From Alphaproteobacteria bacterium (GTDB lineage: Bacteria > Pseudomonadota > Alphaproteobacteria > ATCC43930 > CGMCC-115725), in the NCBI GenBank assembly GCA_021325525.1, contig JAJPHB010000077.1, forward strand, positions 62,001 through 126,000: a DNA stretch of 64,000 nucleotides, read 5' to 3'. The translations under genes were made by a program, and so were the position numbers. The notes under the pieces are model-generated. The model searched no databases, was not told where the DNA came from, and worked only from the letters and a program-made list of their open reading frames with translations. Below, one piece after another: positions 1 through 64,000 of this stretch (positions are counted from its first letter, which is position 1; every line of letters starts with the position of its first letter).

Positions 1-1630
1 TCGCCTGCCAGCGGATGGCGCAGCCGCCCTCGGGCACGCCTTCATGCTCGAGCCACTGCGCCGCCTGCTCCTGCAGCTCGGCGAAGATCCTGCCCATGGC
101 GGCGAGGTCGTAATGCGGCGGGCGCTGCAGCGCGGTGCGCGCGAACTCGGCCTTGAGGCTCGAGACGAGAAGGCCGAGCGCCGACAGCACGCCCGGCGCC
201 GGCGGCACCAGCATCGTCTTGATGCCGAGAAGGCGCGCCAGCGAGGCGCCGTGCAGCGGTCCCGCCCCGCCGAAGGGCAGCAGCACGTAATCGCGCGGAT
301 CATGGCCGCGTTCGACCGAAACGACGCGGATCGCCCCCACCATGTTGCTGTCGAGGATGGCGAGAATGCCGCGCGCCGCCTCCGCCGGCGTCAGACCCAG
401 CGGCCGGGCGACGCGCTCGGCCACGGCGCGCTTGGCCGCGGCCGCGTCGAGCGCCATGCGCCCGTCGAGAAGCGCCGGGGTCAGGCGGCCGAGCGCGAGA
501 TTGGCGTCGGTCGCCGTCGGCTCCGTCCCGCCGCGCCCGTAGCAGGCGGGGCCGGGCACGGCGCCGGCGCTGTCGGGACCGACGGTGAGCGCGCCCGCCT
601 CGCTCACCCGCGCGATCGAGCCGCCGCCGGCGCCGATCGTGTTGATGTCGATCATCGGCACCTGCAGCGGCCAGTCGCCGATGCGGCCCTCATTGGTCAT
701 GCCGGGCTCGCCGTCCTTGACGAGGCAGATATCGGCCGAGGTGCCGCCGATATCGATGGTGATGAGATTGCGGAAGCCGGCGAGCTCGCCGGCGAAGACT
801 GCGCCCATGACGCCGGCCGCCGGCCCGGAGAGCGCCGTCTGCACCGGCTGCGTGCGGATGGTGTCGGCGCCGGTGACGCCGCCATTCGACTTCATGAGCA
901 GGAGGCGTCCCGGAATCCGGCGCTCCGCCAAGCGCCCCTCGAGCCGTCCCACATATGTGGAGACCTTGGGCATGACATAGACGTTGAGGATCGTCGCCAT
1001 GCTGCGCTCGTATTCGCGGAAGACGGGCAGCACCTCGGAGGAGAGCGAGACGGGGATGTGCGGCAGGCTCTCCTGCAGGATTTCGCGGGCGCGGCGCTCA
1101 TGCCGCGGATCGGCATAGGCGTGGAGGAAGCAGATGGCGACGGCCTCGACGCCCTCGGCGGCGACGGCGGCCGCCGCGGCGCGCACCGCCGCCTCGTCGA
1201 GCGGGGTGACTTCGCCGCCATCGGGATCGAGGCGGCCGGCGATCTCGTAGATGCGCTCGGGCGGCACCGGGCGCTTCGGCTTCACCCAGGAATACATATT
1301 GGCCTTGCGCGGGATGTCGTGCCGGCCGATTTCGAGGACGTGGCGGAAGCCCTCCGTCGTCAGCAGCGCCGCCTTCGCGCCCTTGCCTTCGAGAATGAGG
1401 TTGGTCGCGACGGTCGTGCCGTGGAAGACATAGCCGAGCGCGTCCGGCGCGAGGCCGGCGAGCGCGAGCGCCTGCTCGATCCCGGCCATGAATCCGTCCG
1501 ACGGATCGTCCGGCGTCGACGGCGTCTTCGCGTTCCACACCCTGCCCGTGCGGCGGTCGAGCAGGGTGACGTCGGTGAAGGTGCCGCCGATATCGATAGC
1601 GACGGCGTCGGCGATCCTGTTCTGGTCCAT
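1..1630 (-). CDS. hyuA: Hydantoinase/oxoprolinase subunit A (HyuA), 3' end outside window
   Basis: ATP-dependent hydantoinase or 5-oxoprolinase subunit A family, cytosolic, expected to work with HyuB in opening cyclic amides. The first ATG reads MDQNRIADAVAI, followed at residues 13-20 by the phosphate-binding DIGGTFTD motif. A GTTVATN segment follows, and further on a second DIGGTSAD motif; both glycine-rich loops are typical of the actin-like ATPase fold of this family. About 543 residues are visible; the carboxyl end lies beyond position 1. The start is 11 bp after the stop of hyuB1, so the two are almost certainly co-transcribed. The substrate cannot be told from sequence: members act on hydantoins, 5-oxoproline or N-methylhydantoin, and acetone carboxylase subunits are related. 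Confidence 0.9.
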   Translation of the reverse strand, partial: MDQNRIADAVAIDIGGTFTDVTLLDRRTGRVWNAKTPSTPDDPSDGFMAGIEQALALAGLAPDALGYVFHGTTVATNLILEGKGAKAALLTTEGFRHVLEIGRHDIPRKANMYSWVKPKRPVPPERIYEIAGRLDPDGGEVTPLDEAAVRAAAAAVAAEGVEAVAICFLHAYADPRHERRAREILQESLPHIPVSLSSEVLPVFREYERSMATILNVYVMPKVSTYVGRLEGRLAERRIPGRLLLMKSNGGVTGADTIRTQPVQTALSGPAAGVMGAVFAGELAGFRNLITIDIGGTSADICLVKDGEPGMTNEGRIGDWPLQVPMIDINTIGAGGGSIARVSEAGALTVGPDSAGAVPGPACYGRGGTEPTATDANLALGRLTPALLDGRMALDAAAAKRAVAERVARPLGLTPAEAARGILAILDSNMVGAIRVVSVERGHDPRDYVLLPFGGAGPLHGASLARLLGIKTMLVPPAPGVLSALGLLVSSLKAEFARTALQRPPHYDLAAMGRIFAELQEQAAQWLEHEGVPEGGCAIRWQA

Positions 1631-1641
1631 GCGATATCCGT

Positions 1642-3435
1642 TCAGCTCATGGCGTCGCGGTAGCGGCCGCGATGGAAAAGTTTCGTCGGGAAGCGCCGGG
1701 CGCGCCGGCGGCGCGTCGCCTCGCGGTCGATCGTCCTGCCGTCATCGGACAGGACGACGCCGTATTCGCCGCGCGCCTCCGCCGGCGAGACGAAGCCGGC
1801 CAGCACGTCTTGCCGGACGCGCTCGGCCTCGCGGTCGAAGGGGTGGCCGAAGCCGCCGCCGCCCGTGGTCTCGATGCGAAGGATGTCGCCCTTCCTGACG
1901 CGCACGCCGTCCCCCAGCGGCGCCAGGACGCGCTCATCCGCACGTCCGGGGTTGAGGAGAATGCGGCCCGGACGCCCCGCCTTGCCGCCAGCGACGCCCC
2001 AGGGCGGCGCCTTCGTCCCGTCGAGCCGCGTCGCCAGCAGCGCGTCCTCGCCCAGCCACTCGATCTCGCGGACGACGCCGCAGCCGCCGCGCCAGCGTCC
2101 CGGCCCGCCGCTGTCGCAGCGGATGGCGTAGCGGAGGAGGCGGACGGGGTAGAGCTGCGCCAGATATTCGGCAGGATTGTTCTCCTGCGCGACGAAATAG
2201 ACAGCATCGTGCCCGTCGCCATAGGGGCGGGCGCCGAAGCCGACGGCGACGCCGTCATTCATGAAGAAAGGCGCCGCCGCCGGGTCGGCATTGCGCAAGG
2301 ACCAGATCGCATAGGAGCTGCCGCCCGCATTCGCTTTGCCGCCGGTCGCCGCGTTCATGACGCCGCTGCACATGTTGACGACGCGCACCAGAGTGAGGCC
2401 GCGCTGGCCGAGCGGGGCCGGGAAGCGCGGCTGAAGCAGGCTGCCGGGGCGGAGCCGCACCTCGTCGATGGCGCGCATCGCGCCTTCATTGACGAGGAGC
2501 GAGCGGTCATCGCCGAGGAAGAAGAGGCCGAAGATCATCCGCGGCACGGCCGGGTTGACGAGCCAGTTGATGGGACCGGGCGCCGCGTCGTCCGTTTCCA
2601 TCGCGTCGAAGGCGATGTGATTGCCGCCGACCTCCATCGCGATGCGGATCGTGAAGGGGCCGTTGCCGAGCCCGTCGCTTTCGATGACGTCGGCGAAGCG
2701 ATGCGTGCCGGGCGGAAACAGGGCGCGGAGCTTCGAGCGCACCGCCGCCTCGGTCTGGCGGTTCAGCATCTCGAAGGCGGCGAGGATGACGGCGCGGCCG
2801 AAGCGCGCGAAGAGCTCGCAGAGCCGCCGCTCGCCCAGCCGCACCGCCGCCGTCAACGCCCGCGTGTCGCCGCGCAGCTTGTCGGGAAAGCGCGTGTTGC
2901 GCGCGAAGATGCGGAAGAGCTCGTCGTTCAGCACCCCCTCGCGGTAGAGCCGCACCGGCGGCACCATCAAGCCTTCCTGGAAGATGTCGGTCGCCTTCGG
3001 CGACATCGAGCCGGGCTGCATGCCGCCGATATCGGTGAAATGCGCCCAGGAATGCGCGAAGCCCGAGAGCTTGCCCTCGGCGAAGACGGGCGCGACGAAG
3101 ACCTGGTCGTTGAGGTGGGAGACGGCGCCCGCCGAGCCGTAACAGTCATTGTACCAGTAGATGTCGCCGGGCCGCATGGTCTCGGGCGGATAGCGTTCGA
3201 GGATGGGCGGCAGGATATGGCCGAAGATCGGAATCGGCGTCCCGGAGACGAGGGCGCCCGCCGGATCGAAGAAGGCGGTGAAGAAATCCTTCTTCTCGCG
3301 GATGACGTCCGACATCGCGGTGCGCTCGAGCAGCGCCTCGGTCTCGGCCTGTGCCGCCCGCAGCGCGCCCTTGACGATCTCCAGCGTCACAGGATCGACG
3401 GCGGCTTTCGGAGAAAGCGCGGTGCTGTCGTTCAT
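1642..3435 (-). CDS. hyuB: Hydantoinase/oxoprolinase subunit B (HyuB), copy 1
   Basis: 597-residue HyuB-family protein, partner of HyuA in ATP-dependent cyclic amide hydrolysis. Family hallmarks are visible: an early TAMSDVIREKKDF stretch, the MRPGDIYWYNDCYGS segment, SWAHFTDIGG, and a glycine-rich carboxyl end with GPGRWRGGCG and TGGGGFGHP. The ATG at 3435 is preferred over a GTG 21 bp upstream because it gives the same 597-residue length and alignment as the second copy at 4230-6023. hyuA follows after 11 bp. The two HyuB proteins in this window are close paralogues by eye. Substrate unknown. Confidence 0.9.
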   Translation of the reverse strand: MNDSTALSPKAAVDPVTLEIVKGALRAAQAETEALLERTAMSDVIREKKDFFTAFFDPAGALVSGTPIPIFGHILPPILERYPPETMRPGDIYWYNDCYGSAGAVSHLNDQVFVAPVFAEGKLSGFAHSWAHFTDIGGMQPGSMSPKATDIFQEGLMVPPVRLYREGVLNDELFRIFARNTRFPDKLRGDTRALTAAVRLGERRLCELFARFGRAVILAAFEMLNRQTEAAVRSKLRALFPPGTHRFADVIESDGLGNGPFTIRIAMEVGGNHIAFDAMETDDAAPGPINWLVNPAVPRMIFGLFFLGDDRSLLVNEGAMRAIDEVRLRPGSLLQPRFPAPLGQRGLTLVRVVNMCSGVMNAATGGKANAGGSSYAIWSLRNADPAAAPFFMNDGVAVGFGARPYGDGHDAVYFVAQENNPAEYLAQLYPVRLLRYAIRCDSGGPGRWRGGCGVVREIEWLGEDALLATRLDGTKAPPWGVAGGKAGRPGRILLNPGRADERVLAPLGDGVRVRKGDILRIETTGGGGFGHPFDREAERVRQDVLAGFVSPAEARGEYGVVLSDDGRTIDREATRRRRARRFPTKLFHRGRYRDAMS

Positions 3436-3514
3436 CTTCCGACTTGATGTCCCCACTCGAAGAGCAACATACGCGGCGAATTCAGAGATGCAGGGATACG
3501 TACCGATACACTGA

Positions 3515-3854
3515 ATGCGGTCGATGATGGCAGCTCGCGGAGCGCGGTGCTATCGCCATGCGTTGCGCCCAAAATCCCGCAAAGGGAATAAGGATTACGC
3601 TTCCCTGAAGGGCGCGCTCGACGCGTGGTTCGACGAAGTGCGCAAAGCGAGCTGGTCGAGTACAGCCGAGGTGAAGCGCCTTTTACGCATCGGCGAGCAT
3701 AATCTCGGCTGACCGAATCGTATTCAATATCAAAGGGAACGGTTACCGGCTCGTCGTGTCGGTTGACTTCGAGAAGAGCATCGTCTGGATCAAGTGGCTC
3801 GGAACCCATCGGGACTATGACCGGATCGATGTCAAGGAGGTGGAGCATGAGTGA
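3515..3854 (+). pseudogene. higB: Frameshifted HigB-type toxin remnant
   Basis: Remnant of a HigB/RelE-fold mRNA interferase. The first frame encodes GALDAWFDEVRKASW and then ends at a TGA after RIGEHNLG. The family continuation (FYASASIIS, ADRIVFNIKGNGYRLVV, GTHRDYDRIDVKEV) is in the +1 frame from about 3678 to the stop at 3852-3854. One extra base in the run around 3677-3681 explains the break; removing one C restores a continuous protein. The amino end does not match the family well, so the original start is uncertain. The end overlaps the antitoxin ATG at 3847, the normal higB-higA arrangement. A sequencing error in the toxin alone is possible, but the antitoxin has independent lesions. 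Confidence 0.8.
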
Positions 3855-4223
3855 AGTGAAGCCGATCCGAACCGATGCCGACTACGAGGCGACCCTTGCC
3901 GAGATGGAACGTTTATAGGCGCAAAATCCGGCACGCCGAAGGGAGACCGGCTCGAAGTCCTGGCAACGCTGATCGATGCCTAAGAGAGCGAGCATTATCC
4001 GATCGACCCGCCCGATCCGATCGCGGCGATCAAATTCCGAATGGAGCAGCAAAACCTCACACGCAAGGATTTAGAGGGTATTCTCGGAACGCGGACGCGC
4101 GTTGCTGACGTGCTGAATCGGCGTCGCGGATTGTCGATCAACATGATCCGCCGGCTGCACGAGAAGCTCGGCATCTCGGCCGAGGTGCTCATCCGCCCGT
4201 CGCGCTCCGATCGAGCTATCTGA
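3847..4223 (+). pseudogene. higA: Broken HigA-type antitoxin remnant
   Basis: Remnant of a HigA helix-turn-helix antitoxin. From the ATG at 3847 the reading SEVKPIRTDADYEATLAEME is typical of the family but stops at TAG 3916-3918. The family sequence resumes one frame later (GAKSGTPKGDRLEVLATLIDA from 3918), is stopped again by TAA at 3981-3983 where a tyrosine codon is expected, then continues in the same frame (SEHYPIDPPDP) to the end. So there is a one-base deletion plus a nonsense change. An internal ATG at 4041 could still give a 60-residue fragment with the whole DNA-binding part (DLEGILGTRTRVADVLN, LSINMIRRLHEKLGIS). Confidence 0.85.
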
Positions 4224-4229
4224 AGTTCG

Positions 4230-6023
4230 TCACGGCAGCGCCTCGAAATAGGCGCCGCGATGGAAGAGCTTGGCGTCGCCGCGCTGGTGCCGCAGCCGTG
4301 CCGTCTCCGCCGCGTCGATCGAGCATCCGTCCGCGCCGAGCGCGACGCCGTAATCGGCGCGCGCCCGCTCGGCCGTGACGAAGCCGCCGCGAATATCGGC
4401 AAGGACGCGTTCGGGCTCGCGGTCGAAGGGATGGCCCCAACCGCCGCCGCCGCCCGTCTCGATGCGCAGGACGTCGCCGCGGTGGAGGAGGATGCCGTCG
4501 CCGAGCGGCGGCAAGTGGCGCTCGGTCTCGCGCCCCGGATTGAGGATGCAGCACCCGCCGCGGCCCGACCGCCCGCCGGCGACGCCCCAGGGCGGGTTGT
4601 CGACGGAATCGATGCGGATCGAGAGCATCGCCTCGGCCGCCAGCACCTCGAGCTCGCGGATGACGCCGCAGCCGCCGCGCCAACGCCCCGGCCCGCCCGA
4701 ATCGGGGTTGATCGCATAGCGGCGCAGCCGGACCGGATAGGAGAGGTCGAGAAATTCCGCCGGATAGTTCTCGTTGGCGATGAGGTAGACGGCGTCGATG
4801 CCGTCGGCATCGCTCCGCCCGCCATAGCCGACGGCGATCCCGTCGGTGAGGAGGAACGCCTCGCCTTCCACGGTCCGGCCGCGCAGATAGGCGATGACGT
4901 AGACATTGTGCGCGGCGACCGCGGCGCCTTGCGTTGCGACATTGACGAGGCCGAGGCAGGCCGTGCCGACGCGGATGAGGGTGATGCCGCGCTGGCCGAG
5001 CGGCGCCGGAAAATTCGGTTGCAGCAGGCTGCCGGGCCTGACCCTCACCGCGTCGACGGCGTCGAGCGCGCCCTGGTTCAGCAGGACCGAACGCTCGCGG
5101 GCCAGCGCGTAGATGCCGAAGGCAAGGCGCGGCACCTCGGGGCTCATGATGAAGTTGATGGGGCCGGGCGCCTGGTCGTCGGTCTCGCGCGCATCGAGCG
5201 TGGCGCCGCGCTCGTCCACTTCGAGGCGCATGCGGATCGCGAAGGGACCGTTGCCGTGCCCGTCGCGGTCGATCCGCTCGGTGAAGTCATAGCGGCCGGG
5301 CGGGATGGTGCGGCGCAGCCAGTCGCGGACGATGCGCCGCGTCTCGTCGATTGCCGCCGCGAAGGCGGCGAGGACGGTCGCCCGGCCGAAGCGCTGGAAG
5401 AGCTCGCCCATGCGCCGCTCGCCGAGGCGCACGGCGGCCGTGGCGGCGCGGATGTCGCCCGTCACCATGGCCGGGAACCGCGAATTGCGCGTGAAGACGC
5501 GCATCACCTCCGTGTCGATCACCCCGTCGCGGGCGAGGCGGATCGGCGGCACGATGATGCCTTCCTGGAAGATGTCGGTAGCATCGGGCGAGAGCGAGCC
5601 GGGCCGCAGGCCGCCGATATCGTTGAAATGCGCCCAGCTCTGCGCGAAGCCCGAGAGCAAACCTTCGGCGAAGACCGGCGCGATGAAGACCTGGTCCGGC
5701 GAATGGCTGACGGCGCCCTTCGAGCCGTAGCAGTCATTGTACCAGTAGAGATCGCCCGGCCGCATCTCGGCGGCCGGGTAGTGCGCCAGGACGGGACCTA
5801 CAAGATCGCCGAAAATCGGAATTGCGGTCCCGACGACGAGGCGCGCCGCCTCGTCGAAGAGGGCGCAGAAGAAGTCCTTCTTCTCGCGGATGAAGGGCGA
5901 CATCGCGGTGCGCGAGAGCAGCGTCTCCATCTCGAGCTGCGCCGAGCGCAGCGCGCCCTTGACGAGCTGTAAGGTGACGGCGTCGACCTGCTGCTCTCTC
6001 TTTCCCGCCGCTCGCCCGTCCAT
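4230..6023 (-). CDS. Hydantoinase/oxoprolinase subunit B (HyuB), copy 2
   Basis: 597-residue HyuB-family protein, paralogue of the gene at 1642-3435, sharing segments such as REKKDFF, YWYNDCYGS, SWAHFNDIGG, DATDIFQEG and GPGRWRGGCGV. The ATG at 6023 gives the full family length. It lies 34 bp downstream of the flavin reductase gene on the same strand, which itself overlaps the MFS gene, so MFS-flavin reductase-hyuB2 probably form one transcript. No hyuA partner is seen directly next to this copy. It may share the HyuA at 1-1630 or act on a different substrate; the sequence does not decide. Confidence 0.88.
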   Translation of the reverse strand: MDGRAAGKREQQVDAVTLQLVKGALRSAQLEMETLLSRTAMSPFIREKKDFFCALFDEAARLVVGTAIPIFGDLVGPVLAHYPAAEMRPGDLYWYNDCYGSKGAVSHSPDQVFIAPVFAEGLLSGFAQSWAHFNDIGGLRPGSLSPDATDIFQEGIIVPPIRLARDGVIDTEVMRVFTRNSRFPAMVTGDIRAATAAVRLGERRMGELFQRFGRATVLAAFAAAIDETRRIVRDWLRRTIPPGRYDFTERIDRDGHGNGPFAIRMRLEVDERGATLDARETDDQAPGPINFIMSPEVPRLAFGIYALARERSVLLNQGALDAVDAVRVRPGSLLQPNFPAPLGQRGITLIRVGTACLGLVNVATQGAAVAAHNVYVIAYLRGRTVEGEAFLLTDGIAVGYGGRSDADGIDAVYLIANENYPAEFLDLSYPVRLRRYAINPDSGGPGRWRGGCGVIRELEVLAAEAMLSIRIDSVDNPPWGVAGGRSGRGGCCILNPGRETERHLPPLGDGILLHRGDVLRIETGGGGGWGHPFDREPERVLADIRGGFVTAERARADYGVALGADGCSIDAAETARLRHQRGDAKLFHRGAYFEALP

Positions 6024-6057
6024 GCCGCTGCTCCTGCGCTCCCGAATGCGTGCCGCC

Positions 6058-6561
6058 TCAGCCGCCGTAGAAGACGTTGTCGCCGAGCTCCTTCATTTCG
6101 AGAATCGCGGCGTCCGGTCGCCCCGTGGGCGGCTTCGTCACATGCGCCTCGACGACCTCGCCGACGACGATGTGATGGTCGCCTTCCTCGACGATCGTCT
6201 TCACCCGGCATTCGACGGCGGCCGGCGCGTCGTTGAGAAGAGGGGCCCCCGTCGCGCCTTTGCGGAAGGCTTGGCCGCTCAGCTTGCCGTCCTCGAGCTT
6301 CGCCGGCTTGAAGAAGGTGAAGGCGAGGCCCTTCTGGTCCTTGCCCAGCATGTTGAGAGCGAAGACATTGGCGGCCTTGACCGTCTGGTAGGCGCCCGAA
6401 TCGGTCTTGACGCCGACGACAAGGAGAGGCGGCGCGAAGGCGGTCTGCGTCACCCAATTCACCGTCGCCGCCGCAACATTGCCTTTGCCGTCGTCGGCGG
6501 TGAGCACATAAATGCCGTACGGGATCATGCGCAGCGCGGTCTTCTTGGCATCGGCGTTCAT
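6058..6561 (-). CDS. Flavin reductase family protein
   Basis: 167-residue protein of the flavin-reductase-like (FMN-binding split barrel) family, which reduces FMN or FAD with NAD(P)H or carries flavin for a partner oxygenase. The amino end (RMIPYGIYVLTADDGKG, followed by a VAAATVNWVTQ stretch) and the later VECRVKTIVEEGDHHIVVGEV are typical. A strong AGGAGG precedes the ATG by about six bases. The start overlaps the stop of the upstream MFS gene by four bases (ATGA), indicating translational coupling. No oxygenase partner is adjacent, so its role with the hyu genes is open. Confidence 0.85.
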   Translation of the reverse strand: MNADAKKTALRMIPYGIYVLTADDGKGNVAAATVNWVTQTAFAPPLLVVGVKTDSGAYQTVKAANVFALNMLGKDQKGLAFTFFKPAKLEDGKLSGQAFRKGATGAPLLNDAPAAVECRVKTIVEEGDHHIVVGEVVEAHVTKPPTGRPDAAILEMKELGDNVFYGG

Positions 6562-8048
6562 GTCGTCCTCCTTGCTTGTCGAATAGGTTCCCGATCGCCG
6601 CCGGGCAGCATCGCGGCGCGGCCGCAGATCTCGTCGCCGGCATCCGCCGGCAGACGGCTCAGCGGCCAGGCCGCCGCGCCCGAGACGAGCGCGACCACGA
6701 CGAAGGCCGGCCAGAAATCGGCGGCGGTGAGCGCCGCGGTTCCGCGCCAGGCGAGAGTGAGGTGGAGCAGCACGGCGCCGACCGCGACGCCGGTGCTCAA
6801 GGAAAGCTGCTGCGCCGTGCTGCTGAGGCTGGTCGCCCGGCTCATCCGGCTCGGCGGCACGTCGGCGAAGGCGAGCGTGTTGATGCCGGTGAATTGCAGC
6901 GAACGGAAGAAGCCGCCGGTGAGGAGGAGAGCGAAGATGACCGGCACTGGCGTCGACGGTCGGAGCGCCGCATAGCCGAGGAGAAAGAGCCCGCTGATGA
7001 TGGCGTTGCCGGTCAAGGCGCGGCGGAAGCCGAGGCGGCGGATGACCGGCTGCGCCGTGAATTTCATGACCAGGGCGCCGAGCGAGCTCGAAAAGGTGAG
7101 GAGGCCCGAGGCGAAGGCGGTCATGCCGAAGCCGAGCTGCAGCATCAGCGGCAGGAGCAAAGGCAGGGCCCCGATGCCGATGCGGAAGAGGAAGCCGCCG
7201 CCGACGGCGATCGCGAAGGTCGGGACCCGGAAGAGCAGCAGATCGAGAACCGGCGTCGGACACCGCGCGGCATGGCGCAGATAGAGAAGCGCAGCCGAGA
7301 GGCCGAGGCCGAGGAGGGCGAGCGCGGCGGGCAGCGGCACGCCCTGCCGCCCCACGGTCTCGAAGCCGAGCATGAGGCCGGCGAGCGCCGTCCCGCTCAA
7401 CAGGAAGCCCGCGACATCGAGCCGCGGCGTCTCCGGCTCCTTGTGGTTCTCGATGAAGAGGGTGACGAGGATGAGACCGAGGATGCCGATCGGCAGGTTG
7501 AGGAAGAAGATCCAGCGCCAGGAGGCGTAAGTGACGATCGCCCCGCCGACCGGCGGCCCCAGCACCGGCCCGATCATCGCCGGGACGGTCAGATACGCCA
7601 TGGCGCGGACGAGCTCCGACCTGGCGGCGCTGCGCAGCATGACGAGCCGCCCGACCGGCACCATCATGGCGCCGCCCGCTCCTTGGAAGATGCGCGCCGC
7701 GGTGAGCTCGGCAAGGCTGTGGCTGAGGCCGCAGAGGATAGAGCCCAGCGTAAAGACGGCGATCGCCAGGCGGAAGACGGTGCGGGCGCCGAAGCGGTCG
7801 GCGAACCAGCCGCTCGCCGGAATGAAGATGGCAAGGCTGAGGAGGTACATGGTGATGGCGAGGCTGAGGCGGACCGGGTCCTCATGCAGCGAGGCCGCGA
7901 TCTGCGGCAGCGCCGTCGCGATCACCGTCCCATCGAGATTTTCCATCAAGAGCGCGCAGGCGACGATCATGGCGACGAGGGAGCCGCGCGGCAGGGCGCC
8001 GGTGCTGTTCAGAGCCGCGACCGGAGGGTTTTCGTCAGAGCGCGCCAT
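6558..8048 (-). CDS. MFS multidrug-type transporter, DHA2 (EmrB/QacA) family
   Basis: Inner-membrane proton-coupled exporter of about 496 residues, with the hydrophobic pattern expected for 14 transmembrane segments. The MENLDGTVIATALPQI segment in helix 1 is the DHA2 signature, and GWFADRFGARTVFRLA matches MFS motif A. The stop overlaps the flavin reductase start by four bases. A GTG at 8081 would add 11 residues; neither start has a convincing ribosome-binding site, and I chose the ATG. The carboxyl end is charged and cytosolic. Cargo unknown. Confidence 0.88.
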   Translation of the reverse strand: MARSDENPPVAALNSTGALPRGSLVAMIVACALLMENLDGTVIATALPQIAASLHEDPVRLSLAITMYLLSLAIFIPASGWFADRFGARTVFRLAIAVFTLGSILCGLSHSLAELTAARIFQGAGGAMMVPVGRLVMLRSAARSELVRAMAYLTVPAMIGPVLGPPVGGAIVTYASWRWIFFLNLPIGILGLILVTLFIENHKEPETPRLDVAGFLLSGTALAGLMLGFETVGRQGVPLPAALALLGLGLSAALLYLRHAARCPTPVLDLLLFRVPTFAIAVGGGFLFRIGIGALPLLLPLMLQLGFGMTAFASGLLTFSSSLGALVMKFTAQPVIRRLGFRRALTGNAIISGLFLLGYAALRPSTPVPVIFALLLTGGFFRSLQFTGINTLAFADVPPSRMSRATSLSSTAQQLSLSTGVAVGAVLLHLTLAWRGTAALTAADFWPAFVVVALVSGAAAWPLSRLPADAGDEICGRAAMLPGGDREPIRQARRTT

Positions 8049-8096
8049 CGCCGGATACCGGCCCCCGCCATTCCCCTGCACCAGAACGACGCTATC

Positions 8097-9683
8097 CTAA
8101 CGGTATCGGCGCGTTCCGGTCGTGCGGATTTCGCAATGCTTCTCCCCGGCCTCGTCGCGCGGCGGAGCGCCGGACGCGGCCTCCGGCTTCGGGAGCTCTC
8201 GCTTCAGGATCTCGGCGAGGCGAAGCATCGCCGCCTCCATGGCCGCGGGCGTCGCTCCGGCGTAGCCGAAGAGAAACCCCGATTGCCGCGCCGGCCCGGC
8301 GTAGTAGCGCGAGAGCGGCGCCAGGACGATGCCGGCGCCTGCGGCGGCCTCGGCGAGCGCCACGTCGTCGAAACCCCGCGCCCGCTCCGCGAGCGGATAG
8401 CCGACGAGATGCATGCCGGCCTCATCGGGCGCGAGGGTCAGCATGTCGCCCAAATGGCGTTGCGCCGCTTCAATCAGCGCCGCTTGGCGCGCGGCATAGA
8501 GATGGCGCATGCGGCGCAGATGGGCGGCGAAGTGGCCCTCGGCGATGAAGCGTGCGAGAGCCGCCTGAGCGACGCTCGCGGCGGGGGCTTCGAGGAGCGG
8601 TATCGCCCGGATCAGCGTCGCGCCGAGGGCCGGCGGCGCCAGCAGGTAGCCGAGGCGGAGACCGGGAAAGAGCACCTTCGAGAAGGTCCCGAGATAGATG
8701 ACCCGCCCGCTCTCGTCGAGCAGGCGCAGCGGCTCGAGCGGCCGCCCGCGGTAGCGGAACTCGCTGTCGTAATCGTCCTCGATGATCCAGGCATCGGCTT
8801 CTTCCGCCCAGCGCAGGAGCTCGAGGCGCCGCGGCAGGCTCATCACGGCGCCGAGCGGATATTGGTGCGAGGGCGCGACGACGGCGAGGCGGGCCCGGGG
8901 CGCGATGCGGCGGCCGGCGGCGACGGAGATGCCTTCGCGATCAACGGGAACGGCCTCGATCGCGGCGCCGACGGCGGTGAGGATCGCCCGCAGCGCGGGA
9001 TAGCCCGGCTCTTCGAGCCAGACCCTATCGCCGGGGTCGAGGACGAGGCGCGCCACCAGGTTGAGCGCCTGCTGCGTGCCGGAGGTGACGATGACGTCCT
9101 CCGCCCGACAATCGAGCCCGCGGGCGCCGCGAAGGTAGTCCGCAATCGCCTCGCGCAAGGCGGGGTGGCCGGCGGCGGTGAGCGCGAGGAGGCGCCCGCT
9201 GCCGGCGCTCCGCCAGCTTTCCGCCATCAGCTTGGCCCAGATGTCGTGCGGAAAATCGCCGAGCGCCGGCTGGCCTGTCGCGAAGGGAGTGCCGCCGCTC
9301 GGACGGGGGCCGCCCGCCGCCAGCAACTTCTCGGCGAGAACCGAGAGGCGCGGCCGCCGGTCGGCGCTCGCCGCGCGCTGCTTCGAGCGGCGCCGCACCG
9401 AAAGGAGGTGGTCCGGCACCTCCTCGGCGACGAAGGTTCCCGAGCCGCCGGTGCTGCGCAGATAGCCTTCGGCATGGAGCTGGTCGAAGGCGAGAAGCAC
9501 CGTGCCGCGCGCGCAGCCGAGCTCATGGGCGAAGAGGCGCGAGGACGGGAGCCGCACCCCCGGCGCGAGGCGGCCGTCGAGAATGGCTGCGCGGAGCTGC
9601 GCATAAACCTGCCGGTGCAGCGGCAGCTCGGCATCGGGGTCGAGAGCGATGCCGGTCAGCAGATAGCGCGCGGTGCGAGCCAT
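8097..9683 (-). CDS. MocR/PdxR-type GntR regulator with aminotransferase-like domain
   Basis: 528-residue transcription factor: a winged-helix GntR domain at about residues 15-85 (LPLHRQVYAQLRAAIL, LPSSRLFAHELGCARGTV) joined to a fold-type I PLP domain from about residue 125. The PLP-binding lysine is K336 in LGTFSKVLFPGLRLGY, and IEDDYDSEFRY precedes it. It is divergent from a pyridoxamine-phosphate-oxidase-like gene at 9783, the classic MocR layout in which the regulator controls the neighbour, often in response to PLP or an amine. The 99-bp gap holds imperfect AAACNGGT half-sites (9693-9700 and 9737-9744). Confidence 0.92.
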   Translation of the reverse strand: MARTARYLLTGIALDPDAELPLHRQVYAQLRAAILDGRLAPGVRLPSSRLFAHELGCARGTVLLAFDQLHAEGYLRSTGGSGTFVAEEVPDHLLSVRRRSKQRAASADRRPRLSVLAEKLLAAGGPRPSGGTPFATGQPALGDFPHDIWAKLMAESWRSAGSGRLLALTAAGHPALREAIADYLRGARGLDCRAEDVIVTSGTQQALNLVARLVLDPGDRVWLEEPGYPALRAILTAVGAAIEAVPVDREGISVAAGRRIAPRARLAVVAPSHQYPLGAVMSLPRRLELLRWAEEADAWIIEDDYDSEFRYRGRPLEPLRLLDESGRVIYLGTFSKVLFPGLRLGYLLAPPALGATLIRAIPLLEAPAASVAQAALARFIAEGHFAAHLRRMRHLYAARQAALIEAAQRHLGDMLTLAPDEAGMHLVGYPLAERARGFDDVALAEAAAGAGIVLAPLSRYYAGPARQSGFLFGYAGATPAAMEAAMLRLAEILKRELPKPEAASGAPPRDEAGEKHCEIRTTGTRRYR

Positions 9684-9692
9684 GGCGGCCTC

Positions 9693-9744
9693 AAACTGGT
9701 CTCCTCCATTTTACGCAATCCGGCTCTTTCGAGTGAACCGGTTT
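9693..9744. promoter_or_regulatory. Possible MocR operator half-sites in divergent gap
   Basis: Between the divergent MocR gene and the PNPOx-like gene, AAACTGGT (9693-9700) and ACCGGTTT (9737-9744) form an inverted pair with one mismatch in eight. The placement fits autoregulation plus control of the plus-strand gene. This is inference from position and weak symmetry only. Confidence 0.35.
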
Positions 9745-9782
9745 CCGCGCCAGCTTCGTCCCGGACACAACGGAGCGAGCCC

Positions 9783-10457
9783 ATGCCCGACAGCACCGAT
9801 CTGGCGAAACCGGCAGCGCCCAGCGCCCGCACCCGCGTCAAGCGCCTGCCGGAGCGCGGCCATTACGACCGCGAGACGATCCACGCCATCCTCGATGCCG
9901 GCCTTGTTTGTCACGTCGGCTACGTCATCGAGGGGCAGCCCTATGTGACGCCGACGGCCTATTGGCGCGAAGGCGACCGCGTTTATTGGCACGGCTCCTC
10001 GGCGAGCCGCATGCTGCGCCAGGTGAAGGGCGGCGTGCCGGTCTGCTTCACCGTCAGCCTGCTCGACGGCATCGTCTTCGCGCGCTCGGGCTTTCACCAT
10101 TCGCTCAACTACCGCGCCGTCATGGCCCTCGGCACGGCCGAGGCGGTCGAAGGAGAGGCGGCGAAGCTGGCGGCGCTCGAAGCCTTCTCGGAGCGGATCG
10201 CGCCCGGCCGTTGGCGCGAGCTGCGGCCGCCGACCGCGCAGGAGGTGAAGGCGACGACCATCCTTCACATGGCGCTCGACGAGGCCTCGGCGAAGATCCG
10301 GACCGGCGATCCCAAGGATGACGAGCCGGATTACGCGCTGCCGATCTGGGCCGGCGTGCTGCCGATCCGGCTCGTCGCCGGGCAGCCCGAGGCGGATCGC
10401 CGCCTCGCGCCGGGGATACCGCTGCCGGCGCATCTCGGCGCCTTCTCGATCGGCTGA
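9783..10457 (+). CDS. Pyridoxamine 5'-phosphate oxidase-like flavoprotein
   Basis: 224-residue protein of the PNPOx-like split-barrel superfamily (Pyridox_ox_2 type), likely binding FMN or another flavin; members are often annotated flavin-nucleotide-binding protein. Visible landmarks are HAILDAGLVCHVGYVIEGQP, PTAYWREGDRVYWHGSSASR and FHHSLNYRAVM, the usual strands and cofactor-contact segments of this group. It is transcribed away from the MocR gene, which probably regulates it. Not a classical PdxH: the known PdxH carboxyl signature is missing, so vitamin B6 oxidation is not established. Confidence 0.82.
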   Translation: MPDSTDLAKPAAPSARTRVKRLPERGHYDRETIHAILDAGLVCHVGYVIEGQPYVTPTAYWREGDRVYWHGSSASRMLRQVKGGVPVCFTVSLLDGIVFARSGFHHSLNYRAVMALGTAEAVEGEAAKLAALEAFSERIAPGRWRELRPPTAQEVKATTILHMALDEASAKIRTGDPKDDEPDYALPIWAGVLPIRLVAGQPEADRRLAPGIPLPAHLGAFSIG

Positions 10458-10503
10458 GCGGAGAGGTCCGAACCTCGGAAGAGCGTGAATTCGCTTGTAC
10501 GGC

Positions 10504-10530
10504 GCCGTCCACTTTGGTTGAGTGGACGGC
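10504..10530 (+). promoter_or_regulatory. Hairpin over the ribosome-binding region of the FecR-domain gene
   Basis: GCCGTCCACT (10504-10513) and AGTGGACGGC (10521-10530) are perfect 10-bp complementary arms around a seven-base loop. The structure ends four bases before the ATG at 10535, so the ribosome-binding region would be in the stem. It has no T-tract, so it is not a standard terminator for the upstream gene. A role in translational control is inferred. Confidence 0.55.
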
Positions 10531-10534
10531 CGCC

Positions 10535-11005
10535 ATGTCGCCTTTTCCGAGATATCGCAGCATTTTGCCTCTCGCCGGCTTCGCCGTGGCGTTGGTCCTC
10601 GCTGCGCCCTTCGGGATGGCTGAGGAGGGGCTGCGCGTCGGCACCATCAAGACGCTGCGCGGCGAGGCACGGGTTCTGGGCTCGGGGGCCGCGCGCGCCG
10701 CCGCGATCGGCGGCGCCGTCCATCAGGACGATACGATCGAGACCGGCAAGGATGGCGCGCTCGGCCTCACCTTCATCGACGACACAACTCTGTCCCTCGG
10801 GCCGAATTCGCGGATTCGGCTGAGCAAGGTGGTGTTCGACCCCGACAAAGGGAATTTCGCCTTTCTCGCCGACATTGCCCGCGGCACCTTCATGTTCGTT
10901 TCGGGCGCGATCGCCAAGCTCGCGCCGCAATCCGAGAAGATCACGACGCCGGTCGGCACCATCGGCATTCGGGGGACGCGGTTCCTGGTCAGGATCGACG
11001 AGTAG
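10535..11005 (+). CDS. Exported FecR-domain protein
   Basis: 156-residue protein with an amino-terminal signal peptide (hydrophobic core ILPLAGFAVALVLAAPFGMA) followed by one FecR domain (residues about 30-156) with the characteristic DDTIETGKDGALGLTF, DDTTLSLGPNSRI and the end motif TPVGTIGIRGTRF. It lacks the transmembrane helix of true FecR anti-sigma regulators, so it is most likely periplasmic. Function of such stand-alone FecR domains is not settled. Its stop TAG is immediately followed by the ATG of the OmpA-like lipoprotein, so the two form an operon. Upstream, a stable hairpin covers the ribosome-binding region. Confidence 0.85.
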   Translation: MSPFPRYRSILPLAGFAVALVLAAPFGMAEEGLRVGTIKTLRGEARVLGSGAARAAAIGGAVHQDDTIETGKDGALGLTFIDDTTLSLGPNSRIRLSKVVFDPDKGNFAFLADIARGTFMFVSGAIAKLAPQSEKITTPVGTIGIRGTRFLVRIDE

Positions 11006-11590
11006 ATGAAGCGGCTGCGCCCGCTCGCTCTTGCCGCGCTGCTCGCGGCCTGCGCCTCGGGAAACGAGATCGTGCTGCTTCCCAATCCCGACGGCTCGCC
11101 GAGCGCGGTGGTGGTCAGCAATGCCGGCGGGACGGCCGTCCTCGACCGTCCCAACGCGGCGCTCGCCGTGGCTCGGCAGAGCAGCGCGCCCGAGCCCGTC
11201 ACGCTGTCGGAAGCGGAGATCCAGCGGCGCTGGGCCGATGCCATCGCCTATCAGCCGCCGCGCCCGGTGACGCTCATCCTCTACTTCGTTCTCGATACGA
11301 CCGAGCTGACGCCGGCCTCGAAGGCGATGCTGCCGCAGGTGCTCGACCTCATCCGCCAGCGCCCGGCTCCCGAAGTCGCCATCATCGGCCACACCGACCG
11401 CTCGGGCGACCGCCGCTACAACGAGGAGCTCGGTCTGCGCCGGGCCGAAGCCGTGCGCCGCCAGATCGAGGCGATCGGGGTTCCGCCCGACCTCATCACC
11501 GTCACCTCCCAGGGCGCCGGCAATCCGCTCGTCGTGCCGAGCCGGCCCTATGAGCCGCGCAACCGCCGCGTCGAGATCACGGTCCGCTGA
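11006..11590 (+). CDS. OmpA-family lipoprotein
   Basis: 194-residue lipoprotein: the signal peptide ends in a lipobox around ALLAAC, giving an amino-terminal acylated cysteine. After a linker, an OmpA-like peptidoglycan-binding domain covers about residues 85-194, with the HTDRSGDRRYNEELGLRRAE signature and the end motif NRRVEI. It probably tethers the outer membrane to the cell wall. It starts directly after the stop codon of the FecR-domain gene. Three bases follow DNA ends of the convergent hydrolase gene closely, so transcription meets here. Confidence 0.9.
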   Translation: MKRLRPLALAALLAACASGNEIVLLPNPDGSPSAVVVSNAGGTAVLDRPNAALAVARQSSAPEPVTLSEAEIQRRWADAIAYQPPRPVTLILYFVLDTTELTPASKAMLPQVLDLIRQRPAPEVAIIGHTDRSGDRRYNEELGLRRAEAVRRQIEAIGVPPDLITVTSQGAGNPLVVPSRPYEPRNRRVEITVR

Positions 11591-11599
11591 GAGCGCCGT

Positions 11600-13633
11600 T
11601 CATTCGAGCGTCACGGCGTGACGCGGGCGCCCCCAATCGGCGGCCCCGGCAGCGCAGCGCTCGATATCCTCCGCAATCATCAGCCCGTCCGCGACGAGGC
11701 GCTCGGCGGCGGCGCGGATCGCCGCGACATAGGCGTCCTTATCGGGATAGCGTTCGAGGATTGCCGGGCGAGGATCTCCCGTATAGGCGCGCTCCTCGGC
11801 GGTCTCGGCGAAGGGGATGTAGCTGCCGGTATATTCATGAAGGGCGCCGTGGCCGAAACCGCGGGCCCGCAGGTTCCACCCCGTATAGGTGCCGAGCGGC
11901 GCCGCCACCATGGGCGCGCGCACGCCGGCGATGTCGTTGCCGTCCGCGTCGACCGCCGGCACGAGCACGGCATAATGCGCGTCCGGCACCGGGTCCGGCG
12001 GCTGCTTCACGAGCTGCCCGCTCTCGTCCCATTCGGGCCCGAAATCGAGGCCTTGCAATTCGCTGGGCCGGGGCGGCAGCGCGACGCCGGGGATGGCCGG
12101 GAAGCGCGCGCGCCACTCGGCCATGGTGACGAGGGTGCCGTCGGCGCGGCGCGGGACGCGGCTCGGCGGCGGCGGCGCGCCGGTGCTCGCCCACCGGTCC
12201 ATCGCGTCCAGCATGGCGCGGAAGAGCATCGAGGTCGCGACGCAATTGACGAGGTTCTGGCAGATGCCGCGCGACGGCGCCTTCAGCGCCGGATCGGCGA
12301 AATGCTGCGAGCTTGCCCAGGCGTAGATGCGGACTCCCTCGGGCTCGGCGAGATCGCGGCCTTCGGTGTCGGTGTGGACGAGCGAGCCGCGGCGCTGCCA
12401 ATACTCCGTTGCGCTCTGGGTGTGGATGACGAGCGGGTCGGTCTCAGGCCGCTTCAGGATCGCGTCGCGCTCGCCTGTCACGTGATCGGTGGAGACGGCA
12501 TAGGCGAAGGGGAAGCGATCGGCGGGATTGTCGTGCTCTTCATATTGCTGGCCGGCCGGCAGCACGGCGTTGCCGAAGCGGTGGTTCAGCACCATGCGCC
12601 CGCCGCCCGCGACGTGCGGCAGCACGCCGTCGAAAACGCGCCGGCCCCCGGCATCCGCGTTGAAGCCGCGATAGACGAAGTCGCGGATGCAGCGGCCGGT
12701 CTGCGAGCGGCCCCAGGCATAGGCCTTCTCGATGCCGCCCTCGGCATCGCGCAGAGGGTTCGTCTGCCCAGCGGCGTCGCGCTCGCCATATTTGAGGAAG
12801 CTGGCGAAATCGCGCACCGCGACATGGCCGAGCCCCAGTACCAGCGGGTCCCGGGCGGTGTAGACGAGCTCGTAGATCCAGCCCGGCGCGAAGCCGGCGG
12901 GAATGTGGATATGCGTCTCCGAGGGCACGATCGCCCGCTCGCCGCCCTGGCCGTCGAGTCCGGTGCCGCCCTCGATCCGGGCGAAGCGCCACGCATCGGC
13001 CGACACGGGAATGCGCGGATCCTCGGGGTAGCGCCGCCGCGTCAAGCGTGCCTGCCGCGTATCGAGGGATACAGTCGGATGGCTGCGCGTCGACACCCAG
13101 CCGCTGAGGGGAAAGGTCGTGACGCCGGGCGCGTCGGCGATGAATTCGGTACGGACGAGACCGGTGATCGGCCGTCCATCCTCGGTGGCGACCGGCAGAT
13201 CGAGGATCATGCGGCCGTCGCCCGGCAGGAGGTCGCCCTGCCAGGCGATCCAGGCGATCGTGTAGCCGCGGCGCATGAGGAAGCCGTTGCCGGCATGAGC
13301 GAGGGTCCGCGGGTCGTTGCTGGCCGGCGCGTCGTTGAAGAACTGCAGGACGCGCTTGTTGCCGCGGTTGCCGTAATCGAGCAGCAGCCGGCGGTTGCCG
13401 CGCGCCAGCTGCTGCGGCTTCAGGATGGTGAAATCGCCGGCGAAGCGGACGAGACCCTCGGCGTCGCGCGGCGCCTTGTCGAGATCGGTGATGCCGCGCT
13501 GCGCCGCTGCGCGCGGATCGACGGCGAAATGCGCCCGGCCGTCGAGGCGCTCATAGGCGCCCGCGTCGCCGAAAGCGTGACCTGCGGCAAACGCCGACCG
13601 CTCGCTGATGCGGAGCTCGATCCGGTTCGTCAT
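11600..13633 (-). CDS. Alpha/beta-hydrolase domain protein (Abhydrolase_10 type)
   Basis: 677-residue protein of the large alpha/beta-hydrolase-domain family of unknown substrate. The amino end (GDAGAYERLDGRAHFAVDP) is typical of these proteins, and the AYAWGRSQTGRCIRDFVYRG segment carries the nucleophile-elbow-like sequence GRSQTG (G-x-S-x-T-G form). No signal peptide is evident. It is the last gene of a probable minus-strand operon after the MFS gene (14245-15477) and a nitroreductase gene 15 bp upstream. Likely an esterase or amidase acting on a small exogenous compound, by inference only. Confidence 0.8.
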   Translation of the reverse strand: MTNRIELRISERSAFAAGHAFGDAGAYERLDGRAHFAVDPRAAAQRGITDLDKAPRDAEGLVRFAGDFTILKPQQLARGNRRLLLDYGNRGNKRVLQFFNDAPASNDPRTLAHAGNGFLMRRGYTIAWIAWQGDLLPGDGRMILDLPVATEDGRPITGLVRTEFIADAPGVTTFPLSGWVSTRSHPTVSLDTRQARLTRRRYPEDPRIPVSADAWRFARIEGGTGLDGQGGERAIVPSETHIHIPAGFAPGWIYELVYTARDPLVLGLGHVAVRDFASFLKYGERDAAGQTNPLRDAEGGIEKAYAWGRSQTGRCIRDFVYRGFNADAGGRRVFDGVLPHVAGGGRMVLNHRFGNAVLPAGQQYEEHDNPADRFPFAYAVSTDHVTGERDAILKRPETDPLVIHTQSATEYWQRRGSLVHTDTEGRDLAEPEGVRIYAWASSQHFADPALKAPSRGICQNLVNCVATSMLFRAMLDAMDRWASTGAPPPPSRVPRRADGTLVTMAEWRARFPAIPGVALPPRPSELQGLDFGPEWDESGQLVKQPPDPVPDAHYAVLVPAVDADGNDIAGVRAPMVAAPLGTYTGWNLRARGFGHGALHEYTGSYIPFAETAEERAYTGDPRPAILERYPDKDAYVAAIRAAAERLVADGLMIAEDIERCAAGAADWGRPRHAVTLE

Positions 13634-13648
13634 GGGGCGTCTCGCAAA

Positions 13649-14203
13649 TCAGGCGAAGCGACGCACGATCGGCGCGGGCTCGACGGCGCGCGGCGGTCCA
13701 GCGAGCGCCACCGTACCCAGATAAAGAAACGCGACGATCGTGTCATCGCGGCCGAAGCCGAGCGCCGCCTTGATCTCCGGATCGTAGGCGGGGGCGCCGG
13801 TCCGCCAGAAGCCGCCGAGGCCCATGGCGTGCGCCGCGACCAAGATGTTCTGCGCGGCAGCCCCGACAGCCACGATCTGCTCGATTTCCGGCACTTTGGG
13901 ATTGTCCTGCGTCGCCGCTGCGATGGCGAGAATCATCGGCGCACGCATCGCCTTTTGCCGCTCCGCCTCGATCTTGCCGGCGGGAGCCGTCGGCTCGCGC
14001 CGCTGCAGCGCGTTCGCCAGCACATCGCCGAAGCGCTGCCGCGCCGCGCCTTCGATGACGACGAAGCGCCAGGGCCGCATCCGGCCGTGGTCGGGAGCGG
14101 CGGCCGCCGCCGCGATCAGGCGCTCGAGCTGAGCCGATGAGGGACCGGGTTCGCCGAGCTTGGCGGGGGAGACACGCGTCGTCAGGGCAGTGATGGCGTC
14201 CAT
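13649..14203 (-). CDS. Nitroreductase family protein (YdjA-like)
   Basis: 184-residue FMN-dependent nitroreductase-fold protein, short form resembling YdjA. The amino part has APDHGRMRPWRFVVIEG, in which the N/D-H-x-R-x-W region contacts FMN, and the carboxyl half has VAVGAAAQNILVAAHAMGLG and GFWRTGAPAYDP, all typical. The start is the ATG at 14203; longer upstream frames in this strand overlap the MFS coding sequence and look like shadows. Lies between the hydrolase and MFS genes with gaps of 15 and 41 bp. Physiological substrate unknown. Confidence 0.9.
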   Translation of the reverse strand: MDAITALTTRVSPAKLGEPGPSSAQLERLIAAAAAAPDHGRMRPWRFVVIEGAARQRFGDVLANALQRREPTAPAGKIEAERQKAMRAPMILAIAAATQDNPKVPEIEQIVAVGAAAQNILVAAHAMGLGGFWRTGAPAYDPEIKAALGFGRDDTIVAFLYLGTVALAGPPRAVEPAPIVRRFA

Positions 14204-14244
14204 GCGGGGGGCGGCAGCCTTCTCGGGTCGAGTGCGGTGAGACC

Positions 14245-15477
14245 CTAAGGGCGGGCGCGCGGCGGCGTCAATGCCGGCGGCGTTCTCTCCGCCTCCTCGG
14301 GCGGCTTCACCCGGCGGAACATGAAGAGGAGCAGCAGATCGTAGGCGATCTTGAGCGCGCCGCCGATGAGGAGGGGCAGGGCGAAGGAGCCGATGCTCAT
14401 CAGCCATCCGGCGAGCACGGGGCTCGCCGAAGAGGCGAGGCTGCGCGGCACGGCGGTGATGCTCGCGGCCGCGGCTCGCTCCGGCGGCGTCACGATCGCC
14501 ATGACGTAGGAGGTTCGCGTCGGCACGTCCATCTGCGACAGCCCGGCGCGGACAAGGAGGAGGGCAAGGACGATCCAGAGATCGCCGGTAAAGGGACAGA
14601 TCATGATGCAGAGGCTGGAGGGGATGTGGGTGAAGACCATGGTGTTGACGAGGCCGATCCGCGCGGCGATGCGAGCGGCGATGGGGAAGGAGGCGGCGCT
14701 GAGCAGCCCCGACCAGAAGAAGAAGCTCGCCGCCGCCTCGAGCGACAGGCCGAACCGCTGGAAGAGCCACAGCGCCAGCAACGACTGGACGAAGAAGCCG
14801 CCGCCGAACGAGTCCATGCTGAAGAGCCCGGCGAGGACGAGGACGGTGCGGCGCGAGGCGCCGAGCGGCTGCTTGGCGCCGCCGAGGCCGGCCTCGGCCG
14901 AGGGCAGCCGCCGGTAAAGCGCGAGCGCGAGGAGGCCGAGGAGGGCGTAGCCGGCGAACATCGCGCGCATGGCGGCGGCGGGATCGAGGTCAATTGCGCG
15001 CGCGATCACCGCCGGCAGCGCGGCAGCGAGGGCGCCGAGCGCGCCGAGGAGCGAGCCGACGAGACTGTAGCGGGCGAAGAGCGAGGTTCGCTTCTCATCG
15101 GGGCCCGCATGGGCGAGGAGGGAATGCTCGAGCGGGAGAAAGAGGCTGACATCGCCCGAGGATGGGTTGAGCGTGCCGATGAATCCGACGACGACCAGCG
15201 GCCAGAATTGGCGAAGCTCGGCGAAACACAGCCCCGTCGCCATCATCAGGATCGAGGAACCGATCAGCATCCGCCGCGCATCAAGGCGGTGGGCGACAAG
15301 GCCGACGCCGAGCGTCAGCACCGCCGAGCCGAGCAGCGTCGCGGTCGTCAGCAGCCCGATCTGCAAGGCATCGAAGCCGAGCGCCGAGAGGTAGGCCGGC
15401 AGGAGCAGCGCGACGAAGCCGTCGCCGAAGGCGCGCACGCTGCGCGTCACCAGCAGAAGCCGTGCCGGCCGCGTCAC
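14245..15477 (-). CDS. MFS transporter
   Basis: 410-residue integral inner-membrane protein with about 12 predicted hydrophobic segments, MFS fold. Landmarks: GLVAHRLDARRMLIGSSIL matches the loop 2-3 motif A region, and RAGLSQMDVPTRTSYVMAIV in the second half is seen in a subgroup of MFS proteins with few characterised members. The start is GTG (an upstream ATG is out of frame and stops at once). First gene of a probable operon with the nitroreductase and hydrolase downstream, perhaps uptake and processing of one compound. Substrate not identifiable. Confidence 0.85.
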   Translation of the reverse strand: MTRPARLLLVTRSVRAFGDGFVALLLPAYLSALGFDALQIGLLTTATLLGSAVLTLGVGLVAHRLDARRMLIGSSILMMATGLCFAELRQFWPLVVVGFIGTLNPSSGDVSLFLPLEHSLLAHAGPDEKRTSLFARYSLVGSLLGALGALAAALPAVIARAIDLDPAAAMRAMFAGYALLGLLALALYRRLPSAEAGLGGAKQPLGASRRTVLVLAGLFSMDSFGGGFFVQSLLALWLFQRFGLSLEAAASFFFWSGLLSAASFPIAARIAARIGLVNTMVFTHIPSSLCIMICPFTGDLWIVLALLLVRAGLSQMDVPTRTSYVMAIVTPPERAAAASITAVPRSLASSASPVLAGWLMSIGSFALPLLIGGALKIAYDLLLLFMFRRVKPPEEAERTPPALTPPRARP

Positions 15478-15647
15478 GGCCGCGGCCTCATGGCGACGGC
15501 ATTCCTCGGCATCTTTCGCAGGAAGTCACCGTCCATCGCCCTCTCCCATCCGCGCCTGCGGCGGTTCGAGCAGAGCTTGGACGCGATCCGTCTCACGGGG
15601 AGCCTGCATCCCCGATGCGCATGCTTATAACGCCGAAGCGCTGGCGC

Positions 15648-15681
15648 GGCAATCGGCTGCGCGGCGCGGGCAATCGGTTGC
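15648..15681. repeat. Direct repeat upstream of the caspase operon
   Basis: GGCAATCGGCTGC (15648-15660) and GGCAATCGGTTGC (15669-15681) differ at one position and start 21 bp apart, about two helical turns, so both would face the same side of the DNA. They sit 87 bp upstream of the first ATG of the barrel-caspase-lipoprotein operon. Such phased repeats are typical sites for response regulators or other activators. The rest of the 290-bp gap (15478-15767) shows no convincing promoter box or RNA gene. Confidence 0.5.
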
Positions 15682-15767
15682 AGAGTGCCCCTCGATGTTG
15701 CTCCTTGCGTTGTGCGGACAAACGTAGTTCAAGACGATCCACGACCTGCGATGCCAGGGGGTGGATC

Positions 15768-17114
15768 ATGGCGCGGGGGGTGCGGATCGTGCTCCTGCGA
15801 GGCTTGCTCGGCCTCGCGCTTGCCGCCGTCGCGACGCTGCCCGGTTCCAGCGGGGCGGCGCGAGCGCAAGGCTTTCTCAGCCAATTTCGCGCGGCCGTGA
15901 CCGCGGTCCATGGCACCTTGACCTTCAACGTCGAAGAAAACGTCGTCGGCACGCTGACCGACGGGGCGAGCTACAGCCTCCCGTTCACCCTCGACCGGGT
16001 GACCTTCACGGGCGGTCAATTCACCATCGCTTCGACCTACACCTTCGCCTCGGCGACGCAGAGCGGCAACGTCATCACCTTCACCGGCGTGCATTCGACG
16101 GCGGAGGGCTCGGCGCCCTATACCTGCTCGATCGATCTGGCGACCGGCGGCTCCTCGGGCAATTGCGAAGGCTTTCTCGGCCTCGGCGGCGTGACTGCGA
16201 CGCAACAGGCGGTCGCGGCCAGCTCGCTCGGCATTTTGCGCGACGAGACCCGAGCCGTCTCGACGATGATCGGCGATCGCGTGCGCGACATCGCGCGCGA
16301 CCTTGCCCGCGGTCAAGGAACGGGCGCGACGACCGGGCGGGGCGCGCAGTCGGGCCTCGCCGCCGGCGAGGCCCCGGCCCGCTACGGCAGCTGGGCCGAC
16401 GCCTCCGGCTCCTATATCAGGAACGATGCGGCCGGGAAGGCCTATCAGGGCACCGGCACCACCGCGCTTGCCGGCCTCGACGCCGTCATCGGCGACAGCT
16501 GGGTCGTCGGCTTCACCGCGGGCTACAACCGCGCCGACCTCACTCTCCAAAGCCTGAGCAGCAGCCGGCTGACCCAAGGTTCCGTCGTCGGGCCCTATGT
16601 CTCCTACGTCATCAATCAGCATTTCACCGTCGACGGCAACTTCACTTACGCGCGCCTTTCGAACGATGTCACGACCGGGCCGTCGCCCGTGCTGCACACC
16701 AGCTTCTCCTCGAACCGCTTCGTCGGCGCCGTAAACGGCAATTATTTCGCCGATATCGGACCGCTGTCGCTCACCGGATTTACCGGCTACACGCTCGCCT
16801 ACGAGCATGCGCAGCACTATACCGATCCCACCGGCACGCCGTTTCCCTCGCTCGTCACCCGCTACGGCGCCGTGAAGGTCGGGGGCGAGGTCAGCTACCC
16901 GCTCGGCGATGCCGAACCGTACCTGCCGATCTCCTACGAGTATCAGACGACGGCGCCGGAGGATGGCGCCGGACGGTCGGCGCTCGTCGTTGGGCTCGGC
17001 CTGCGCTATCGTTTTGGCGACGCGCTGAAGGCCGGCATCGCCGTCACGGACGAGGAGCTGCGCGCCCACGAGCGCAACGCGACGATTGCCGCCAATCTGC
17101 GCTTCACCTTCTGA
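15768..17114 (+). CDS. Autotransporter-type outer-membrane beta-barrel protein
   Basis: 448-residue exported protein. A signal peptide (hydrophobic core VLLRGLLGLALAAVATLPGS, cleavage near ARAQ) is followed by a short beta-rich domain (residues about 35-130) with one likely disulfide pair (the C in YTCSIDL and in SGNCEGF), a helical linker (RDETRAVSTMIGDRVRDIAR), and a barrel of roughly 220 residues starting near YGSWADASGSYIRND. The last residue is phenylalanine in LRFTF, the usual outer-membrane insertion signal. The passenger is far shorter than in classical autotransporters, so it may be an anchor or pore rather than a released effector. The ATG has AGGGGG eight bases upstream. The caspase gene begins 25 bp after the stop. 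Confidence 0.8.
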   Translation: MARGVRIVLLRGLLGLALAAVATLPGSSGAARAQGFLSQFRAAVTAVHGTLTFNVEENVVGTLTDGASYSLPFTLDRVTFTGGQFTIASTYTFASATQSGNVITFTGVHSTAEGSAPYTCSIDLATGGSSGNCEGFLGLGGVTATQQAVAASSLGILRDETRAVSTMIGDRVRDIARDLARGQGTGATTGRGAQSGLAAGEAPARYGSWADASGSYIRNDAAGKAYQGTGTTALAGLDAVIGDSWVVGFTAGYNRADLTLQSLSSSRLTQGSVVGPYVSYVINQHFTVDGNFTYARLSNDVTTGPSPVLHTSFSSNRFVGAVNGNYFADIGPLSLTGFTGYTLAYEHAQHYTDPTGTPFPSLVTRYGAVKVGGEVSYPLGDAEPYLPISYEYQTTAPEDGAGRSALVVGLGLRYRFGDALKAGIAVTDEELRAHERNATIAANLRFTF

Positions 17115-17139
17115 GACGGCGGGAGAGAACAGGTTGCAG

Positions 17140-19467
17140 ATGGCTTCGCGCTCACGCCTCCTTCTCCTGTCGCTCCTCGTTCCGTTGCTCGCCGCGCCCG
17201 CGCCCAGCTCGGCGCAGGGCTTGCTGCGCATGCAGACAAATCGCGTCCAGGACGCGATCCGCAACCAGCTTCGGCAAGCGGTGAAGCCGCTCCTCGCGGT
17301 GCGCAATTCGGCGGGCGAGGTCGAGGCGCTGTCGCTCAGCCCCGACGGGCACTATCTCGCGATCGTCCTGCATGACGCGACGGTGCGGCTCTGGGATCTG
17401 CGCGGCGGCCTCGAAATCGCCCGCTTGGCGAGCCCGGGCGGACGGTTTCGCGCGGTCCGCATCTCGGCCGATGGCCGCCTCGTCGCCACCGGTTCGGAAG
17501 GCGGCGGCGCGGCGATTTGGGATGCGGCCTCGGGGACTCTCCTCCAGCAGCTCGCGGGGCATCAAGGCGCGGTGACGGTGCTCGCTTTCTCGCCGGATGG
17601 CGCGCTTCTCGCGAGCGGCGGCGCCGACGGCACCATTCGCCTCTGGGACGCGCGGACCGGCGCGGCGGCCGCGACGTGGCGCGGCCATGCGGGCGAGGTC
17701 GATGCCGTGGCGTTTTCCAAGGACGGCGCCATGGTCGCGAGCGGCGGCGCGGACGGCCGCGTCATCCTCTGGGACCGCAGCCGCGGCACGCCGCTCGCGC
17801 GCTTCGCGGCGGCAGGCGGCCGCATCGTCGCGGTCGGCTTCGATGCGTCGGACCGCATCGTCGCCAGCACCGCCGACGGGGTCGTCCATCTCTGGGAGCG
17901 CAGCGGCCAGCAACCGGCGCGCACCTTCCGCGCTGCGCCCGCTGCCGCCTCGGCGCAAATCTCCGGCGACGGCAAATTCGTTGCGGTCAGCGACGCCTCG
18001 GCCAAGGTCAATCTCGTCGAGCTCGATAGCGGCCGCCTCGTCCGCGCCATCGACGCGCCGTCGGGCTCGTCGCGCTACGTCCTCGTCGATGTCGCGCAGC
18101 GGCGAATCCTCACCGGCGGCGCCGATGGTGCCGTGCGCGTCTGGAATATCGGCGACGGCGCAGATCTGGCGCAGATCATCTCGACCTTGGGCGGCTGGGC
18201 CGTGATCGACGCGCAGGGGCGCTTCGACGGCTCGCAGCAGGGCGTCGACGACGTGCGCTGGGTCGCGAACCAGACGGCGCTCCCCATCGACCACTTCTCG
18301 CCGCAATTCTACGAGCCCGGCCTGCTGGCGAAGCACATGGCCGACCGGCCGAACTTCGTCGCCGCGGCGCCGAGCGCGATCGCCGACGGCATCCTTCTGC
18401 CGCCGCAAAGCACGATCGCGGCGCCGCCCGGCACCTATGTCGAGGGCGGCACGGTCGAGGTCACCGTCACGGCGCAGGATGAGGGCGGCGGCATCGGCAC
18501 GGTGCGGCTCTTCCAGAACGGCAAGCTGCTTCCGCGCGAGGCGGTGCTGCGCGAGGACAACGACATCCGCAGCCGCGTCGCCGTCCGCACCACGGTCTTC
18601 CGCGCGACGCTCGCCGCCGGCAGGAACCATTTCGAGGGCTCGGCCTCGAGCCAGAGCCAAATCGACGGGATCGCGGCCACTCTCGACATCGTCGCCGGCG
18701 GCCCGCCGGTTCTGCCGAACCTCCATATCGTCACCGTCGGCATCAACAAGTACCGCGACCGCGACCTCGACCTCGATTACGGCGCGCCCGATGCGCTCGC
18801 CATCCTCCAGCGCCTCAGCCAGGCGACGGCCGGAGTCTTCGACAAGGTTGTCGCCTACAAGCTCCTCGACGGGGCGGCGACGCGCGCCGATATCCTCGCC
18901 GTGCTCGACGGCCTGCGCCGGACGCGCCCGGACGACGTCGTCGCGCTCTACCTCGCGGGCCATGGCGAGATCATCGGCAAGGAGTGGTATTTCCTGCCCG
19001 ACGACGCGTCGGTGGCGAGCGCCGACGCGCTGGCGCGCAGCAGCATCTCGGCGACGCAATTCCGCGATGCGCTCTCCCGCATCGGAGCCCAGCGCATCCT
19101 CGTTCTCATCGATGCCTGCAAATCGGGCGGCAGCATCGATGCCTTCTCGGGGGCCATGGACCGCAAGCTGCTGCGCGAAGTGGGCCGCGAGGCCGGGGTC
19201 GCCATCCTGGCGGCGACGCGCAAAGACCAGCTCGCCGCCGAGCTGCCGTCTCTGGGGCACGGCGCCTTCACCTATGTCCTCCTCGAAGGGCTTGCCGGAA
19301 AGGCCGACCGCGATCCCGCGGACGGGCGCATCACCGCGGCGAAGCTGTTGGGCTGGTCGCAGCGCGCCCTGCCGAGCTTCACCGAGCGCTCGTTCAATTA
19401 CCTTCAGGTCCCGGTCGCCTACAGCCGCGGCGCCGATTTTCTGCTGAGCCGGCTGGCGCAGCGGTGA
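17140..19467 (+). CDS. Secreted WD40 propeller-caspase (peptidase C14) fusion protein
   Basis: 775-residue protein with a signal peptide (LLLLSLLVPLLAAPAPSSAQ), so it should act outside the cytosol. Residues about 55-350 contain seven blade ends (VRLWDLR, AAIWDAA, IRLWDAR, VILWDRS, VHLWERS, VNLVELD, VRVWNIG), a complete seven-bladed WD40 propeller. An Ig-like linker (about 430-530) follows, then a caspase domain (about 535-775) with intact catalytic H608 in LYLAGHGE and C660 in VLIDACKSGG. The caspase fold is at the carboxyl end, so the propeller probably senses or docks. It is 25 bp after the barrel gene, and its stop overlaps the next gene's GTG start by four bases. Protease activity is inferred from the dyad; target and specificity unknown. 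Confidence 0.9.
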   Translation: MASRSRLLLLSLLVPLLAAPAPSSAQGLLRMQTNRVQDAIRNQLRQAVKPLLAVRNSAGEVEALSLSPDGHYLAIVLHDATVRLWDLRGGLEIARLASPGGRFRAVRISADGRLVATGSEGGGAAIWDAASGTLLQQLAGHQGAVTVLAFSPDGALLASGGADGTIRLWDARTGAAAATWRGHAGEVDAVAFSKDGAMVASGGADGRVILWDRSRGTPLARFAAAGGRIVAVGFDASDRIVASTADGVVHLWERSGQQPARTFRAAPAAASAQISGDGKFVAVSDASAKVNLVELDSGRLVRAIDAPSGSSRYVLVDVAQRRILTGGADGAVRVWNIGDGADLAQIISTLGGWAVIDAQGRFDGSQQGVDDVRWVANQTALPIDHFSPQFYEPGLLAKHMADRPNFVAAAPSAIADGILLPPQSTIAAPPGTYVEGGTVEVTVTAQDEGGGIGTVRLFQNGKLLPREAVLREDNDIRSRVAVRTTVFRATLAAGRNHFEGSASSQSQIDGIAATLDIVAGGPPVLPNLHIVTVGINKYRDRDLDLDYGAPDALAILQRLSQATAGVFDKVVAYKLLDGAATRADILAVLDGLRRTRPDDVVALYLAGHGEIIGKEWYFLPDDASVASADALARSSISATQFRDALSRIGAQRILVLIDACKSGGSIDAFSGAMDRKLLREVGREAGVAILAATRKDQLAAELPSLGHGAFTYVLLEGLAGKADRDPADGRITAAKLLGWSQRALPSFTERSFNYLQVPVAYSRGADFLLSRLAQR

Positions 19468-20342
19468 GGGCCGGCGGAGCGGCCGTCGCGGCGCTTTGCT
19501 TCGGTCTCGTGCTGCTTTGCGGAGCAGCGGGTTGTACGAGCCGCCTCGATGCGGCGCGCGGGGTCGCGGCGGAGATCGCCTCCCGAGGCGGTCTCGAGGA
19601 ACGGGTCTTCGATGGTGGCGGCTTCCGCCTCCAGGGCTGGCGGCGCCGCGGTCAGGCCCGGGACTCCATTCTCGCCGTCTATCTCGAAGGCGACGGCCGC
19701 GCCTGGATAGACCGCGGCCGGCTCGCGACCGACCCGACGCCGACCGACCCCGTGGGGTTGCGCCTTGCTGCCGCCGATCCTGCGCCGGCGCTGCTCTACC
19801 TCGCGCGTCCCTGTCAATATCTCGGCGCCGCCGCGCCGCCCTGCGCGCCGCGCTATTGGTCGGAAGCACGCTTCGCCCCCGAGATCGTCGCCGCGACCGC
19901 TGCCGCCATCGATCGCGCCAAGGCCGAGGCCGGCGCCGCCGAGCTCGAGCTCATCGGATATTCCGGCGGCGGCGTTCTCGCGGCACTGATCGCCGCCGAG
20001 CGCCATGACGTGGCACGGCTCGTCACGGTCGCGGCGCCGCTCGACCTCGGCGCCTGGACGCGCCTCGAAGCCGTGAGCCCGCTTTCGCAATCGCTCGACC
20101 CCGTGCGCTTCGCCGCGGCGCTGGCGCGCATTCCGCAGACGCATTTCGCCGGCGCCAAGGACGGGATCGTCCCGCCGGCGCTAGCCGATTCCTATCGCCG
20201 CCGCCTCGGCGACCGCGCCCCCGCGCGGATCATCGTCGTCCCGGGATTCACCCATGACTGCTGCTGGGCCCGCGATTGGCCGCGCCTCATCGCCGCGGCG
20301 CGCGAGAGCGGCCGGGACCGCGGCTCCGCCGCATCTCGTTAA
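19464..20342 (+). CDS. Lipoprotein with alpha/beta-hydrolase domain
   Basis: 292-residue predicted lipoprotein starting with GTG, coupled to the caspase gene by a GTGA overlap. The hydrophobic signal VAALCFGLVLLCGAAGC ends at a lipobox-like cysteine. The mature part is an alpha/beta hydrolase: nucleophile S167 in LIGYSGGG, likely acid D233 in GAKDGIVPP and H264 in GFTHDCCW, a complete triad. Additional cysteines (ARPCQYLG, APPCAPRYW, DCCW) suggest disulfides in the periplasm. Family assignment beyond serine hydrolase is uncertain. A longer upstream reading in the same frame overlaps the caspase gene and is not used. Confidence 0.8.
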   Translation: MRAGGAAVAALCFGLVLLCGAAGCTSRLDAARGVAAEIASRGGLEERVFDGGGFRLQGWRRRGQARDSILAVYLEGDGRAWIDRGRLATDPTPTDPVGLRLAAADPAPALLYLARPCQYLGAAAPPCAPRYWSEARFAPEIVAATAAAIDRAKAEAGAAELELIGYSGGGVLAALIAAERHDVARLVTVAAPLDLGAWTRLEAVSPLSQSLDPVRFAAALARIPQTHFAGAKDGIVPPALADSYRRRLGDRAPARIIVVPGFTHDCCWARDWPRLIAAARESGRDRGSAASR

Positions 20343-20398
20343 CAGAGAGGCGGCAGGCCGCTATGATCGGCGGCAAGCGAGATGAGGAGGACGACGCG

Positions 20399-21856
20399 AT
20401 GAAGCTCCGTGACCCGAAGCTCTTCCGGCAGCAATGCTATATCGACGGCCAATGGGTCGACGCCGATGGCGGCGGCACCATCCCGGTCGAGAACCCGGCC
20501 AATGGCGAGAGGCTCGGCACCGTGCCGAAAATGGGGGCCGAGGAGACGCGCCGCGCCATCGAGGCGGCGGACCGCGCCTTTCCCGCCTGGCGCGCCAAGA
20601 CGGCGAAGGAGCGCGCCAACATCCTCAGAAAATGGTTCAACCTCATGATGGAGAACCAGGAGGATCTGGCGCAGCTCATGACCGCCGAGCAAGGCAAGCC
20701 GCTCGCCGAATCGCGCGGCGAGATCGCCTATGCCGGCGCCTTCATCGAATGGTTCGCCGAAGAGGGCAAGCGCATCTACGGCGATACGATACCGGCGCAC
20801 GCCGCCGACAAGCGCATCGTCGTGCTCAAGGAGCCGATCGGCGTCTGCGCTGCGATCACGCCCTGGAACTTTCCCTCGGCGATGATCACCCGGAAGGCGG
20901 GGCCGGCGCTCGCCTCGGGCTGCACCATGGTGCTGAAGCCGGCGACGCAGACGCCGTTTTCGGCGCTGGCGCTCTGCGAGCTCGCCGAGCGCGCCGGCGT
21001 GCCGAAGGGCGTCTTCTCCTGCGTCACCGGCGGCGCCAAGGAGATCGGCGGCGAGCTGACCTCCAACCCGATCGTCCGCAAGCTCACCTTCACCGGCTCG
21101 ACCGAAATCGGCAAGCTCCTCATGGAGCAATGCGCCGGGACGGTGAAGAAGACCTCGATGGAGCTGGGCGGCAACGCGCCCTTCATCGTCTTCGACGACG
21201 CCGATCTCGACATGGCGGTCAAGGGCGCCATCGCCTCCAAATACCGCAATGCCGGCCAGACCTGCGTCTGCGCCAACCGCATCCTCGTCCAGGACGGGGT
21301 CTATGACGCCTTCGCGAAGAAGCTCGCCGAGGCGGCAGGGGCGATGAAGGTCGGCAGCGGCGTCGAGCAGGGCGTCGTCATCGGCCCGCTCATCGACATG
21401 CGGGCGGTCGAGAAGGTCGAGCACCACATCGCCGATGCCGTCAAGAAGGGGGCGAAAGTGGTGATCGGCGGCAAGCGCCATGCGCTGGGCGGCAGCTTCT
21501 TCGAACCCACAGTTCTCGCCGATGTCACGACCGACATGGTGGTGACGCGCGAGGAGACCTTCGGTCCGGTGGCGCCGCTCTTCCGCTTCAAGACCGAGGG
21601 CGAAGCCATCAAGATGGCGAACGATACCGAATTCGGCCTCGCCGCCTATTTCTACAGCCGCGACATCGGCCGCATCTGGCGCGTCTCCGAGGCGCTCGAA
21701 TACGGCATCGTCGGCGTCAACGAGGGCATCATCTCGACCGAGGTCGCGCCCTTCGGCGGCGTCAAGGAGAGCGGCATCGGCCGCGAAGGCTCGAAATACG
21801 GCATCGAGGACTACCTCGTCGTCAAATATCTCTGCATGGGCGGCATCGACCGGTAG
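20399..21856 (+). CDS. gabD: NAD(P)-dependent succinate-semialdehyde dehydrogenase
   Basis: 485-residue class I aldehyde dehydrogenase, oxidising succinate semialdehyde to succinate in the GABA shunt. Visible are the Rossmann entry CAAITPWNFPSAMITRKAGP, the coenzyme loop FTGSTEIGKLL, the general-base glutamate in SMELGGNAPFIVFDDADLD and the catalytic cysteine C289 in NAGQTCVCANR; the paired cysteines CVC are typical of GabD. ATG at 20399 is preceded by AGGAGG at 20385-20390. It starts 56 bp after the caspase operon, but a metabolic link is not evident. Activity toward related semialdehydes such as glutarate semialdehyde is possible. Confidence 0.92.
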   Translation: MKLRDPKLFRQQCYIDGQWVDADGGGTIPVENPANGERLGTVPKMGAEETRRAIEAADRAFPAWRAKTAKERANILRKWFNLMMENQEDLAQLMTAEQGKPLAESRGEIAYAGAFIEWFAEEGKRIYGDTIPAHAADKRIVVLKEPIGVCAAITPWNFPSAMITRKAGPALASGCTMVLKPATQTPFSALALCELAERAGVPKGVFSCVTGGAKEIGGELTSNPIVRKLTFTGSTEIGKLLMEQCAGTVKKTSMELGGNAPFIVFDDADLDMAVKGAIASKYRNAGQTCVCANRILVQDGVYDAFAKKLAEAAGAMKVGSGVEQGVVIGPLIDMRAVEKVEHHIADAVKKGAKVVIGGKRHALGGSFFEPTVLADVTTDMVVTREETFGPVAPLFRFKTEGEAIKMANDTEFGLAAYFYSRDIGRIWRVSEALEYGIVGVNEGIISTEVAPFGGVKESGIGREGSKYGIEDYLVVKYLCMGGIDR

Positions 21857-21879
21857 TCGGCCGCGACTTTCCCCAGCTT

Positions 21880-21903
21880 CCCTCTCCCGCTTGCGGGAGA
21901 GGG
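21880..21903 (+). repeat. Intergenic palindrome (CCCTCTCCCGC type), likely terminator
   Basis: CCCTCTCCCGC (21880-21890), TT loop, GCGGGAGAGGG (21893-21903): a perfect 11-bp stem, followed by GTTTATT. It lies between the gabD stop and the aldo/keto reductase start. The sequence belongs to the same family as the palindromes at 33922-33944 and 34015-34034, dispersed repeats of a kind common in alphaproteobacterial intergenic DNA. Confidence 0.7.
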
Positions 21904-21929
21904 GTTTATTCCGAAGGGAGAAAGTGCCC

Positions 21930-22946
21930 GTGGACTATCGCCGGATGGGGCGGAGCGGCCTCAAAGTTTCCGAGATCTGCCTCGGCACGATGACCTTCGG
22001 CCACGGCACGGACGAGGCGGAGGCCGCACGCGTCGTCGGCCTTGCCCTCGAGGCCGGCGTCAATTTCTTCGACACGGCCAATTCCTACAATGGCGGCGTG
22101 TCGGAGACGATGGTGGGCAAGGCGCTCGGCCGTCGGCGGCAGGACGTCGTCCTCGCCTCAAAATTCTTCAATCCGATGGGGCCCGGCCCCAATGACAGCG
22201 GCATGTCGCGCGTCCATATCATGCGCGCCATCGAGGACAGCCTCCGCCGCCTCGGCACCGACTATCTCGACCTCTATTACATCCATCACGTCGACCACGA
22301 GACGCCGCTCGAAGAGATGCTGCGCGCCCTCGACGACCTCGTCCGGCAAGGCAAGGTGCGGTACGCCGCCTGCAGCAATTTCGAAGCCTGGCGCCTCATG
22401 GAGGCGCTGTGGATCAGCGACGCCAAGAACCTCGCCCGCTTCGAATGCTATCAGCCGCAATACAGCCTCGTCGTGCGCGACATCGAGGAGGAGCTCATTC
22501 CCGTCTGCGCCCTGAAGGGGCTCGGCGTCGTCGTCTGGAGCCCGCTCGGCGGCGGCTTTCTCAGCGGCAAGTACAAGCCGGGCGAGCGCCACATCGCCGG
22601 CGCGCGCTCGGCGGAGCGCTGGGCCTATCCCGCGCCGTACTTCGCCGCCAACGCCGACGCGACGCTGGCGGCGCTGCTCGATCTCGCGACGGAGCTCGGA
22701 CGGACTCCGGCCGAGCTGGCGGTGCGCTGGGTGCTCGACCAGCCGGCGATCACCAGCGCCATCATCGGTGCCCGCAGCGCGGCGCAGGCGCGCGAGACTC
22801 TCCGTGCCGCCGGCTGGCGCCTGCCCGAGGCGGCGAAAGCAAGGCTCGACGCCGTTTCCGCATTGCCGCGCCGCTATCCGCGTGCCATGGAGGACGGCAT
22901 GCGCGAGCGCCGTACCGCGGCGATGAGGGCGCATTCCAGCCGCTGA
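21930..22946 (+). CDS. Aldo/keto reductase
   Basis: 338-residue NADPH-dependent aldo/keto reductase (YajO/YhdN-like). Motifs: MGRSGLKVSEICLGTMTFG at the amino end, catalytic aspartate and tyrosine in NFFDTANSYNGG, lysine in VLASKFF and histidine in YYIHHVDHETP, and the NADPH-binding IIGARSAAQ near the end. Two in-frame GTG codons are possible; GTG 21930 (reading VDYRRMG) gives the family-typical start and the better spacing from the AGGGAG at about 21917. Substrate unknown. Confidence 0.9.
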   Translation: MDYRRMGRSGLKVSEICLGTMTFGHGTDEAEAARVVGLALEAGVNFFDTANSYNGGVSETMVGKALGRRRQDVVLASKFFNPMGPGPNDSGMSRVHIMRAIEDSLRRLGTDYLDLYYIHHVDHETPLEEMLRALDDLVRQGKVRYAACSNFEAWRLMEALWISDAKNLARFECYQPQYSLVVRDIEEELIPVCALKGLGVVVWSPLGGGFLSGKYKPGERHIAGARSAERWAYPAPYFAANADATLAALLDLATELGRTPAELAVRWVLDQPAITSAIIGARSAAQARETLRAAGWRLPEAAKARLDAVSALPRRYPRAMEDGMRERRTAAMRAHSSR

Positions 22947-23110
22947 GGCGGAGCAGGCGGGAGCAGCGCAGCCGCGGCGCCTCCTGAGCAGGCTCGGCAG
23001 GTCGCCCGCTCTGCGCTTCGGGGGAGCGATCGAAAGGGAGAGGCACTCGCGCGAGGCCGAGGCCGAGGTTATTGTCTCGGGCCCCGCGTCACTTTTAGGA
23101 AACCCTCTCC

Positions 23111-24487
23111 ATGCCGCGATACGATTTCGACATGTTCACGATCGGCGCCGGATCGGGCGGCGTCGCCTCGTCGCGGCGGGCCGGGTCCTACGGCGCGCGG
23201 GTCGGGATATGCGAGGAGAGCCGGGTCGGCGGCACCTGCGTCATCCGCGGCTGCGTCCCGAAGAAGCTGCTCGTCTACGGCGCGCAATTCGCCGATGCCT
23301 TCGCCGATTCCGTCGGCTTCGGCTGGGAGCCGCAGACACCCAAATTCGATTGGCGAAAGCTGATCGCCAACAAGGATGCCGAGATCGACCGCCTCAACGG
23401 CATCTACAAGAAGCTCCTCGCCGACTCCGGCGTCGCCCTCTTCGAGAGCCACGGCCGGCTCGTCGACCCCCACACCGTTGAGGTGGGCGGAAAGCGTTAC
23501 ACGGCGGAGACGATCCTCATCGCGACGGGCGCCCATCCCGTCGTTCCCGATCTGCCCGGCATCGAGCACGCGGTCACCTCGAACGAGGCGCTCGAACTCG
23601 ACGAGCTGCCGCGACGCATCGTCATCGTCGGAGGCGGGTACATCGCCGTCGAGTTCGCCGGCATCTTCGCGACGCTCGGATCGGAGGTCACGATCATCAT
23701 TCGCGGCGATGACCTGTTGCGCGGCTTTGACGACGACATCCGCGTCGCCCTCGCTCTCGAAATGCGGGCACGCGGCATCACGATCCGTCCGCGCTGCCAG
23801 GTGACGCGCATCGAGAGGCGCGGAGCCGGGCTTGCCGTGGCGACGACCAGCGGCGAGGAGATCGCCGCCGACCGCATCATGTACGCAACGGGGCGGCGGC
23901 CCAATACGCGGAATCTCGGCCTCGCGGAAGCCGGCGTGCTGCTCGACGGGAAGGGCGCCGTCGCCGTCGACGAATGGTCGCGAAGCTCGGTCGCGAACAT
24001 CTATGCGGTGGGCGACGTGACCGACCGCCTCAATCTGACGCCGGTCGCCATTGCCGAGGGGCGCGCCTTGGCCGAGACGCTCTTCAACGGCAATCCGATG
24101 ACCGTCGACCATGCGACGGTGCCGACGGCGGTCTTCAGCCAGCCTCCCGTCGGCACCGTCGGTTTGACGGAGCGCGCGGCGCGCGAGCGCTACGGCGCCG
24201 TCGACGTCTATCGCACGCGCTTCAAGCCGATGAAGAACATCCTCGCCGGCCGCGAGGAGCGGACGATGATGAAGCTCGTGGTCGACCGCAAATCGGACCG
24301 TGTCCTCGGCTGCCACATGGTGGGCGCCGACGCGCCGGAGATCATCCAGGGCCTCGCCATCGCCCTCAAATGCGGCGCCACCAAGACGCAGTTCGACCGC
24401 ACCATCGGTATCCATCCGAGCGCGGCCGAGGAGTTCGTGACGATGCGCGAGAAGCTCCCGGAGCCGGCGGCCGTCGCCTCGGGCTGA
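23111..24487 (+). CDS. gor: Glutathione-disulfide reductase
   Basis: 458-residue flavoprotein disulfide reductase, cytosolic, reducing GSSG with NADPH. The amino end has the FAD loop IGAGSGGVASSRRA, then redox cysteines C43 and C48 in GGTCVIRGCVPKK. The NADPH domain starts at VIVGGGYIAVEFAG, the second FAD segment is NIYAVGDVTDRLNLTPVA, and the end carries the catalytic IHPSAAEEFVTM. The gene stands alone with 164 bp upstream in which I see no clear promoter. The DUF6496 gene follows after 65 bp. Confidence 0.95.
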   Translation: MPRYDFDMFTIGAGSGGVASSRRAGSYGARVGICEESRVGGTCVIRGCVPKKLLVYGAQFADAFADSVGFGWEPQTPKFDWRKLIANKDAEIDRLNGIYKKLLADSGVALFESHGRLVDPHTVEVGGKRYTAETILIATGAHPVVPDLPGIEHAVTSNEALELDELPRRIVIVGGGYIAVEFAGIFATLGSEVTIIIRGDDLLRGFDDDIRVALALEMRARGITIRPRCQVTRIERRGAGLAVATTSGEEIAADRIMYATGRRPNTRNLGLAEAGVLLDGKGAVAVDEWSRSSVANIYAVGDVTDRLNLTPVAIAEGRALAETLFNGNPMTVDHATVPTAVFSQPPVGTVGLTERAARERYGAVDVYRTRFKPMKNILAGREERTMMKLVVDRKSDRVLGCHMVGADAPEIIQGLAIALKCGATKTQFDRTIGIHPSAAEEFVTMREKLPEPAAVASG

Positions 24488-24552
24488 GGCCGCGCCGCGA
24501 ACCCTTCTCGACCGAAGATGTTGAAAGGGAAGAGGTTCACGGAGTTTCTGAA

Positions 24553-24915
24553 ATGCCACGTCAGCAATCGAAAGCGCAGAAGGATACCGTCCGCCGCGTC
24601 ATGCACGAGTTCAAGCGCGGCAAGCTCGACACCAGCCGCGGCAAGAAGGTGAAGAATCGGAGGCAGGCGATTGCGATCGCGCTGCACGAGGCCGGCGCCT
24701 CGAAAGACGAGAGCAGGAAGAAGAATGCGGAGAATCTGAAGCGCACCAAGGCGCGCGAGCGGAAGGGCGAGACGGCCGCCGCGCGGAAGCCGGCGCGCCG
24801 GTCGGGGCGCCGCGAGCGCACGCGCGCCGAGCTCTATGCCGAGGCGAAGCGGCGCAAGATTCCCGGCCGCTCCAAGATGGACAAGGACGCGCTCCGCCAA
24901 GCCCTCCACGCCTGA
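24553..24915 (+). CDS. DUF6496 domain protein, strongly basic
   Basis: 120-residue, lysine/arginine-rich small protein. Residues 1-50 (VRRVMHEFKRGKLDTSRGKK, then a QAIAIALHEAG segment) match the DUF6496 family of unknown function. After a basic linker, the last 35 residues (ELYAEAKRRKIPGRSKMDKD) resemble the Rho amino-terminal/SAP-like helical nucleic-acid-binding fold. A DNA- or RNA-binding role is inferred from charge and this similarity. The ATG at 24553 has GGAG at a nine-base distance. Convergent with the next gene. Confidence 0.75.
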   Translation: MPRQQSKAQKDTVRRVMHEFKRGKLDTSRGKKVKNRRQAIAIALHEAGASKDESRKKNAENLKRTKARERKGETAAARKPARRSGRRERTRAELYAEAKRRKIPGRSKMDKDALRQALHA

Positions 24916-24972
24916 CGATCCCGCGCCCGTTCGTTCGGGAAAGGGACCGTCAGAGCGGATGCCGGCGCTCCC

Positions 24973-25332
24973 TCATTGCTGGAGGTTGCGCCGGTTCATC
25001 TCGTCGCTGAGGGCGCGCTGCTCGGTGTCGAGCGTCCGCAACTGGCTCTCGACCCGGTTGTATTCGCGGCGCAGTTGCTGGTCGTTGAGGCGGCGCACCT
25101 GCTGCTGCATCGTCTGCAGGCCGTTGCCGTCGTTTCCGTAATTGTTGTTGTAATTACCGCTGCTGCCCGAATAGCCCTGCGAGTTTCCGTACTCGTTGTA
25201 ATTCTGCCCTTGGTTCTGGTTATTGATGGCATTGTCGAGATTGCGGATGATACCCTTCACGTCCTGCGCCATCGCCGGCTCGGCCACGGCCAAAAAGCCG
25301 GCCGCAAGGGTGATGATCGCTGTCCTTTTCAT
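24973..25332 (-). CDS. Secreted Q/N-rich small protein, unknown
   Basis: 119-residue protein with a clear signal peptide (KRTAIITLAAGFLAVAEPAMA, cleavage before QDV). The mature part starts with a 50-residue stretch dominated by asparagine, glutamine, glycine, serine and tyrosine (for example NNQNQGQNYNEYG), followed by a heptad-like helical end (QQQVRRLNDQQLRREYNRVE) that is likely a coiled coil. I recognise no family. Low-complexity composition sets it apart from its neighbours. Possibly a surface or periplasmic scaffold protein, by inference. Confidence 0.65.
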   Translation of the reverse strand: MKRTAIITLAAGFLAVAEPAMAQDVKGIIRNLDNAINNQNQGQNYNEYGNSQGYSGSSGNYNNNYGNDGNGLQTMQQQVRRLNDQQLRREYNRVESQLRTLDTEQRALSDEMNRRNLQQ

Positions 25333-25479
25333 GCCGAATACTCCGGTATCCTCAGGGTGGTCTCTTCCTGCTAACGCGGGCTCCGCGGCGATGTTTCGGG
25401 GTCGGCCGGTCTAGCGTCTGCGGGAAAAAGCGGATATTTGTGGGGTCGGCGCGCCGCTTTCCGCGTCGATGAGGATGTC

Positions 25480-26865
25480 ATGACGAAGCCGTGGACCCCC
25501 GACAGTTGGCGGGCAAGACCGATCAAGCAGGCGCCGGACTACCCGGATGCCGGGGCCGTCGAGGCGGTCGAGCGAACCTTGCGAAACTATCCGCCGCTGG
25601 TCTTCGCGGGCGAGGCGCGGCGCCTCAAGGCGCTTCTCGCCGATGTCGCGGACGGCAAGGCGTTTCTGCTGCAGGGCGGCGACTGCGCCGAGAGCTTCGC
25701 CGAGTTCCATCCCAACAACATTCGCGATACGTTCCGCGTGCTGCTGCAAATGGCGGTTGTCCTGACCTTCGGCGCCGCCTGTCCCGTCGTCAAGGTCGGG
25801 CGCCTTGCCGGGCAGTTCGCCAAGCCCCGCTCCTCGGAGGTCGAGGTGCGGGATGGGGTCACGCTGCCGGCCTATCGCGGCGACATCATCAACGGCGCGG
25901 AGTTCACGGCGGAGGCGCGGCGCCCCGACCCCCAGCGCATGATCCAGGCCTTCAGCCAGTCGGCGGCGACGCTCAATCTGCTGCGCGCCTTCGCCCAGGG
26001 CGGCTATGCCGACCTGCACCGCGTTCATGCCTGGAACCAGGGCTTCGTCGCCAACTCGCCGCAGGGCGAGCAATATCAGGAGCTGGCCGACCGCCTCAGC
26101 GAGACGCTCGACTTCATGGCGGCATGCGGCCTCACCTCGGAGACGACGCGCGAGATCCGCGAGACGGATTTCTTCACCTCGCACGAGGCGCTGCTGCTTC
26201 CCTACGAGCAGGCGATGACGCGCATCGATTCGACGAGCGGCGACTGGTACGACTGCTCGGCGCATCTCCTCTGGATCGGCGACCGGACGCGGCAGCTCGA
26301 CGGCGCCCATGTCGAGTTCCTGCGCGGCGTCAAGAACCCGGTCGGCATGAAATGCGGGCCCTCGCTCGACCCCGCCGACCTCCTCCGCCTCATCGACCGC
26401 CTCAACCCCGCGAACGAGGCGGGCCGCCTCACCCTCGTGTCGCGCATGGGCGCCGACAAGGTAGAGGCGAAGCTGCCGGCGCTCATCCGCGCCGTCGAGC
26501 GCGAGGGCCGCAAGGTCGTCTGGTGCTGCGATCCCATGCATGGCAACACCGTCACCTCCTCGACGGGCTACAAGACGCGCTCCTTCGACCGCATTCTTGC
26601 CGAGGTCAAGGGCTTCTTCGCGGTGCACGCAGCCGAGGGCAGCTATGCGGGCGGCGTCCATTTCGAGATGACCGGCCAGGACGTCACCGAATGCATCGGC
26701 GGCGCGCAGGCGATCACCGAGACGGGGCTCGCCGACCGCTATCACACGGTCTGCGATCCGCGCCTCAATGCGAGCCAGGCGCTGGAGCTCTCCTTCCTCA
26801 TCGCCGATGCGCTGAAGAAGGAGCGGCGGAGCCAGCAGCTCCGCCAGGCGAGCGCTGCCGAGTAG
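25480..26865 (+). CDS. aroG: Class II (plant-type) DAHP synthase
   Basis: 461-residue 3-deoxy-7-phosphoheptulonate synthase, first step of the shikimate pathway, condensing PEP and erythrose 4-phosphate. Class II features: [16 protein letters not shown] with the metal-binding cysteine, [26 protein letters not shown] with the metal histidine, and [18 protein letters not shown] near the end. Length is normal for the plant-type family. ATG 25480 is preceded by GAGG five bases upstream; an ATG at 25438 would add a poorly matching leader. The nicotinate phosphoribosyltransferase gene starts 19 bp downstream. Confidence 0.95.
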
Positions 26866-26884
26866 GAGGAGCGAGGGCGGTCCG

Positions 26885-28057
26885 ATGAGCGCCGATGGGA
26901 CTCCGCGGGGCGCGCGCAACGGCCGCGAGCAGGCGACGCGTCCCGAGGACGTGCCGGTCCTCACCGACCAGTATTTCTTGAAGACCAAGGAGGTGGTGCG
27001 CCGCTTCGGCGATCGCCGCGCCACCTATGCCGTCTTCATGCGGCGGCCGGTCATCTGCACGCCGCGGCTCTTCGTCGAGTTCCTCGAAGCGATGGCGGCC
27101 GACCGCAAGACGCGCTTCGATATCGAGCTGAACTACGCCGAAGGAGAGTGGGTCGGCGCCGGCGAGGCGATGATGTACATCTCGGGCTCGCTCTACCATC
27201 TCGTCGATCTCGAAACGCTGTTCCTGCAGAAGCTCGGCGCCCCTTGCGTTGCCGCCTACAACGCCTATGCGATGTGCGTCGATTTGCCGAAGGTGGCCTT
27301 CCTCGCCATGGATGCCCGCCATTGCGCCGGCGCCGAGATGGCGGCGATGATGGCCTATGCCGCGGCGGTCGGCTCGGCGGCGGCGCGGCGCGATGCCGGG
27401 GCCGTCGGCTTCATCGCCAATGCGACGGATGCGACGGCCCATTATTTCGGCAACGAGAAGGGGCGGGGCACCATGCCCCACGCGCTCATCGGCTATGCCG
27501 GCTCGACCCTGCGCGCGGCCGAGATGTTCCGCGAGGCGCATCCCGACGAGAATCTGACGGTGCTCGTCGACTATTTCGGCCGCGAGGTGACCGACACGCT
27601 CGAAGTCTGCCGGCGCTTCCCCGATCTCGCCGCCGCGGGCAGCCTCGCCATTCGCCTCGACACGCATGGCGGCCGCTATCTCGAAGGGCTCGATCTGGCC
27701 AAATCCTACGACGTGCTGGAGCGCCATGCGCCAAAGGCGATCCGCGGCTACCGCACCGAGGCGGAGCTGCGCTACCTCGTCGGCACCGGCGTCTCGGCGG
27801 CGGCGATCTGGCATGTCCGCCGGGCGCTCGACGATGCCGGCTTCCCGCGGGTGAAGATCATCGCCAGCTCGGGCTTCGTCCCGGCGAAATGCCGGATGAT
27901 GGCGGTGGCCGAGGCACCCATCGACGTCATCGGCACCGGCTCCTACCTGCCGGAGGTGTGGTCGGAGACCTACGCCACCGCCGACATCGTCGCCTATGAC
28001 GACCGGCCGATGGTGAAAGCCGGGCGCGAGTTCCTGCTGAAGAAGCGCGACGGGTAG
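26885..28057 (+). CDS. pncB: Nicotinate phosphoribosyltransferase
   Basis: 390-residue protein of the nicotinate/nicotinamide phosphoribosyltransferase fold, salvaging nicotinate into NAD. Recognisable parts: VLTDQYFLKTKEVVRRFG at the entry, the central barrel with SLAIRLDTHGGRYLEGLDLA, the phosphate-binding VKIIASSGF and the closing PIDVIGTGSYLP. It is 19 bp after the DAHP synthase gene. Downstream at 28953 lies nadE, a later step of the same pathway, but on the far side of a vapBC module. Substrate preference between nicotinate and relatives is inferred. Confidence 0.8.
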   Translation: MSADGTPRGARNGREQATRPEDVPVLTDQYFLKTKEVVRRFGDRRATYAVFMRRPVICTPRLFVEFLEAMAADRKTRFDIELNYAEGEWVGAGEAMMYISGSLYHLVDLETLFLQKLGAPCVAAYNAYAMCVDLPKVAFLAMDARHCAGAEMAAMMAYAAAVGSAAARRDAGAVGFIANATDATAHYFGNEKGRGTMPHALIGYAGSTLRAAEMFREAHPDENLTVLVDYFGREVTDTLEVCRRFPDLAAAGSLAIRLDTHGGRYLEGLDLAKSYDVLERHAPKAIRGYRTEAELRYLVGTGVSAAAIWHVRRALDDAGFPRVKIIASSGFVPAKCRMMAVAEAPIDVIGTGSYLPEVWSETYATADIVAYDDRPMVKAGREFLLKKRDG

Positions 28058-28098
28058 GGCAGGGCCGCCATTTTCCGGTTCGATCGCAAGCTCGATCG

Positions 28099-28536
28099 TC
28101 AAGCACCTGGCAACGAGGCGAGGGCAATGATGTGGGCTGCGAGGTAAGGGTGCGACTTGACTGCGGCGAAAAATTGCCGGTCCGCCGTCACCAGCGGGAT
28201 CGAGCGCCGGACAGCGAGAGCCAGGTAAAGGCAGTCATGGGCCGGGTGGCGAAGGTCGATCGACAATTTGAGCGCGGCCGGTCCGAGTTCTCCGCAGGGG
28301 ATACGCTCGACAGGCGCCGCGCAAAGCCGCGCTATCCTGATCATCGCCTCCGGCTCGACGATCTCGCCTCGTGCCACCTTGACCCAGAGGATGTTGGCAC
28401 ATTCGGCCTCGATGAGGTCCGGTGCCGAGAGGCGAGACCGCGCGAGGGCGGCGGCACGCTCGCTGTCATGCTCCGCAATGACCCATTTCACGGCGACGCC
28501 AGCGTCGACGACGGCTTTCTCCGGATAGTCGGGCAC
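28099..28536 (-). CDS. vapC: VapC-type PIN-domain toxin
   Basis: 145-residue PIN-domain ribonuclease, toxin of a type II module. The acidic site is complete: D11 in VVDAGVAVKW, E43/E45 in LIEAECANILW, D100 in HPAHDCLYLALA and D118 in VTADRQF. The start codon is GTG. The antitoxin gene ends three bases upstream on the same strand, the normal antitoxin-first order. Like other VapC proteins it would cut a specific RNA and be held inactive by its partner; the actual target cannot be read from sequence. Confidence 0.9.
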   Translation of the reverse strand: MPDYPEKAVVDAGVAVKWVIAEHDSERAAALARSRLSAPDLIEAECANILWVKVARGEIVEPEAMIRIARLCAAPVERIPCGELGPAALKLSIDLRHPAHDCLYLALAVRRSIPLVTADRQFFAAVKSHPYLAAHIIALASLPGA

Positions 28537-28539
28537 CCG

Positions 28540-28785
28540 TCACTCGCCCTGATGCCGACGGTCGCGCTTCGCCCTCGCGATCTCTGCGCTGTCGCTGTGC
28601 TGCCGTCCCTTCATCTCCTCGCGCAGCCTTGCGGCCTCGATCCAAAAATTCTGGGAAGCGTCCCCGAGCGCCTCCTCGAGGATCGCGCGATGCTCGGCTT
28701 CCGCTGAACGACCGTGCTTGGCGGCGCGCGGCTTCAAGGCAGCCACAAGCCGGGCATCGACGCCCCGGACGGTCAACTGGCCCAA
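28540..28785 (-). CDS. vapB: FitA/VapB-type ribbon-helix-helix antitoxin
   Basis: 81-residue antitoxin: a ribbon-helix-helix DNA-binding amino end (LGQLTVRGVDARLVAALKPR, then RSAEAEHRAILEEALG) typical of the FitA family, followed by a toxin-wrapping carboxyl tail (REEMKGRQHSD). The TTG at 28785 is preferred: the family normally begins with this beta strand, and a 17-bp operator-like palindrome (28813-28829) would then lie just upstream. The ATG at 28833 would add 16 residues and put the palindrome inside the coding sequence; it cannot be excluded. Confidence 0.8.
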   Translation of the reverse strand: MGQLTVRGVDARLVAALKPRAAKHGRSAEAEHRAILEEALGDASQNFWIEAARLREEMKGRQHSDSAEIARAKRDRRHQGE

Positions 28786-28812
28786 TGTGCCGCCAATGCA
28801 AGCATGTGAGCG

Positions 28813-28829
28813 TGCTGTCAATGACAGCA
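28813..28829. promoter_or_regulatory. Palindromic vapBC operator candidate
   Basis: TGCTGTCA (28813-28820), one base, TGACAGCA (28822-28829): a perfect inverted repeat 28 bp upstream of the proposed antitoxin start. A partial copy of the half-site (GCTGTCA) recurs at 28864-28870. Type II antitoxins of the ribbon-helix-helix class bind such repeats to repress their own operon. It lies in the 167-bp divergent gap shared with nadE. Confidence 0.6.
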
Positions 28830-28952
28830 ACATAGGGATCCGCCGCGCCGCTTGTCGAGCATGGCTGTCATGCTGATCGGAGGACGCGCTCGCTCCGGCG
28901 CAGCGCCATTTTTTGACTGACGCCTTGCCGCCGACGTTCTACAGCTATCGCC

Positions 28953-30608
28953 ATGACCGACGCCCTCACCCTCGCGATCGCGCAGCTCGACCCCACTCTC
29001 GGCGACATCGACGGGAACATCGCGATGTTGCGTCGCGCCCGCGCCAGGGCGGCGGCGTTCGGCGCCGATCTCGTCATCGCCACCGAGCTGTGCGTTGCCG
29101 GCTACCCGCCGGAGGATCTCGTCCTCAAACCGGCCTTTCTTGAAGCCTGCGAGGCGGCGGTGCGGGACTTCGCGAAGGAGGTCCAGGCGGGGCCTGCCGT
29201 CCTGCTCGGCACGCCCTGGCGGCAGGACGGCAAGACCTACAACGCGGCGCTCCTTCTCGATCAGGGCAAGGTCGCGGCGATCCGCCTCAAGCACGAGCTG
29301 CCGAATTACGGCGTCTTCGACGAGAAGCGCGTCTTCGCGGCGGGGCCGGCGCCAGGGCCGGTGCCGTTCCGCGGCGTCCGCCTCGGCGTCATGGTGTGCG
29401 AGGATATGTGGCTGCCGGACGTGACCGAGACCTTGGCCGAGACGGGAGCCGAGCTGCTCCTTGTCATCAACGGCTCGCCCTTCGAGCATCAGAAGCGCGA
29501 CGAGCGCGTCGGGCTCGCCTGCGCCCGCATCAAGGAGAGCGGGCTGCCGCTTGTCTATGTCAACCAAATCTGCGGCCAGGACGAGCTCGTTTTCGACGGC
29601 GGCTCCTTCGCCCTCGATGCCGAATGCCGCCTCTGCGTGCAGGCGCCCGACTGGCGCGAGGCGGTGCTGCCGGTCCGCTTGCGCCGCGGCGCGGATGATC
29701 GCTGGACCGTCGACAAGGGCGAGCTCGCGCCGCCGACCGAAGGCCTCGAAGCCCTCTACCAGGCGATGATGCTGGGCCTGCGCGATTACGTCGTGAAGAA
29801 TGGCTTCCCGGGCGTCGTCCTCGGCCTCTCGGGCGGCATCGATTCGGCGCTGAGCGCGGCCGTCGCCGCCGACGCGCTCGGCCCCGACCGGGTGCATGCC
29901 GTCATGATGCCGTCGCCCTATACCTCGCGCGAGAGCCTTGAAGACGCCGCCGAGGTAGCGCGCCTTCTCGGCATCGAACTGCGCCAGATTGGCATCGGCC
30001 CTGCGATGTCGGCCTATGCCGGCATGCTGGCGCCCGCCTTTGCCGGGCGGCAAAGCGACATCACCGAGGAAAATCTGCAGTCGCGGGCGCGCGGCATGAC
30101 GCTGATGGCGCTCTCCAACAAATTCGGCTGGATGGTGCTGTCGACCGGCAACAAATCCGAGATGTCGGTCGGCTATGCGACGCTCTATGGCGATATGTGC
30201 GGCGGCTATTCCGTGCTGAAGGACGTCTATAAGACGACCGTCTTCGACCTGTCGCGCTGGCGCAACCAGCAGCTGCCGGCCAATGCGAAGGGCCCGGCGG
30301 GTCGCGTCATGCCCGAGCGCGTCATCACCAAGCCGCCCTCGGCCGAGCTGAAGCCCGACCAGACCGATCAGGACACGCTGCCGCCCTATGGCATTCTCGA
30401 CGACATCCTCGAATGCCTCGTCGAGCACGAGATGCCCGTCGGCAAGATCGTCGAGCGCGGCCATGACGAGGCGACGGTGCGGCAAGTCTGGCGCATGCTC
30501 GACCGCGCCGAATACAAGCGCCGCCAGGCGCCCCCCGGGGTCAAGCTGACGCGCCGCGCTTTCGGCCGCGACCGGCGCTATCCGATCACCAATCTCTTCC
30601 GCGCGTGA
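28953..30608 (+). CDS. nadE: Glutamine-hydrolysing NAD+ synthase
   Basis: 551-residue two-domain enzyme making NAD from deamido-NAD with glutamine. The amino-terminal nitrilase-type glutaminase domain (about 1-260) shows the catalytic triad: E45 in [16 protein letters not shown], a lysine in [12 protein letters not shown] and a cysteine in [10 protein letters not shown]. The synthase domain (from about 275) has the ATP pyrophosphatase loop [13 protein letters not shown] and [19 protein letters not shown]. The stop is seven bases before glnS, so both are co-transcribed. A TTGACT at 28913-28918 could be a -35 box, but no matching -10 is present. Confidence 0.95.
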
Positions 30609-30615
30609 TCAAGTT

Positions 30616-32301
<1,686 letters not shown>

Positions 32302-32471
32302 TGTCGTCATGGCCATCCAGTTCGTTCCGACCGATCCGGATCGCCGCGCCGCGCCGCTTCTCACGATGACGATCGCGGTCGGGACACGCCGTTCTTCGCA
32401 CTTGCAAAAGGCCGCGGCCGAATGATCTGTTGAGCCGGCGCGCCGCGCCGACCGAAGCCGCTGGACGAGAC

Positions 32472-33860
32472 ATGCCGCTCACCCTCTACAACACCATGAG
32501 CCGCCGGAAGGAGGAGCTCCGGCCGATCGACCCCCGGAATGTGCGGATGTATGTCTGCGGCCCGACGGTCTATGATTTTGCCCATATCGGCAATGCGCGG
32601 CCCGTCGTCGTCTTCGACGTGCTCTTCCGGCTGCTGCGGCGGGAATATGGCGAAGCGCACGTCACTTATGTCCGCAACATCACCGATGTCGAGGACAAGA
32701 TCAACGCGGCGGCGAAGGAGCGCGGCGAGACGATCCGCGACCTGACCGAACGCACGGCGAAGGCCTTCCGCGAGGATATGGCGGCGCTGGGCGCTTTGCC
32801 GCCGACGCATGAGCCGCGCGCCACCGAGCACATTCCCCAGATGATCGCGATGATCGCGACGCTCATCGCCCGCGGCCATGCCTATGAGGCGGAGGGTCAT
32901 GTCCTCTTCCAGATCGCGACGATGAAGGAGTACGGGCGCCTCTCGCGGCGGACGCTCGACGAAATGATCGACGGCGCCCGCGTCGAGGTCGCGCCCTACA
33001 AGCGCGACCCCGGCGATTTCGTCCTCTGGAAGCCCTCGCCGCCGGACCTCCCGGGCTGGGAGAGCCCCTGGGGCCGCGGCCGGCCGGGCTGGCACATCGA
33101 ATGCTCGGCCATGAGCGAGAGCCTCCTCGGCGAGCATTTCGACATCCATGGCGGCGGCCTCGACCTCATCTTCCCGCATCACGAGAACGAGATCGCGCAG
33201 AGCCTCTGCGCGCATGAGGGGCGGCCCTTCGTCGACATCTGGATGCATAACGGCTTCCTCACCGTCAGCGGCGAGAAAATGTCGAAATCGCTCGGCAATT
33301 TCGTCACCGTGCACGAGCTCCTCCGGGAATGGCCGGGCGAGGTCATCCGTCTCGCCCTGCTCTCCGGCCACTACCGCGAGCCGCTCGACTTCTCGGCCGA
33401 GCGGCTGGAGCAGGCGAAGCAGATGCTGGACCGCTTCTACCGGGCGATCGGCGAAGCGGCGAAGACGGGTACGCGGCTGCGGCACGATGATCACGAGCCC
33501 GCCGCGGTGATCGCCGCGCTCACCGACGATCTCAACACCCCGCTCGCTCTCGCCGGCATGCATGAGGCGCTGCACGCGCTGAATGCCAGCCTGCAGCGGG
33601 CGCCGGAAGAGGCGGCCGAGAAGGCCGCGATGCTCCGCGCCGGCGGGGCGCTGCTCGGCCTTCTGCAGCAGGATCCGGCACGCTGGCTCAAGGGCGAGGC
33701 GGACGATGCCGCCGCCATCGAGGACGCGATCCGGCGCCGCAACGCGGCGCGCAAGGCTAAGGACTTCGCCCTGGCCGACCGCATCCGCGCCGAGCTCGCG
33801 GGGCAGGGGATCGTCCTCGAGGACAAGCCCGGCGGCAAGACGGAGTGGCGGCGGGCGTAA
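32472..33860 (+). CDS. cysS: Cysteine--tRNA ligase
   Basis: 462-residue class I synthetase with a zinc cysteine C29 in [17 protein letters not shown], whose HIGN (38-41) is the HIGH motif, zinc-binding HIECSAM and HHENEIAQS, and the KMSKS loop in [12 protein letters not shown]. The carboxyl DALR-like helical part ends in the usual [11 protein letters not shown] segment. The 170-bp gap after glnS (32302-32471) contains no recognisable gene, promoter or hairpin, so it may be read through from nadE-glnS. Confidence 0.95.
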
Positions 33861-33921
33861 GCGCGGCCGGATCGCGAAGAGTGATAGAAGCCTCTCCCGC
33901 CTGCGCGAGTCCTTCTCAAAA

Positions 33922-33944
33922 CCCTCTCCCCTCCGGGGAGAGGG
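33922..33944 (+). repeat. Intergenic palindrome (CCCTCTCCCC type)
   Basis: CCCTCTCCCC, loop TCC, GGGGAGAGGG: a perfect 10-bp stem after cysS. It is followed by GGTGAGGGC, whose complement GCCCTCACCCC occurs at 34000-34010 next to the second palindrome, so the two elements face each other. No T-tract follows directly. Dispersed repeat with possible terminator function. Confidence 0.7.
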
Positions 33945-34014
33945 CAGGGTGAGGGCCTACCGGGTCTCACGGCGGCTCGGTGTCGGGCGGCGGCGACTTG
34001 CCCTCACCCCGCCG

Positions 34015-34034
34015 CTCCCCCGCAAGCGGGAGAG
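34015..34034 (+). repeat. Second intergenic palindrome, mirror of the first
   Basis: CTCCCCCGC, AA, GCGGGAGAG: nine-base arms with one mismatch, same family as the palindromes at 21880 and 33922. The 252-bp gap between cysS and the citramalate synthase gene (33861-34112) consists mostly of this facing pair; no other feature is seen in it. Confidence 0.6.
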
Positions 34035-34112
34035 GGAGGACTGCGGAAGAGGGAGACTCTCTTCTCAAGCTTTTCTTTGTCCGCGCCCTCTCTTTCGAGC
34101 TATAGACGCGCC

Positions 34113-35705
34113 ATGGCCGGGGAGCGGATTTATCTCTATGACACGACGCTGCGCGACGGGGCGCAGACGCAGGGGGTCGATTTCGGGCCTGCCGACAAGG
34201 CGGTGATCGCGCGCGAGCTCGACCGGCTCGGCATCGACTATATCGAAGGCGGCTGGCCCGGCGCCAACCCGACCGACGACGCGCTCTTCCGGGAGCCGCC
34301 GCGGCTGGGGCGGGCGCGGCTCGCCGCTTTCGGCATGACGCGGCGCGCGGGGCGGAGCGCCGCCAACGATCCGGGCCTCGCGGCGACGCTGGGCTGCGGC
34401 GCCCGCGTCGCCTGCCTCGTCGGCAAGAGCTGGGACTTCCAGGTCGAAACCGCGCTCGGCGTCTCGCTCGCGGAAAATCTCGCGATGATCGCCGAGAGCG
34501 TCGGCCTCGCGGCCTGCCGTCTCGACGAAACCCTCTTCGACGCCGAGCATTTTTTCGACGGCTACAAGGCCAATCCCGATTATGCGCTCTCCTGCCTTGC
34601 CGCGGCGCGCGATGCCGGCGCCCGCTGGATCGTGCTCTGCGACACCAATGGCGGGACGCTGCCGCACGAAGTCGAGGCAATCGTCCGCGAGGTCGTGCGC
34701 ACCGTGCCGGGCGAGCGCCTCGGCATCCATTGCCACAACGATACGGCCAATGCCGTCGCCAATTCCCTCGCCGCGATCCGCGCCGGGGCGCGGCAGGTGC
34801 AGGGCACGCTGAACGGCCTCGGCGAGCGCTGCGGCAATGCCGATCTTGTCGCGCTCCTGCCGTCGCTGATGCTGAAGATGGGTTATCGGACCGGCGTCTC
34901 GGAGGAGGCGCTGCGCGGCCTGACGCATCTCTCGCGGCTCATCGACGAGCGCCTCAACCGCGCGCCCGACCGCCACGCGGCCTATGTCGGCGAGGCCGCC
35001 TTCGCGCACAAGGCGGGGCTGCACGCCTCGGCCGTCGAGAAGGACCCGCGCTGCTACGAGCATATCGACCCCGCCGCCGTCGGCAACCGGCGCCATGTCG
35101 TCGTCTCCGACCAGGCAGGGCGCGCCAACCTCGTGACGCGCCTGCGCGATCTCGGGATCGAGGTCGCGGCCGACCATCCGAAGCTGGGCGCGCTGCTCGA
35201 CCTCGTGAAGCAGCGGGAATTCGCGGGCTATGCCTATGACGGCGCCGAGGCGAGCTTCGAGCTTCTGGCGCGTCGCGCTCTCGGCGCGGTGCCCGACTAC
35301 TTCCGCCTGACCAGCTTCCGCGTCATCGACGAGCGGCGCTGGAACGCGCGCGGCGAGCTGGTGACGCTCTCGGAGGCCACCATCAAGGTCGAGGTCGCGG
35401 GCGAGACGGCGATGACGGTCGCCGAAGGGAACGGACCCGTCAACGCGCTCGACACGGCGCTCCGCCAGGCCTTGACCCCGGCCTTTCCCGAGCTCGCGCA
35501 TATCCGCCTCACCGACTACAAGGTGCGCATCCTGACGCCGCAGGACGGCACCAAGGCGGTGACGCGCGTCATGATCGAGACGGCCGACGGCAAGGGCGAA
35601 AGCTGGTCGACGGTCGGCGTCTCGACCAATGTCATCGACGCCTCCTACAACGCGCTCCATGACAGCCTCACCTACAAGCTGTGGCGCGAGGGGCGGCGGG
35701 GGTGA
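34113..35705 (+). CDS. cimA: (R)-citramalate synthase
   Basis: 530-residue homocitrate-synthase-family enzyme condensing pyruvate and acetyl-CoA to citramalate, a threonine-independent route to isoleucine. The metal-binding entry LYDTTLRDGAQTQGVDF, the catalytic barrel with GIHCHNDTANAVANSLAAI and NGLGERCGNADL, and the carboxyl regulatory (LeuA dimer) domain from about residue 380 (TSFRVIDERRWNARG) match CimA rather than 2-isopropylmalate synthase. ATG 34113 fits the family start. The trmJ gene begins 56 bp after its stop. Feedback control by isoleucine through the regulatory domain is known for the family. Confidence 0.9.
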   Translation: MAGERIYLYDTTLRDGAQTQGVDFGPADKAVIARELDRLGIDYIEGGWPGANPTDDALFREPPRLGRARLAAFGMTRRAGRSAANDPGLAATLGCGARVACLVGKSWDFQVETALGVSLAENLAMIAESVGLAACRLDETLFDAEHFFDGYKANPDYALSCLAAARDAGARWIVLCDTNGGTLPHEVEAIVREVVRTVPGERLGIHCHNDTANAVANSLAAIRAGARQVQGTLNGLGERCGNADLVALLPSLMLKMGYRTGVSEEALRGLTHLSRLIDERLNRAPDRHAAYVGEAAFAHKAGLHASAVEKDPRCYEHIDPAAVGNRRHVVVSDQAGRANLVTRLRDLGIEVAADHPKLGALLDLVKQREFAGYAYDGAEASFELLARRALGAVPDYFRLTSFRVIDERRWNARGELVTLSEATIKVEVAGETAMTVAEGNGPVNALDTALRQALTPAFPELAHIRLTDYKVRILTPQDGTKAVTRVMIETADGKGESWSTVGVSTNVIDASYNALHDSLTYKLWREGRRG

Positions 35706-35761
35706 GAACGGTGCTATCGGCGCGCGCCGCGCCTCCGTTCCCCGGCGAAAGGCGCAGCTGA

Positions 35762-36532
35762 ATGGCCGGCACCGACTACCGCCGGCCGACCGTGACCGGC
35801 GGCCCCGCCATCATCCTCGTCGAGCCGCAGCTCGGCGAGAATATCGGCACGGCGGCGCGCGCCATGTTCAATTGCGGCCTCACCGACCTCCGCCTCGTGC
35901 GTCCGCGCGATGGCTGGCCATCGAAGAAGGCGAAAGCGGCGGCGAGCGGCGCCGATCCGGTGCTCGAGCGGGCGCGGCTCTTCGATACGCTCGACGCCGC
36001 GATCGGCGATCTTCAGCATGTCTATGCGACGACGGCGCGCGACCGCTACATGGTGAAGCGCGTCGTGACGCCGCGCCAGGCTGCGGGCGAGATGCGCGGC
36101 CTCATCGGCGCGGGGCAGGCTTGCGGCATTCTTTTCGGGCCGGAGCGGATGGGGCTCCTCAACGACCATCTGAGCCTCGCCGAGACGATCGTCACGGTGC
36201 CGCTCAACCCGTCCTTCTCTTCGCTCAACCTCGCCCAGGCCGTGCTGCTGATCGGCTATGAGTGGTTCACCGCGGGCGATGCCACGCCGCCCTCGGTGCT
36301 GCCGACCGGCAACAGCGAGCCCGCGACCAAGGAGGAGCTCCACCGCTTCTTCGAGCACCTCGAGGAGGAGCTCGACCGCAGCGGCTTCCTGCGCAACCTC
36401 GAAAAGCGCCCGAGCATGGTCCGCAACATCCGCAACCTCTTTCAGCGGGCGCACTGCACGGAGCAGGAGCTGCGCACGCTGCACGGCGTCATCACGGCCC
36501 TGGCCGGGCCGCGCGACCGCGACAGGAAGTGA
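35762..36532 (+). CDS. trmJ: tRNA ribose methyltransferase TrmJ-type (SPOUT)
   Basis: 256-residue SPOUT methyltransferase that 2'-O-methylates position 32 of tRNA. The TrmH-family motifs are ILVEPQLGENIGTAARAMFN (motif 1), GILFGPERMGLLNDHLSLA (motif 2) and TVPLNPSFSSLNLAQAV (motif 3) forming the trefoil knot and S-adenosylmethionine site. The carboxyl extension ending in RNLFQRAHCTEQELRTLHG is the TrmJ-specific helical part. It ends ten bases before the convergent membrane protein gene. Confidence 0.92.
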   Translation: MAGTDYRRPTVTGGPAIILVEPQLGENIGTAARAMFNCGLTDLRLVRPRDGWPSKKAKAAASGADPVLERARLFDTLDAAIGDLQHVYATTARDRYMVKRVVTPRQAAGEMRGLIGAGQACGILFGPERMGLLNDHLSLAETIVTVPLNPSFSSLNLAQAVLLIGYEWFTAGDATPPSVLPTGNSEPATKEELHRFFEHLEEELDRSGFLRNLEKRPSMVRNIRNLFQRAHCTEQELRTLHGVITALAGPRDRDRK

Positions 36533-36542
36533 GGCGCGGGTC

Positions 36543-36806
36543 TCAGGCCGTCGGGTAGTTGCGGCCGGCGGCGAAGTGCCAGATGGCGAGGACGATGATG
36601 GCGCCGACGATGGCGCCGATGAAGCCGGCGCTCTCGCCGGCATGGTACCAGCCGACCGCCCGCCCGATGAAAGTCGCGACGACCGCGCCGATAATCCCGA
36701 GCAGTGTCGTCAGGACGAAGCCGGCCGGATTGTTGGGGGCCGGCGAGATCAGGCGGGCGATGAGGCCGGCGACGAAGCCGATAATGATGATCCAGACGAA
36801 ATGCAT
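36543..36806 (-). CDS. GlsB/YeaQ/YmgE-family small membrane protein
   Basis: 87-residue integral membrane protein with three hydrophobic segments (FVWIIIIGFVAGLIARLI, GFVLTTLLGIIGAVVATFIG, GFIGAIVGAIIVLAIWHFA), the fold of transglycosylase-associated/YeaQ proteins linked to stress. ATG 36806 gives the family start; an upstream extension is not conserved in pattern. Role in the cell is poorly known. Divergent from rpsD, convergent with trmJ. Confidence 0.88.
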   Translation of the reverse strand: MHFVWIIIIGFVAGLIARLISPAPNNPAGFVLTTLLGIIGAVVATFIGRAVGWYHAGESAGFIGAIVGAIIVLAIWHFAAGRNYPTA

Positions 36807-36873
36807 GGCACGCTCCTCTCCCGCCGATCCCCAGAACAACGCTGAGGCGACGCCCCCGTCGCCGAGCTATCAT

Positions 36874-36901
36874 TTGACACATTAGCGCGCCTGACTATAG
36901 T
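36874..36901 (+). promoter_or_regulatory. Strong sigma70-type promoter of rpsD
   Basis: TTGACA (36874-36879), 16-bp spacer, TATAGT (36896-36901): near-consensus. Transcription would start around 36907, at the left edge of the perfect palindrome, leaving a leader of about 90 bases before rpsD. Confidence 0.75.
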
Positions 36902-36906
36902 GCGCG

Positions 36907-36953
36907 CCTCATTCCCGGGAATGAGGGTCGTTGCACGGCCCCGCCCTTCGGGG
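36907..36953 (+). promoter_or_regulatory. rpsD leader: perfect palindrome plus second hairpin
   Basis: CCTCATTCCC joined directly to GGGAATGAGG (36907-36926) is a perfect 20-bp palindrome at the predicted transcription start. A second stem, CCCCG (36939-36943) with CGGGG (36949-36953), follows. Ribosomal protein S4 regulates its own synthesis in other bacteria through leader structure. Alternatively the DNA palindrome is an operator for a dimeric repressor. Which applies cannot be told. Confidence 0.55.
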
Positions 36954-36995
36954 ACTACCGGGACAACAACAATCCTCAACAGGAATTATGGAGCC

Positions 36996-37610
36996 ATGGC
37001 CAAGAGAGAAGAGTCGAAGTACAAGATAAACCGCCGCCTCGGCGTCAATTTATGGGGGCGGCCGAAGAGCCCGCTCAATCGCCGCGACTACGGGCCGGGC
37101 CAGCATGGCCAGCGCCGCAAAAAGCCGTCTGATTTCGGCACGCAGCTCATGGCGAAGCAGAAGCTGAAAGGCTATTACGGCAATATCGGCGAGCGCCAGT
37201 TCCGCCGCCTCTACGAAGAGGCCGCGCGGCGCCGCGGCGACACCGGCGAGAATTTGATCGAGCTGCTGGAGCGCCGGCTCGATGCCGTCGTCTACCGCAT
37301 GAAATTCGTGCCGACGCCCTTCGCCGCCCGCCAATTCGTCAACCACGGCCATGTCTCGGTGAATGGCCGGCGCGTCAACATCGCCTCCTATCAGGTGAAG
37401 GACAACGACACCATCGAGGTGCGCGGCAAGGCCAAGGAAATGGCCGTCGTCCTCGAAGCCGTGAAGGCGGCCGAGCGCGACGTTCCCGAGTATCTCGAAG
37501 TCGATCACGACCGGATGAAAGGCCGCTTCATTCGCGCGCCGAAGCTTGCCGACGTGCCTTATCCGGTGACGATGGAGCCGAACCTCGTCGTCGAGTTCTA
37601 TTCGCGCTGA
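36996..37610 (+). CDS. rpsD: 30S ribosomal protein S4
   Basis: 204-residue primary 16S rRNA-binding protein of the small subunit. The amino end ([18 protein letters not shown]) and the S4 RNA-binding domain ([40 protein letters not shown]) are textbook. It is a single gene with its own promoter and terminator rather than part of the alpha operon, as in many alphaproteobacteria. Confidence 0.97.
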
Positions 37611-37632
37611 GCGCTTGCGCAGAATGCCCCGG

Positions 37633-37660
37633 GGCCGCTTCGCGAGAAGCGGCCTTTTTT
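37633..37660 (+). terminator. Intrinsic terminator of rpsD
   Basis: GGCCGCTTC (37633-37641), GCGA tetraloop, GAAGCGGCC (37646-37654), then six T. Stem is perfect, GC-rich and 22 bases after the rpsD stop: a clear Rho-independent terminator. Confidence 0.93.
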
Positions 37661-37747
37661 ATTGGACAAGGTTGGAAACGGCAACGCATCGCCGAAAGCT
37701 TCGCCCCGCGTTATCTTGGAGAGAGCCCTCACGCACAGAGATGCACG

Positions 37748-39067
37748 ATGCTCGCGCTGCACGTCTCGATCGTCCTGCTGCTCATTCTGCTGAACGCGCT
37801 CTTCGCCATGGCCGAGATGTCTCTCGTCGCGGCACGCCAGGTGCGGCTGCAGCATGCCGCCGAACGCGGACGCGAAGGCGCGCGGCTCGCTCTCGAAATG
37901 AAGCACGATCCGAGCCGGCTCCTCTCGACCGTGCAGATCGGCATCACCGTCATCGGCATTCTCGCGGGCAGCTTCGGCGGCGCCACGCTGGGCGAGCCAT
38001 TCGCCGCCTATCTCGAAACCGTGCCGGGCGTCATCGGCGAATACGCGCATGCGATCAGCATTGGCGCCGTCGTCATCGCCATCTCCTACCTTTCGCTCAT
38101 CATCGGCGAGCTCGTGCCGAAGCGCATCGCGCTCAGCCGGCCGGAAGCCATAGCCGCCGCGCTCGCGCGCGTGATGCGCGGACTTTCGCGTGTCCTCGCG
38201 CCCGCGGAATGGCTGCTCAGCGCCTCGACGAATTTCGTTCTCCATCTCTTGCCGATAAAGCTCAGCGACCAGTCGGCGGTGACGGAAGAGGAAATCGGCC
38301 TCATGCTGCGCGAGGGCGCGGCGGCCGGCCATCTCCAGCTCGGCGAGACGACGATTGCGCAGATGGCGCTCCGCCTCGGCGACCGTCGGCTGAGCGCCGT
38401 GATGACGCCGCGCACGCAGGTCGAATGGCTCAACCTCGCGGACAATGAAGAGGAGAACAAGAAGAAGATCGTCGCCTCCGAGTATTCGCGCTTCCCGGTC
38501 ATCGAGGGCGACCCGCAATCGGTGCTCGGCATCGTCCAGGTGAAGGACGTCCTGATCGCGCTGCTTTCGGGGCGGCCTTTCGACCTCCGCGCGGCGCTTC
38601 GCCCGCCGCTCTACTTGCCGAATACCGTGACGGCGCTCCGCGCTCTCGAAATGTTCAAGAAATCGGGCGACCCGATGGCGCTCGTCGTCGACGAGTATGG
38701 CGATTTCGAAGGCGTCGTGACCTTGACCGACATCCTCGAAGCGCTGGTCGGCGACATCGCCTCGCCGGGCGAGGACGGCAATCCCCCTGTCGTGACGCGC
38801 GAGGACGGCTCATGGCTCATCGACGGCATGGTCGCCGTCGACGAGGTCAAGGACGTCATTGGGGCGGCGAGCCTGCCCGGCGAAGAGACCGGCGACTTCC
38901 ACACGCTCGGCGGCTTCATGATGGCGCAAATCAACCGCGTGCCGAAAGTGGCGGACCACTTCACGGTCGACGGCTATCGTTTCGAGGTCGTCGATATGGA
39001 CGGCCGCCGCGTCGACCGCGTCCTCATCCTGCCGCCCAAGGCGAAGGTCAAGGCGAAGCGCCGCTGA
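37748..39067 (+). CDS. CorC/HlyC-type CNNM transporter family protein
   Basis: 439-residue inner-membrane protein. Residues 1 to about 190 form a DUF21/CNNM membrane domain (LLILLNALFAMAEMSLVAAR, VQIGITVIGILAGSFGGATL, IIGELVPKRIAL), followed by a CBS pair (VMTPRTQVEWLN, MALVVDEYGDFEGVVTLTDI) and a carboxyl CorC_HlyC domain (from about 345). Relatives export or protect against magnesium and cobalt; the old name hemolysin is misleading. The gene follows the rpsD terminator and must have its own promoter, which I could not identify. Confidence 0.92.
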   Translation: MLALHVSIVLLLILLNALFAMAEMSLVAARQVRLQHAAERGREGARLALEMKHDPSRLLSTVQIGITVIGILAGSFGGATLGEPFAAYLETVPGVIGEYAHAISIGAVVIAISYLSLIIGELVPKRIALSRPEAIAAALARVMRGLSRVLAPAEWLLSASTNFVLHLLPIKLSDQSAVTEEEIGLMLREGAAAGHLQLGETTIAQMALRLGDRRLSAVMTPRTQVEWLNLADNEEENKKKIVASEYSRFPVIEGDPQSVLGIVQVKDVLIALLSGRPFDLRAALRPPLYLPNTVTALRALEMFKKSGDPMALVVDEYGDFEGVVTLTDILEALVGDIASPGEDGNPPVVTREDGSWLIDGMVAVDEVKDVIGAASLPGEETGDFHTLGGFMMAQINRVPKVADHFTVDGYRFEVVDMDGRRVDRVLILPPKAKVKAKRR

Positions 39068-39079
39068 GCGGCGCGCGGC

Positions 39080-39418
39080 TCAAGCGGCGCGCGTCTCGAT
39101 GCCGTTGTTCTTCAGGAGCTCCTGGAGCTCGCCCGATTCGAACATCTCGCGAATGATGTCGCAGCCGCCGATGAACTCGCCCTTGACATAGAGCTGAGGG
39201 ATCGTCGGCCAGCTCGAATACTCCTTGATGCCCTGGCGGATCTCGGGGTCGGTCAGGACGTCGATCCCTTTGAACTTGACCCCCATATGGCTGAGGATCT
39301 GGACGACCGCCGCGGAGAAGCCGCATTGCGGGAAGACGGGCGTCCCCTTCATGAACAGCACGACCGGGTTGTTCGTGACGTCCTGCCTGATCCGCTCGAA
39401 GACGATGTCGTTGGCCAT
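39080..39418 (-). CDS. grxD: Monothiol CGFS glutaredoxin (Grx4 family)
   Basis: 112-residue monothiol glutaredoxin carrying [2Fe-2S] clusters with glutathione, acting in iron-sulfur trafficking. Active site C32 in [14 protein letters not shown]; the glutathione-binding [19 protein letters not shown] is intact. ATG 39418 gives the family length; a longer upstream frame overlaps the bolA gene and is not used. It lies 49 bp after bolA, its physical partner in many bacteria. Confidence 0.95.
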
Positions 39419-39467
39419 GTGACGAAGTTCCTTGTTGAAATCTGCCAGGCTGCGCGATCGCGACGGA

Positions 39468-39704
39468 TCAATCCTCCGGCACGCTCGTCTGCAGCGCCAG
39501 GGCATGCAGCTCGCTGCCCATGCGCCCACGCAATGCCTGGTACACCATCTGATGCTGCTGCACGCGCGTCTTGCCCCTGAAGGCCGCCGAGACGACATGC
39601 GCGGCATAATGATCGCCGTCGCCGCGCAGATCCTCGATCGAGACCCGCGCATCCGGCAGACCCTCGCGGATCAGCCTCTCGATCATCGCCGCATCCATCG
39701 CCAT
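39468..39704 (-). CDS. bolA: BolA family protein
   Basis: 78-residue BolA-fold protein, partner of the CGFS glutaredoxin next to it, in iron sensing or cluster delivery. Visible are [20 protein letters not shown], the [21 protein letters not shown] segment with the conserved histidine, and the end [11 protein letters not shown] 39704 has AGAGG seven bases upstream; ATG 39698 is also possible. It follows purL by 28 bp on the same strand. Confidence 0.92.
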
Positions 39705-39732
39705 CGATGTGCCTCTCTGCCGGTGGATCAGG

Positions 39733-41910
<2,178 letters not shown>

Positions 41911-41985
41911 GGGAAAGTCGTTACTATGACCCCTCCCCCGCGAGGGGAGGCGTCATCGAAGCCAGGGTGCGCTGGTGCAGAAAGC

Positions 41986-42678
<693 letters not shown>

Positions 42679-42895
42679 CTGGCACTCGCGGCGAGGGGAG
42701 GGGCGCCGATCAGATAGCCCGCATCCGCGCGCCGATCAAGGCCGGGCGTCACCGGGCCGCGCGCTCCTCCGGCGGGAGCGACAATCCGCCGTTCCGGCCG
42801 CGATGTCCCAGAAATGACACGGGAACAAGGCGCCGGAAATGCGCGTATCGTTCGTTATCACGCACGAACCCCGTGAAGCCGAGAAAGAACACAAG

Positions 42896-43216
42896 ATGAC
42901 AGGTTTCAGCCGTTTTCCCCGCCGTCTCCGTTCCGCCGCTCTCGTCCTTGCTGCCGTCATCGCGGCCGGCGCTCTCACGATCCCGTCGGCTCGCGCCGAC
43001 GACGATGATCACCACCACCACCATCGGCACCACGGCGATGGGGATCGCGACCACTGGCGGCACTATCCCTATCCGGTCTATGGCGTCTATCCGCCTCCCG
43101 TCGTCTATTACCCGCCGCCGCCCGTCGTCTATGCGCCGCCGCCCGTCGTTTACGCCGCGCCCGTCCCGGTCGCCGCGCCGTCGCTCAACGTCATCGTGCC
43201 GCTGCATTTTCATTGA
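42896..43216 (+). CDS. Secreted His/Pro/Tyr-rich protein, unknown
   Basis: 106-residue exported protein. Signal peptide RSAALVLAAVIAAGALTIPSARA, then an acidic-histidine cluster (DDDDHHHHHRHHGDGDRDHW) likely to bind metal, then repeated proline-tyrosine units (YPPPVVYYPPPPVVYAPPPV), ending in LNVIVPLHFH. ATG 42896 is chosen because it opens the signal peptide. No family recognised beyond resemblance to short PPVVY-repeat envelope proteins. It is on the opposite strand to the purine genes flanking it. Confidence 0.65.
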   Translation: MTGFSRFPRRLRSAALVLAAVIAAGALTIPSARADDDDHHHHHRHHGDGDRDHWRHYPYPVYGVYPPPVVYYPPPPVVYAPPPVVYAAPVPVAAPSLNVIVPLHFH

Positions 43217-43236
43217 TCCGGCGCCGGGCGCCGGAT
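43216..43236. terminator. Palindrome between convergent genes, possible two-way terminator
   Basis: ATCCGGCGCC-G-GGCGCCGGAT is a perfect 21-base palindrome between the stops of the His-rich gene and the glycosyltransferase gene. No T-tract follows on either side, so a terminator role is likely from position only. Confidence 0.5.
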
Positions 43237-43238
43237 GA

Positions 43239-44318
43239 TCAGCCGGCGCCCTGCTTGCCGCTCATCCGGCGGACAAGTCCCAGCATCTGGAAAAAGCTCT
43301 CGAGCGCGCGCGGCCGCTTCATCGAGGAGAAGCGGAGTGTCACCAAGGGCTCGGCGAGCGAGAGCGGCGACAGGGCCACGGCGAGTCCCCAGAGGGCGAC
43401 GGCGAGGCGGCGCAGGGGCCGGTCCGGGGCGACCGCGGCGGCTTCGAGAAAGCGCGCCGTCACGCGCAGCAGCGTATCGTCGCGAAGCGGGTGTAGATCG
43501 GGTCGCAGCTTGCGCGAGACGAGGCGGTACTGGGCGAAGTAGAAGGCGCGCTCGACCCGTCTCGGGCTCAGCGCGATGCCGAGCCGCCTTGCCTCTTCGA
43601 CGAGAAAGGCGTTCCGCGGCAGGTCGAGCGAGACGTAATAGTGCAGCTTCTCCGGACGGATCTCGCTTGCCGCGCCCATGTTCCGGCCGTGAAAGCGGTA
43701 GCAGACGAGCGGCTCGCGCAGCACGACGACGTCGCCATGCAAGGCCGCGGCGCAATTCAGGATGCCGTCGATGCCGCCATATTCCGCCCGCATCGGCATG
43801 ACGCGTTCGAGAAACCAGCGGGGATAGGCGTTGCCGCTCGTCGGCGGGTAGGGGTAGGAGCCGGTGCGCAGCACGGTGCGGCGGATGCGCTCCGGTGTCC
43901 AGACCTTCGGCAGCACCGGCAGCACCGAGCCGAGCGGGCGACCGGCGGCGTCGACGTTCATCACCGGCACCTGCACCGCGCTGGCGCCGGGGCGCATCGC
44001 GGCGACCATGCGCTCGATGGCTTGCGGCAGCAGCAGATCATCAGCATCCATGAAGAGGACGATGTCTCCACGCGCCGCGGCAAATCCCGCATTGATGCTC
44101 GACGCGTTGCCACCATTCGCCTTGAAGACCGCGCGGACGCGATCGCCGTATCCGGCGATGACGGCGCGCGACGCGTCGGTCGAGCCGTCATCGACGACGA
44201 TGATTTCGACATTCGGGTAGCTTTGGCCGAGCGCGCTGTCGATCGCGGCGCCGATGAATTGCGCGTAATTGAAACTCGAAATGACGACGCTGACGAGAGA
44301 CGCAGACGGTTCTGTCAT
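43239..44318 (-). CDS. Family 2 glycosyltransferase
   Basis: 359-residue GT-A fold glycosyltransferase, probably membrane-associated at the cytosolic face. The nucleotide-sugar site is clear: VSVVISSFNYAQFIGAAIDS, VEIIVVDDGSTDASRAVIAG, and the metal-binding DADD in GDIVLFMDADDLLLP. The carboxyl half is helical without a recognised domain. ATG 44318 begins the catalytic strand; a GTG at 44369 would add 17 residues. It is placed with the PAP2 gene inside the purine gene block. Acceptor and sugar unknown. Confidence 0.88.
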   Translation of the reverse strand: MTEPSASLVSVVISSFNYAQFIGAAIDSALGQSYPNVEIIVVDDGSTDASRAVIAGYGDRVRAVFKANGGNASSINAGFAAARGDIVLFMDADDLLLPQAIERMVAAMRPGASAVQVPVMNVDAAGRPLGSVLPVLPKVWTPERIRRTVLRTGSYPYPPTSGNAYPRWFLERVMPMRAEYGGIDGILNCAAALHGDVVVLREPLVCYRFHGRNMGAASEIRPEKLHYYVSLDLPRNAFLVEEARRLGIALSPRRVERAFYFAQYRLVSRKLRPDLHPLRDDTLLRVTARFLEAAAVAPDRPLRRLAVALWGLAVALSPLSLAEPLVTLRFSSMKRPRALESFFQMLGLVRRMSGKQGAG

Positions 44319-44480
44319 GATCTTGCTCTCGGGCTGGCGCGGTGGCCCCGCCGCGTCCGTTGCGGACACTCCGCGTGGTGAACGGGAAGAGCGGGGGTGA
44401 GTTCAGGGGAAATCGTCAAATCGTGATGAGGGCGCCGCTGCCTCCGGCGGGAAGGGGAGGGGCAGGCGATGGATGTCCGG

Positions 44481-45329
44481 TCAGATGTCGGCCGCGCTCG
44501 AGGAAGGCTGCTCGGCCGGCGCCTGGCGCCGCTGGCCGCGCAAGGCGAGACCGAGGCCGATCGCGGCGATCGCGGCAAGGCCGAGGCCGAGCACCAGCGC
44601 GGCGAGATGCAGCTGGACGACCGCCAGCCCGTAATGGCCGACCACCGCCATGAGCCCGTGAGCGGCGTGGCGCACATGCATGAAGATCACCGCCATTTCG
44701 AAGGCGATCAGGAACATGAGCATGTGAAAGGCCGCCGGATGCGAGCGGCCGAAGGCGAGGATCGGCCTCCCGAGTATGCGGTCGGTGAGACGGTTGCGCA
44801 TCGCCCAGACGCCGACCGCGCCGATGAGCGCACCGGCGATGATGTCGGAGGCGAAATGGATGCCGAGATAGAGGCGCGGCACGAAGATGACGACGATTGT
44901 ATACGCCATCATCATGAGGGCGAGGCGCCGCGCGAAGTAGACGAGGCCGAAGGCGAGGGCGAAGAAATATGTCGCCATGTCGCTCGGAAACGAACTCCAA
45001 TTCTCGAGATTGTAGTTGACGGCGATGGAGGGCGCCCGGTAGCCGATCCCGCCCATATACATGGGCCGGACGCGAAACGGCAGGCCAGCCGCGAGCGCGC
45101 GGTTGACGACGAGGGCGAGGAAGGCGCCGGCGACGACCGAAATGATGGTGAGGCGCCTCTCCTCCTGGCCCGTTCCCTCGCGGAACCAAAAAAAGAAATA
45201 GAGGGCAAGCAGCAGCGCGCCCTTGAGGAGGTCGTTCGTCTCCTCGAAATTGGCGAGACGGTCGAACGTCCAGTTTCCCGCTAATCCGTTGAAGGCGTGA
45301 AAGACGAACAGGTCGAAGCTGTTGATCAT
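44481..45329 (-). CDS. PAP2-superfamily membrane phosphatase
   Basis: 282-residue integral membrane phosphatase with about six to eight hydrophobic segments. The three PAP2 motifs are present: RALAAGLPFRVRP (motif 1), SSFPSDMATY (motif 2, with D in place of the usual GH) and RLYLGIHFASDI (motif 3 with the catalytic histidine). Likely dephosphorylates an isoprenoid or lipid phosphate such as undecaprenyl diphosphate. ATG 45329 is used. With the neighbouring glycosyltransferase it may serve envelope glycan synthesis. Confidence 0.85.
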   Translation of the reverse strand: MINSFDLFVFHAFNGLAGNWTFDRLANFEETNDLLKGALLLALYFFFWFREGTGQEERRLTIISVVAGAFLALVVNRALAAGLPFRVRPMYMGGIGYRAPSIAVNYNLENWSSFPSDMATYFFALAFGLVYFARRLALMMMAYTIVVIFVPRLYLGIHFASDIIAGALIGAVGVWAMRNRLTDRILGRPILAFGRSHPAAFHMLMFLIAFEMAVIFMHVRHAAHGLMAVVGHYGLAVVQLHLAALVLGLGLAAIAAIGLGLALRGQRRQAPAEQPSSSAADI

Positions 45330-45510
45330 TTTTGAGGCGCGGCGGCCCTTTGCGCGGTGTCGCGCTGACGCGCGGTATCGGGCTAACATAGGCTAAGGGT
45401 GTCGGTTCCGAACCTCCCCCGTAAGGAGGCGAGGGCGGCTCCGCGCTCCCCTCCAAGGGGGCGTGCGCAAGCGCGAAGGAGCGCATCCGCGCTCCGGCGC
45501 GGCCCGGTCT

Positions 45511-45750
45511 TCAGGCGATGTCGATCGCGTAGGTTTCGATGACTGTGTTGGCGAGCAGGCGCTGGCACATCGCCTCGAGGCTGGCGCGGGCCCGCGCCTC
45601 GTCGGTCTCGGCGAGCTCGATCTCGATGTATTTGCCCTGTCGCACTTGCTCTACCCCGGAGAAGCCGAGATTGCCGAGGGCATGCGCGATCGCCTTTCCT
45701 TGCGGATCGAGCACGCCCTCCTTGAGGGTGATGTGGATGCGCGCCTTCAC
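45511..45750 (-). CDS. purS: Phosphoribosylformylglycinamidine synthase subunit PurS
   Basis: 79-residue small subunit bridging PurL and PurQ. The sequence KARIHITLKEGVLDPQGKAI and ending VIETYAIDI is typical. Start codon is GTG. It begins nine bases after the purC stop, so the two are cotranscribed; the rest of the complex (purQ, purL) is 2.8 kb downstream. The 120-bp gap to the PAP2 gene contains CCTCCCCC/GGAGG-type short hairpins but no gene. Confidence 0.95.
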   Translation of the reverse strand: MKARIHITLKEGVLDPQGKAIAHALGNLGFSGVEQVRQGKYIEIELAETDEARARASLEAMCQRLLANTVIETYAIDIA

Positions 45751-45759
45751 GCTTGCCGC

Positions 45760-46524
45760 CTATCGCACGAGCCTTGGATCCGGGATGTCGGCGGGGCCGC
45801 TCTCGGGCAGAATGCCGAGCCGGCGCGCCACCTCCTGATAGGCCTCGGCGACGCCGCCCAGATCCTGGCGGAAGCGGTCCTTGTCCATCTTCTCGTTCGT
45901 CCTCAGATCCCAGAGCCGGCAATTGTCCGGGCTGAGCTCGTCGGCGAGGACGACCCGCATCTCGTCATTGCTCCAGAGGCGGCCGAATTCGAGCTTGAAG
46001 TCGACGAGCTTGATCTGGACGCCGAGAAAGAGGCCGCTGAGGAAATCGTTGATGCGGAGCGCCATCTGCATCATGTCGTCGAGATCCTGGGTCGAGGCCC
46101 AACCGAAGGCGGTGATGTGCTCCTCGGAGACGAGCGGATCACCGAGCTCCTTGTTCTTGTAATGATATTCGACGATCGAGCGCGGCAGCACCGTGCCCTC
46201 GGCAATGCCGAGGCGCTGCGAGAATGAGCCCGCTGCGACGTTGCGCACGACGATCGCGATCGGGATGATCTCGACGGCGCGCACGAGTTGCTCGCGCATG
46301 TTGAGGCGGCGAACGAAGTGCGTCGCGATGCCGATCTCGCCGAGCTTCGTCATCAGGAATTCGCTGATGCGGTTGTTGAGCACGCCCTTGCCGACGATCG
46401 TGCCCTTCTTGCGGTCGTTGAAGGCGCTGGCATCGTCTTTGAAGTACTGGACGATGGTGCCCGGCTCCGGGCCCTCGAACAGCACCTTGGCCTTGCCTTC
46501 GTAGATTTGCCTGCGTCGCGACAT
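45760..46524 (-). CDS. purC: SAICAR synthase (PurC)
   Basis: 254-residue ATP-dependent ligase joining aspartate to CAIR in purine synthesis. Clear motifs: [20 protein letters not shown] at the start, the SAICAR signatures [20 protein letters not shown] and [11 protein letters not shown], and [22 protein letters not shown] 46524 is the family start. purS follows nine bases downstream; the TANGO2-like gene ends 83 bp upstream. Confidence 0.96.
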
Positions 46525-46607
46525 TGGCCGCCTTCTCAGCGCCGGAGCCCGGCGGGATTCCAAAGCGGAGGGCTGTATAGCAAGGCAGAGAGGCGGAAAC
46601 AACGCCG

Positions 46608-47366
46608 CTAGACCGCGATGGTCCGCCACGGGCCGCGCTCGGGTCGGCGCGCCGCGAAGCGGAAGACGGGGCGCGCGCCGCCTTGCTCCGCCGCCGGCAG
46701 GGCGATGAGGGCGCTCGAGACCGTGCCGAAGCCGTCGGCGAGGGCGAAGCTCATCGCGGCTCGCGATGCCGCGCCGGGCGCGCCGCCTTCATCGGCGAGC
46801 AGCGCCTCCCAGGCGCGCCAATCGCCGTTGCCGGGGTCGGGGGCGGGCGCCGCGCGGAAGCGCGGAAGGTAGGCGGCGATCCGCGGGTTTCCGCTGTCGT
46901 CGAGATCGCCGGACGCGATCATGGAGACCCCGCCGGGGAGCGGCCGGACCATCACCGGCAGGACACCGGTCGGATCGGCATGGCGCAGCCAAAACGCGTC
47001 GCGGTTGTCGGCGATGACGAGGTTGAACGGCCGGTAGGAGGCGGGCTCGATCATGGCAAGCGCCGCCGCCGCGGCGGCGGCGTCGGCGTGGTCCAGCGCT
47101 TCGAGGACAAGCTCGCCGCGGGAGCGCTTCCCGCTCTGCGGACCGAGGCTGCCGAAGCGGTTGAGAACGCCGGCGAGGACGCCGTGCTCGTTGACGGCGA
47201 GCCAGGAGCCGCCGGCGAGCTCGTCGAGCCCGCCCACCGTCTCGGGCCGGTCCGGCCAATGCCGGGCCGGTGCCCGCCATGGTCGATCCAGCATCTCGTC
47301 GCGATTGGCGCCGAGGATGACCGGCCAGGAATGCGCCGGACGGCGCAGGATCACGAGGGTGCACAT
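46608..47366 (-). CDS. NRDE/TANGO2-family protein
   Basis: 252-residue protein of the NRDE (TANGO2-like) family, fold of amino-terminal-nucleophile hydrolases. It begins with the conserved MCTLVILRR, has the family signature NRDE at residues 21-24, then [19 protein letters not shown] and VLNRFG. In eukaryotes the relative is linked to haem and lipid handling; the bacterial role is unknown. It sits between purC and the zeta-subunit gene with which it is divergent. Confidence 0.85.
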
Positions 47367-47431
47367 TCCGGCCTCTCCACCTCGCCACAGGGCGGCGTTA
47401 TCATAGGGCGAAACCGAGGGAGCGCTTCGCC

Positions 47432-47752
47432 ATGACGACGCTCGACGAACGCGAACGCGAGTTCGAGGCGCGCTTCAGCCACGATCAGGAGCTCGCTTTC
47501 AAGGTCCGGTCACGTCGGGACAAGCTCTTCGGCCTGTGGGCGGCGCGTCAGCTCGGCCTCTCCGGAGAGGCCGCTGAGGCGTATGCCAGGGACGTCGTTG
47601 CCGCCGAATTCGGGGCCCCGCGCGGCCGCGGCGTCCTTGCAAAGGTCAGTGCGGATTTTGCCGCAAAAGGCGTCGGCATCGACGAAGCGCGCATCGCCGA
47701 CGAGCTGCAGCGCCTCGGCGAGGAGGCGCGGCGGCAAGTCGAGAGGGAATGA
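47432..47752 (+). CDS. ATP synthase inhibitor subunit zeta (DUF1476)
   Basis: 106-residue four-helix protein found in alphaproteobacteria; in Paracoccus it inhibits F1-ATPase rotation in the hydrolytic direction. The amino-terminal inhibitory segment is MTTLDEREREFEARFSHDQE, followed by FKVRSRRDKLFGLWAARQLG and the acidic-helical end. Full length. The gene is convergent with purB. It is one of the better taxonomic pointers in the window. Confidence 0.92.
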   Translation: MTTLDEREREFEARFSHDQELAFKVRSRRDKLFGLWAARQLGLSGEAAEAYARDVVAAEFGAPRGRGVLAKVSADFAAKGVGIDEARIADELQRLGEEARRQVERE

Positions 47753-47780
47753 GGCGCGCCGAAGCTGCGCCGCCGCGACG

Positions 47781-49079
47781 TCATGCCGTCCCGAAGACGC
47801 GGCGGAAGATCGTGTCGACATGCTTGAAGTGGTAGTCTTCCTCGAATAGCCGCTCGAGCTCCTCGGGCGAAAGGCGCCGCGCCACCTCCGGATCCGCCTT
47901 CAGCAAATCGAGGAACCGGCCTTCCCCGCGCCAGACCGGCATGGCGTTGCGCTGCACGGCGCGATAGGCGTCCTCGCGGCTCATGACGGCCTGCGTCAAA
48001 GCAAGCAGGACTCGCTGCGAATGGACGAGACCGCCGAGCTGGTCGAGGTTCTGCCGCATCCGCTCGGGATATACCACGAGCTTGTCCATGAGCTGGGTGA
48101 GGCGCGCCAAGGCGAAGTCGAGGGCGATCGTGGCGTCCGGCGCGATGACGCGCTCCACCGAGGAATGCGAGATGTCGCGCTCGTGCCAGAGCGCCACGTT
48201 TTCGAGGGCGGGAACGACGGCGCCGCGGACGAGGCGCGCGAGGCCCGTCAAATTCTCGGACAGGACCGGGTTGCGCTTGTGCGGCATCGCCGAGGAGCCC
48301 TTCTGGCCGGGCGCGAAGAATTCCTCGGCCTCGCGCACCTCGGTGCGCTGGAGATGGCGGATCTCGGTCGCGATTCGCTCGACCGAGCCGGCGAGGACGC
48401 CGAGCGTCGCGAAGAAGGCGGCGTGGCGGTCGCGCGGAATGATCTGGGTCGAGACCGGCTCCGGCGCGAGGCCGAGCTTTTCGGCGACATGCGCCTCGAC
48501 GGCGGGATCGATATTGGCGAAGGTGCCGATCGCGCCGGAGATGGCGCAAGTGGCGACATCGCGCCGCGCGGTGAGGAGGCGTTCGCGCCCGTGCGCGAAT
48601 TCGGCGTGGAAGCCCGCGAGCTTAAGCCCGAAGGTCGTCGGCTCGGCATGGATGCCGTGGCTGCGCCCGATGCAGGGCGTCATCTTGAATTCGAAGGCGC
48701 GGCGGCGCAGCACGGCGAGGAGCGCGTCGAGATCGGCGACGAGCAGGTCGGCGGCCTGGGTCAGCTGCACCGCAAGGCAGGTATCGAGCACGTCGCTCGA
48801 GGTCATGCCTTGATGGACGAAGCGCGCTGCCGGTCCCACATGCTCGGCGAGGTTGGTGAGGAAGGCGATGACGTCGTGCTTGGTCTCGCGCTCGATCGCG
48901 TCGATGCGGTCGATCTCGAAGGCGCCCTTCTCCCAGACGGCGCGCGCCGCTGCCTTGGGGATGACGCCGAGCGCCGCCTGCGCGTCGCAGGCATGCGCCT
49001 CGATCTCGAACCAGATGCGAAAGCGGTTCTTCGCGTCCCAGATCGCGCTCATCTCGGGACGGCTGTAGCGGGGAATCAT
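47781..49079 (-). CDS. purB: Adenylosuccinate lyase
   Basis: 432-residue fumarase-superfamily enzyme acting twice in purine/AMP synthesis. Landmarks: MIPRYSRPEMSAIWDAKNRF, HQGMTSSDVLDT, GRSHGIHAEPTTFGLK with a catalytic histidine, and the signature loop GSSAMPHKRNPVLSE with the catalytic serine. Complete length. It is the most upstream of the minus-strand purine genes here; the others are purC, purS, purQ, purL. Confidence 0.96.
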   Translation of the reverse strand: MIPRYSRPEMSAIWDAKNRFRIWFEIEAHACDAQAALGVIPKAAARAVWEKGAFEIDRIDAIERETKHDVIAFLTNLAEHVGPAARFVHQGMTSSDVLDTCLAVQLTQAADLLVADLDALLAVLRRRAFEFKMTPCIGRSHGIHAEPTTFGLKLAGFHAEFAHGRERLLTARRDVATCAISGAIGTFANIDPAVEAHVAEKLGLAPEPVSTQIIPRDRHAAFFATLGVLAGSVERIATEIRHLQRTEVREAEEFFAPGQKGSSAMPHKRNPVLSENLTGLARLVRGAVVPALENVALWHERDISHSSVERVIAPDATIALDFALARLTQLMDKLVVYPERMRQNLDQLGGLVHSQRVLLALTQAVMSREDAYRAVQRNAMPVWRGEGRFLDLLKADPEVARRLSPEELERLFEEDYHFKHVDTIFRRVFGTA

Positions 49080-49225
49080 CGTGGCGGGGCCCGTTCTTGC
49101 CTCGCCGCGAGCTTATCCCAGCGCGCCATTCGGCGCGACCCCGTCCTCGTCCCGCGGTCGCGAGGCAGCGTCCGCGCGATGCCACACGGTGCGGCAGATC
49201 GCTTCGTGTCGCTCGCAATTTACAG

Positions 49226-49255
49226 TTGAGAAACGGCCTGCCCTTACGGCATAGT
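49226..49255 (+). promoter_or_regulatory. Possible promoter of the PAS-domain gene
   Basis: TTGAGA (49226-49231), 18-bp spacer, CATAGT (49250-49255), 30 bp before the ATG at 49286. Boxes are partial matches, so this is tentative. The rest of the 206-bp gap after purB shows no RNA gene. Confidence 0.4.
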
Positions 49256-49285
49256 GAAGATGAAATAGTTCTCGTGCTGATTCTT

Positions 49286-49852
49286 ATGGGCAAGCAGGAA
49301 GGGAAATTATCGCTGGAGGAAATCCCGGATCCGGAAATGCGCGCCCTTGCGCAATATTTGCAGTCCAAGGCGCCGCCCGGTCGTCTCCCCGGTCGCCAGC
49401 ACCTCGACCCGACCGAGATCAGCAAGTTTCTCGCGGGCATCGTGCTCTACGATGTGGAGCGGAAGGACGGAATCATTCGCCTTCGCGTGCGGGTGTGGGG
49501 CACGCGCGTCACGGATCTCATGGGGCGCGATTGCACCGGATGCTATGTCGATGAAATGCAGCCCTCGGCGTTGATGCAGCCGGTCGCCGCGGCTCTGCGC
49601 AGCGTCGTCGAAACCGCCCGGCTGCATTATTGGGAGCGGCCCGTCCAGTTCAGCGGCCGCGGCTTTCTCAGCTATCGCCGGCTCGCCTTGCCGATGGCGC
49701 GCGACGGCGAAACCGTCGATATGGTGTTGGGCTATTTCAAGGCGGTCAGCGAGGTGCCGGCAAGGCCGCTCGCCGCAGCGCCCGAAGGTCCGACCATGCC
49801 CCGCGGCGCGCCGCTTCGCGGCATCGACGGGACAGCCGAGGGCAACATCTGA
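49286..49852 (+). CDS. PAS-domain protein (PAS_5 family)
   Basis: 188-residue protein of the alphaproteobacterial PAS_5 group: IPDPEMRALAQYLQSKAP and the following LPGRQHLDPTEISKFLAGIV open the domain, then the sensory-fold strands GIIRLRVRVWGTRVTDLMGR and YRRLALPMARDGETVDMVLG. No output domain is attached, so it is a stand-alone sensor of unknown ligand. The carboxyl end is low in structure. A PilZ gene follows on the same strand 109 bp downstream. Confidence 0.85.
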   Translation: MGKQEGKLSLEEIPDPEMRALAQYLQSKAPPGRLPGRQHLDPTEISKFLAGIVLYDVERKDGIIRLRVRVWGTRVTDLMGRDCTGCYVDEMQPSALMQPVAAALRSVVETARLHYWERPVQFSGRGFLSYRRLALPMARDGETVDMVLGYFKAVSEVPARPLAAAPEGPTMPRGAPLRGIDGTAEGNI

Positions 49853-49961
49853 CGGCGATTTCGCACGATCGGTCTCTTCGGTTTTATTATTTCGTAACGG
49901 CTCCTTGCGATAGTGAGGCGCGGCAGGGCTCCCTGCCCGTTACGATTCAGGGGCTGGATCG

Positions 49962-50312
49962 ATGCAGATCGCGGATCAACGCCGGGAGAGGGTGCTGGCG
50001 CCCGCGGAACGCCGCGGCCACCCCCGGCTGGATACGCGGTGGTGGGGCGATCTGGTCATCGGCGCGCGCCACCTCGAATGCTACGTCTACAACGTGTCGG
50101 TCGGAGGCGCCAAGCTGCTCGTCTTCGGCCGTGTCGAACCGATGCGGCAAGCGCTGCTCTTCGTGCCGCCCTTCGGTGTCTTCCGCTGCGATGTGCGGTG
50201 GGCGGCGTACCCCTTTGCCGGCATCGAGTTCGCGCAAAGCGAGCGCCGGCGCAGCGCCGGGCTCGTAACTCACGCGCTCGGCCAGATCGAGAACCGCTTC
50301 GCCGCCGGCTGA
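49962..50312 (+). CDS. PilZ-domain protein
   Basis: 116-residue single PilZ domain, the usual cyclic-di-GMP receptor. The loop RRGHPRLDTRW provides the RxxxR-like arginines and YNVSVGGAKLLVFG the [D/N]xSxxG motif in which the acidic residue is replaced by asparagine, a tolerated variant. Binding of c-di-GMP is therefore likely but not certain. Neighbours (PAS protein, exopolysaccharide genes 8 kb away) fit a role in surface behaviour. Confidence 0.82.
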   Translation: MQIADQRRERVLAPAERRGHPRLDTRWWGDLVIGARHLECYVYNVSVGGAKLLVFGRVEPMRQALLFVPPFGVFRCDVRWAAYPFAGIEFAQSERRRSAGLVTHALGQIENRFAAG

Positions 50313-50357
50313 GCGTCAGGCCCGGCCCGCGGCCGACGGCCGCCGGCTCTGCTGCCG

Positions 50358-52337
50358 CTATTCGGGCGCTTGCGTCACCACCTGCCAGGTGCCGTCGGCG
50401 CGCCGGCAGGCGAGGCCCTTCACCGGGCGCTGTTGTCCCAGCACTGTCATCGAAGCGTTGTAGATCCGGCACACGCTGCTTTCCCTCTCGGCAGGCCCGC
50501 GGCTCACCGGCACCGGCAAGGCGCTCATCTGCGGCCCGGGCGGCGCGGCGGCGGCTCTAGCCTCGGCCGACGGCGCGCCGATCGGGGCCGGTGCCGGAAC
50601 CAGCGGCAGCGGTCGCGCATGCGCGATGATCGGCTCGGCCGGTTTGGGCTCCTCCGGCGGCTGGGACGCGCCCATCGTCGCGAGCGGCGGCAGGTCCGCC
50701 GCATCGAGCGGCGGGCCCGAGCGGGGATGCGAGCCGTCCGGTCTCTCCGCCTCCGCTTGCATCTGCGGTGCCGGCGCTCGCGAGCGGCGCGCTGCGCCGT
50801 GATCCCGGCTCGGCCGCGATGCGGTCGCGGTCATCTCCGGCGGCGTCGCGCGCGGCGGGGGCGCCGCTTCGCGTGCGAGTGCGGGTTTGGGGGCTGTCGG
50901 CGGAGCCGCCTTCTTGTCCGCAATGGTCGCAGCGGGAGCCGTGGGTTCGGCCCTCGGCTGGACTGCATCGGGCGCCTCGTGCGGCGCCGGTGCCCGGTCC
51001 GCCGCGCGCGGAGGCGCCGGCGCCGGAGCAGGCGGCTCCGCCTTCGCTACCGAGGCGGCATGCGATGGCGGCGACGGCTCGGGCCTGGCTGCCGCGGCGA
51101 GGGGCGGCGGGGAAGATGGCGGCCCGGCCGCTGTCTCGGCGTTTGCCTCCGCCATCGGCGTCCTGCTCGCCTCCGAGCCCGGTTTCGACGCTTCCGTCGG
51201 GGCGCCGCTGCGAGTGCTCGTCGCCAGCGCCGGTGACGAGGGCGGCGCAGGCTTTGCTGGCGGCGGCGGCGGTATTGCCGCGGCGCCGGCATCGCCAGCG
51301 GCGGCCATCGTCGGAGGCGGCGCCGCCGGCGGTTTCACCGGGGGCGGGGTCGAAGGCTGCGGAGGCTGGGGGGCCGACTTCGGCGCGGCGATGATCGCCG
51401 CTGAGGGCGACGCCGGCGGCGAGGGCGTGGCAATCGCGCGCGGCGGCGGTGCCGGCGGCACCGGGGGGATCGCGGCCGAATCGGCCGAGGCCGCGGCATC
51501 CGCCGCCGGTTCGCGGGAGGCAATCGCCGCCGAGGGCGCCCCAGCATCCGAGCTTGCCTTCGGCGGAGTCGACTGGCTCGCGCCCGGCGCCGCCGAATTC
51601 GCCGACTCCTGCAGCGGAATGGCGACCGTGTTGCTCGCGGCCGAGCGATCGAGCGCGTCGAGGCCGGTCGGGGGCGCCATCACCCACCAGGCGATGCCGC
51701 CGCCCGCGGCGCAAGCAAGGAGAAGCACGGCCGGCCAGCGCCGCCGGCTCCGCGACTGGAGGCGCCGGTCTTCAAGCGGCACGCGCAACGGTTCCGGCCG
51801 ATCGAAGGAAGCCGCGTCCGCGGCGGCGGGCGTGGTGGCTTGGAAAGCGGGTTGCGCCGGCGGGCTGGCGGCGTTCCATTCGTCGGATCGCGCCTCAGGA
51901 GCCGCGCCCGTGGGTTCGGGAGCGACCAGCAGCGCGTTCAGCGCGCCCACCCAGTCCGGCTCGGCAATTGTCGAGGGCGGGGCCGCTGCGAACGCCGCAT
52001 CGAGGCGGGCCTCGAGCGCGCCTTCATCGGCGGGGATGACGAGCTGCACGATCGCCAGCGTTCCCGGAAAGAACGCAGAAAACCCTTCGCCCTCGAGAAA
52101 GGCTCGGAATGCCTCGACCGCATCCTTGCCCTTGCCGGGCGCCAGCTCGATGAGCGCGACGCCGCGATCCCGGTGCAGCAGCACGTAATCGGCGCTGATG
52201 TCGTCCGGCGGAGCGCCGATCCTGAGGTCGGCCAACACGATCCACGCCGGGTCGAGCTTCATCAAGGCGTCTTCCAGCGGAGCCGCAGCCGGCTTCGCCG
52301 CGCCAAGGGTCTCTGGCTCGGGGGATGAATATTGCAT
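50358..52337 (-). CDS. Large membrane-anchored Pro/Ala-rich protein, unknown
   Basis: 659-residue protein in four parts. Residues 25-140 (DPAWIVLADLRIGAPPDDIS, YVLLHRDRGVALIELAPGKG) look like a NERD-type or restriction-endonuclease-like fold, though catalytic residues are incomplete. A single transmembrane helix lies at 201-220 (WPAVLLLACAAGGGIAWWVM) behind a basic stop-transfer patch. Residues about 225-610 are dominated by proline and alanine. The final 45 residues (CRIYNASMTVLGQQRPVKGL) resemble the small carboxyl domain of some envelope proteins. Topology would put the amino domain in the cytosol and the rest in the periplasm. No family name is safe. Confidence 0.6.
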   Translation of the reverse strand: MQYSSPEPETLGAAKPAAAPLEDALMKLDPAWIVLADLRIGAPPDDISADYVLLHRDRGVALIELAPGKGKDAVEAFRAFLEGEGFSAFFPGTLAIVQLVIPADEGALEARLDAAFAAAPPSTIAEPDWVGALNALLVAPEPTGAAPEARSDEWNAASPPAQPAFQATTPAAADAASFDRPEPLRVPLEDRRLQSRSRRRWPAVLLLACAAGGGIAWWVMAPPTGLDALDRSAASNTVAIPLQESANSAAPGASQSTPPKASSDAGAPSAAIASREPAADAAASADSAAIPPVPPAPPPRAIATPSPPASPSAAIIAAPKSAPQPPQPSTPPPVKPPAAPPPTMAAAGDAGAAAIPPPPPAKPAPPSSPALATSTRSGAPTEASKPGSEASRTPMAEANAETAAGPPSSPPPLAAAARPEPSPPSHAASVAKAEPPAPAPAPPRAADRAPAPHEAPDAVQPRAEPTAPAATIADKKAAPPTAPKPALAREAAPPPRATPPEMTATASRPSRDHGAARRSRAPAPQMQAEAERPDGSHPRSGPPLDAADLPPLATMGASQPPEEPKPAEPIIAHARPLPLVPAPAPIGAPSAEARAAAAPPGPQMSALPVPVSRGPAERESSVCRIYNASMTVLGQQRPVKGLACRRADGTWQVVTQAPE

Positions 52338-52439
52338 GTAGCGCTAACGCCCGATGCCGGGGTTCATTCCGCGTTATTAAGACGACGTAAAGTCATCGCC
52401 GCTACAATCGGGCGCAGATGAACGCTGGAGCGTCGCGCC

Positions 52440-52754
52440 ATGGAGCATTTCGACCGCGGCCGTGAAGCAACGACCGCCCCCGCCGGCATGCGCCTTCCCG
52501 AGATGTGCAGCACTCTCGACGAGATGATCGGAATCGCCGGCGGCCTCGTCAGCCGCACGACGCTCGACGCGCTCGATGCCGCCCTGGCGGCCGCCCGATG
52601 CGAGGAAGGAATGGCGGCGGCGGCCGAAGCGGCGCGACGTCTTGCCGACCAGACGACGGCGGCGATCGAAGAAATCATCCGCTTGTCGTCGCTCGAAGGG
52701 CTTGCCGAGGCGTTGCCGCGCCTTAGCCGCGAAGAGCAGCAAAGCGCGCGATAG
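52440..52754 (+). CDS. Small helical protein, unknown
   Basis: 104-residue, almost wholly alpha-helical protein. The segment ARRLADQTTAAIEEIIRL resembles the signalling tip region of chemoreceptors (ANQT-type), but the rest does not. TACAAT at 52403-52408 could be its -10 box and GGAG precedes the ATG by nine bases. It is divergent from the large Pro/Ala-rich gene and convergent with the molybdenum hydroxylase gene. An opposite-strand frame over the same bases was judged a shadow. Confidence 0.5.
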   Translation: MEHFDRGREATTAPAGMRLPEMCSTLDEMIGIAGGLVSRTTLDALDAALAAARCEEGMAAAAEAARRLADQTTAAIEEIIRLSSLEGLAEALPRLSREEQQSAR

Positions 52755-52760
52755 GGCCGT

Positions 52761-54968
52761 TCAGGCGAATGCCGCCTTGACGCGCGCGGGGACGAGCGGC
52801 AGGTCCCGCAAGCGCTTTCCCGTCGCCTGCGCCACGGCATTGGCGATGGCCGCCGCGACCGGGCCGCCGGCTGCTTCGCCGACGCCGAGCGGCGGCTCGT
52901 TCGGGCGGTCCAGCAGCTCCACCGCAATCTCCGGTACCTCGGTAAAGCGCAGGATGGGATAGCTATCCCAGTCGCGCGAGGTTATGCCCTTGCGATCGAA
53001 GCCGACCTGCTCCTTCAGCGTCCAGCTCGCGGCCTGGATGATCCCTCCTTCGATCTGGTTGGCGAGACCGTCGGGATTGATGATCTGCCCCGAATCGACG
53101 GCGGCCACGACCTTCTCGAGGCGAATGACGCCGCTCGCGCGGTCGACCGCCACATCGGCGATGATGGCGACGTAGCTGGCGTGGTTCTTGTACCGCGCGA
53201 AGCCGAGCCCTTGCCCATGCGTTCCGTCGCCGTGCCGGCCAGGCTTCCACCCCGCCTTTGCCGCCGCGGCGTTGATGACGTCGCGCGCGCGGCCGTCGCG
53301 GAGATGCCGGATGCGGAATTCGACCGGGTCGGCACCGGCGGCGGCCGCCAGCTCGTCCATGAAGGACTCGATGGCGAAGACATTGGCGAAGGCGCCCAAG
53401 GTGCGCAGCGCTGAGACGCGGAGCGGCATCTCGGGAATGAAGTGGTGCGTGACGCGCTGCTGCGGCAGGTCGTAGAGCGGTATGGCATTGCGGTCGCCGC
53501 CGCCCGAGGGCCGCGGAATGATCTCCGGGGGCGGCGGCGCCAGCGGCCGGTCGAGATGCCACGCGGCCAGCAGCGCGACCCCGCCCGGCCGCCCGGGGCG
53601 CGTGCTGTGCGTGTTGCTCCAAACCTCGTAGCGCCAATCGACGATGCCGCCATCGGCGGCGAGATCGGCGCTGACGCTCATGCCCATGGCGGGGCCGAAG
53701 GGCTCCCAGGCGAACTCGTCGTCGCGCATCCATTGCACCTTGACCGCGCGGCCGGGCACGGCCCGCGCGAGCAGCGCGGCATCGAGCGCCACGTCATCGG
53801 CGCCGTTCTGCCCGTAGCAGCCGGAGCCTTGGACATGATGCACGGCGATGCGGTCCTCGGGCATGGCGAGGGCGGCGGCGAGGTCGCGGCGGAGCGGGAA
53901 GACGCCTTGCGTATGCGTCCAGAGATCGAGCCGCCCGCCGTCGGACCGCGCGAGGGCGCAAGACGGTCCGATCGACGCATGCGCCAGATAGGGCCGCGTG
54001 TAGCTGGCGCTCAGCCCCTGCACGGCCGCCGCGACCGGACCCTGTTTCTCGCTGATGACCTCGCTTCGCGCGGGCAGGCTTTTAAGATGGTCGTGGATGC
54101 GGGCGGCATCGGGCAGCGCCGGCCCATTCTGCCACCGCGCCGCATCGCGCATCGCGTTGCGAACGGCGATCGCCTGCTCTTCGCGCGCCGCGACAACGCC
54201 GAGAAAGCTGCCGTCGCGTGCGATCGCGACGACGCCCGGCATTCGGCGAAATGCCGCCTCGTCGATCCCGAGGAGCCGCGCGCCGTAGGATGGCGGGCGG
54301 ACGACGCGGCCGAAGAGCATGCCGGGCAGGCGCATATCCTGGACGTAAATGGCGCCGCCCGTCACCTTGGCCGGAATGTCGATGCGTTGCAGGCTCTTGC
54401 CGACAAGCTTGTGCGCATCGGCCGGCTTCGGCGCCGCTCGCGCTGTGGCGTCGCGGCGGAAGGTGTCGGGTCCGACGAGCTCCCAATAGCTCGTCCGGCC
54501 GCCTTCCGGCGTCGAGATGACCCCGTCGGCGACGGTGAGGCGCTCGGCGGATGCGCCGAGCCGTGCCGCCGCCAGGTCGAGAAGGATGGCGCGCGCCTCG
54601 GCGGCGGCGAGGCGGAGCGCGGCGCCGCTCTGCTCGATCGATTGGCTGCCCGAGGTGAACCCCTCATTCGGCGTTTGCGTCGTGTCGCCCGAGACGATGC
54701 GCAGGCGCTCGAGGTCGATATCGAGCTCTTCGGCGGCGATCTGGCGCAGCGCGGTCAGAATGCCTTGCCCGAGTTCGACTTTCCCGGCGAAGACGGTGAC
54801 GCCGCCGTCGCGGTCGATGCGGATCCAGCCGTCGAGGGCGCGGTTCTTGTCGAGGCTTCCGGGCAGATGCTCGCCTTCGGCGACCGCGAGCCCGGGCCTC
54901 AGGCTGAAGGCGAGCACGACAGCACCCAGCCCCTGGCCGAAGCGCCGGCGCGTCAGCCCGACAGTCAC
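52761..54968 (-). CDS. Molybdenum hydroxylase large subunit, IorB/isoquinoline oxidoreductase type
   Basis: 735-residue molybdopterin-binding subunit of the xanthine-oxidase superfamily. The amino end has a twin-arginine signal (LTRRRFGQGLGAVVLAF), so the folded complex is exported to the periplasm. Typical parts: GKVELGQGILTALRQIAAEE, GVVRPPSYGARL-like substrate domain, QGSGCYGQNGADDVALDAAL, AVDSGQIINPDGLANQIEGG and the closing GVGEAAGGPVAAAIANAVAQ with the catalytic glutamate. GTG start overlaps the small-subunit stop (GTGA). Substrate (aldehyde, N-heterocycle) unknown. Confidence 0.9.
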   Translation of the reverse strand: MTVGLTRRRFGQGLGAVVLAFSLRPGLAVAEGEHLPGSLDKNRALDGWIRIDRDGGVTVFAGKVELGQGILTALRQIAAEELDIDLERLRIVSGDTTQTPNEGFTSGSQSIEQSGAALRLAAAEARAILLDLAAARLGASAERLTVADGVISTPEGGRTSYWELVGPDTFRRDATARAAPKPADAHKLVGKSLQRIDIPAKVTGGAIYVQDMRLPGMLFGRVVRPPSYGARLLGIDEAAFRRMPGVVAIARDGSFLGVVAAREEQAIAVRNAMRDAARWQNGPALPDAARIHDHLKSLPARSEVISEKQGPVAAAVQGLSASYTRPYLAHASIGPSCALARSDGGRLDLWTHTQGVFPLRRDLAAALAMPEDRIAVHHVQGSGCYGQNGADDVALDAALLARAVPGRAVKVQWMRDDEFAWEPFGPAMGMSVSADLAADGGIVDWRYEVWSNTHSTRPGRPGGVALLAAWHLDRPLAPPPPEIIPRPSGGGDRNAIPLYDLPQQRVTHHFIPEMPLRVSALRTLGAFANVFAIESFMDELAAAAGADPVEFRIRHLRDGRARDVINAAAAKAGWKPGRHGDGTHGQGLGFARYKNHASYVAIIADVAVDRASGVIRLEKVVAAVDSGQIINPDGLANQIEGGIIQAASWTLKEQVGFDRKGITSRDWDSYPILRFTEVPEIAVELLDRPNEPPLGVGEAAGGPVAAAIANAVAQATGKRLRDLPLVPARVKAAFA

Positions 54969-55435
54969 GACTGCATCTCCCGCGCGGCGCGCCGCACGGC
55001 GCGGATGATCCGATGATGCGTGCCGCAGCGGCACAAATTGTCGGCGAGGGCGGCGCGGATGTCGGCGTCGCTCGGATCGCGCTTGTGGTCGAGCAGGGCC
55101 TTGGCCTGCATGATCATGCCGTTGATGCAGTAGCCGCACTGCGCCGCTTGCTCGGCGATGAAGGCCCGCTGCAGCGGGTGCGGATTCTGCGCCGTCCCGA
55201 TGCCTTCGAGCGTCGTCACCGGGAGATCGCCGATCGCCCCGACCGGAGCCACGCAGGAGCGCACGGCCTCCGCGCCGAGGAGCACCGTGCAGGCGCCGCA
55301 CTGACCGAGGCCGCAGCCGAATTTCGGCCCGTTAAGGCCGAGATCGTTGCGCAGCAAATAGAGCAGCGGCACATCGGGCTCGAGGCTGAGGCGATGCGTC
55401 GCGCCATTGACCGTGATCTGGACGATCTCCGCCAC
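54965..55435 (-). CDS. Molybdenum hydroxylase [2Fe-2S] small subunit
   Basis: 156-residue iron-sulfur subunit partnering the large subunit. The plant-type ferredoxin domain has CGLGQCGACTVLLG, and the carboxyl helical domain has CGYCINGMIMQAKALL and NLCRCGTHHRI for the second cluster. No signal peptide of its own, which fits co-export with the twin-arginine large subunit. GTG start with AGGAG upstream. Coupled to the large subunit by a four-base overlap. Confidence 0.93.
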   Translation of the reverse strand: MAEIVQITVNGATHRLSLEPDVPLLYLLRNDLGLNGPKFGCGLGQCGACTVLLGAEAVRSCVAPVGAIGDLPVTTLEGIGTAQNPHPLQRAFIAEQAAQCGYCINGMIMQAKALLDHKRDPSDADIRAALADNLCRCGTHHRIIRAVRRAAREMQS

Positions 55436-55482
55436 CCGCGGCTCCTGTCACCGGATTTGCCGAGTTTTCGCCGGCGCGGCGC

Positions 55483-56271
55483 CTAGCGGCCGGCGAAATT
55501 CGGCTGTCGCTTCTCCATGAACGCGCGGCGGCCTTCGATGTAGTCCTGGCTGGCATGGCACGCGGCGATGAGACGCTCGCAGAGCAGGGTGTCGCGGTCG
55601 GCGGGGTCTTTGAGCACTTCGCCCACGGTGCGCTTCACCGCGGCGATGGTGAGCGGTGCGTTCGCCGCGATCATCGCCGCATAGTCGCGCACGTGGCTTT
55701 CGAGCGCGGCCGCCGGTACCACAGCGTTGACGAGGCCGAGGCGGAGCGCCTCGGCGGCGGTGTAATGCCGGGCCGTGAAGAAGATGTCCTTCGCCGCGGC
55801 CGGCCCCACCAGATCGACGAGGCGGCGGATGCCGTTGACGCCATAGCCGACGCCGAGCCGGGCCGCGGGAATGCCGAAGCGCGAAGTTTCCGAGGCGATG
55901 CGCAGATCGCAGGCGATCGCCAGGGCAAGGCCGCCGCCGATGCACCAGCCCTCAATCATCGCGATGGTGGGCTTGGGCAGGTTGTAGAGCGCCGAGGAGG
56001 TGCGCTCGGTCGTGGCATTGTAGCGCGCGACCGCATCCGCCGTGGCGCGCTCCCTCTCGAATTCCGAGATGTCCGCGCCGGAAGCGAAGGCTTTGCCGCC
56101 GGCACCCGAGAGGACGACGACGCGGATCGCGGGATCGCCGGCGAAATCGTTCAGTATCGCGGCCGCCCTCTCCCACATTCCGAGAGAAACCGCGTTGCGC
56201 CGCCCCGGATTGTTGAAAATCATCGAGCCGACAGGCCCGTCTTTCTGGGCGATCACCTTGTCGTCATTCAA
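55483..56271 (-). CDS. Enoyl-CoA hydratase/isomerase family protein
   Basis: 262-residue crotonase-fold protein. The oxyanion-hole segments are VLSGAGGKAFASGADISEFE and IEGWCIGGGLALAIACDLRI; the catalytic region is GYGVNGIRRLVDLVG. Starts with TTG at 56271, preceded by GGAGGA at a good distance; a longer frame upstream overlaps the CoA-transferase gene. Located between the molybdenum hydroxylase subunits and the CaiB gene in one orientation, suggesting a catabolic pathway through CoA thioesters. Substrate unknown. Confidence 0.88.
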   Translation of the reverse strand: MNDDKVIAQKDGPVGSMIFNNPGRRNAVSLGMWERAAAILNDFAGDPAIRVVVLSGAGGKAFASGADISEFERERATADAVARYNATTERTSSALYNLPKPTIAMIEGWCIGGGLALAIACDLRIASETSRFGIPAARLGVGYGVNGIRRLVDLVGPAAAKDIFFTARHYTAAEALRLGLVNAVVPAAALESHVRDYAAMIAANAPLTIAAVKRTVGEVLKDPADRDTLLCERLIAACHASQDYIEGRRAFMEKRQPNFAGR

Positions 56272-56320
56272 TTGGGCATCTCCTCCGCCAAACGGGTGCT
56301 GCCGGCGGCGGCAGCGCCGG

Positions 56321-57514
56321 TCAAACGACCTGGCGCTGGCGCAGCCCGGCGATTTCATCGGCGCTGTATCCGAACTCTCCCAGAATCTCGTCGGTGTGCT
56401 CGCCCATGGCGGGGGGCGCTTTCTGGAAGGAGCTCGGCGTCCGCGACAGGATCATGGGCTGCGTGCAGAACGAGACGCGGCCGCGCGTCGGCGTGTCGAG
56501 CGGCTGCGCCATGCCGAGATGGCGGACCTGCGGATCGGCGAAGACCTGGTCGATCGTATAGATGGGTCCGGTCGGCACCCCCGCCTCGTTGAGCGCCACG
56601 ACCCATTCCTGGCTGGTGCGGGTCCGCAGGATTTCGGCGATCTCGGCGTTGAGGGCGTCGCGGTTCTTCGAGCGGTCCGCCGCCTTCGCGTAAGCGGGGT
56701 TGGCGAGAAGCTGGGGCGCACCGACGGCGCGGCAGAAGCGCTCCCAGATGGTCTGCCCGGCGACGGCGATGTTGATATGCCCGTCGCGCGTCGGGAAGAC
56801 GCCGGTCGGGATGCTCGTCGGATGGTTGTTGCCGGCCTGCTTCGGGACCTCGTGATCGACGAGCCAGCGCGCCGCCTGGAAATCGAGCATGAAGATCTGG
56901 GCTTGCAGCAAGGAGGTCTGCACCCACTGCCCTTGCCCCGACACCTCGCGCTCGAGCAGCGCGACCAGAATCCCTTGCGCGCAGAAGATGCCGGCGGTGA
57001 GATCGGCGATCGGGATGCCGACGCGGATCGGCCCCTGGCCCGGCAGCCCGGTTATCGACATGAGGCCGCCCATTCCCTGCGCCACCTGATCGAAGCCGGG
57101 GCGGCCGGCATAGGGCCCGTCCTGGCCGAAGCCGGAGATGCTGGCATAGACGAGGCCCGGATTGACCTGGCGCAGCGTTTCGTAATCGATGCCGAGGCGA
57201 TGCTTCACATCCGGCCGGAAATTCTCGACGAGAACGTCCGCCTTCGCCGCCATCCGCTTCAGCAGCGCCACCCCTTCCGGGTTCTTGAGGTCGAGCGTCA
57301 TGCTGCGCTTGTTGCGATGAAGGTTCATGAAATCCGAGCCGTCGCGGGGCCCGCCCAGCCCCTCGCTGCTCTCGCCGCGCTCGGGCATCTCGATCTTGAT
57401 GATGTTGGCGCCCCAATCGGCGAGCTGCCGCACGCAGGTCGGGCCCGAGCGCACGCGGGTCAGGTCGAGGACGGTGAAGCGCGACAAGGCCTCCGAGGCG
57501 GGTTGAAAGCTCAT
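56321..57514 (-). CDS. CaiB/BaiF-family CoA-transferase
   Basis: 397-residue class III CoA-transferase with the knotted dimer fold. Signatures: VLDLTRVRSGPTCVRQLADW at the start, NLHRNKRSMTLDLKNPEG, and the catalytic-aspartate region GIPIADLTAGIFCAQGI. ATG 57514 is preferred because AAGGAG lies six bases upstream; a GTG six bases earlier is weaker. First gene of the likely operon leading to the hydratase and molybdenum hydroxylase. Donor and acceptor unknown. Confidence 0.92.
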   Translation of the reverse strand: MSFQPASEALSRFTVLDLTRVRSGPTCVRQLADWGANIIKIEMPERGESSEGLGGPRDGSDFMNLHRNKRSMTLDLKNPEGVALLKRMAAKADVLVENFRPDVKHRLGIDYETLRQVNPGLVYASISGFGQDGPYAGRPGFDQVAQGMGGLMSITGLPGQGPIRVGIPIADLTAGIFCAQGILVALLEREVSGQGQWVQTSLLQAQIFMLDFQAARWLVDHEVPKQAGNNHPTSIPTGVFPTRDGHINIAVAGQTIWERFCRAVGAPQLLANPAYAKAADRSKNRDALNAEIAEILRTRTSQEWVVALNEAGVPTGPIYTIDQVFADPQVRHLGMAQPLDTPTRGRVSFCTQPMILSRTPSSFQKAPPAMGEHTDEILGEFGYSADEIAGLRQRQVV

Positions 57515-57663
57515 GACCACTCCTTAATGACGACGACAGCACCCGTCGAGCGCGGTATGGTGACACGCGCCAGCGGCGGCTCAGGCCGCCGCCAAGCCTA
57601 GCCGAGTGCCGCGAAAATGGAAGACGAGGCTTGCCCGATCGTGCGCAAGGAGCGGGAGAGGCG

Positions 57664-58821
57664 GTGAGCGCCGAGGCGACGGCAGGCGATCTTCCCGCGC
57701 TTTGCGAGGGCTTTCGCCACGCGCTCTTCGGGCGGCTGTTGCCGATCTGGCAGGAACATGGGTGGGATGTCGCCCGTGGCGGCTTCTTCGACCGGCTCGA
57801 CCGGCGTTTTGCCCCGGTACCCATGCCGGCAAAACGCCTCCTCGTGCAATGCCGCCAGCTCTTCGTCTTCAGCATCGCCGCCCGGATGGCGCCCGAGCTC
57901 GATTGCGCCGGGCTGGCGCAGCGATGCTTCGCCTTCCTCATGGACCGCTATTGGGACCGCAGCCATGGCGGGTGGTTCTTCAGCCTGTCGCCGGAAGGCG
58001 TTCCCCACGACCGGCGCAAGGACACCTATGGCCACGCTTTCGCGCTCTTCGCGCTCGCGCATTATCACCGCGTCTTCGGCGAGACCGCGGCCCTCGACCG
58101 CGCGGCCGAGACGCTCGCCCGCCTCGAGGCGCACAGCGCCGCCGCGAATGGCGGATTTCACGACGCCGCGGACGAAAGCTGGCGCATCCTGCCGGGTGCG
58201 CGCCGGCAGAACCCGCATATGCATCTCCTCGAGGCGTTCCTCGCGCTCTACGAGGCAAGCGGCGACAGCCGCTACCGCGTTGCCGCGGAACGCATGATCC
58301 GGTTTCTCGAAACCGTCTTCTTCGATCCGGCTTCCGGGACGCTCGGCGAGTATTTTTCGCCGGATTGGCGACCGGAGGGGGCCCGCGGCGACATCGTCGA
58401 GCCCGGACATCACTTCGAATGGTCGTGGCTGCTCGGCCATGCCGCTGCGCTCTTGCGGACGCCTCGGCACGTCCTCGCCGAACGGCTCTTCGCCTGGGCG
58501 GTCCGTTACGGCATTGATGCGGCCGCGGGCGGTGTCTTCGACGAGCTCCAGCGCGACGGCCGCGTGAAGACCGAAACGAAGCGCCTCTGGCCCTTGGCGG
58601 AGGCGATCCGCGCTCACGCGATGCGTTGCCGGGAGGGGGCAGACGAGAAGGCGGAAGCGCGCCTCGCCCGCCTTCTACGCCATCTCCTGCGCTGCTACCT
58701 CGCGCCCGAGCGCGGCTTCATCGAGCATACGGATCGCGCCGGTCGCCCGCTCGTCGACGAGCTCTATGGTAGCAGCCCCTATCATCTCCTCGGGGCGTAC
58801 CTCGAACTGTCCCGGCAGTGA
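57664..58821 (+). CDS. AGE-family sugar epimerase/isomerase
   Basis: 385-residue (alpha/alpha)6-barrel protein of the N-acylglucosamine 2-epimerase family, which interconverts aldoses, ketoses or N-acetyl sugars. Characteristic: FFDRLDRRFAPVPMPAKRLL, SHGGWFFSLSP, KDTYGHAFALFALAHY with a conserved histidine, IVEPGHHFEWSWLL with the catalytic histidine pair, and YGSSPYHLLGAYLEL. GTG 57664 with GGGAG upstream is preferred over a TTG at 57631. Near the exopolysaccharide genes, so it may feed sugar nucleotides; substrate unknown (mannose or N-acetylglucosamine type). Confidence 0.85.
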   Translation: MSAEATAGDLPALCEGFRHALFGRLLPIWQEHGWDVARGGFFDRLDRRFAPVPMPAKRLLVQCRQLFVFSIAARMAPELDCAGLAQRCFAFLMDRYWDRSHGGWFFSLSPEGVPHDRRKDTYGHAFALFALAHYHRVFGETAALDRAAETLARLEAHSAAANGGFHDAADESWRILPGARRQNPHMHLLEAFLALYEASGDSRYRVAAERMIRFLETVFFDPASGTLGEYFSPDWRPEGARGDIVEPGHHFEWSWLLGHAAALLRTPRHVLAERLFAWAVRYGIDAAAGGVFDELQRDGRVKTETKRLWPLAEAIRAHAMRCREGADEKAEARLARLLRHLLRCYLAPERGFIEHTDRAGRPLVDELYGSSPYHLLGAYLELSRQ

Positions 58822-58849
58822 TGCAGGCGTCGCGAGGCGCCGCCCTAGA

Positions 58850-60271
58850 CTAGCGAGAAGAATGGCGGTCTTGGCTGCGGTGCGACTGGCCGCAGGCGAC
58901 GCCCATGAGAATGCACCAGAACAAGGCGGCAAGCGGGTTCTGCAGGGCCGCGCCGGCGATCGAACGGGCGGCGACGAGGAACGCGAGGCCGATGCCGAGA
59001 GCGGGGAAGATCGCGTTCCGCCGGCGCTGCCACACGCCTCTGGCGCAGAGCACGACGAGGCCGGCGCAGGCGAGGATGAGGGCGAAGGCGGCCGGCATCC
59101 CGAGCTCGACGAAGCTCTCGAGCAGGTCTCCGGCACCGGCGCTCGCCGGCTCGGCGCCGTAGAGCGCAAGGACCGCGCGGAAGGTCCCGGCGCCGGTGCC
59201 GAGCGCCGGCGCATCGGCGATGGCCTGCGCGGCGATGGCGTAGGGGGTCTGCCCGTCCGGCGCGGCGGAATCGGCCGTCATCCGGTTGAAGCCGGCGGCC
59301 GCGGCGACCAGCAGCGCCGCGGCGAGCGCCGCCACACCGAGGGCGGCCGAGGGCCGATGCCGGAAGCCGGCGAAGCTCGGCGCCGCGAGCAGCGCAGCCA
59401 GCATGGCGCCGATGCCGATGAGGAGGGCCAAGACCTCGCCGGGACCGCCGGCCGCGACGGCGGCGCCCAAGATGGCGAGTGCGGCAAAAGAGGGGATCGA
59501 GGGCGTGGCGGCGAGGAAACCCGCAAGCCCTGACGACGACGCGCGAGGCGGCGAGGCGGCGGGTTGAGCGCTCGCGCCGCGCTGCCCGATCATCGCGGCC
59601 AGCGCCGCCGCGAACGCGACGTTCGCGACCGTGGCGAAGCCAGTGGGCGGATCCGGGACGTATTCGGCGACGGCGAGGCCGAGCGCGACGCCGGCCGCGT
59701 GCAGCCCCAGCGCAAGCAGCGCCCAGGCCGAGAGCGCGGCGCCGGTCGCCGCCGCGCAGCGCAGCAGGTTCCAGCCATGCCGGGTCGATGCCGCGAGATG
59801 GTAGGCGAGCCACAGAAGGGCGGCATCGCGCAGCAGCGCGAGGAGGCGGTCGAAGCCGACGCCGGGATCGAGGCTGACCGCCGCCGCCGGGGGGCCGCTT
59901 CCCTCCGGGAGCGCTGCCGCAACGACGCGCCAGAGCGGATGGGTCCAGGCGGCCGGCAGGAACGGGCTCGCCTGAAGCGCGATCCAGGCGGCGGCAAGCC
60001 CGATCAGGACAGCGCTCGGCGCCAAGCCGGCGACCGGCAGGGTGAAGGCGAGGCGGCGCGCGACGACGAGGCCTGCGGCTCCGATGGCGAGCAAGCCCGC
60101 GGCGAGGTCGAGCAGCGCCGGAAGACCGGGAATGCCGGCGGCCGCGAAGAGCGATGCTGCCGGCAGGACAGCGCAGAGCGCCGCTACCGCGATCACCTCG
60201 CCGCGCGCATGGCTCGCCGCGGCGCCCGATGCCTTCCCGCGCCACCTGCCCTCGAATTCGCTCGTGGTCAT
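58850..60271 (-). CDS. O-antigen ligase-like polytopic membrane protein
   Basis: 473-residue membrane protein with about ten to twelve hydrophobic segments. The carboxyl half has a loop LGTGAGTFRAVLALYGA followed by LLESFVELGMPAAFA, the pattern of the O-antigen ligase/polymerase (Wzy_C) family, which joins sugar chains on lipid carriers at the periplasmic face. ATG 60271 gives a clean membrane protein start; upstream frames overlap the divergent regulatory region. It is divergent from the sugar transferase gene. Exact reaction not identifiable. Confidence 0.7.
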   Translation of the reverse strand: MTTSEFEGRWRGKASGAAASHARGEVIAVAALCAVLPAASLFAAAGIPGLPALLDLAAGLLAIGAAGLVVARRLAFTLPVAGLAPSAVLIGLAAAWIALQASPFLPAAWTHPLWRVVAAALPEGSGPPAAAVSLDPGVGFDRLLALLRDAALLWLAYHLAASTRHGWNLLRCAAATGAALSAWALLALGLHAAGVALGLAVAEYVPDPPTGFATVANVAFAAALAAMIGQRGASAQPAASPPRASSSGLAGFLAATPSIPSFAALAILGAAVAAGGPGEVLALLIGIGAMLAALLAAPSFAGFRHRPSAALGVAALAAALLVAAAAGFNRMTADSAAPDGQTPYAIAAQAIADAPALGTGAGTFRAVLALYGAEPASAGAGDLLESFVELGMPAAFALILACAGLVVLCARGVWQRRRNAIFPALGIGLAFLVAARSIAGAALQNPLAALFWCILMGVACGQSHRSQDRHSSR

Positions 60272-60398
60272 GCCCTCCGATCCTCTCGCGCAGGCGGTCA
60301 GCGCCTCAACGGTCTCGCGCGCGGAAGGTTCATCGCGAGCGGATGGCGGGAGCGGTTCGCCGAGGAACTTTGAGAGGCGGACAGTGTTCGTCCGGCGT

Positions 60399-60440
60399 GA
60401 CTCTTCGCGGCTGGAATCGGCGCCCCGGTTGCGAAGAGTC
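60399..60440. promoter_or_regulatory. Inverted repeat in divergent gap before the sugar transferase gene
   Basis: GACTCTTCGC (60399-60408) and GCGAAGAGTC (60431-60440) are perfect 10-base inverted arms separated by 22 bases, ending 51 bp before the ATG at 60492. Could be a regulator site or a leader hairpin. The rest of the gap (60272-60491) shows no clear promoter. Confidence 0.5.
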
Positions 60441-60491
60441 GTGCCGTACCAGGGTCCGCGATTCGGGATCGGTAAACCGGAGATCATCCTG

Positions 60492-61961
60492 ATGACGGTC
60501 ATTGAAGGTGCCGACCGAGACTTTCTCGTCGCGTCTCTCCGCCGACGACCGGACCGTCCGATCTCCCTTGTTGTTGTCGCCGGAATCCTGCGCGCTGCCG
60601 ACCTCTTCCTCGTCCTCGCCGGCGGCTTTCTGCTGCGCTGGGCCTATCCGAGCGGAATGGAAAGCGTCGACTGGAACGAGTACGCGTTGGCGATTCTGCT
60701 CGCCATGTTCGCAACGGGCACGATCTTCCAATGGAACGGCATCTACCGCTTGCCGGGGCTCAGCGCCGGGCACTTGAAGCTCGGCAAAGTGGCGGCGTCA
60801 TGGGGCGTCGTCGTGCTCGGCCTCATCGTGATCGGCTTCTTCGGCAAGATCTCGCGGGATTTCTCTCGGCTCTGGATCGGCGGCTGGTTCGCGGTGGTGC
60901 TGCTCGGCATGGTCGTTGTCCGCGGCGTGCTGTGGCTGCGCGCCCGCCGCTGGGTCGCCCAAGGCCGTCTTGCTCGCAACGTCGCCATCGTCGGCGGCGG
61001 CGATCTGGGGGCGCGCCTCATTGCCGCGATGCGCCGTCCCGATGAAGAGTTCATCAACATCATCGGCGTCTTCGACGATCGCCGCTCGCGCGTCGCCTCT
61101 CTCGTCGCCGGGGCCCCCAAGATCGGCACCGTCGACGATCTCGTGACCTATGCCCGCTACAACCGCGTGGATCAGATCATCGTCGCCTTGCCCTGGGCGG
61201 CGGAGGCGCGCCTCGCGCAAATCCTGCGGAAGCTGCGCGCGCTTCCGGTCGAGGTCGGCCTCGCCCCGGACCTCGTTGGGTTTCGCCTCAGCCATGCGGG
61301 ATTCGGCCATCTCGGCGGCGTTCCACTGCTTACGGTCTGCAAGAAACCGCTCGCCGACTGGCACTCGGTCATCAAGACCATCGAGGATCGCGTCCTCGCC
61401 GTCGCGCTGCTGGCCTTCCTGATGCCGCTGTTCGGCATCGTCGCGCTTCTGATCAAGCTCGACAGCCCCGGCCCGGTCTTCTTTCGGCAGAAGCGCTACG
61501 GGTTCAACAACCATCCGATCGCCGTCTTCAAATTCCGCACGATGTACCATCACTTGCGCGACGAAAACGCCGAGCGGCTGGCGACGCGCGACGATCCGCG
61601 GGTGACGCGGCTCGGCGCCTTTCTGCGCAAGAGCTCGATCGACGAGCTGCCGCAGCTCTTCAACGTGCTGAAGGGCGAGATGTCGATCGTCGGGCCGCGG
61701 CCCCACGCCCTCTCGGCCAAGGCGGCGGACCGGCTCTATGAGGAGGTCGTCGCCGAATATGCCGGGCGCCACCGCGTCAAGCCGGGCATCACCGGCTGGG
61801 CGCAGGTCAAGGGTTGGCGCGGCGAGACGGATACTGTCGAGAAGATCCAGAAGCGCGTCGAGCACGATCTCTATTACATCGAGAACTGGTCTTTCGCCTT
61901 CGACGTCAAGATTCTCGTCCTCACCTTCTTCGCGCTGCTCAGGGCCGATAATGCATATTGA
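60492..61961 (+). CDS. Undecaprenyl-phosphate glucose phosphotransferase
   Basis: 489-residue polyprenyl sugar-phosphate transferase (WcaJ/PssY type), inner membrane, starting exopolysaccharide repeat assembly by loading a hexose-1-phosphate onto undecaprenyl phosphate. Four amino-terminal membrane segments and a Rossmann-like CoA-binding domain ([19 protein letters not shown]) precede the catalytic bacterial sugar transferase domain: [51 protein letters not shown] and [17 protein letters not shown]. Complete. It begins the plus-strand polysaccharide gene run. Confidence 0.95.
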
Positions 61962-61985
61962 CGGCGGCGCGGCGGCAGGTCGGCG

Positions 61986-63215
61986 ATGACGGAGCGCTAT
62001 GGTTCCGGCGGCGCGCTGGCGCCGGCCTGGCAACCGGCGCGGCCCACCGGTGCGCTGGCGCGGCGATCGGCGGTGCTGCTCCTGCTGCTCGGGGTGACCT
62101 TCGGGCAGCGGTTCTGCTTTCCGCTCGGCACCTTTCAGATCTCGATCGTCGTTCCTCTCGCCTATCTGGCGATTTATCTCCTCCTCGCCTCCGGTCAGCT
62201 CCGCATCAACACCATCGCCATCGTACTCTACGCCGCCACGATCACGGCGATGATCGCCACGCTCTATATCGGCAAGGCGAATTTCTCTCCATTCTCGTTC
62301 TGGTATCTCATCGTCCTTTACTTCGTTTACATCTTCTCGGTCGACGTGCCGCTCGGCGAATATCTCGACGATCTCGAGATTTTCCAGAAGCTTCTGCTGA
62401 TTCTCGCCGGCATCGCCTTCCTGCAATTCGCCGAGCAGCTCCTCTCGGGCGCGACCTTCTCGATCTTCGCCTACATTCCGCACGATTACTGGCTCTTCGG
62501 CTACAACACGCGGCCGACGATCGCGTATGAGTCGATGTTCCACAAGGCGAACGCCGAGTTCTTTCTCGAACCGTCGTTCCTCTCGCAGTACATGGCGATC
62601 GGCATCATCATCGAGATGCTGTATTTCGCGCGCTGGCGGCGCATCGCGGTCTACGCCGCCGCTATCTTCACCTCCTTCTCGGGCACCGGAATGGTGCTGC
62701 TCGCGCTCTTCGCTATCGCCGCGATCGTGCGCTCCAAGCGCTACGAGTTCCTCTATGCGGTTCCGATCCTGGTCTTTCTCTACATCGTCTTCCAGGACAA
62801 CCCCTACGTGACGGCGATCACCGGCCGCGTCAACGAGTTCGATTCCGAGAATTCCAGCGCCTTCGTGCGCTTCATCGGCCCGAACGAAGCGCTGGCCGAG
62901 CTCATCTATCCGGACTTCCTCGCCTTCCTCGTCGGCAAGGGGCCGGGCGCTGTCGACCATCTCGGCCGCTCTCTCGACTTCGTCTCGAATTTCCCGGTGA
63001 TGCACAAGGTCCTGATCGAATACGGCATCGTCGGCTTCGTGCCGTTCATGACCTTCATCACCTACCGCTTCTTCGCGGCGGCGCGCTCACGCCTGCTCGC
63101 GGCCGCGCTCTTCATCATGTACCTGTTCCTCTCGGGAAGCCTGCTGCAGCCGCACACGATCTATCTCTTCTACGTGCTCACCATCATGATGCCGCGGACG
63201 GAGATGGAAGCGTGA
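61986..63215 (+). CDS. Polysaccharide polymerase-like membrane protein
   Basis: 409-residue polytopic membrane protein with about eleven hydrophobic segments and a central soluble stretch. Placement 24 bp after the sugar transferase and before a glycosyltransferase suggests a Wzy-type polymerase, but the usual family motif is weak: FLEPSFLSQYMAIGIIIEM and LIEYGIVGFVPFMTFITYRF are the best matches to O-antigen polymerase-like proteins. Function is inferred from topology and context. Confidence 0.65.
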   Translation: MTERYGSGGALAPAWQPARPTGALARRSAVLLLLLGVTFGQRFCFPLGTFQISIVVPLAYLAIYLLLASGQLRINTIAIVLYAATITAMIATLYIGKANFSPFSFWYLIVLYFVYIFSVDVPLGEYLDDLEIFQKLLLILAGIAFLQFAEQLLSGATFSIFAYIPHDYWLFGYNTRPTIAYESMFHKANAEFFLEPSFLSQYMAIGIIIEMLYFARWRRIAVYAAAIFTSFSGTGMVLLALFAIAAIVRSKRYEFLYAVPILVFLYIVFQDNPYVTAITGRVNEFDSENSSAFVRFIGPNEALAELIYPDFLAFLVGKGPGAVDHLGRSLDFVSNFPVMHKVLIEYGIVGFVPFMTFITYRFFAAARSRLLAAALFIMYLFLSGSLLQPHTIYLFYVLTIMMPRTEMEA

Positions 63216-63264
63216 CGGCGCGGCCGCTCTCGGCGCTCCGCATCGGTCGAAGGGCGCGTCGGCG

Positions 63265-64000
63265 ATGAAGATCGCGGTCATCGATCCCTCGCTCTTCACC
63301 ATCCCCTATGACGACGCGCTCTGCGATGCGCTGGCCGCGCAGGGCTGCCGGCCGCGCCTCTATGGCCGCAGGCTGCGCGCGGGCGAGAGCCGGAGCGGGA
63401 CGACGCCGCTCGATCCTTTCTTCTATGGCCTCGTCGAGCGCCTCGACGGGCGGCTGCCGCGCCGCGCCTTTCGCGTGCTGAAGGGGGGCGAGCACGCCGT
63501 CGACATGCTGCGCTTGCACCGCCGCCTGGCGGCGCTGCGCCCCGACATCATCCACTTCCAATGGGCGCCGCTTCCGATCATCGACCGGATCGCCGTCGCG
63601 CACTTGCGCCGCGTCGCGCCCGTCCTCCTCACCGTCCACGACACGACGCCCTTCAACGGCTCGCCCAACGAGGCGGTCCAGGCCCTCGGCGCCACCTCCA
63701 TCTTCACCGCTTTCGACCACCTCGTCGTGCATACCGAGGCGGGCAAGCGCCAGCTCGCCGCCCACGGCCTAGCGGCCGCGCAAATCAGCGTCATTCCGCA
63801 TGGCGCGCTGCACTTGCCGGGCGGCAACCCGCCACTGCCCTCGGCGGAAGTCGGGGAAACGGTCATTCTCGCTTTCGGCAAGATCAAGCCCTACAAGGGC
63901 ACGGATCTCCTGATCGAGGCTTTCGCCGGCCTCCCCGAGGCGCTGCGGGCGCGGGCGCGGCTGCGCATCGTCGGCGAGCCCTTCATGCCGATCGCGCCGC
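63265..64000 (+). CDS. Family 4-like glycosyltransferase, 3' end outside window
   Basis: GT-B fold glycosyltransferase, amino-terminal 245 residues visible. It opens MKIAVIDPSLFTIPYDDALC, with the acceptor-domain sequence DIIHFQWAPLP and VLLTVHDTTPFNG. The donor domain starts with VILAFGKIKPYKGTDLLIEA, the usual GT4 pattern. The gene continues beyond position 64000. Third gene in the plus-strand polysaccharide run, 49 bp after the polymerase-like gene. Sugar unknown. Confidence 0.85.
   Translation, partial: MKIAVIDPSLFTIPYDDALCDALAAQGCRPRLYGRRLRAGESRSGTTPLDPFFYGLVERLDGRLPRRAFRVLKGGEHAVDMLRLHRRLAALRPDIIHFQWAPLPIIDRIAVAHLRRVAPVLLTVHDTTPFNGSPNEAVQALGATSIFTAFDHLVVHTEAGKRQLAAHGLAAAQISVIPHGALHLPGGNPPLPSAEVGETVILAFGKIKPYKGTDLLIEAFAGLPEALRARARLRIVGEPFMPIAP

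Follow-up and report, generated by a model that had tools for sequence, protein, structure and literature searches.

The window, a stretch of 64,000 nucleotides of alphaproteobacterial DNA, carries on the plus strand at positions 17140-19467 a gene for a protein of 775 amino acids (ATG at 17140, stop codon at 19465-19467), present in a single copy in its own genome. The protein combines a signal peptide, a WD40 propeller, an Ig-like domain and a caspase domain in one chain (Table 1). The same locus also holds an outer-membrane barrel gene, which ends 25 bases upstream of the caspase gene on the same strand, and a hydrolase gene downstream; both lie outside the region covered by the initial annotation. 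Long antisense open reading frames (for example 17152-19869, minus strand), the usual shadows in GC-rich DNA, were rejected because homology and codon scoring favor the plus-strand genes. By inspection, the signal peptide reads MASRSRLLLLSLLVPLLAAPAPSSA followed by QG. Comparable signal peptides were recognized by eye at the N-termini of full-length homologues, in line with the clean signal peptide of the initial annotation. This putative export signal points to an envelope location for the protein.

Table 1. Features of the caspase locus (positions in the window; aa, residues of the precursor).
Feature	Position	Strand	Evidence or remark
Outer-membrane beta-barrel, 448 aa: signal peptide, beta-rich N-terminal part, linker helix, autotransporter barrel	15768-17114	+	PF03797, E 7e-16
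Barrel linker helix GILRDETRAVSTMIGDRVRDIARDL	16230-16304	+	Similar to caspase N-terminal helix
Caspase signal peptide, aa 1-25	17140-17214	+	Probable cleavage between SSA and QG, by inspection; homologue N-termini comparable
Caspase mature N-terminal helix QGLLRMQTNRVQDAIRNQLRQAVKP, aa 26-50	17215-17289	+	Low model confidence; proposed docking helix
Seven-bladed WD40 propeller, aa 51-349	17290-18186	+	PF00400, AF2 model, Foldseek
Linker with conserved GW....GRFDG...EPGLL motifs, aa 350-413	18187-18378	+	Homologue alignment
Ig-like domain Big_7, aa 414-520	18379-18699	+	PF17957, 27.8 bits; strands in models
Caspase (C14) domain, aa 521-775: D551, H608, D658, C660, E701	18700-19464	+	PF00656; invariant residues; MALT1 fold
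Alpha/beta-hydrolase, 292 aa, probable lipoprotein (lipobox-like GAAGC), GYSGG nucleophile elbow	19464-20342	+	Overlaps caspase stop by 4 bases

Profile matches to WD40 and C14 were far above chance. PF00400 matched the propeller region in six stretches, and an AF2 model of the mature chain, built with 23 sequences, reached a mean pLDDT of 87.6 and a pTM of 0.82. Strand counting in this model gave seven four-stranded blades within precursor residues 61-349, with an additional N-terminal strand at 51-54. In Foldseek, the solved seven-bladed nvWrap-T matched at a TM-score of 0.91 (rmsd 2.1, 289 columns). The domain is thus a WD40 propeller with the seven complete blades that had been counted from the sequence. 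Because the whole-chain fold search was dominated by WD40 hits, the C-terminal half was modelled separately (pLDDT 84.6). Its top solved fold was MALT1 (E 3.4e-10), followed by Ig-containing MHC chains. The Ig-like linker proposed earlier is confirmed by a match to Pfam Big_7 (27.8 bits, cut-off 24.1) together with strands in the models.

The caspase domain matched PF00656 with 46.6 bits (cut-off 21.4), and its sequence profile retrieved metacaspases in the PDB. With respect to the p10 region, on which the choice between orthocaspase and metacaspase turns, this Pfam match by itself extends to model position 198 of 233. H608 and C660, the dyad named in the initial annotation, are found exactly at these positions and are invariant, along with D551, D658, S662 and E701, in 29 homologues with identities down to 28%. 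The PF00656 match, the invariant His-Cys dyad, and the model with its MALT1 match place the protein in peptidase family C14, and invariant D551, D658 and E701 supply the acidic S1 residues of C14B. D551 and D658 correspond to the S1 residues Asp95 and Asp211 of TbMCA2 (PMC6426788), according to profile alignment to metacaspases and motif. The three residues together correspond to the acidic S1 positions Asp365, Asp462 and Glu500 of MALT1 (PMC4357240), E701 being assigned from its position in the loop that follows the next strand, not from a superposition. Because the S1 pocket is acidic, the enzyme is predicted to accept Arg or Lys, not Asp, at P1. The competent site and S1 pocket that the initial annotation had expected are supported, and the comparison with C14 proteins that it proposed yields this specificity. 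In paracaspases, as defined in PMC6426788, a Pfam Ig domain (PF00047, PF13895 or PF13927) precedes p20; none of these was found here, the Ig-like domain being Big_7 (PF17957). We therefore do not file the protein as a paracaspase, though it may work in a paracaspase-like manner.

The upstream protein is an autotransporter-type barrel: its PF03797 beta-domain is matched still more strongly in homologues (E 2e-25 and 3e-18), and the chain terminates in Phe (...ANLRFTF). In the window barrel, a beta-rich segment of about 100 residues (approximately aa 45-150) precedes the helix; it is absent from the barrels of the two nearest relatives.

To follow this neighbor, we predicted genes in 38 context loci using our own codon-usage script and searched them with the window barrel by BLAST and then by profile. 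By one or the other, a barrel was found no more than three called genes from the caspase in 24 of the 38 loci, two of these barrels (L035 and L046) being visible only in six-frame translation. Elsewhere in the context loci, only one of 425 called genes matched the barrel. The profile was trained on 21 of the barrels found, for which the independent evidence is BLAST (E 4e-3 to 1e-28); those of L033, L035, L046, L085 and L087 are profile-only detections. Overall, 27 of 39 caspase genes, in nine families, have a barrel nearby: the 24 loci, a weak case in L085, the window itself and G008, in which the barrel and the beginning of the caspase gene lie on one contig. In the total of 39, two fragments that probably belong to a single gene are counted once. 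The remaining 12 have no barrel nearby, some of them lying at contig ends. The weak match beside the L085 caspase (L085:244-1137), in a low-GC genome, keeps the helix-then-barrel layout with a diverged helix pattern. Across the nine families the barrel stands upstream of, divergent from, or downstream of the caspase, and the link therefore outlasts rearrangement.

Co-occurrence gave a matching picture. Among 39 genomes of the family, the barrel (E 1e-8) was present in G000, G008 and G009 only, exactly the three with a close caspase homologue; the chance of such an overlap is 1/C(39,3)=1.1e-4. In G009 the two genes are not neighbors but sit on separate contigs, so that co-occurrence there goes beyond mere linkage. 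In the order to which G206 belongs, the barrel was found in 8 of 17 genomes, the identical eight that carry the caspase; this is weaker support because the genes are linked there. Altogether, the barrel is well supported as a conserved partner of the caspase. A conserved neighborhood of this kind is evidence of a functional link, not of contact.

Other neighbors vary more. The hydrolase recurs no more than two genes from the caspase in L036, L087, L089 and L091, from four further families, with the surroundings of its Ser and His conserved. Genes for CHASE2-adenylate/guanylate cyclases, absent from the window, lie within four genes of a WD40-caspase in twelve loci of five families (L034:4296-6251, L040:11268-13205, two in L036, L037-L039, L045, L051-L054 and L091). 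This protein, a periplasmic sensor joined to a maker of cyclic nucleotides, may belong to the same pathway as the caspase. At L041:2738-4666, a fused OmpA-caspase-DUF4384 protein directly adjoins the WD40-caspase, the genes overlapping by 4 bases. Behind the caspase, four genomes of a single family encode a conserved exported protein (about 290 residues) that has no clear Pfam assignment (L080:2502-3392, L082:8038-8907, L083:8914-9792, L086:11366-12232). We rejected a defense origin for the locus, as PADLOC returned only generic caspase and repeat models and the neighbors are envelope genes, and likewise a phage origin, as there were no PHROG hits.

When the N-termini of caspase and barrel were compared side by side, the exposed, mature N-terminal helix of the caspase was seen to resemble the helix preceding the barrel. 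Amphipathic helices easily look alike, and in the AF2 model the caspase helix has low confidence (pLDDT 46-55). Among 17 representatives, helices of matched caspase/barrel pairs outscored those of mismatched pairs with p 0.03 when signal peptides were left within the segments and p 0.001 when they were trimmed; other or smaller sets of representatives gave p 0.003-0.03. Local composition explains part of this gap, with a smaller effect (17.4 vs 16.6). The strongest pair, found later than this test, is that of G009, in which GLLRSQTEAITGAIENQIREAVR and GVLRDQSEAVTDAIFDRIRDLSR are identical at 12 of 23 positions (score 58). In 20,000 shuffles that kept the hydrophobic pattern, the maximum was 47 and none reached 58.

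Profile searches were also used. In a six-frame search of 0.9 Mb, a profile of two caspase helices ranked the barrels of G009 (E 0.003) and G008 (E 0.009) highest among hits other than caspases. In the reverse search with a barrel-only profile, a chance minus-strand frame (E 0.016) outranked the caspases (0.02-0.09). A joint profile, built from these same sequences, had strong matches only at the caspase and the barrel in the whole genomes of G000, G009 and G008, and no strong match anywhere in three relatives that lack both genes. Outside the window's own family the similarity is weak, with individual p values mostly of 0.01-0.5 and some of 0.8-0.96. Judged from sequence, the shared helix is likely to be real in the window's own family and is suggestive in others. 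The initial annotation had proposed that the propeller might gate the protease by binding a ligand or the barrel encoded upstream. The importance of the barrel is strongly supported by neighborhood and co-occurrence; the sequence link, on the other hand, runs through the N-terminal helix and not through the propeller, whose gating role is hypothetical.

Homologues of the caspase are scattered across genomes, with similar signal peptides. A close homologue is present in 3 of the 39 family genomes; full-length homologues were found in 11 of 277 genera in a class-wide sample (E 1e-20) and in 13 of 213 genera in a phylum-wide sample (E 1e-30). A tblastn search of plasmids yielded nothing closer than distant WD40 or caspase proteins; these came from Rhizobium, Sulfitobacter, Pseudoroseomonas and others, partly Alphaproteobacteria, which makes Pseudomonadota the probable phylum of the sample. 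In the two plasmid regions inspected, no barrel was annotated beside such a protein. One of the plasmids, NZ_CP090101.1 of Rhizobium leguminosarum (L093), carries near the start of its record a row of genes made up of four large caspase-family members and one for a lysozyme.

Bacterial caspases have mostly been treated as cytoplasmic effectors of cell death or defense, and their partners are, to our knowledge, unknown. Among the extra domains of bacterial metacaspases, WD40 is the most frequent (10.9%), and a 2012 study already pointed to likely signal peptides in some of these proteins (PMC3501461); cyanobacterial orthocaspases frequently carry WD40 as well (PMC8283722). The present protein shares with these the C14 domain and WD40 repeats in one chain. 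The initial annotation, which called this architecture little described, was therefore half right: exported WD40-metacaspases are already known, and what is new is the barrel partnership. We found no description of this partnership or of the shared helix in the literature searched, a collection with few subscription papers or preprints. An N-terminal helix that is probably a signal peptide also occurs in some bacterial metacaspases. Unlike the widespread metacaspase-NACHT-WD40 arrangement, the order here is signal peptide, propeller, Big_7 and caspase, and unlike in the bacterial WD40-metacaspases described, the acidic pocket is invariant and the protein has a conserved partner in the outer membrane. 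It resembles the paracaspase MALT1 in the fold of its C-terminal half, in the Ig-like domain beside the caspase and in the three acidic S1 positions, but it is bacterial and exported, its Ig domain is a Big_7 preceding the caspase, and WD40 takes the place of the death domain. MaOC1, an orthocaspase of Microcystis, is likewise a bacterial caspase of basic specificity (predicted in our case) with a protein encoded next door, on which MaOC1 acts (PMC7935541); that protein, however, belongs to a toxin-antitoxin module as its antitoxin, whereas the partner here is an outer-membrane barrel. The barrel itself has the beta-domain, linker helix and terminal Phe of autotransporters. In contrast to these, most of its homologues have little or no passenger, and it is partnered by a separate protease with an N-terminus similar to the linker helix.

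We consider it somewhat probable that the caspase is an envelope protease specific for Arg/Lys, which the helix docks to the barrel and the propeller directs to its target. According to this model, an exported orthocaspase- or paracaspase-like cysteine protease would cut after Arg or Lys in the cell envelope and would act as a pair with the adjacently encoded outer-membrane barrel. Its mature N-terminal helix could pair with the similar pre-barrel helix or replace it in the barrel, and so would tether the enzyme to the outer membrane on its inner side. Recruiting or sensing a ligand or target would fall to the seven-bladed propeller, with the Ig-like domain connecting it to the protease. The first candidate substrate would be the Arg-rich linker helix of the barrel.

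That helix is central to another, rather unlikely reading in which the barrel is the substrate: the caspase would cut the linker at its Arg-rich stretch during maturation, so that the portion ahead of the barrel is released or gated, with its own helix occupying the active site as a pseudosubstrate until the protease is exported or bound. Among 16 aligned homologues with a mean column identity of 23%, only one residue outside the barrel never varies, R158, the first Arg of the linker helix. In addition, the linker is rich in Arg, the predicted S1 pocket accepts Arg and the caspase helix begins with the same GxLR. However, the linker alignment is loose and Arg is common there, so that a single Arg column may be a product of the alignment; a structural, pore-facing Arg would also account for the invariance of R158; and many barrels have hardly any passenger to release. 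We give a similarly low probability to the possibility that barrel, caspase, hydrolase and, elsewhere, the CHASE2-cyclase are co-regulated envelope-stress genes whose products make no contact, the helix likeness being due to chance. The weak helix similarity in most families and the differences between taxa in the genes beyond the barrel are consistent with this. It is at odds with a barrel that keeps its place beside the caspase in nine families although orientation and gene order change, with co-occurrence even where the genes are unlinked, and with a helix identity in G009 that exceeds all shuffles. That the caspase is inactive, its propeller and Ig-like domain scaffolding an envelope complex and its protease domain serving as a binding module, is very improbable: pseudo-orthocaspases are common in Alphaproteobacteria (PMC6426788), but they lose the dyad, whereas none of the 29 homologues departs from the dyad or the acidic pocket.

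We tentatively extend the model of a helix-docked envelope protease, as a possibility held with less confidence than the model itself, to a two-part surface-to-periplasm system that is widespread in the phylum. An event at the barrel would switch on Arg/Lys-directed envelope proteolysis through recognition of the shared helix, as an extracytoplasmic counterpart of intracellular adaptor-caspase pairing. From its conserved and specific outer-membrane partner, the exported caspase can be assigned a probable location and candidates for its regulator and its substrate; the pairing with the barrel further suggests that the Gram-negative envelope, too, makes use of caspase proteolysis.
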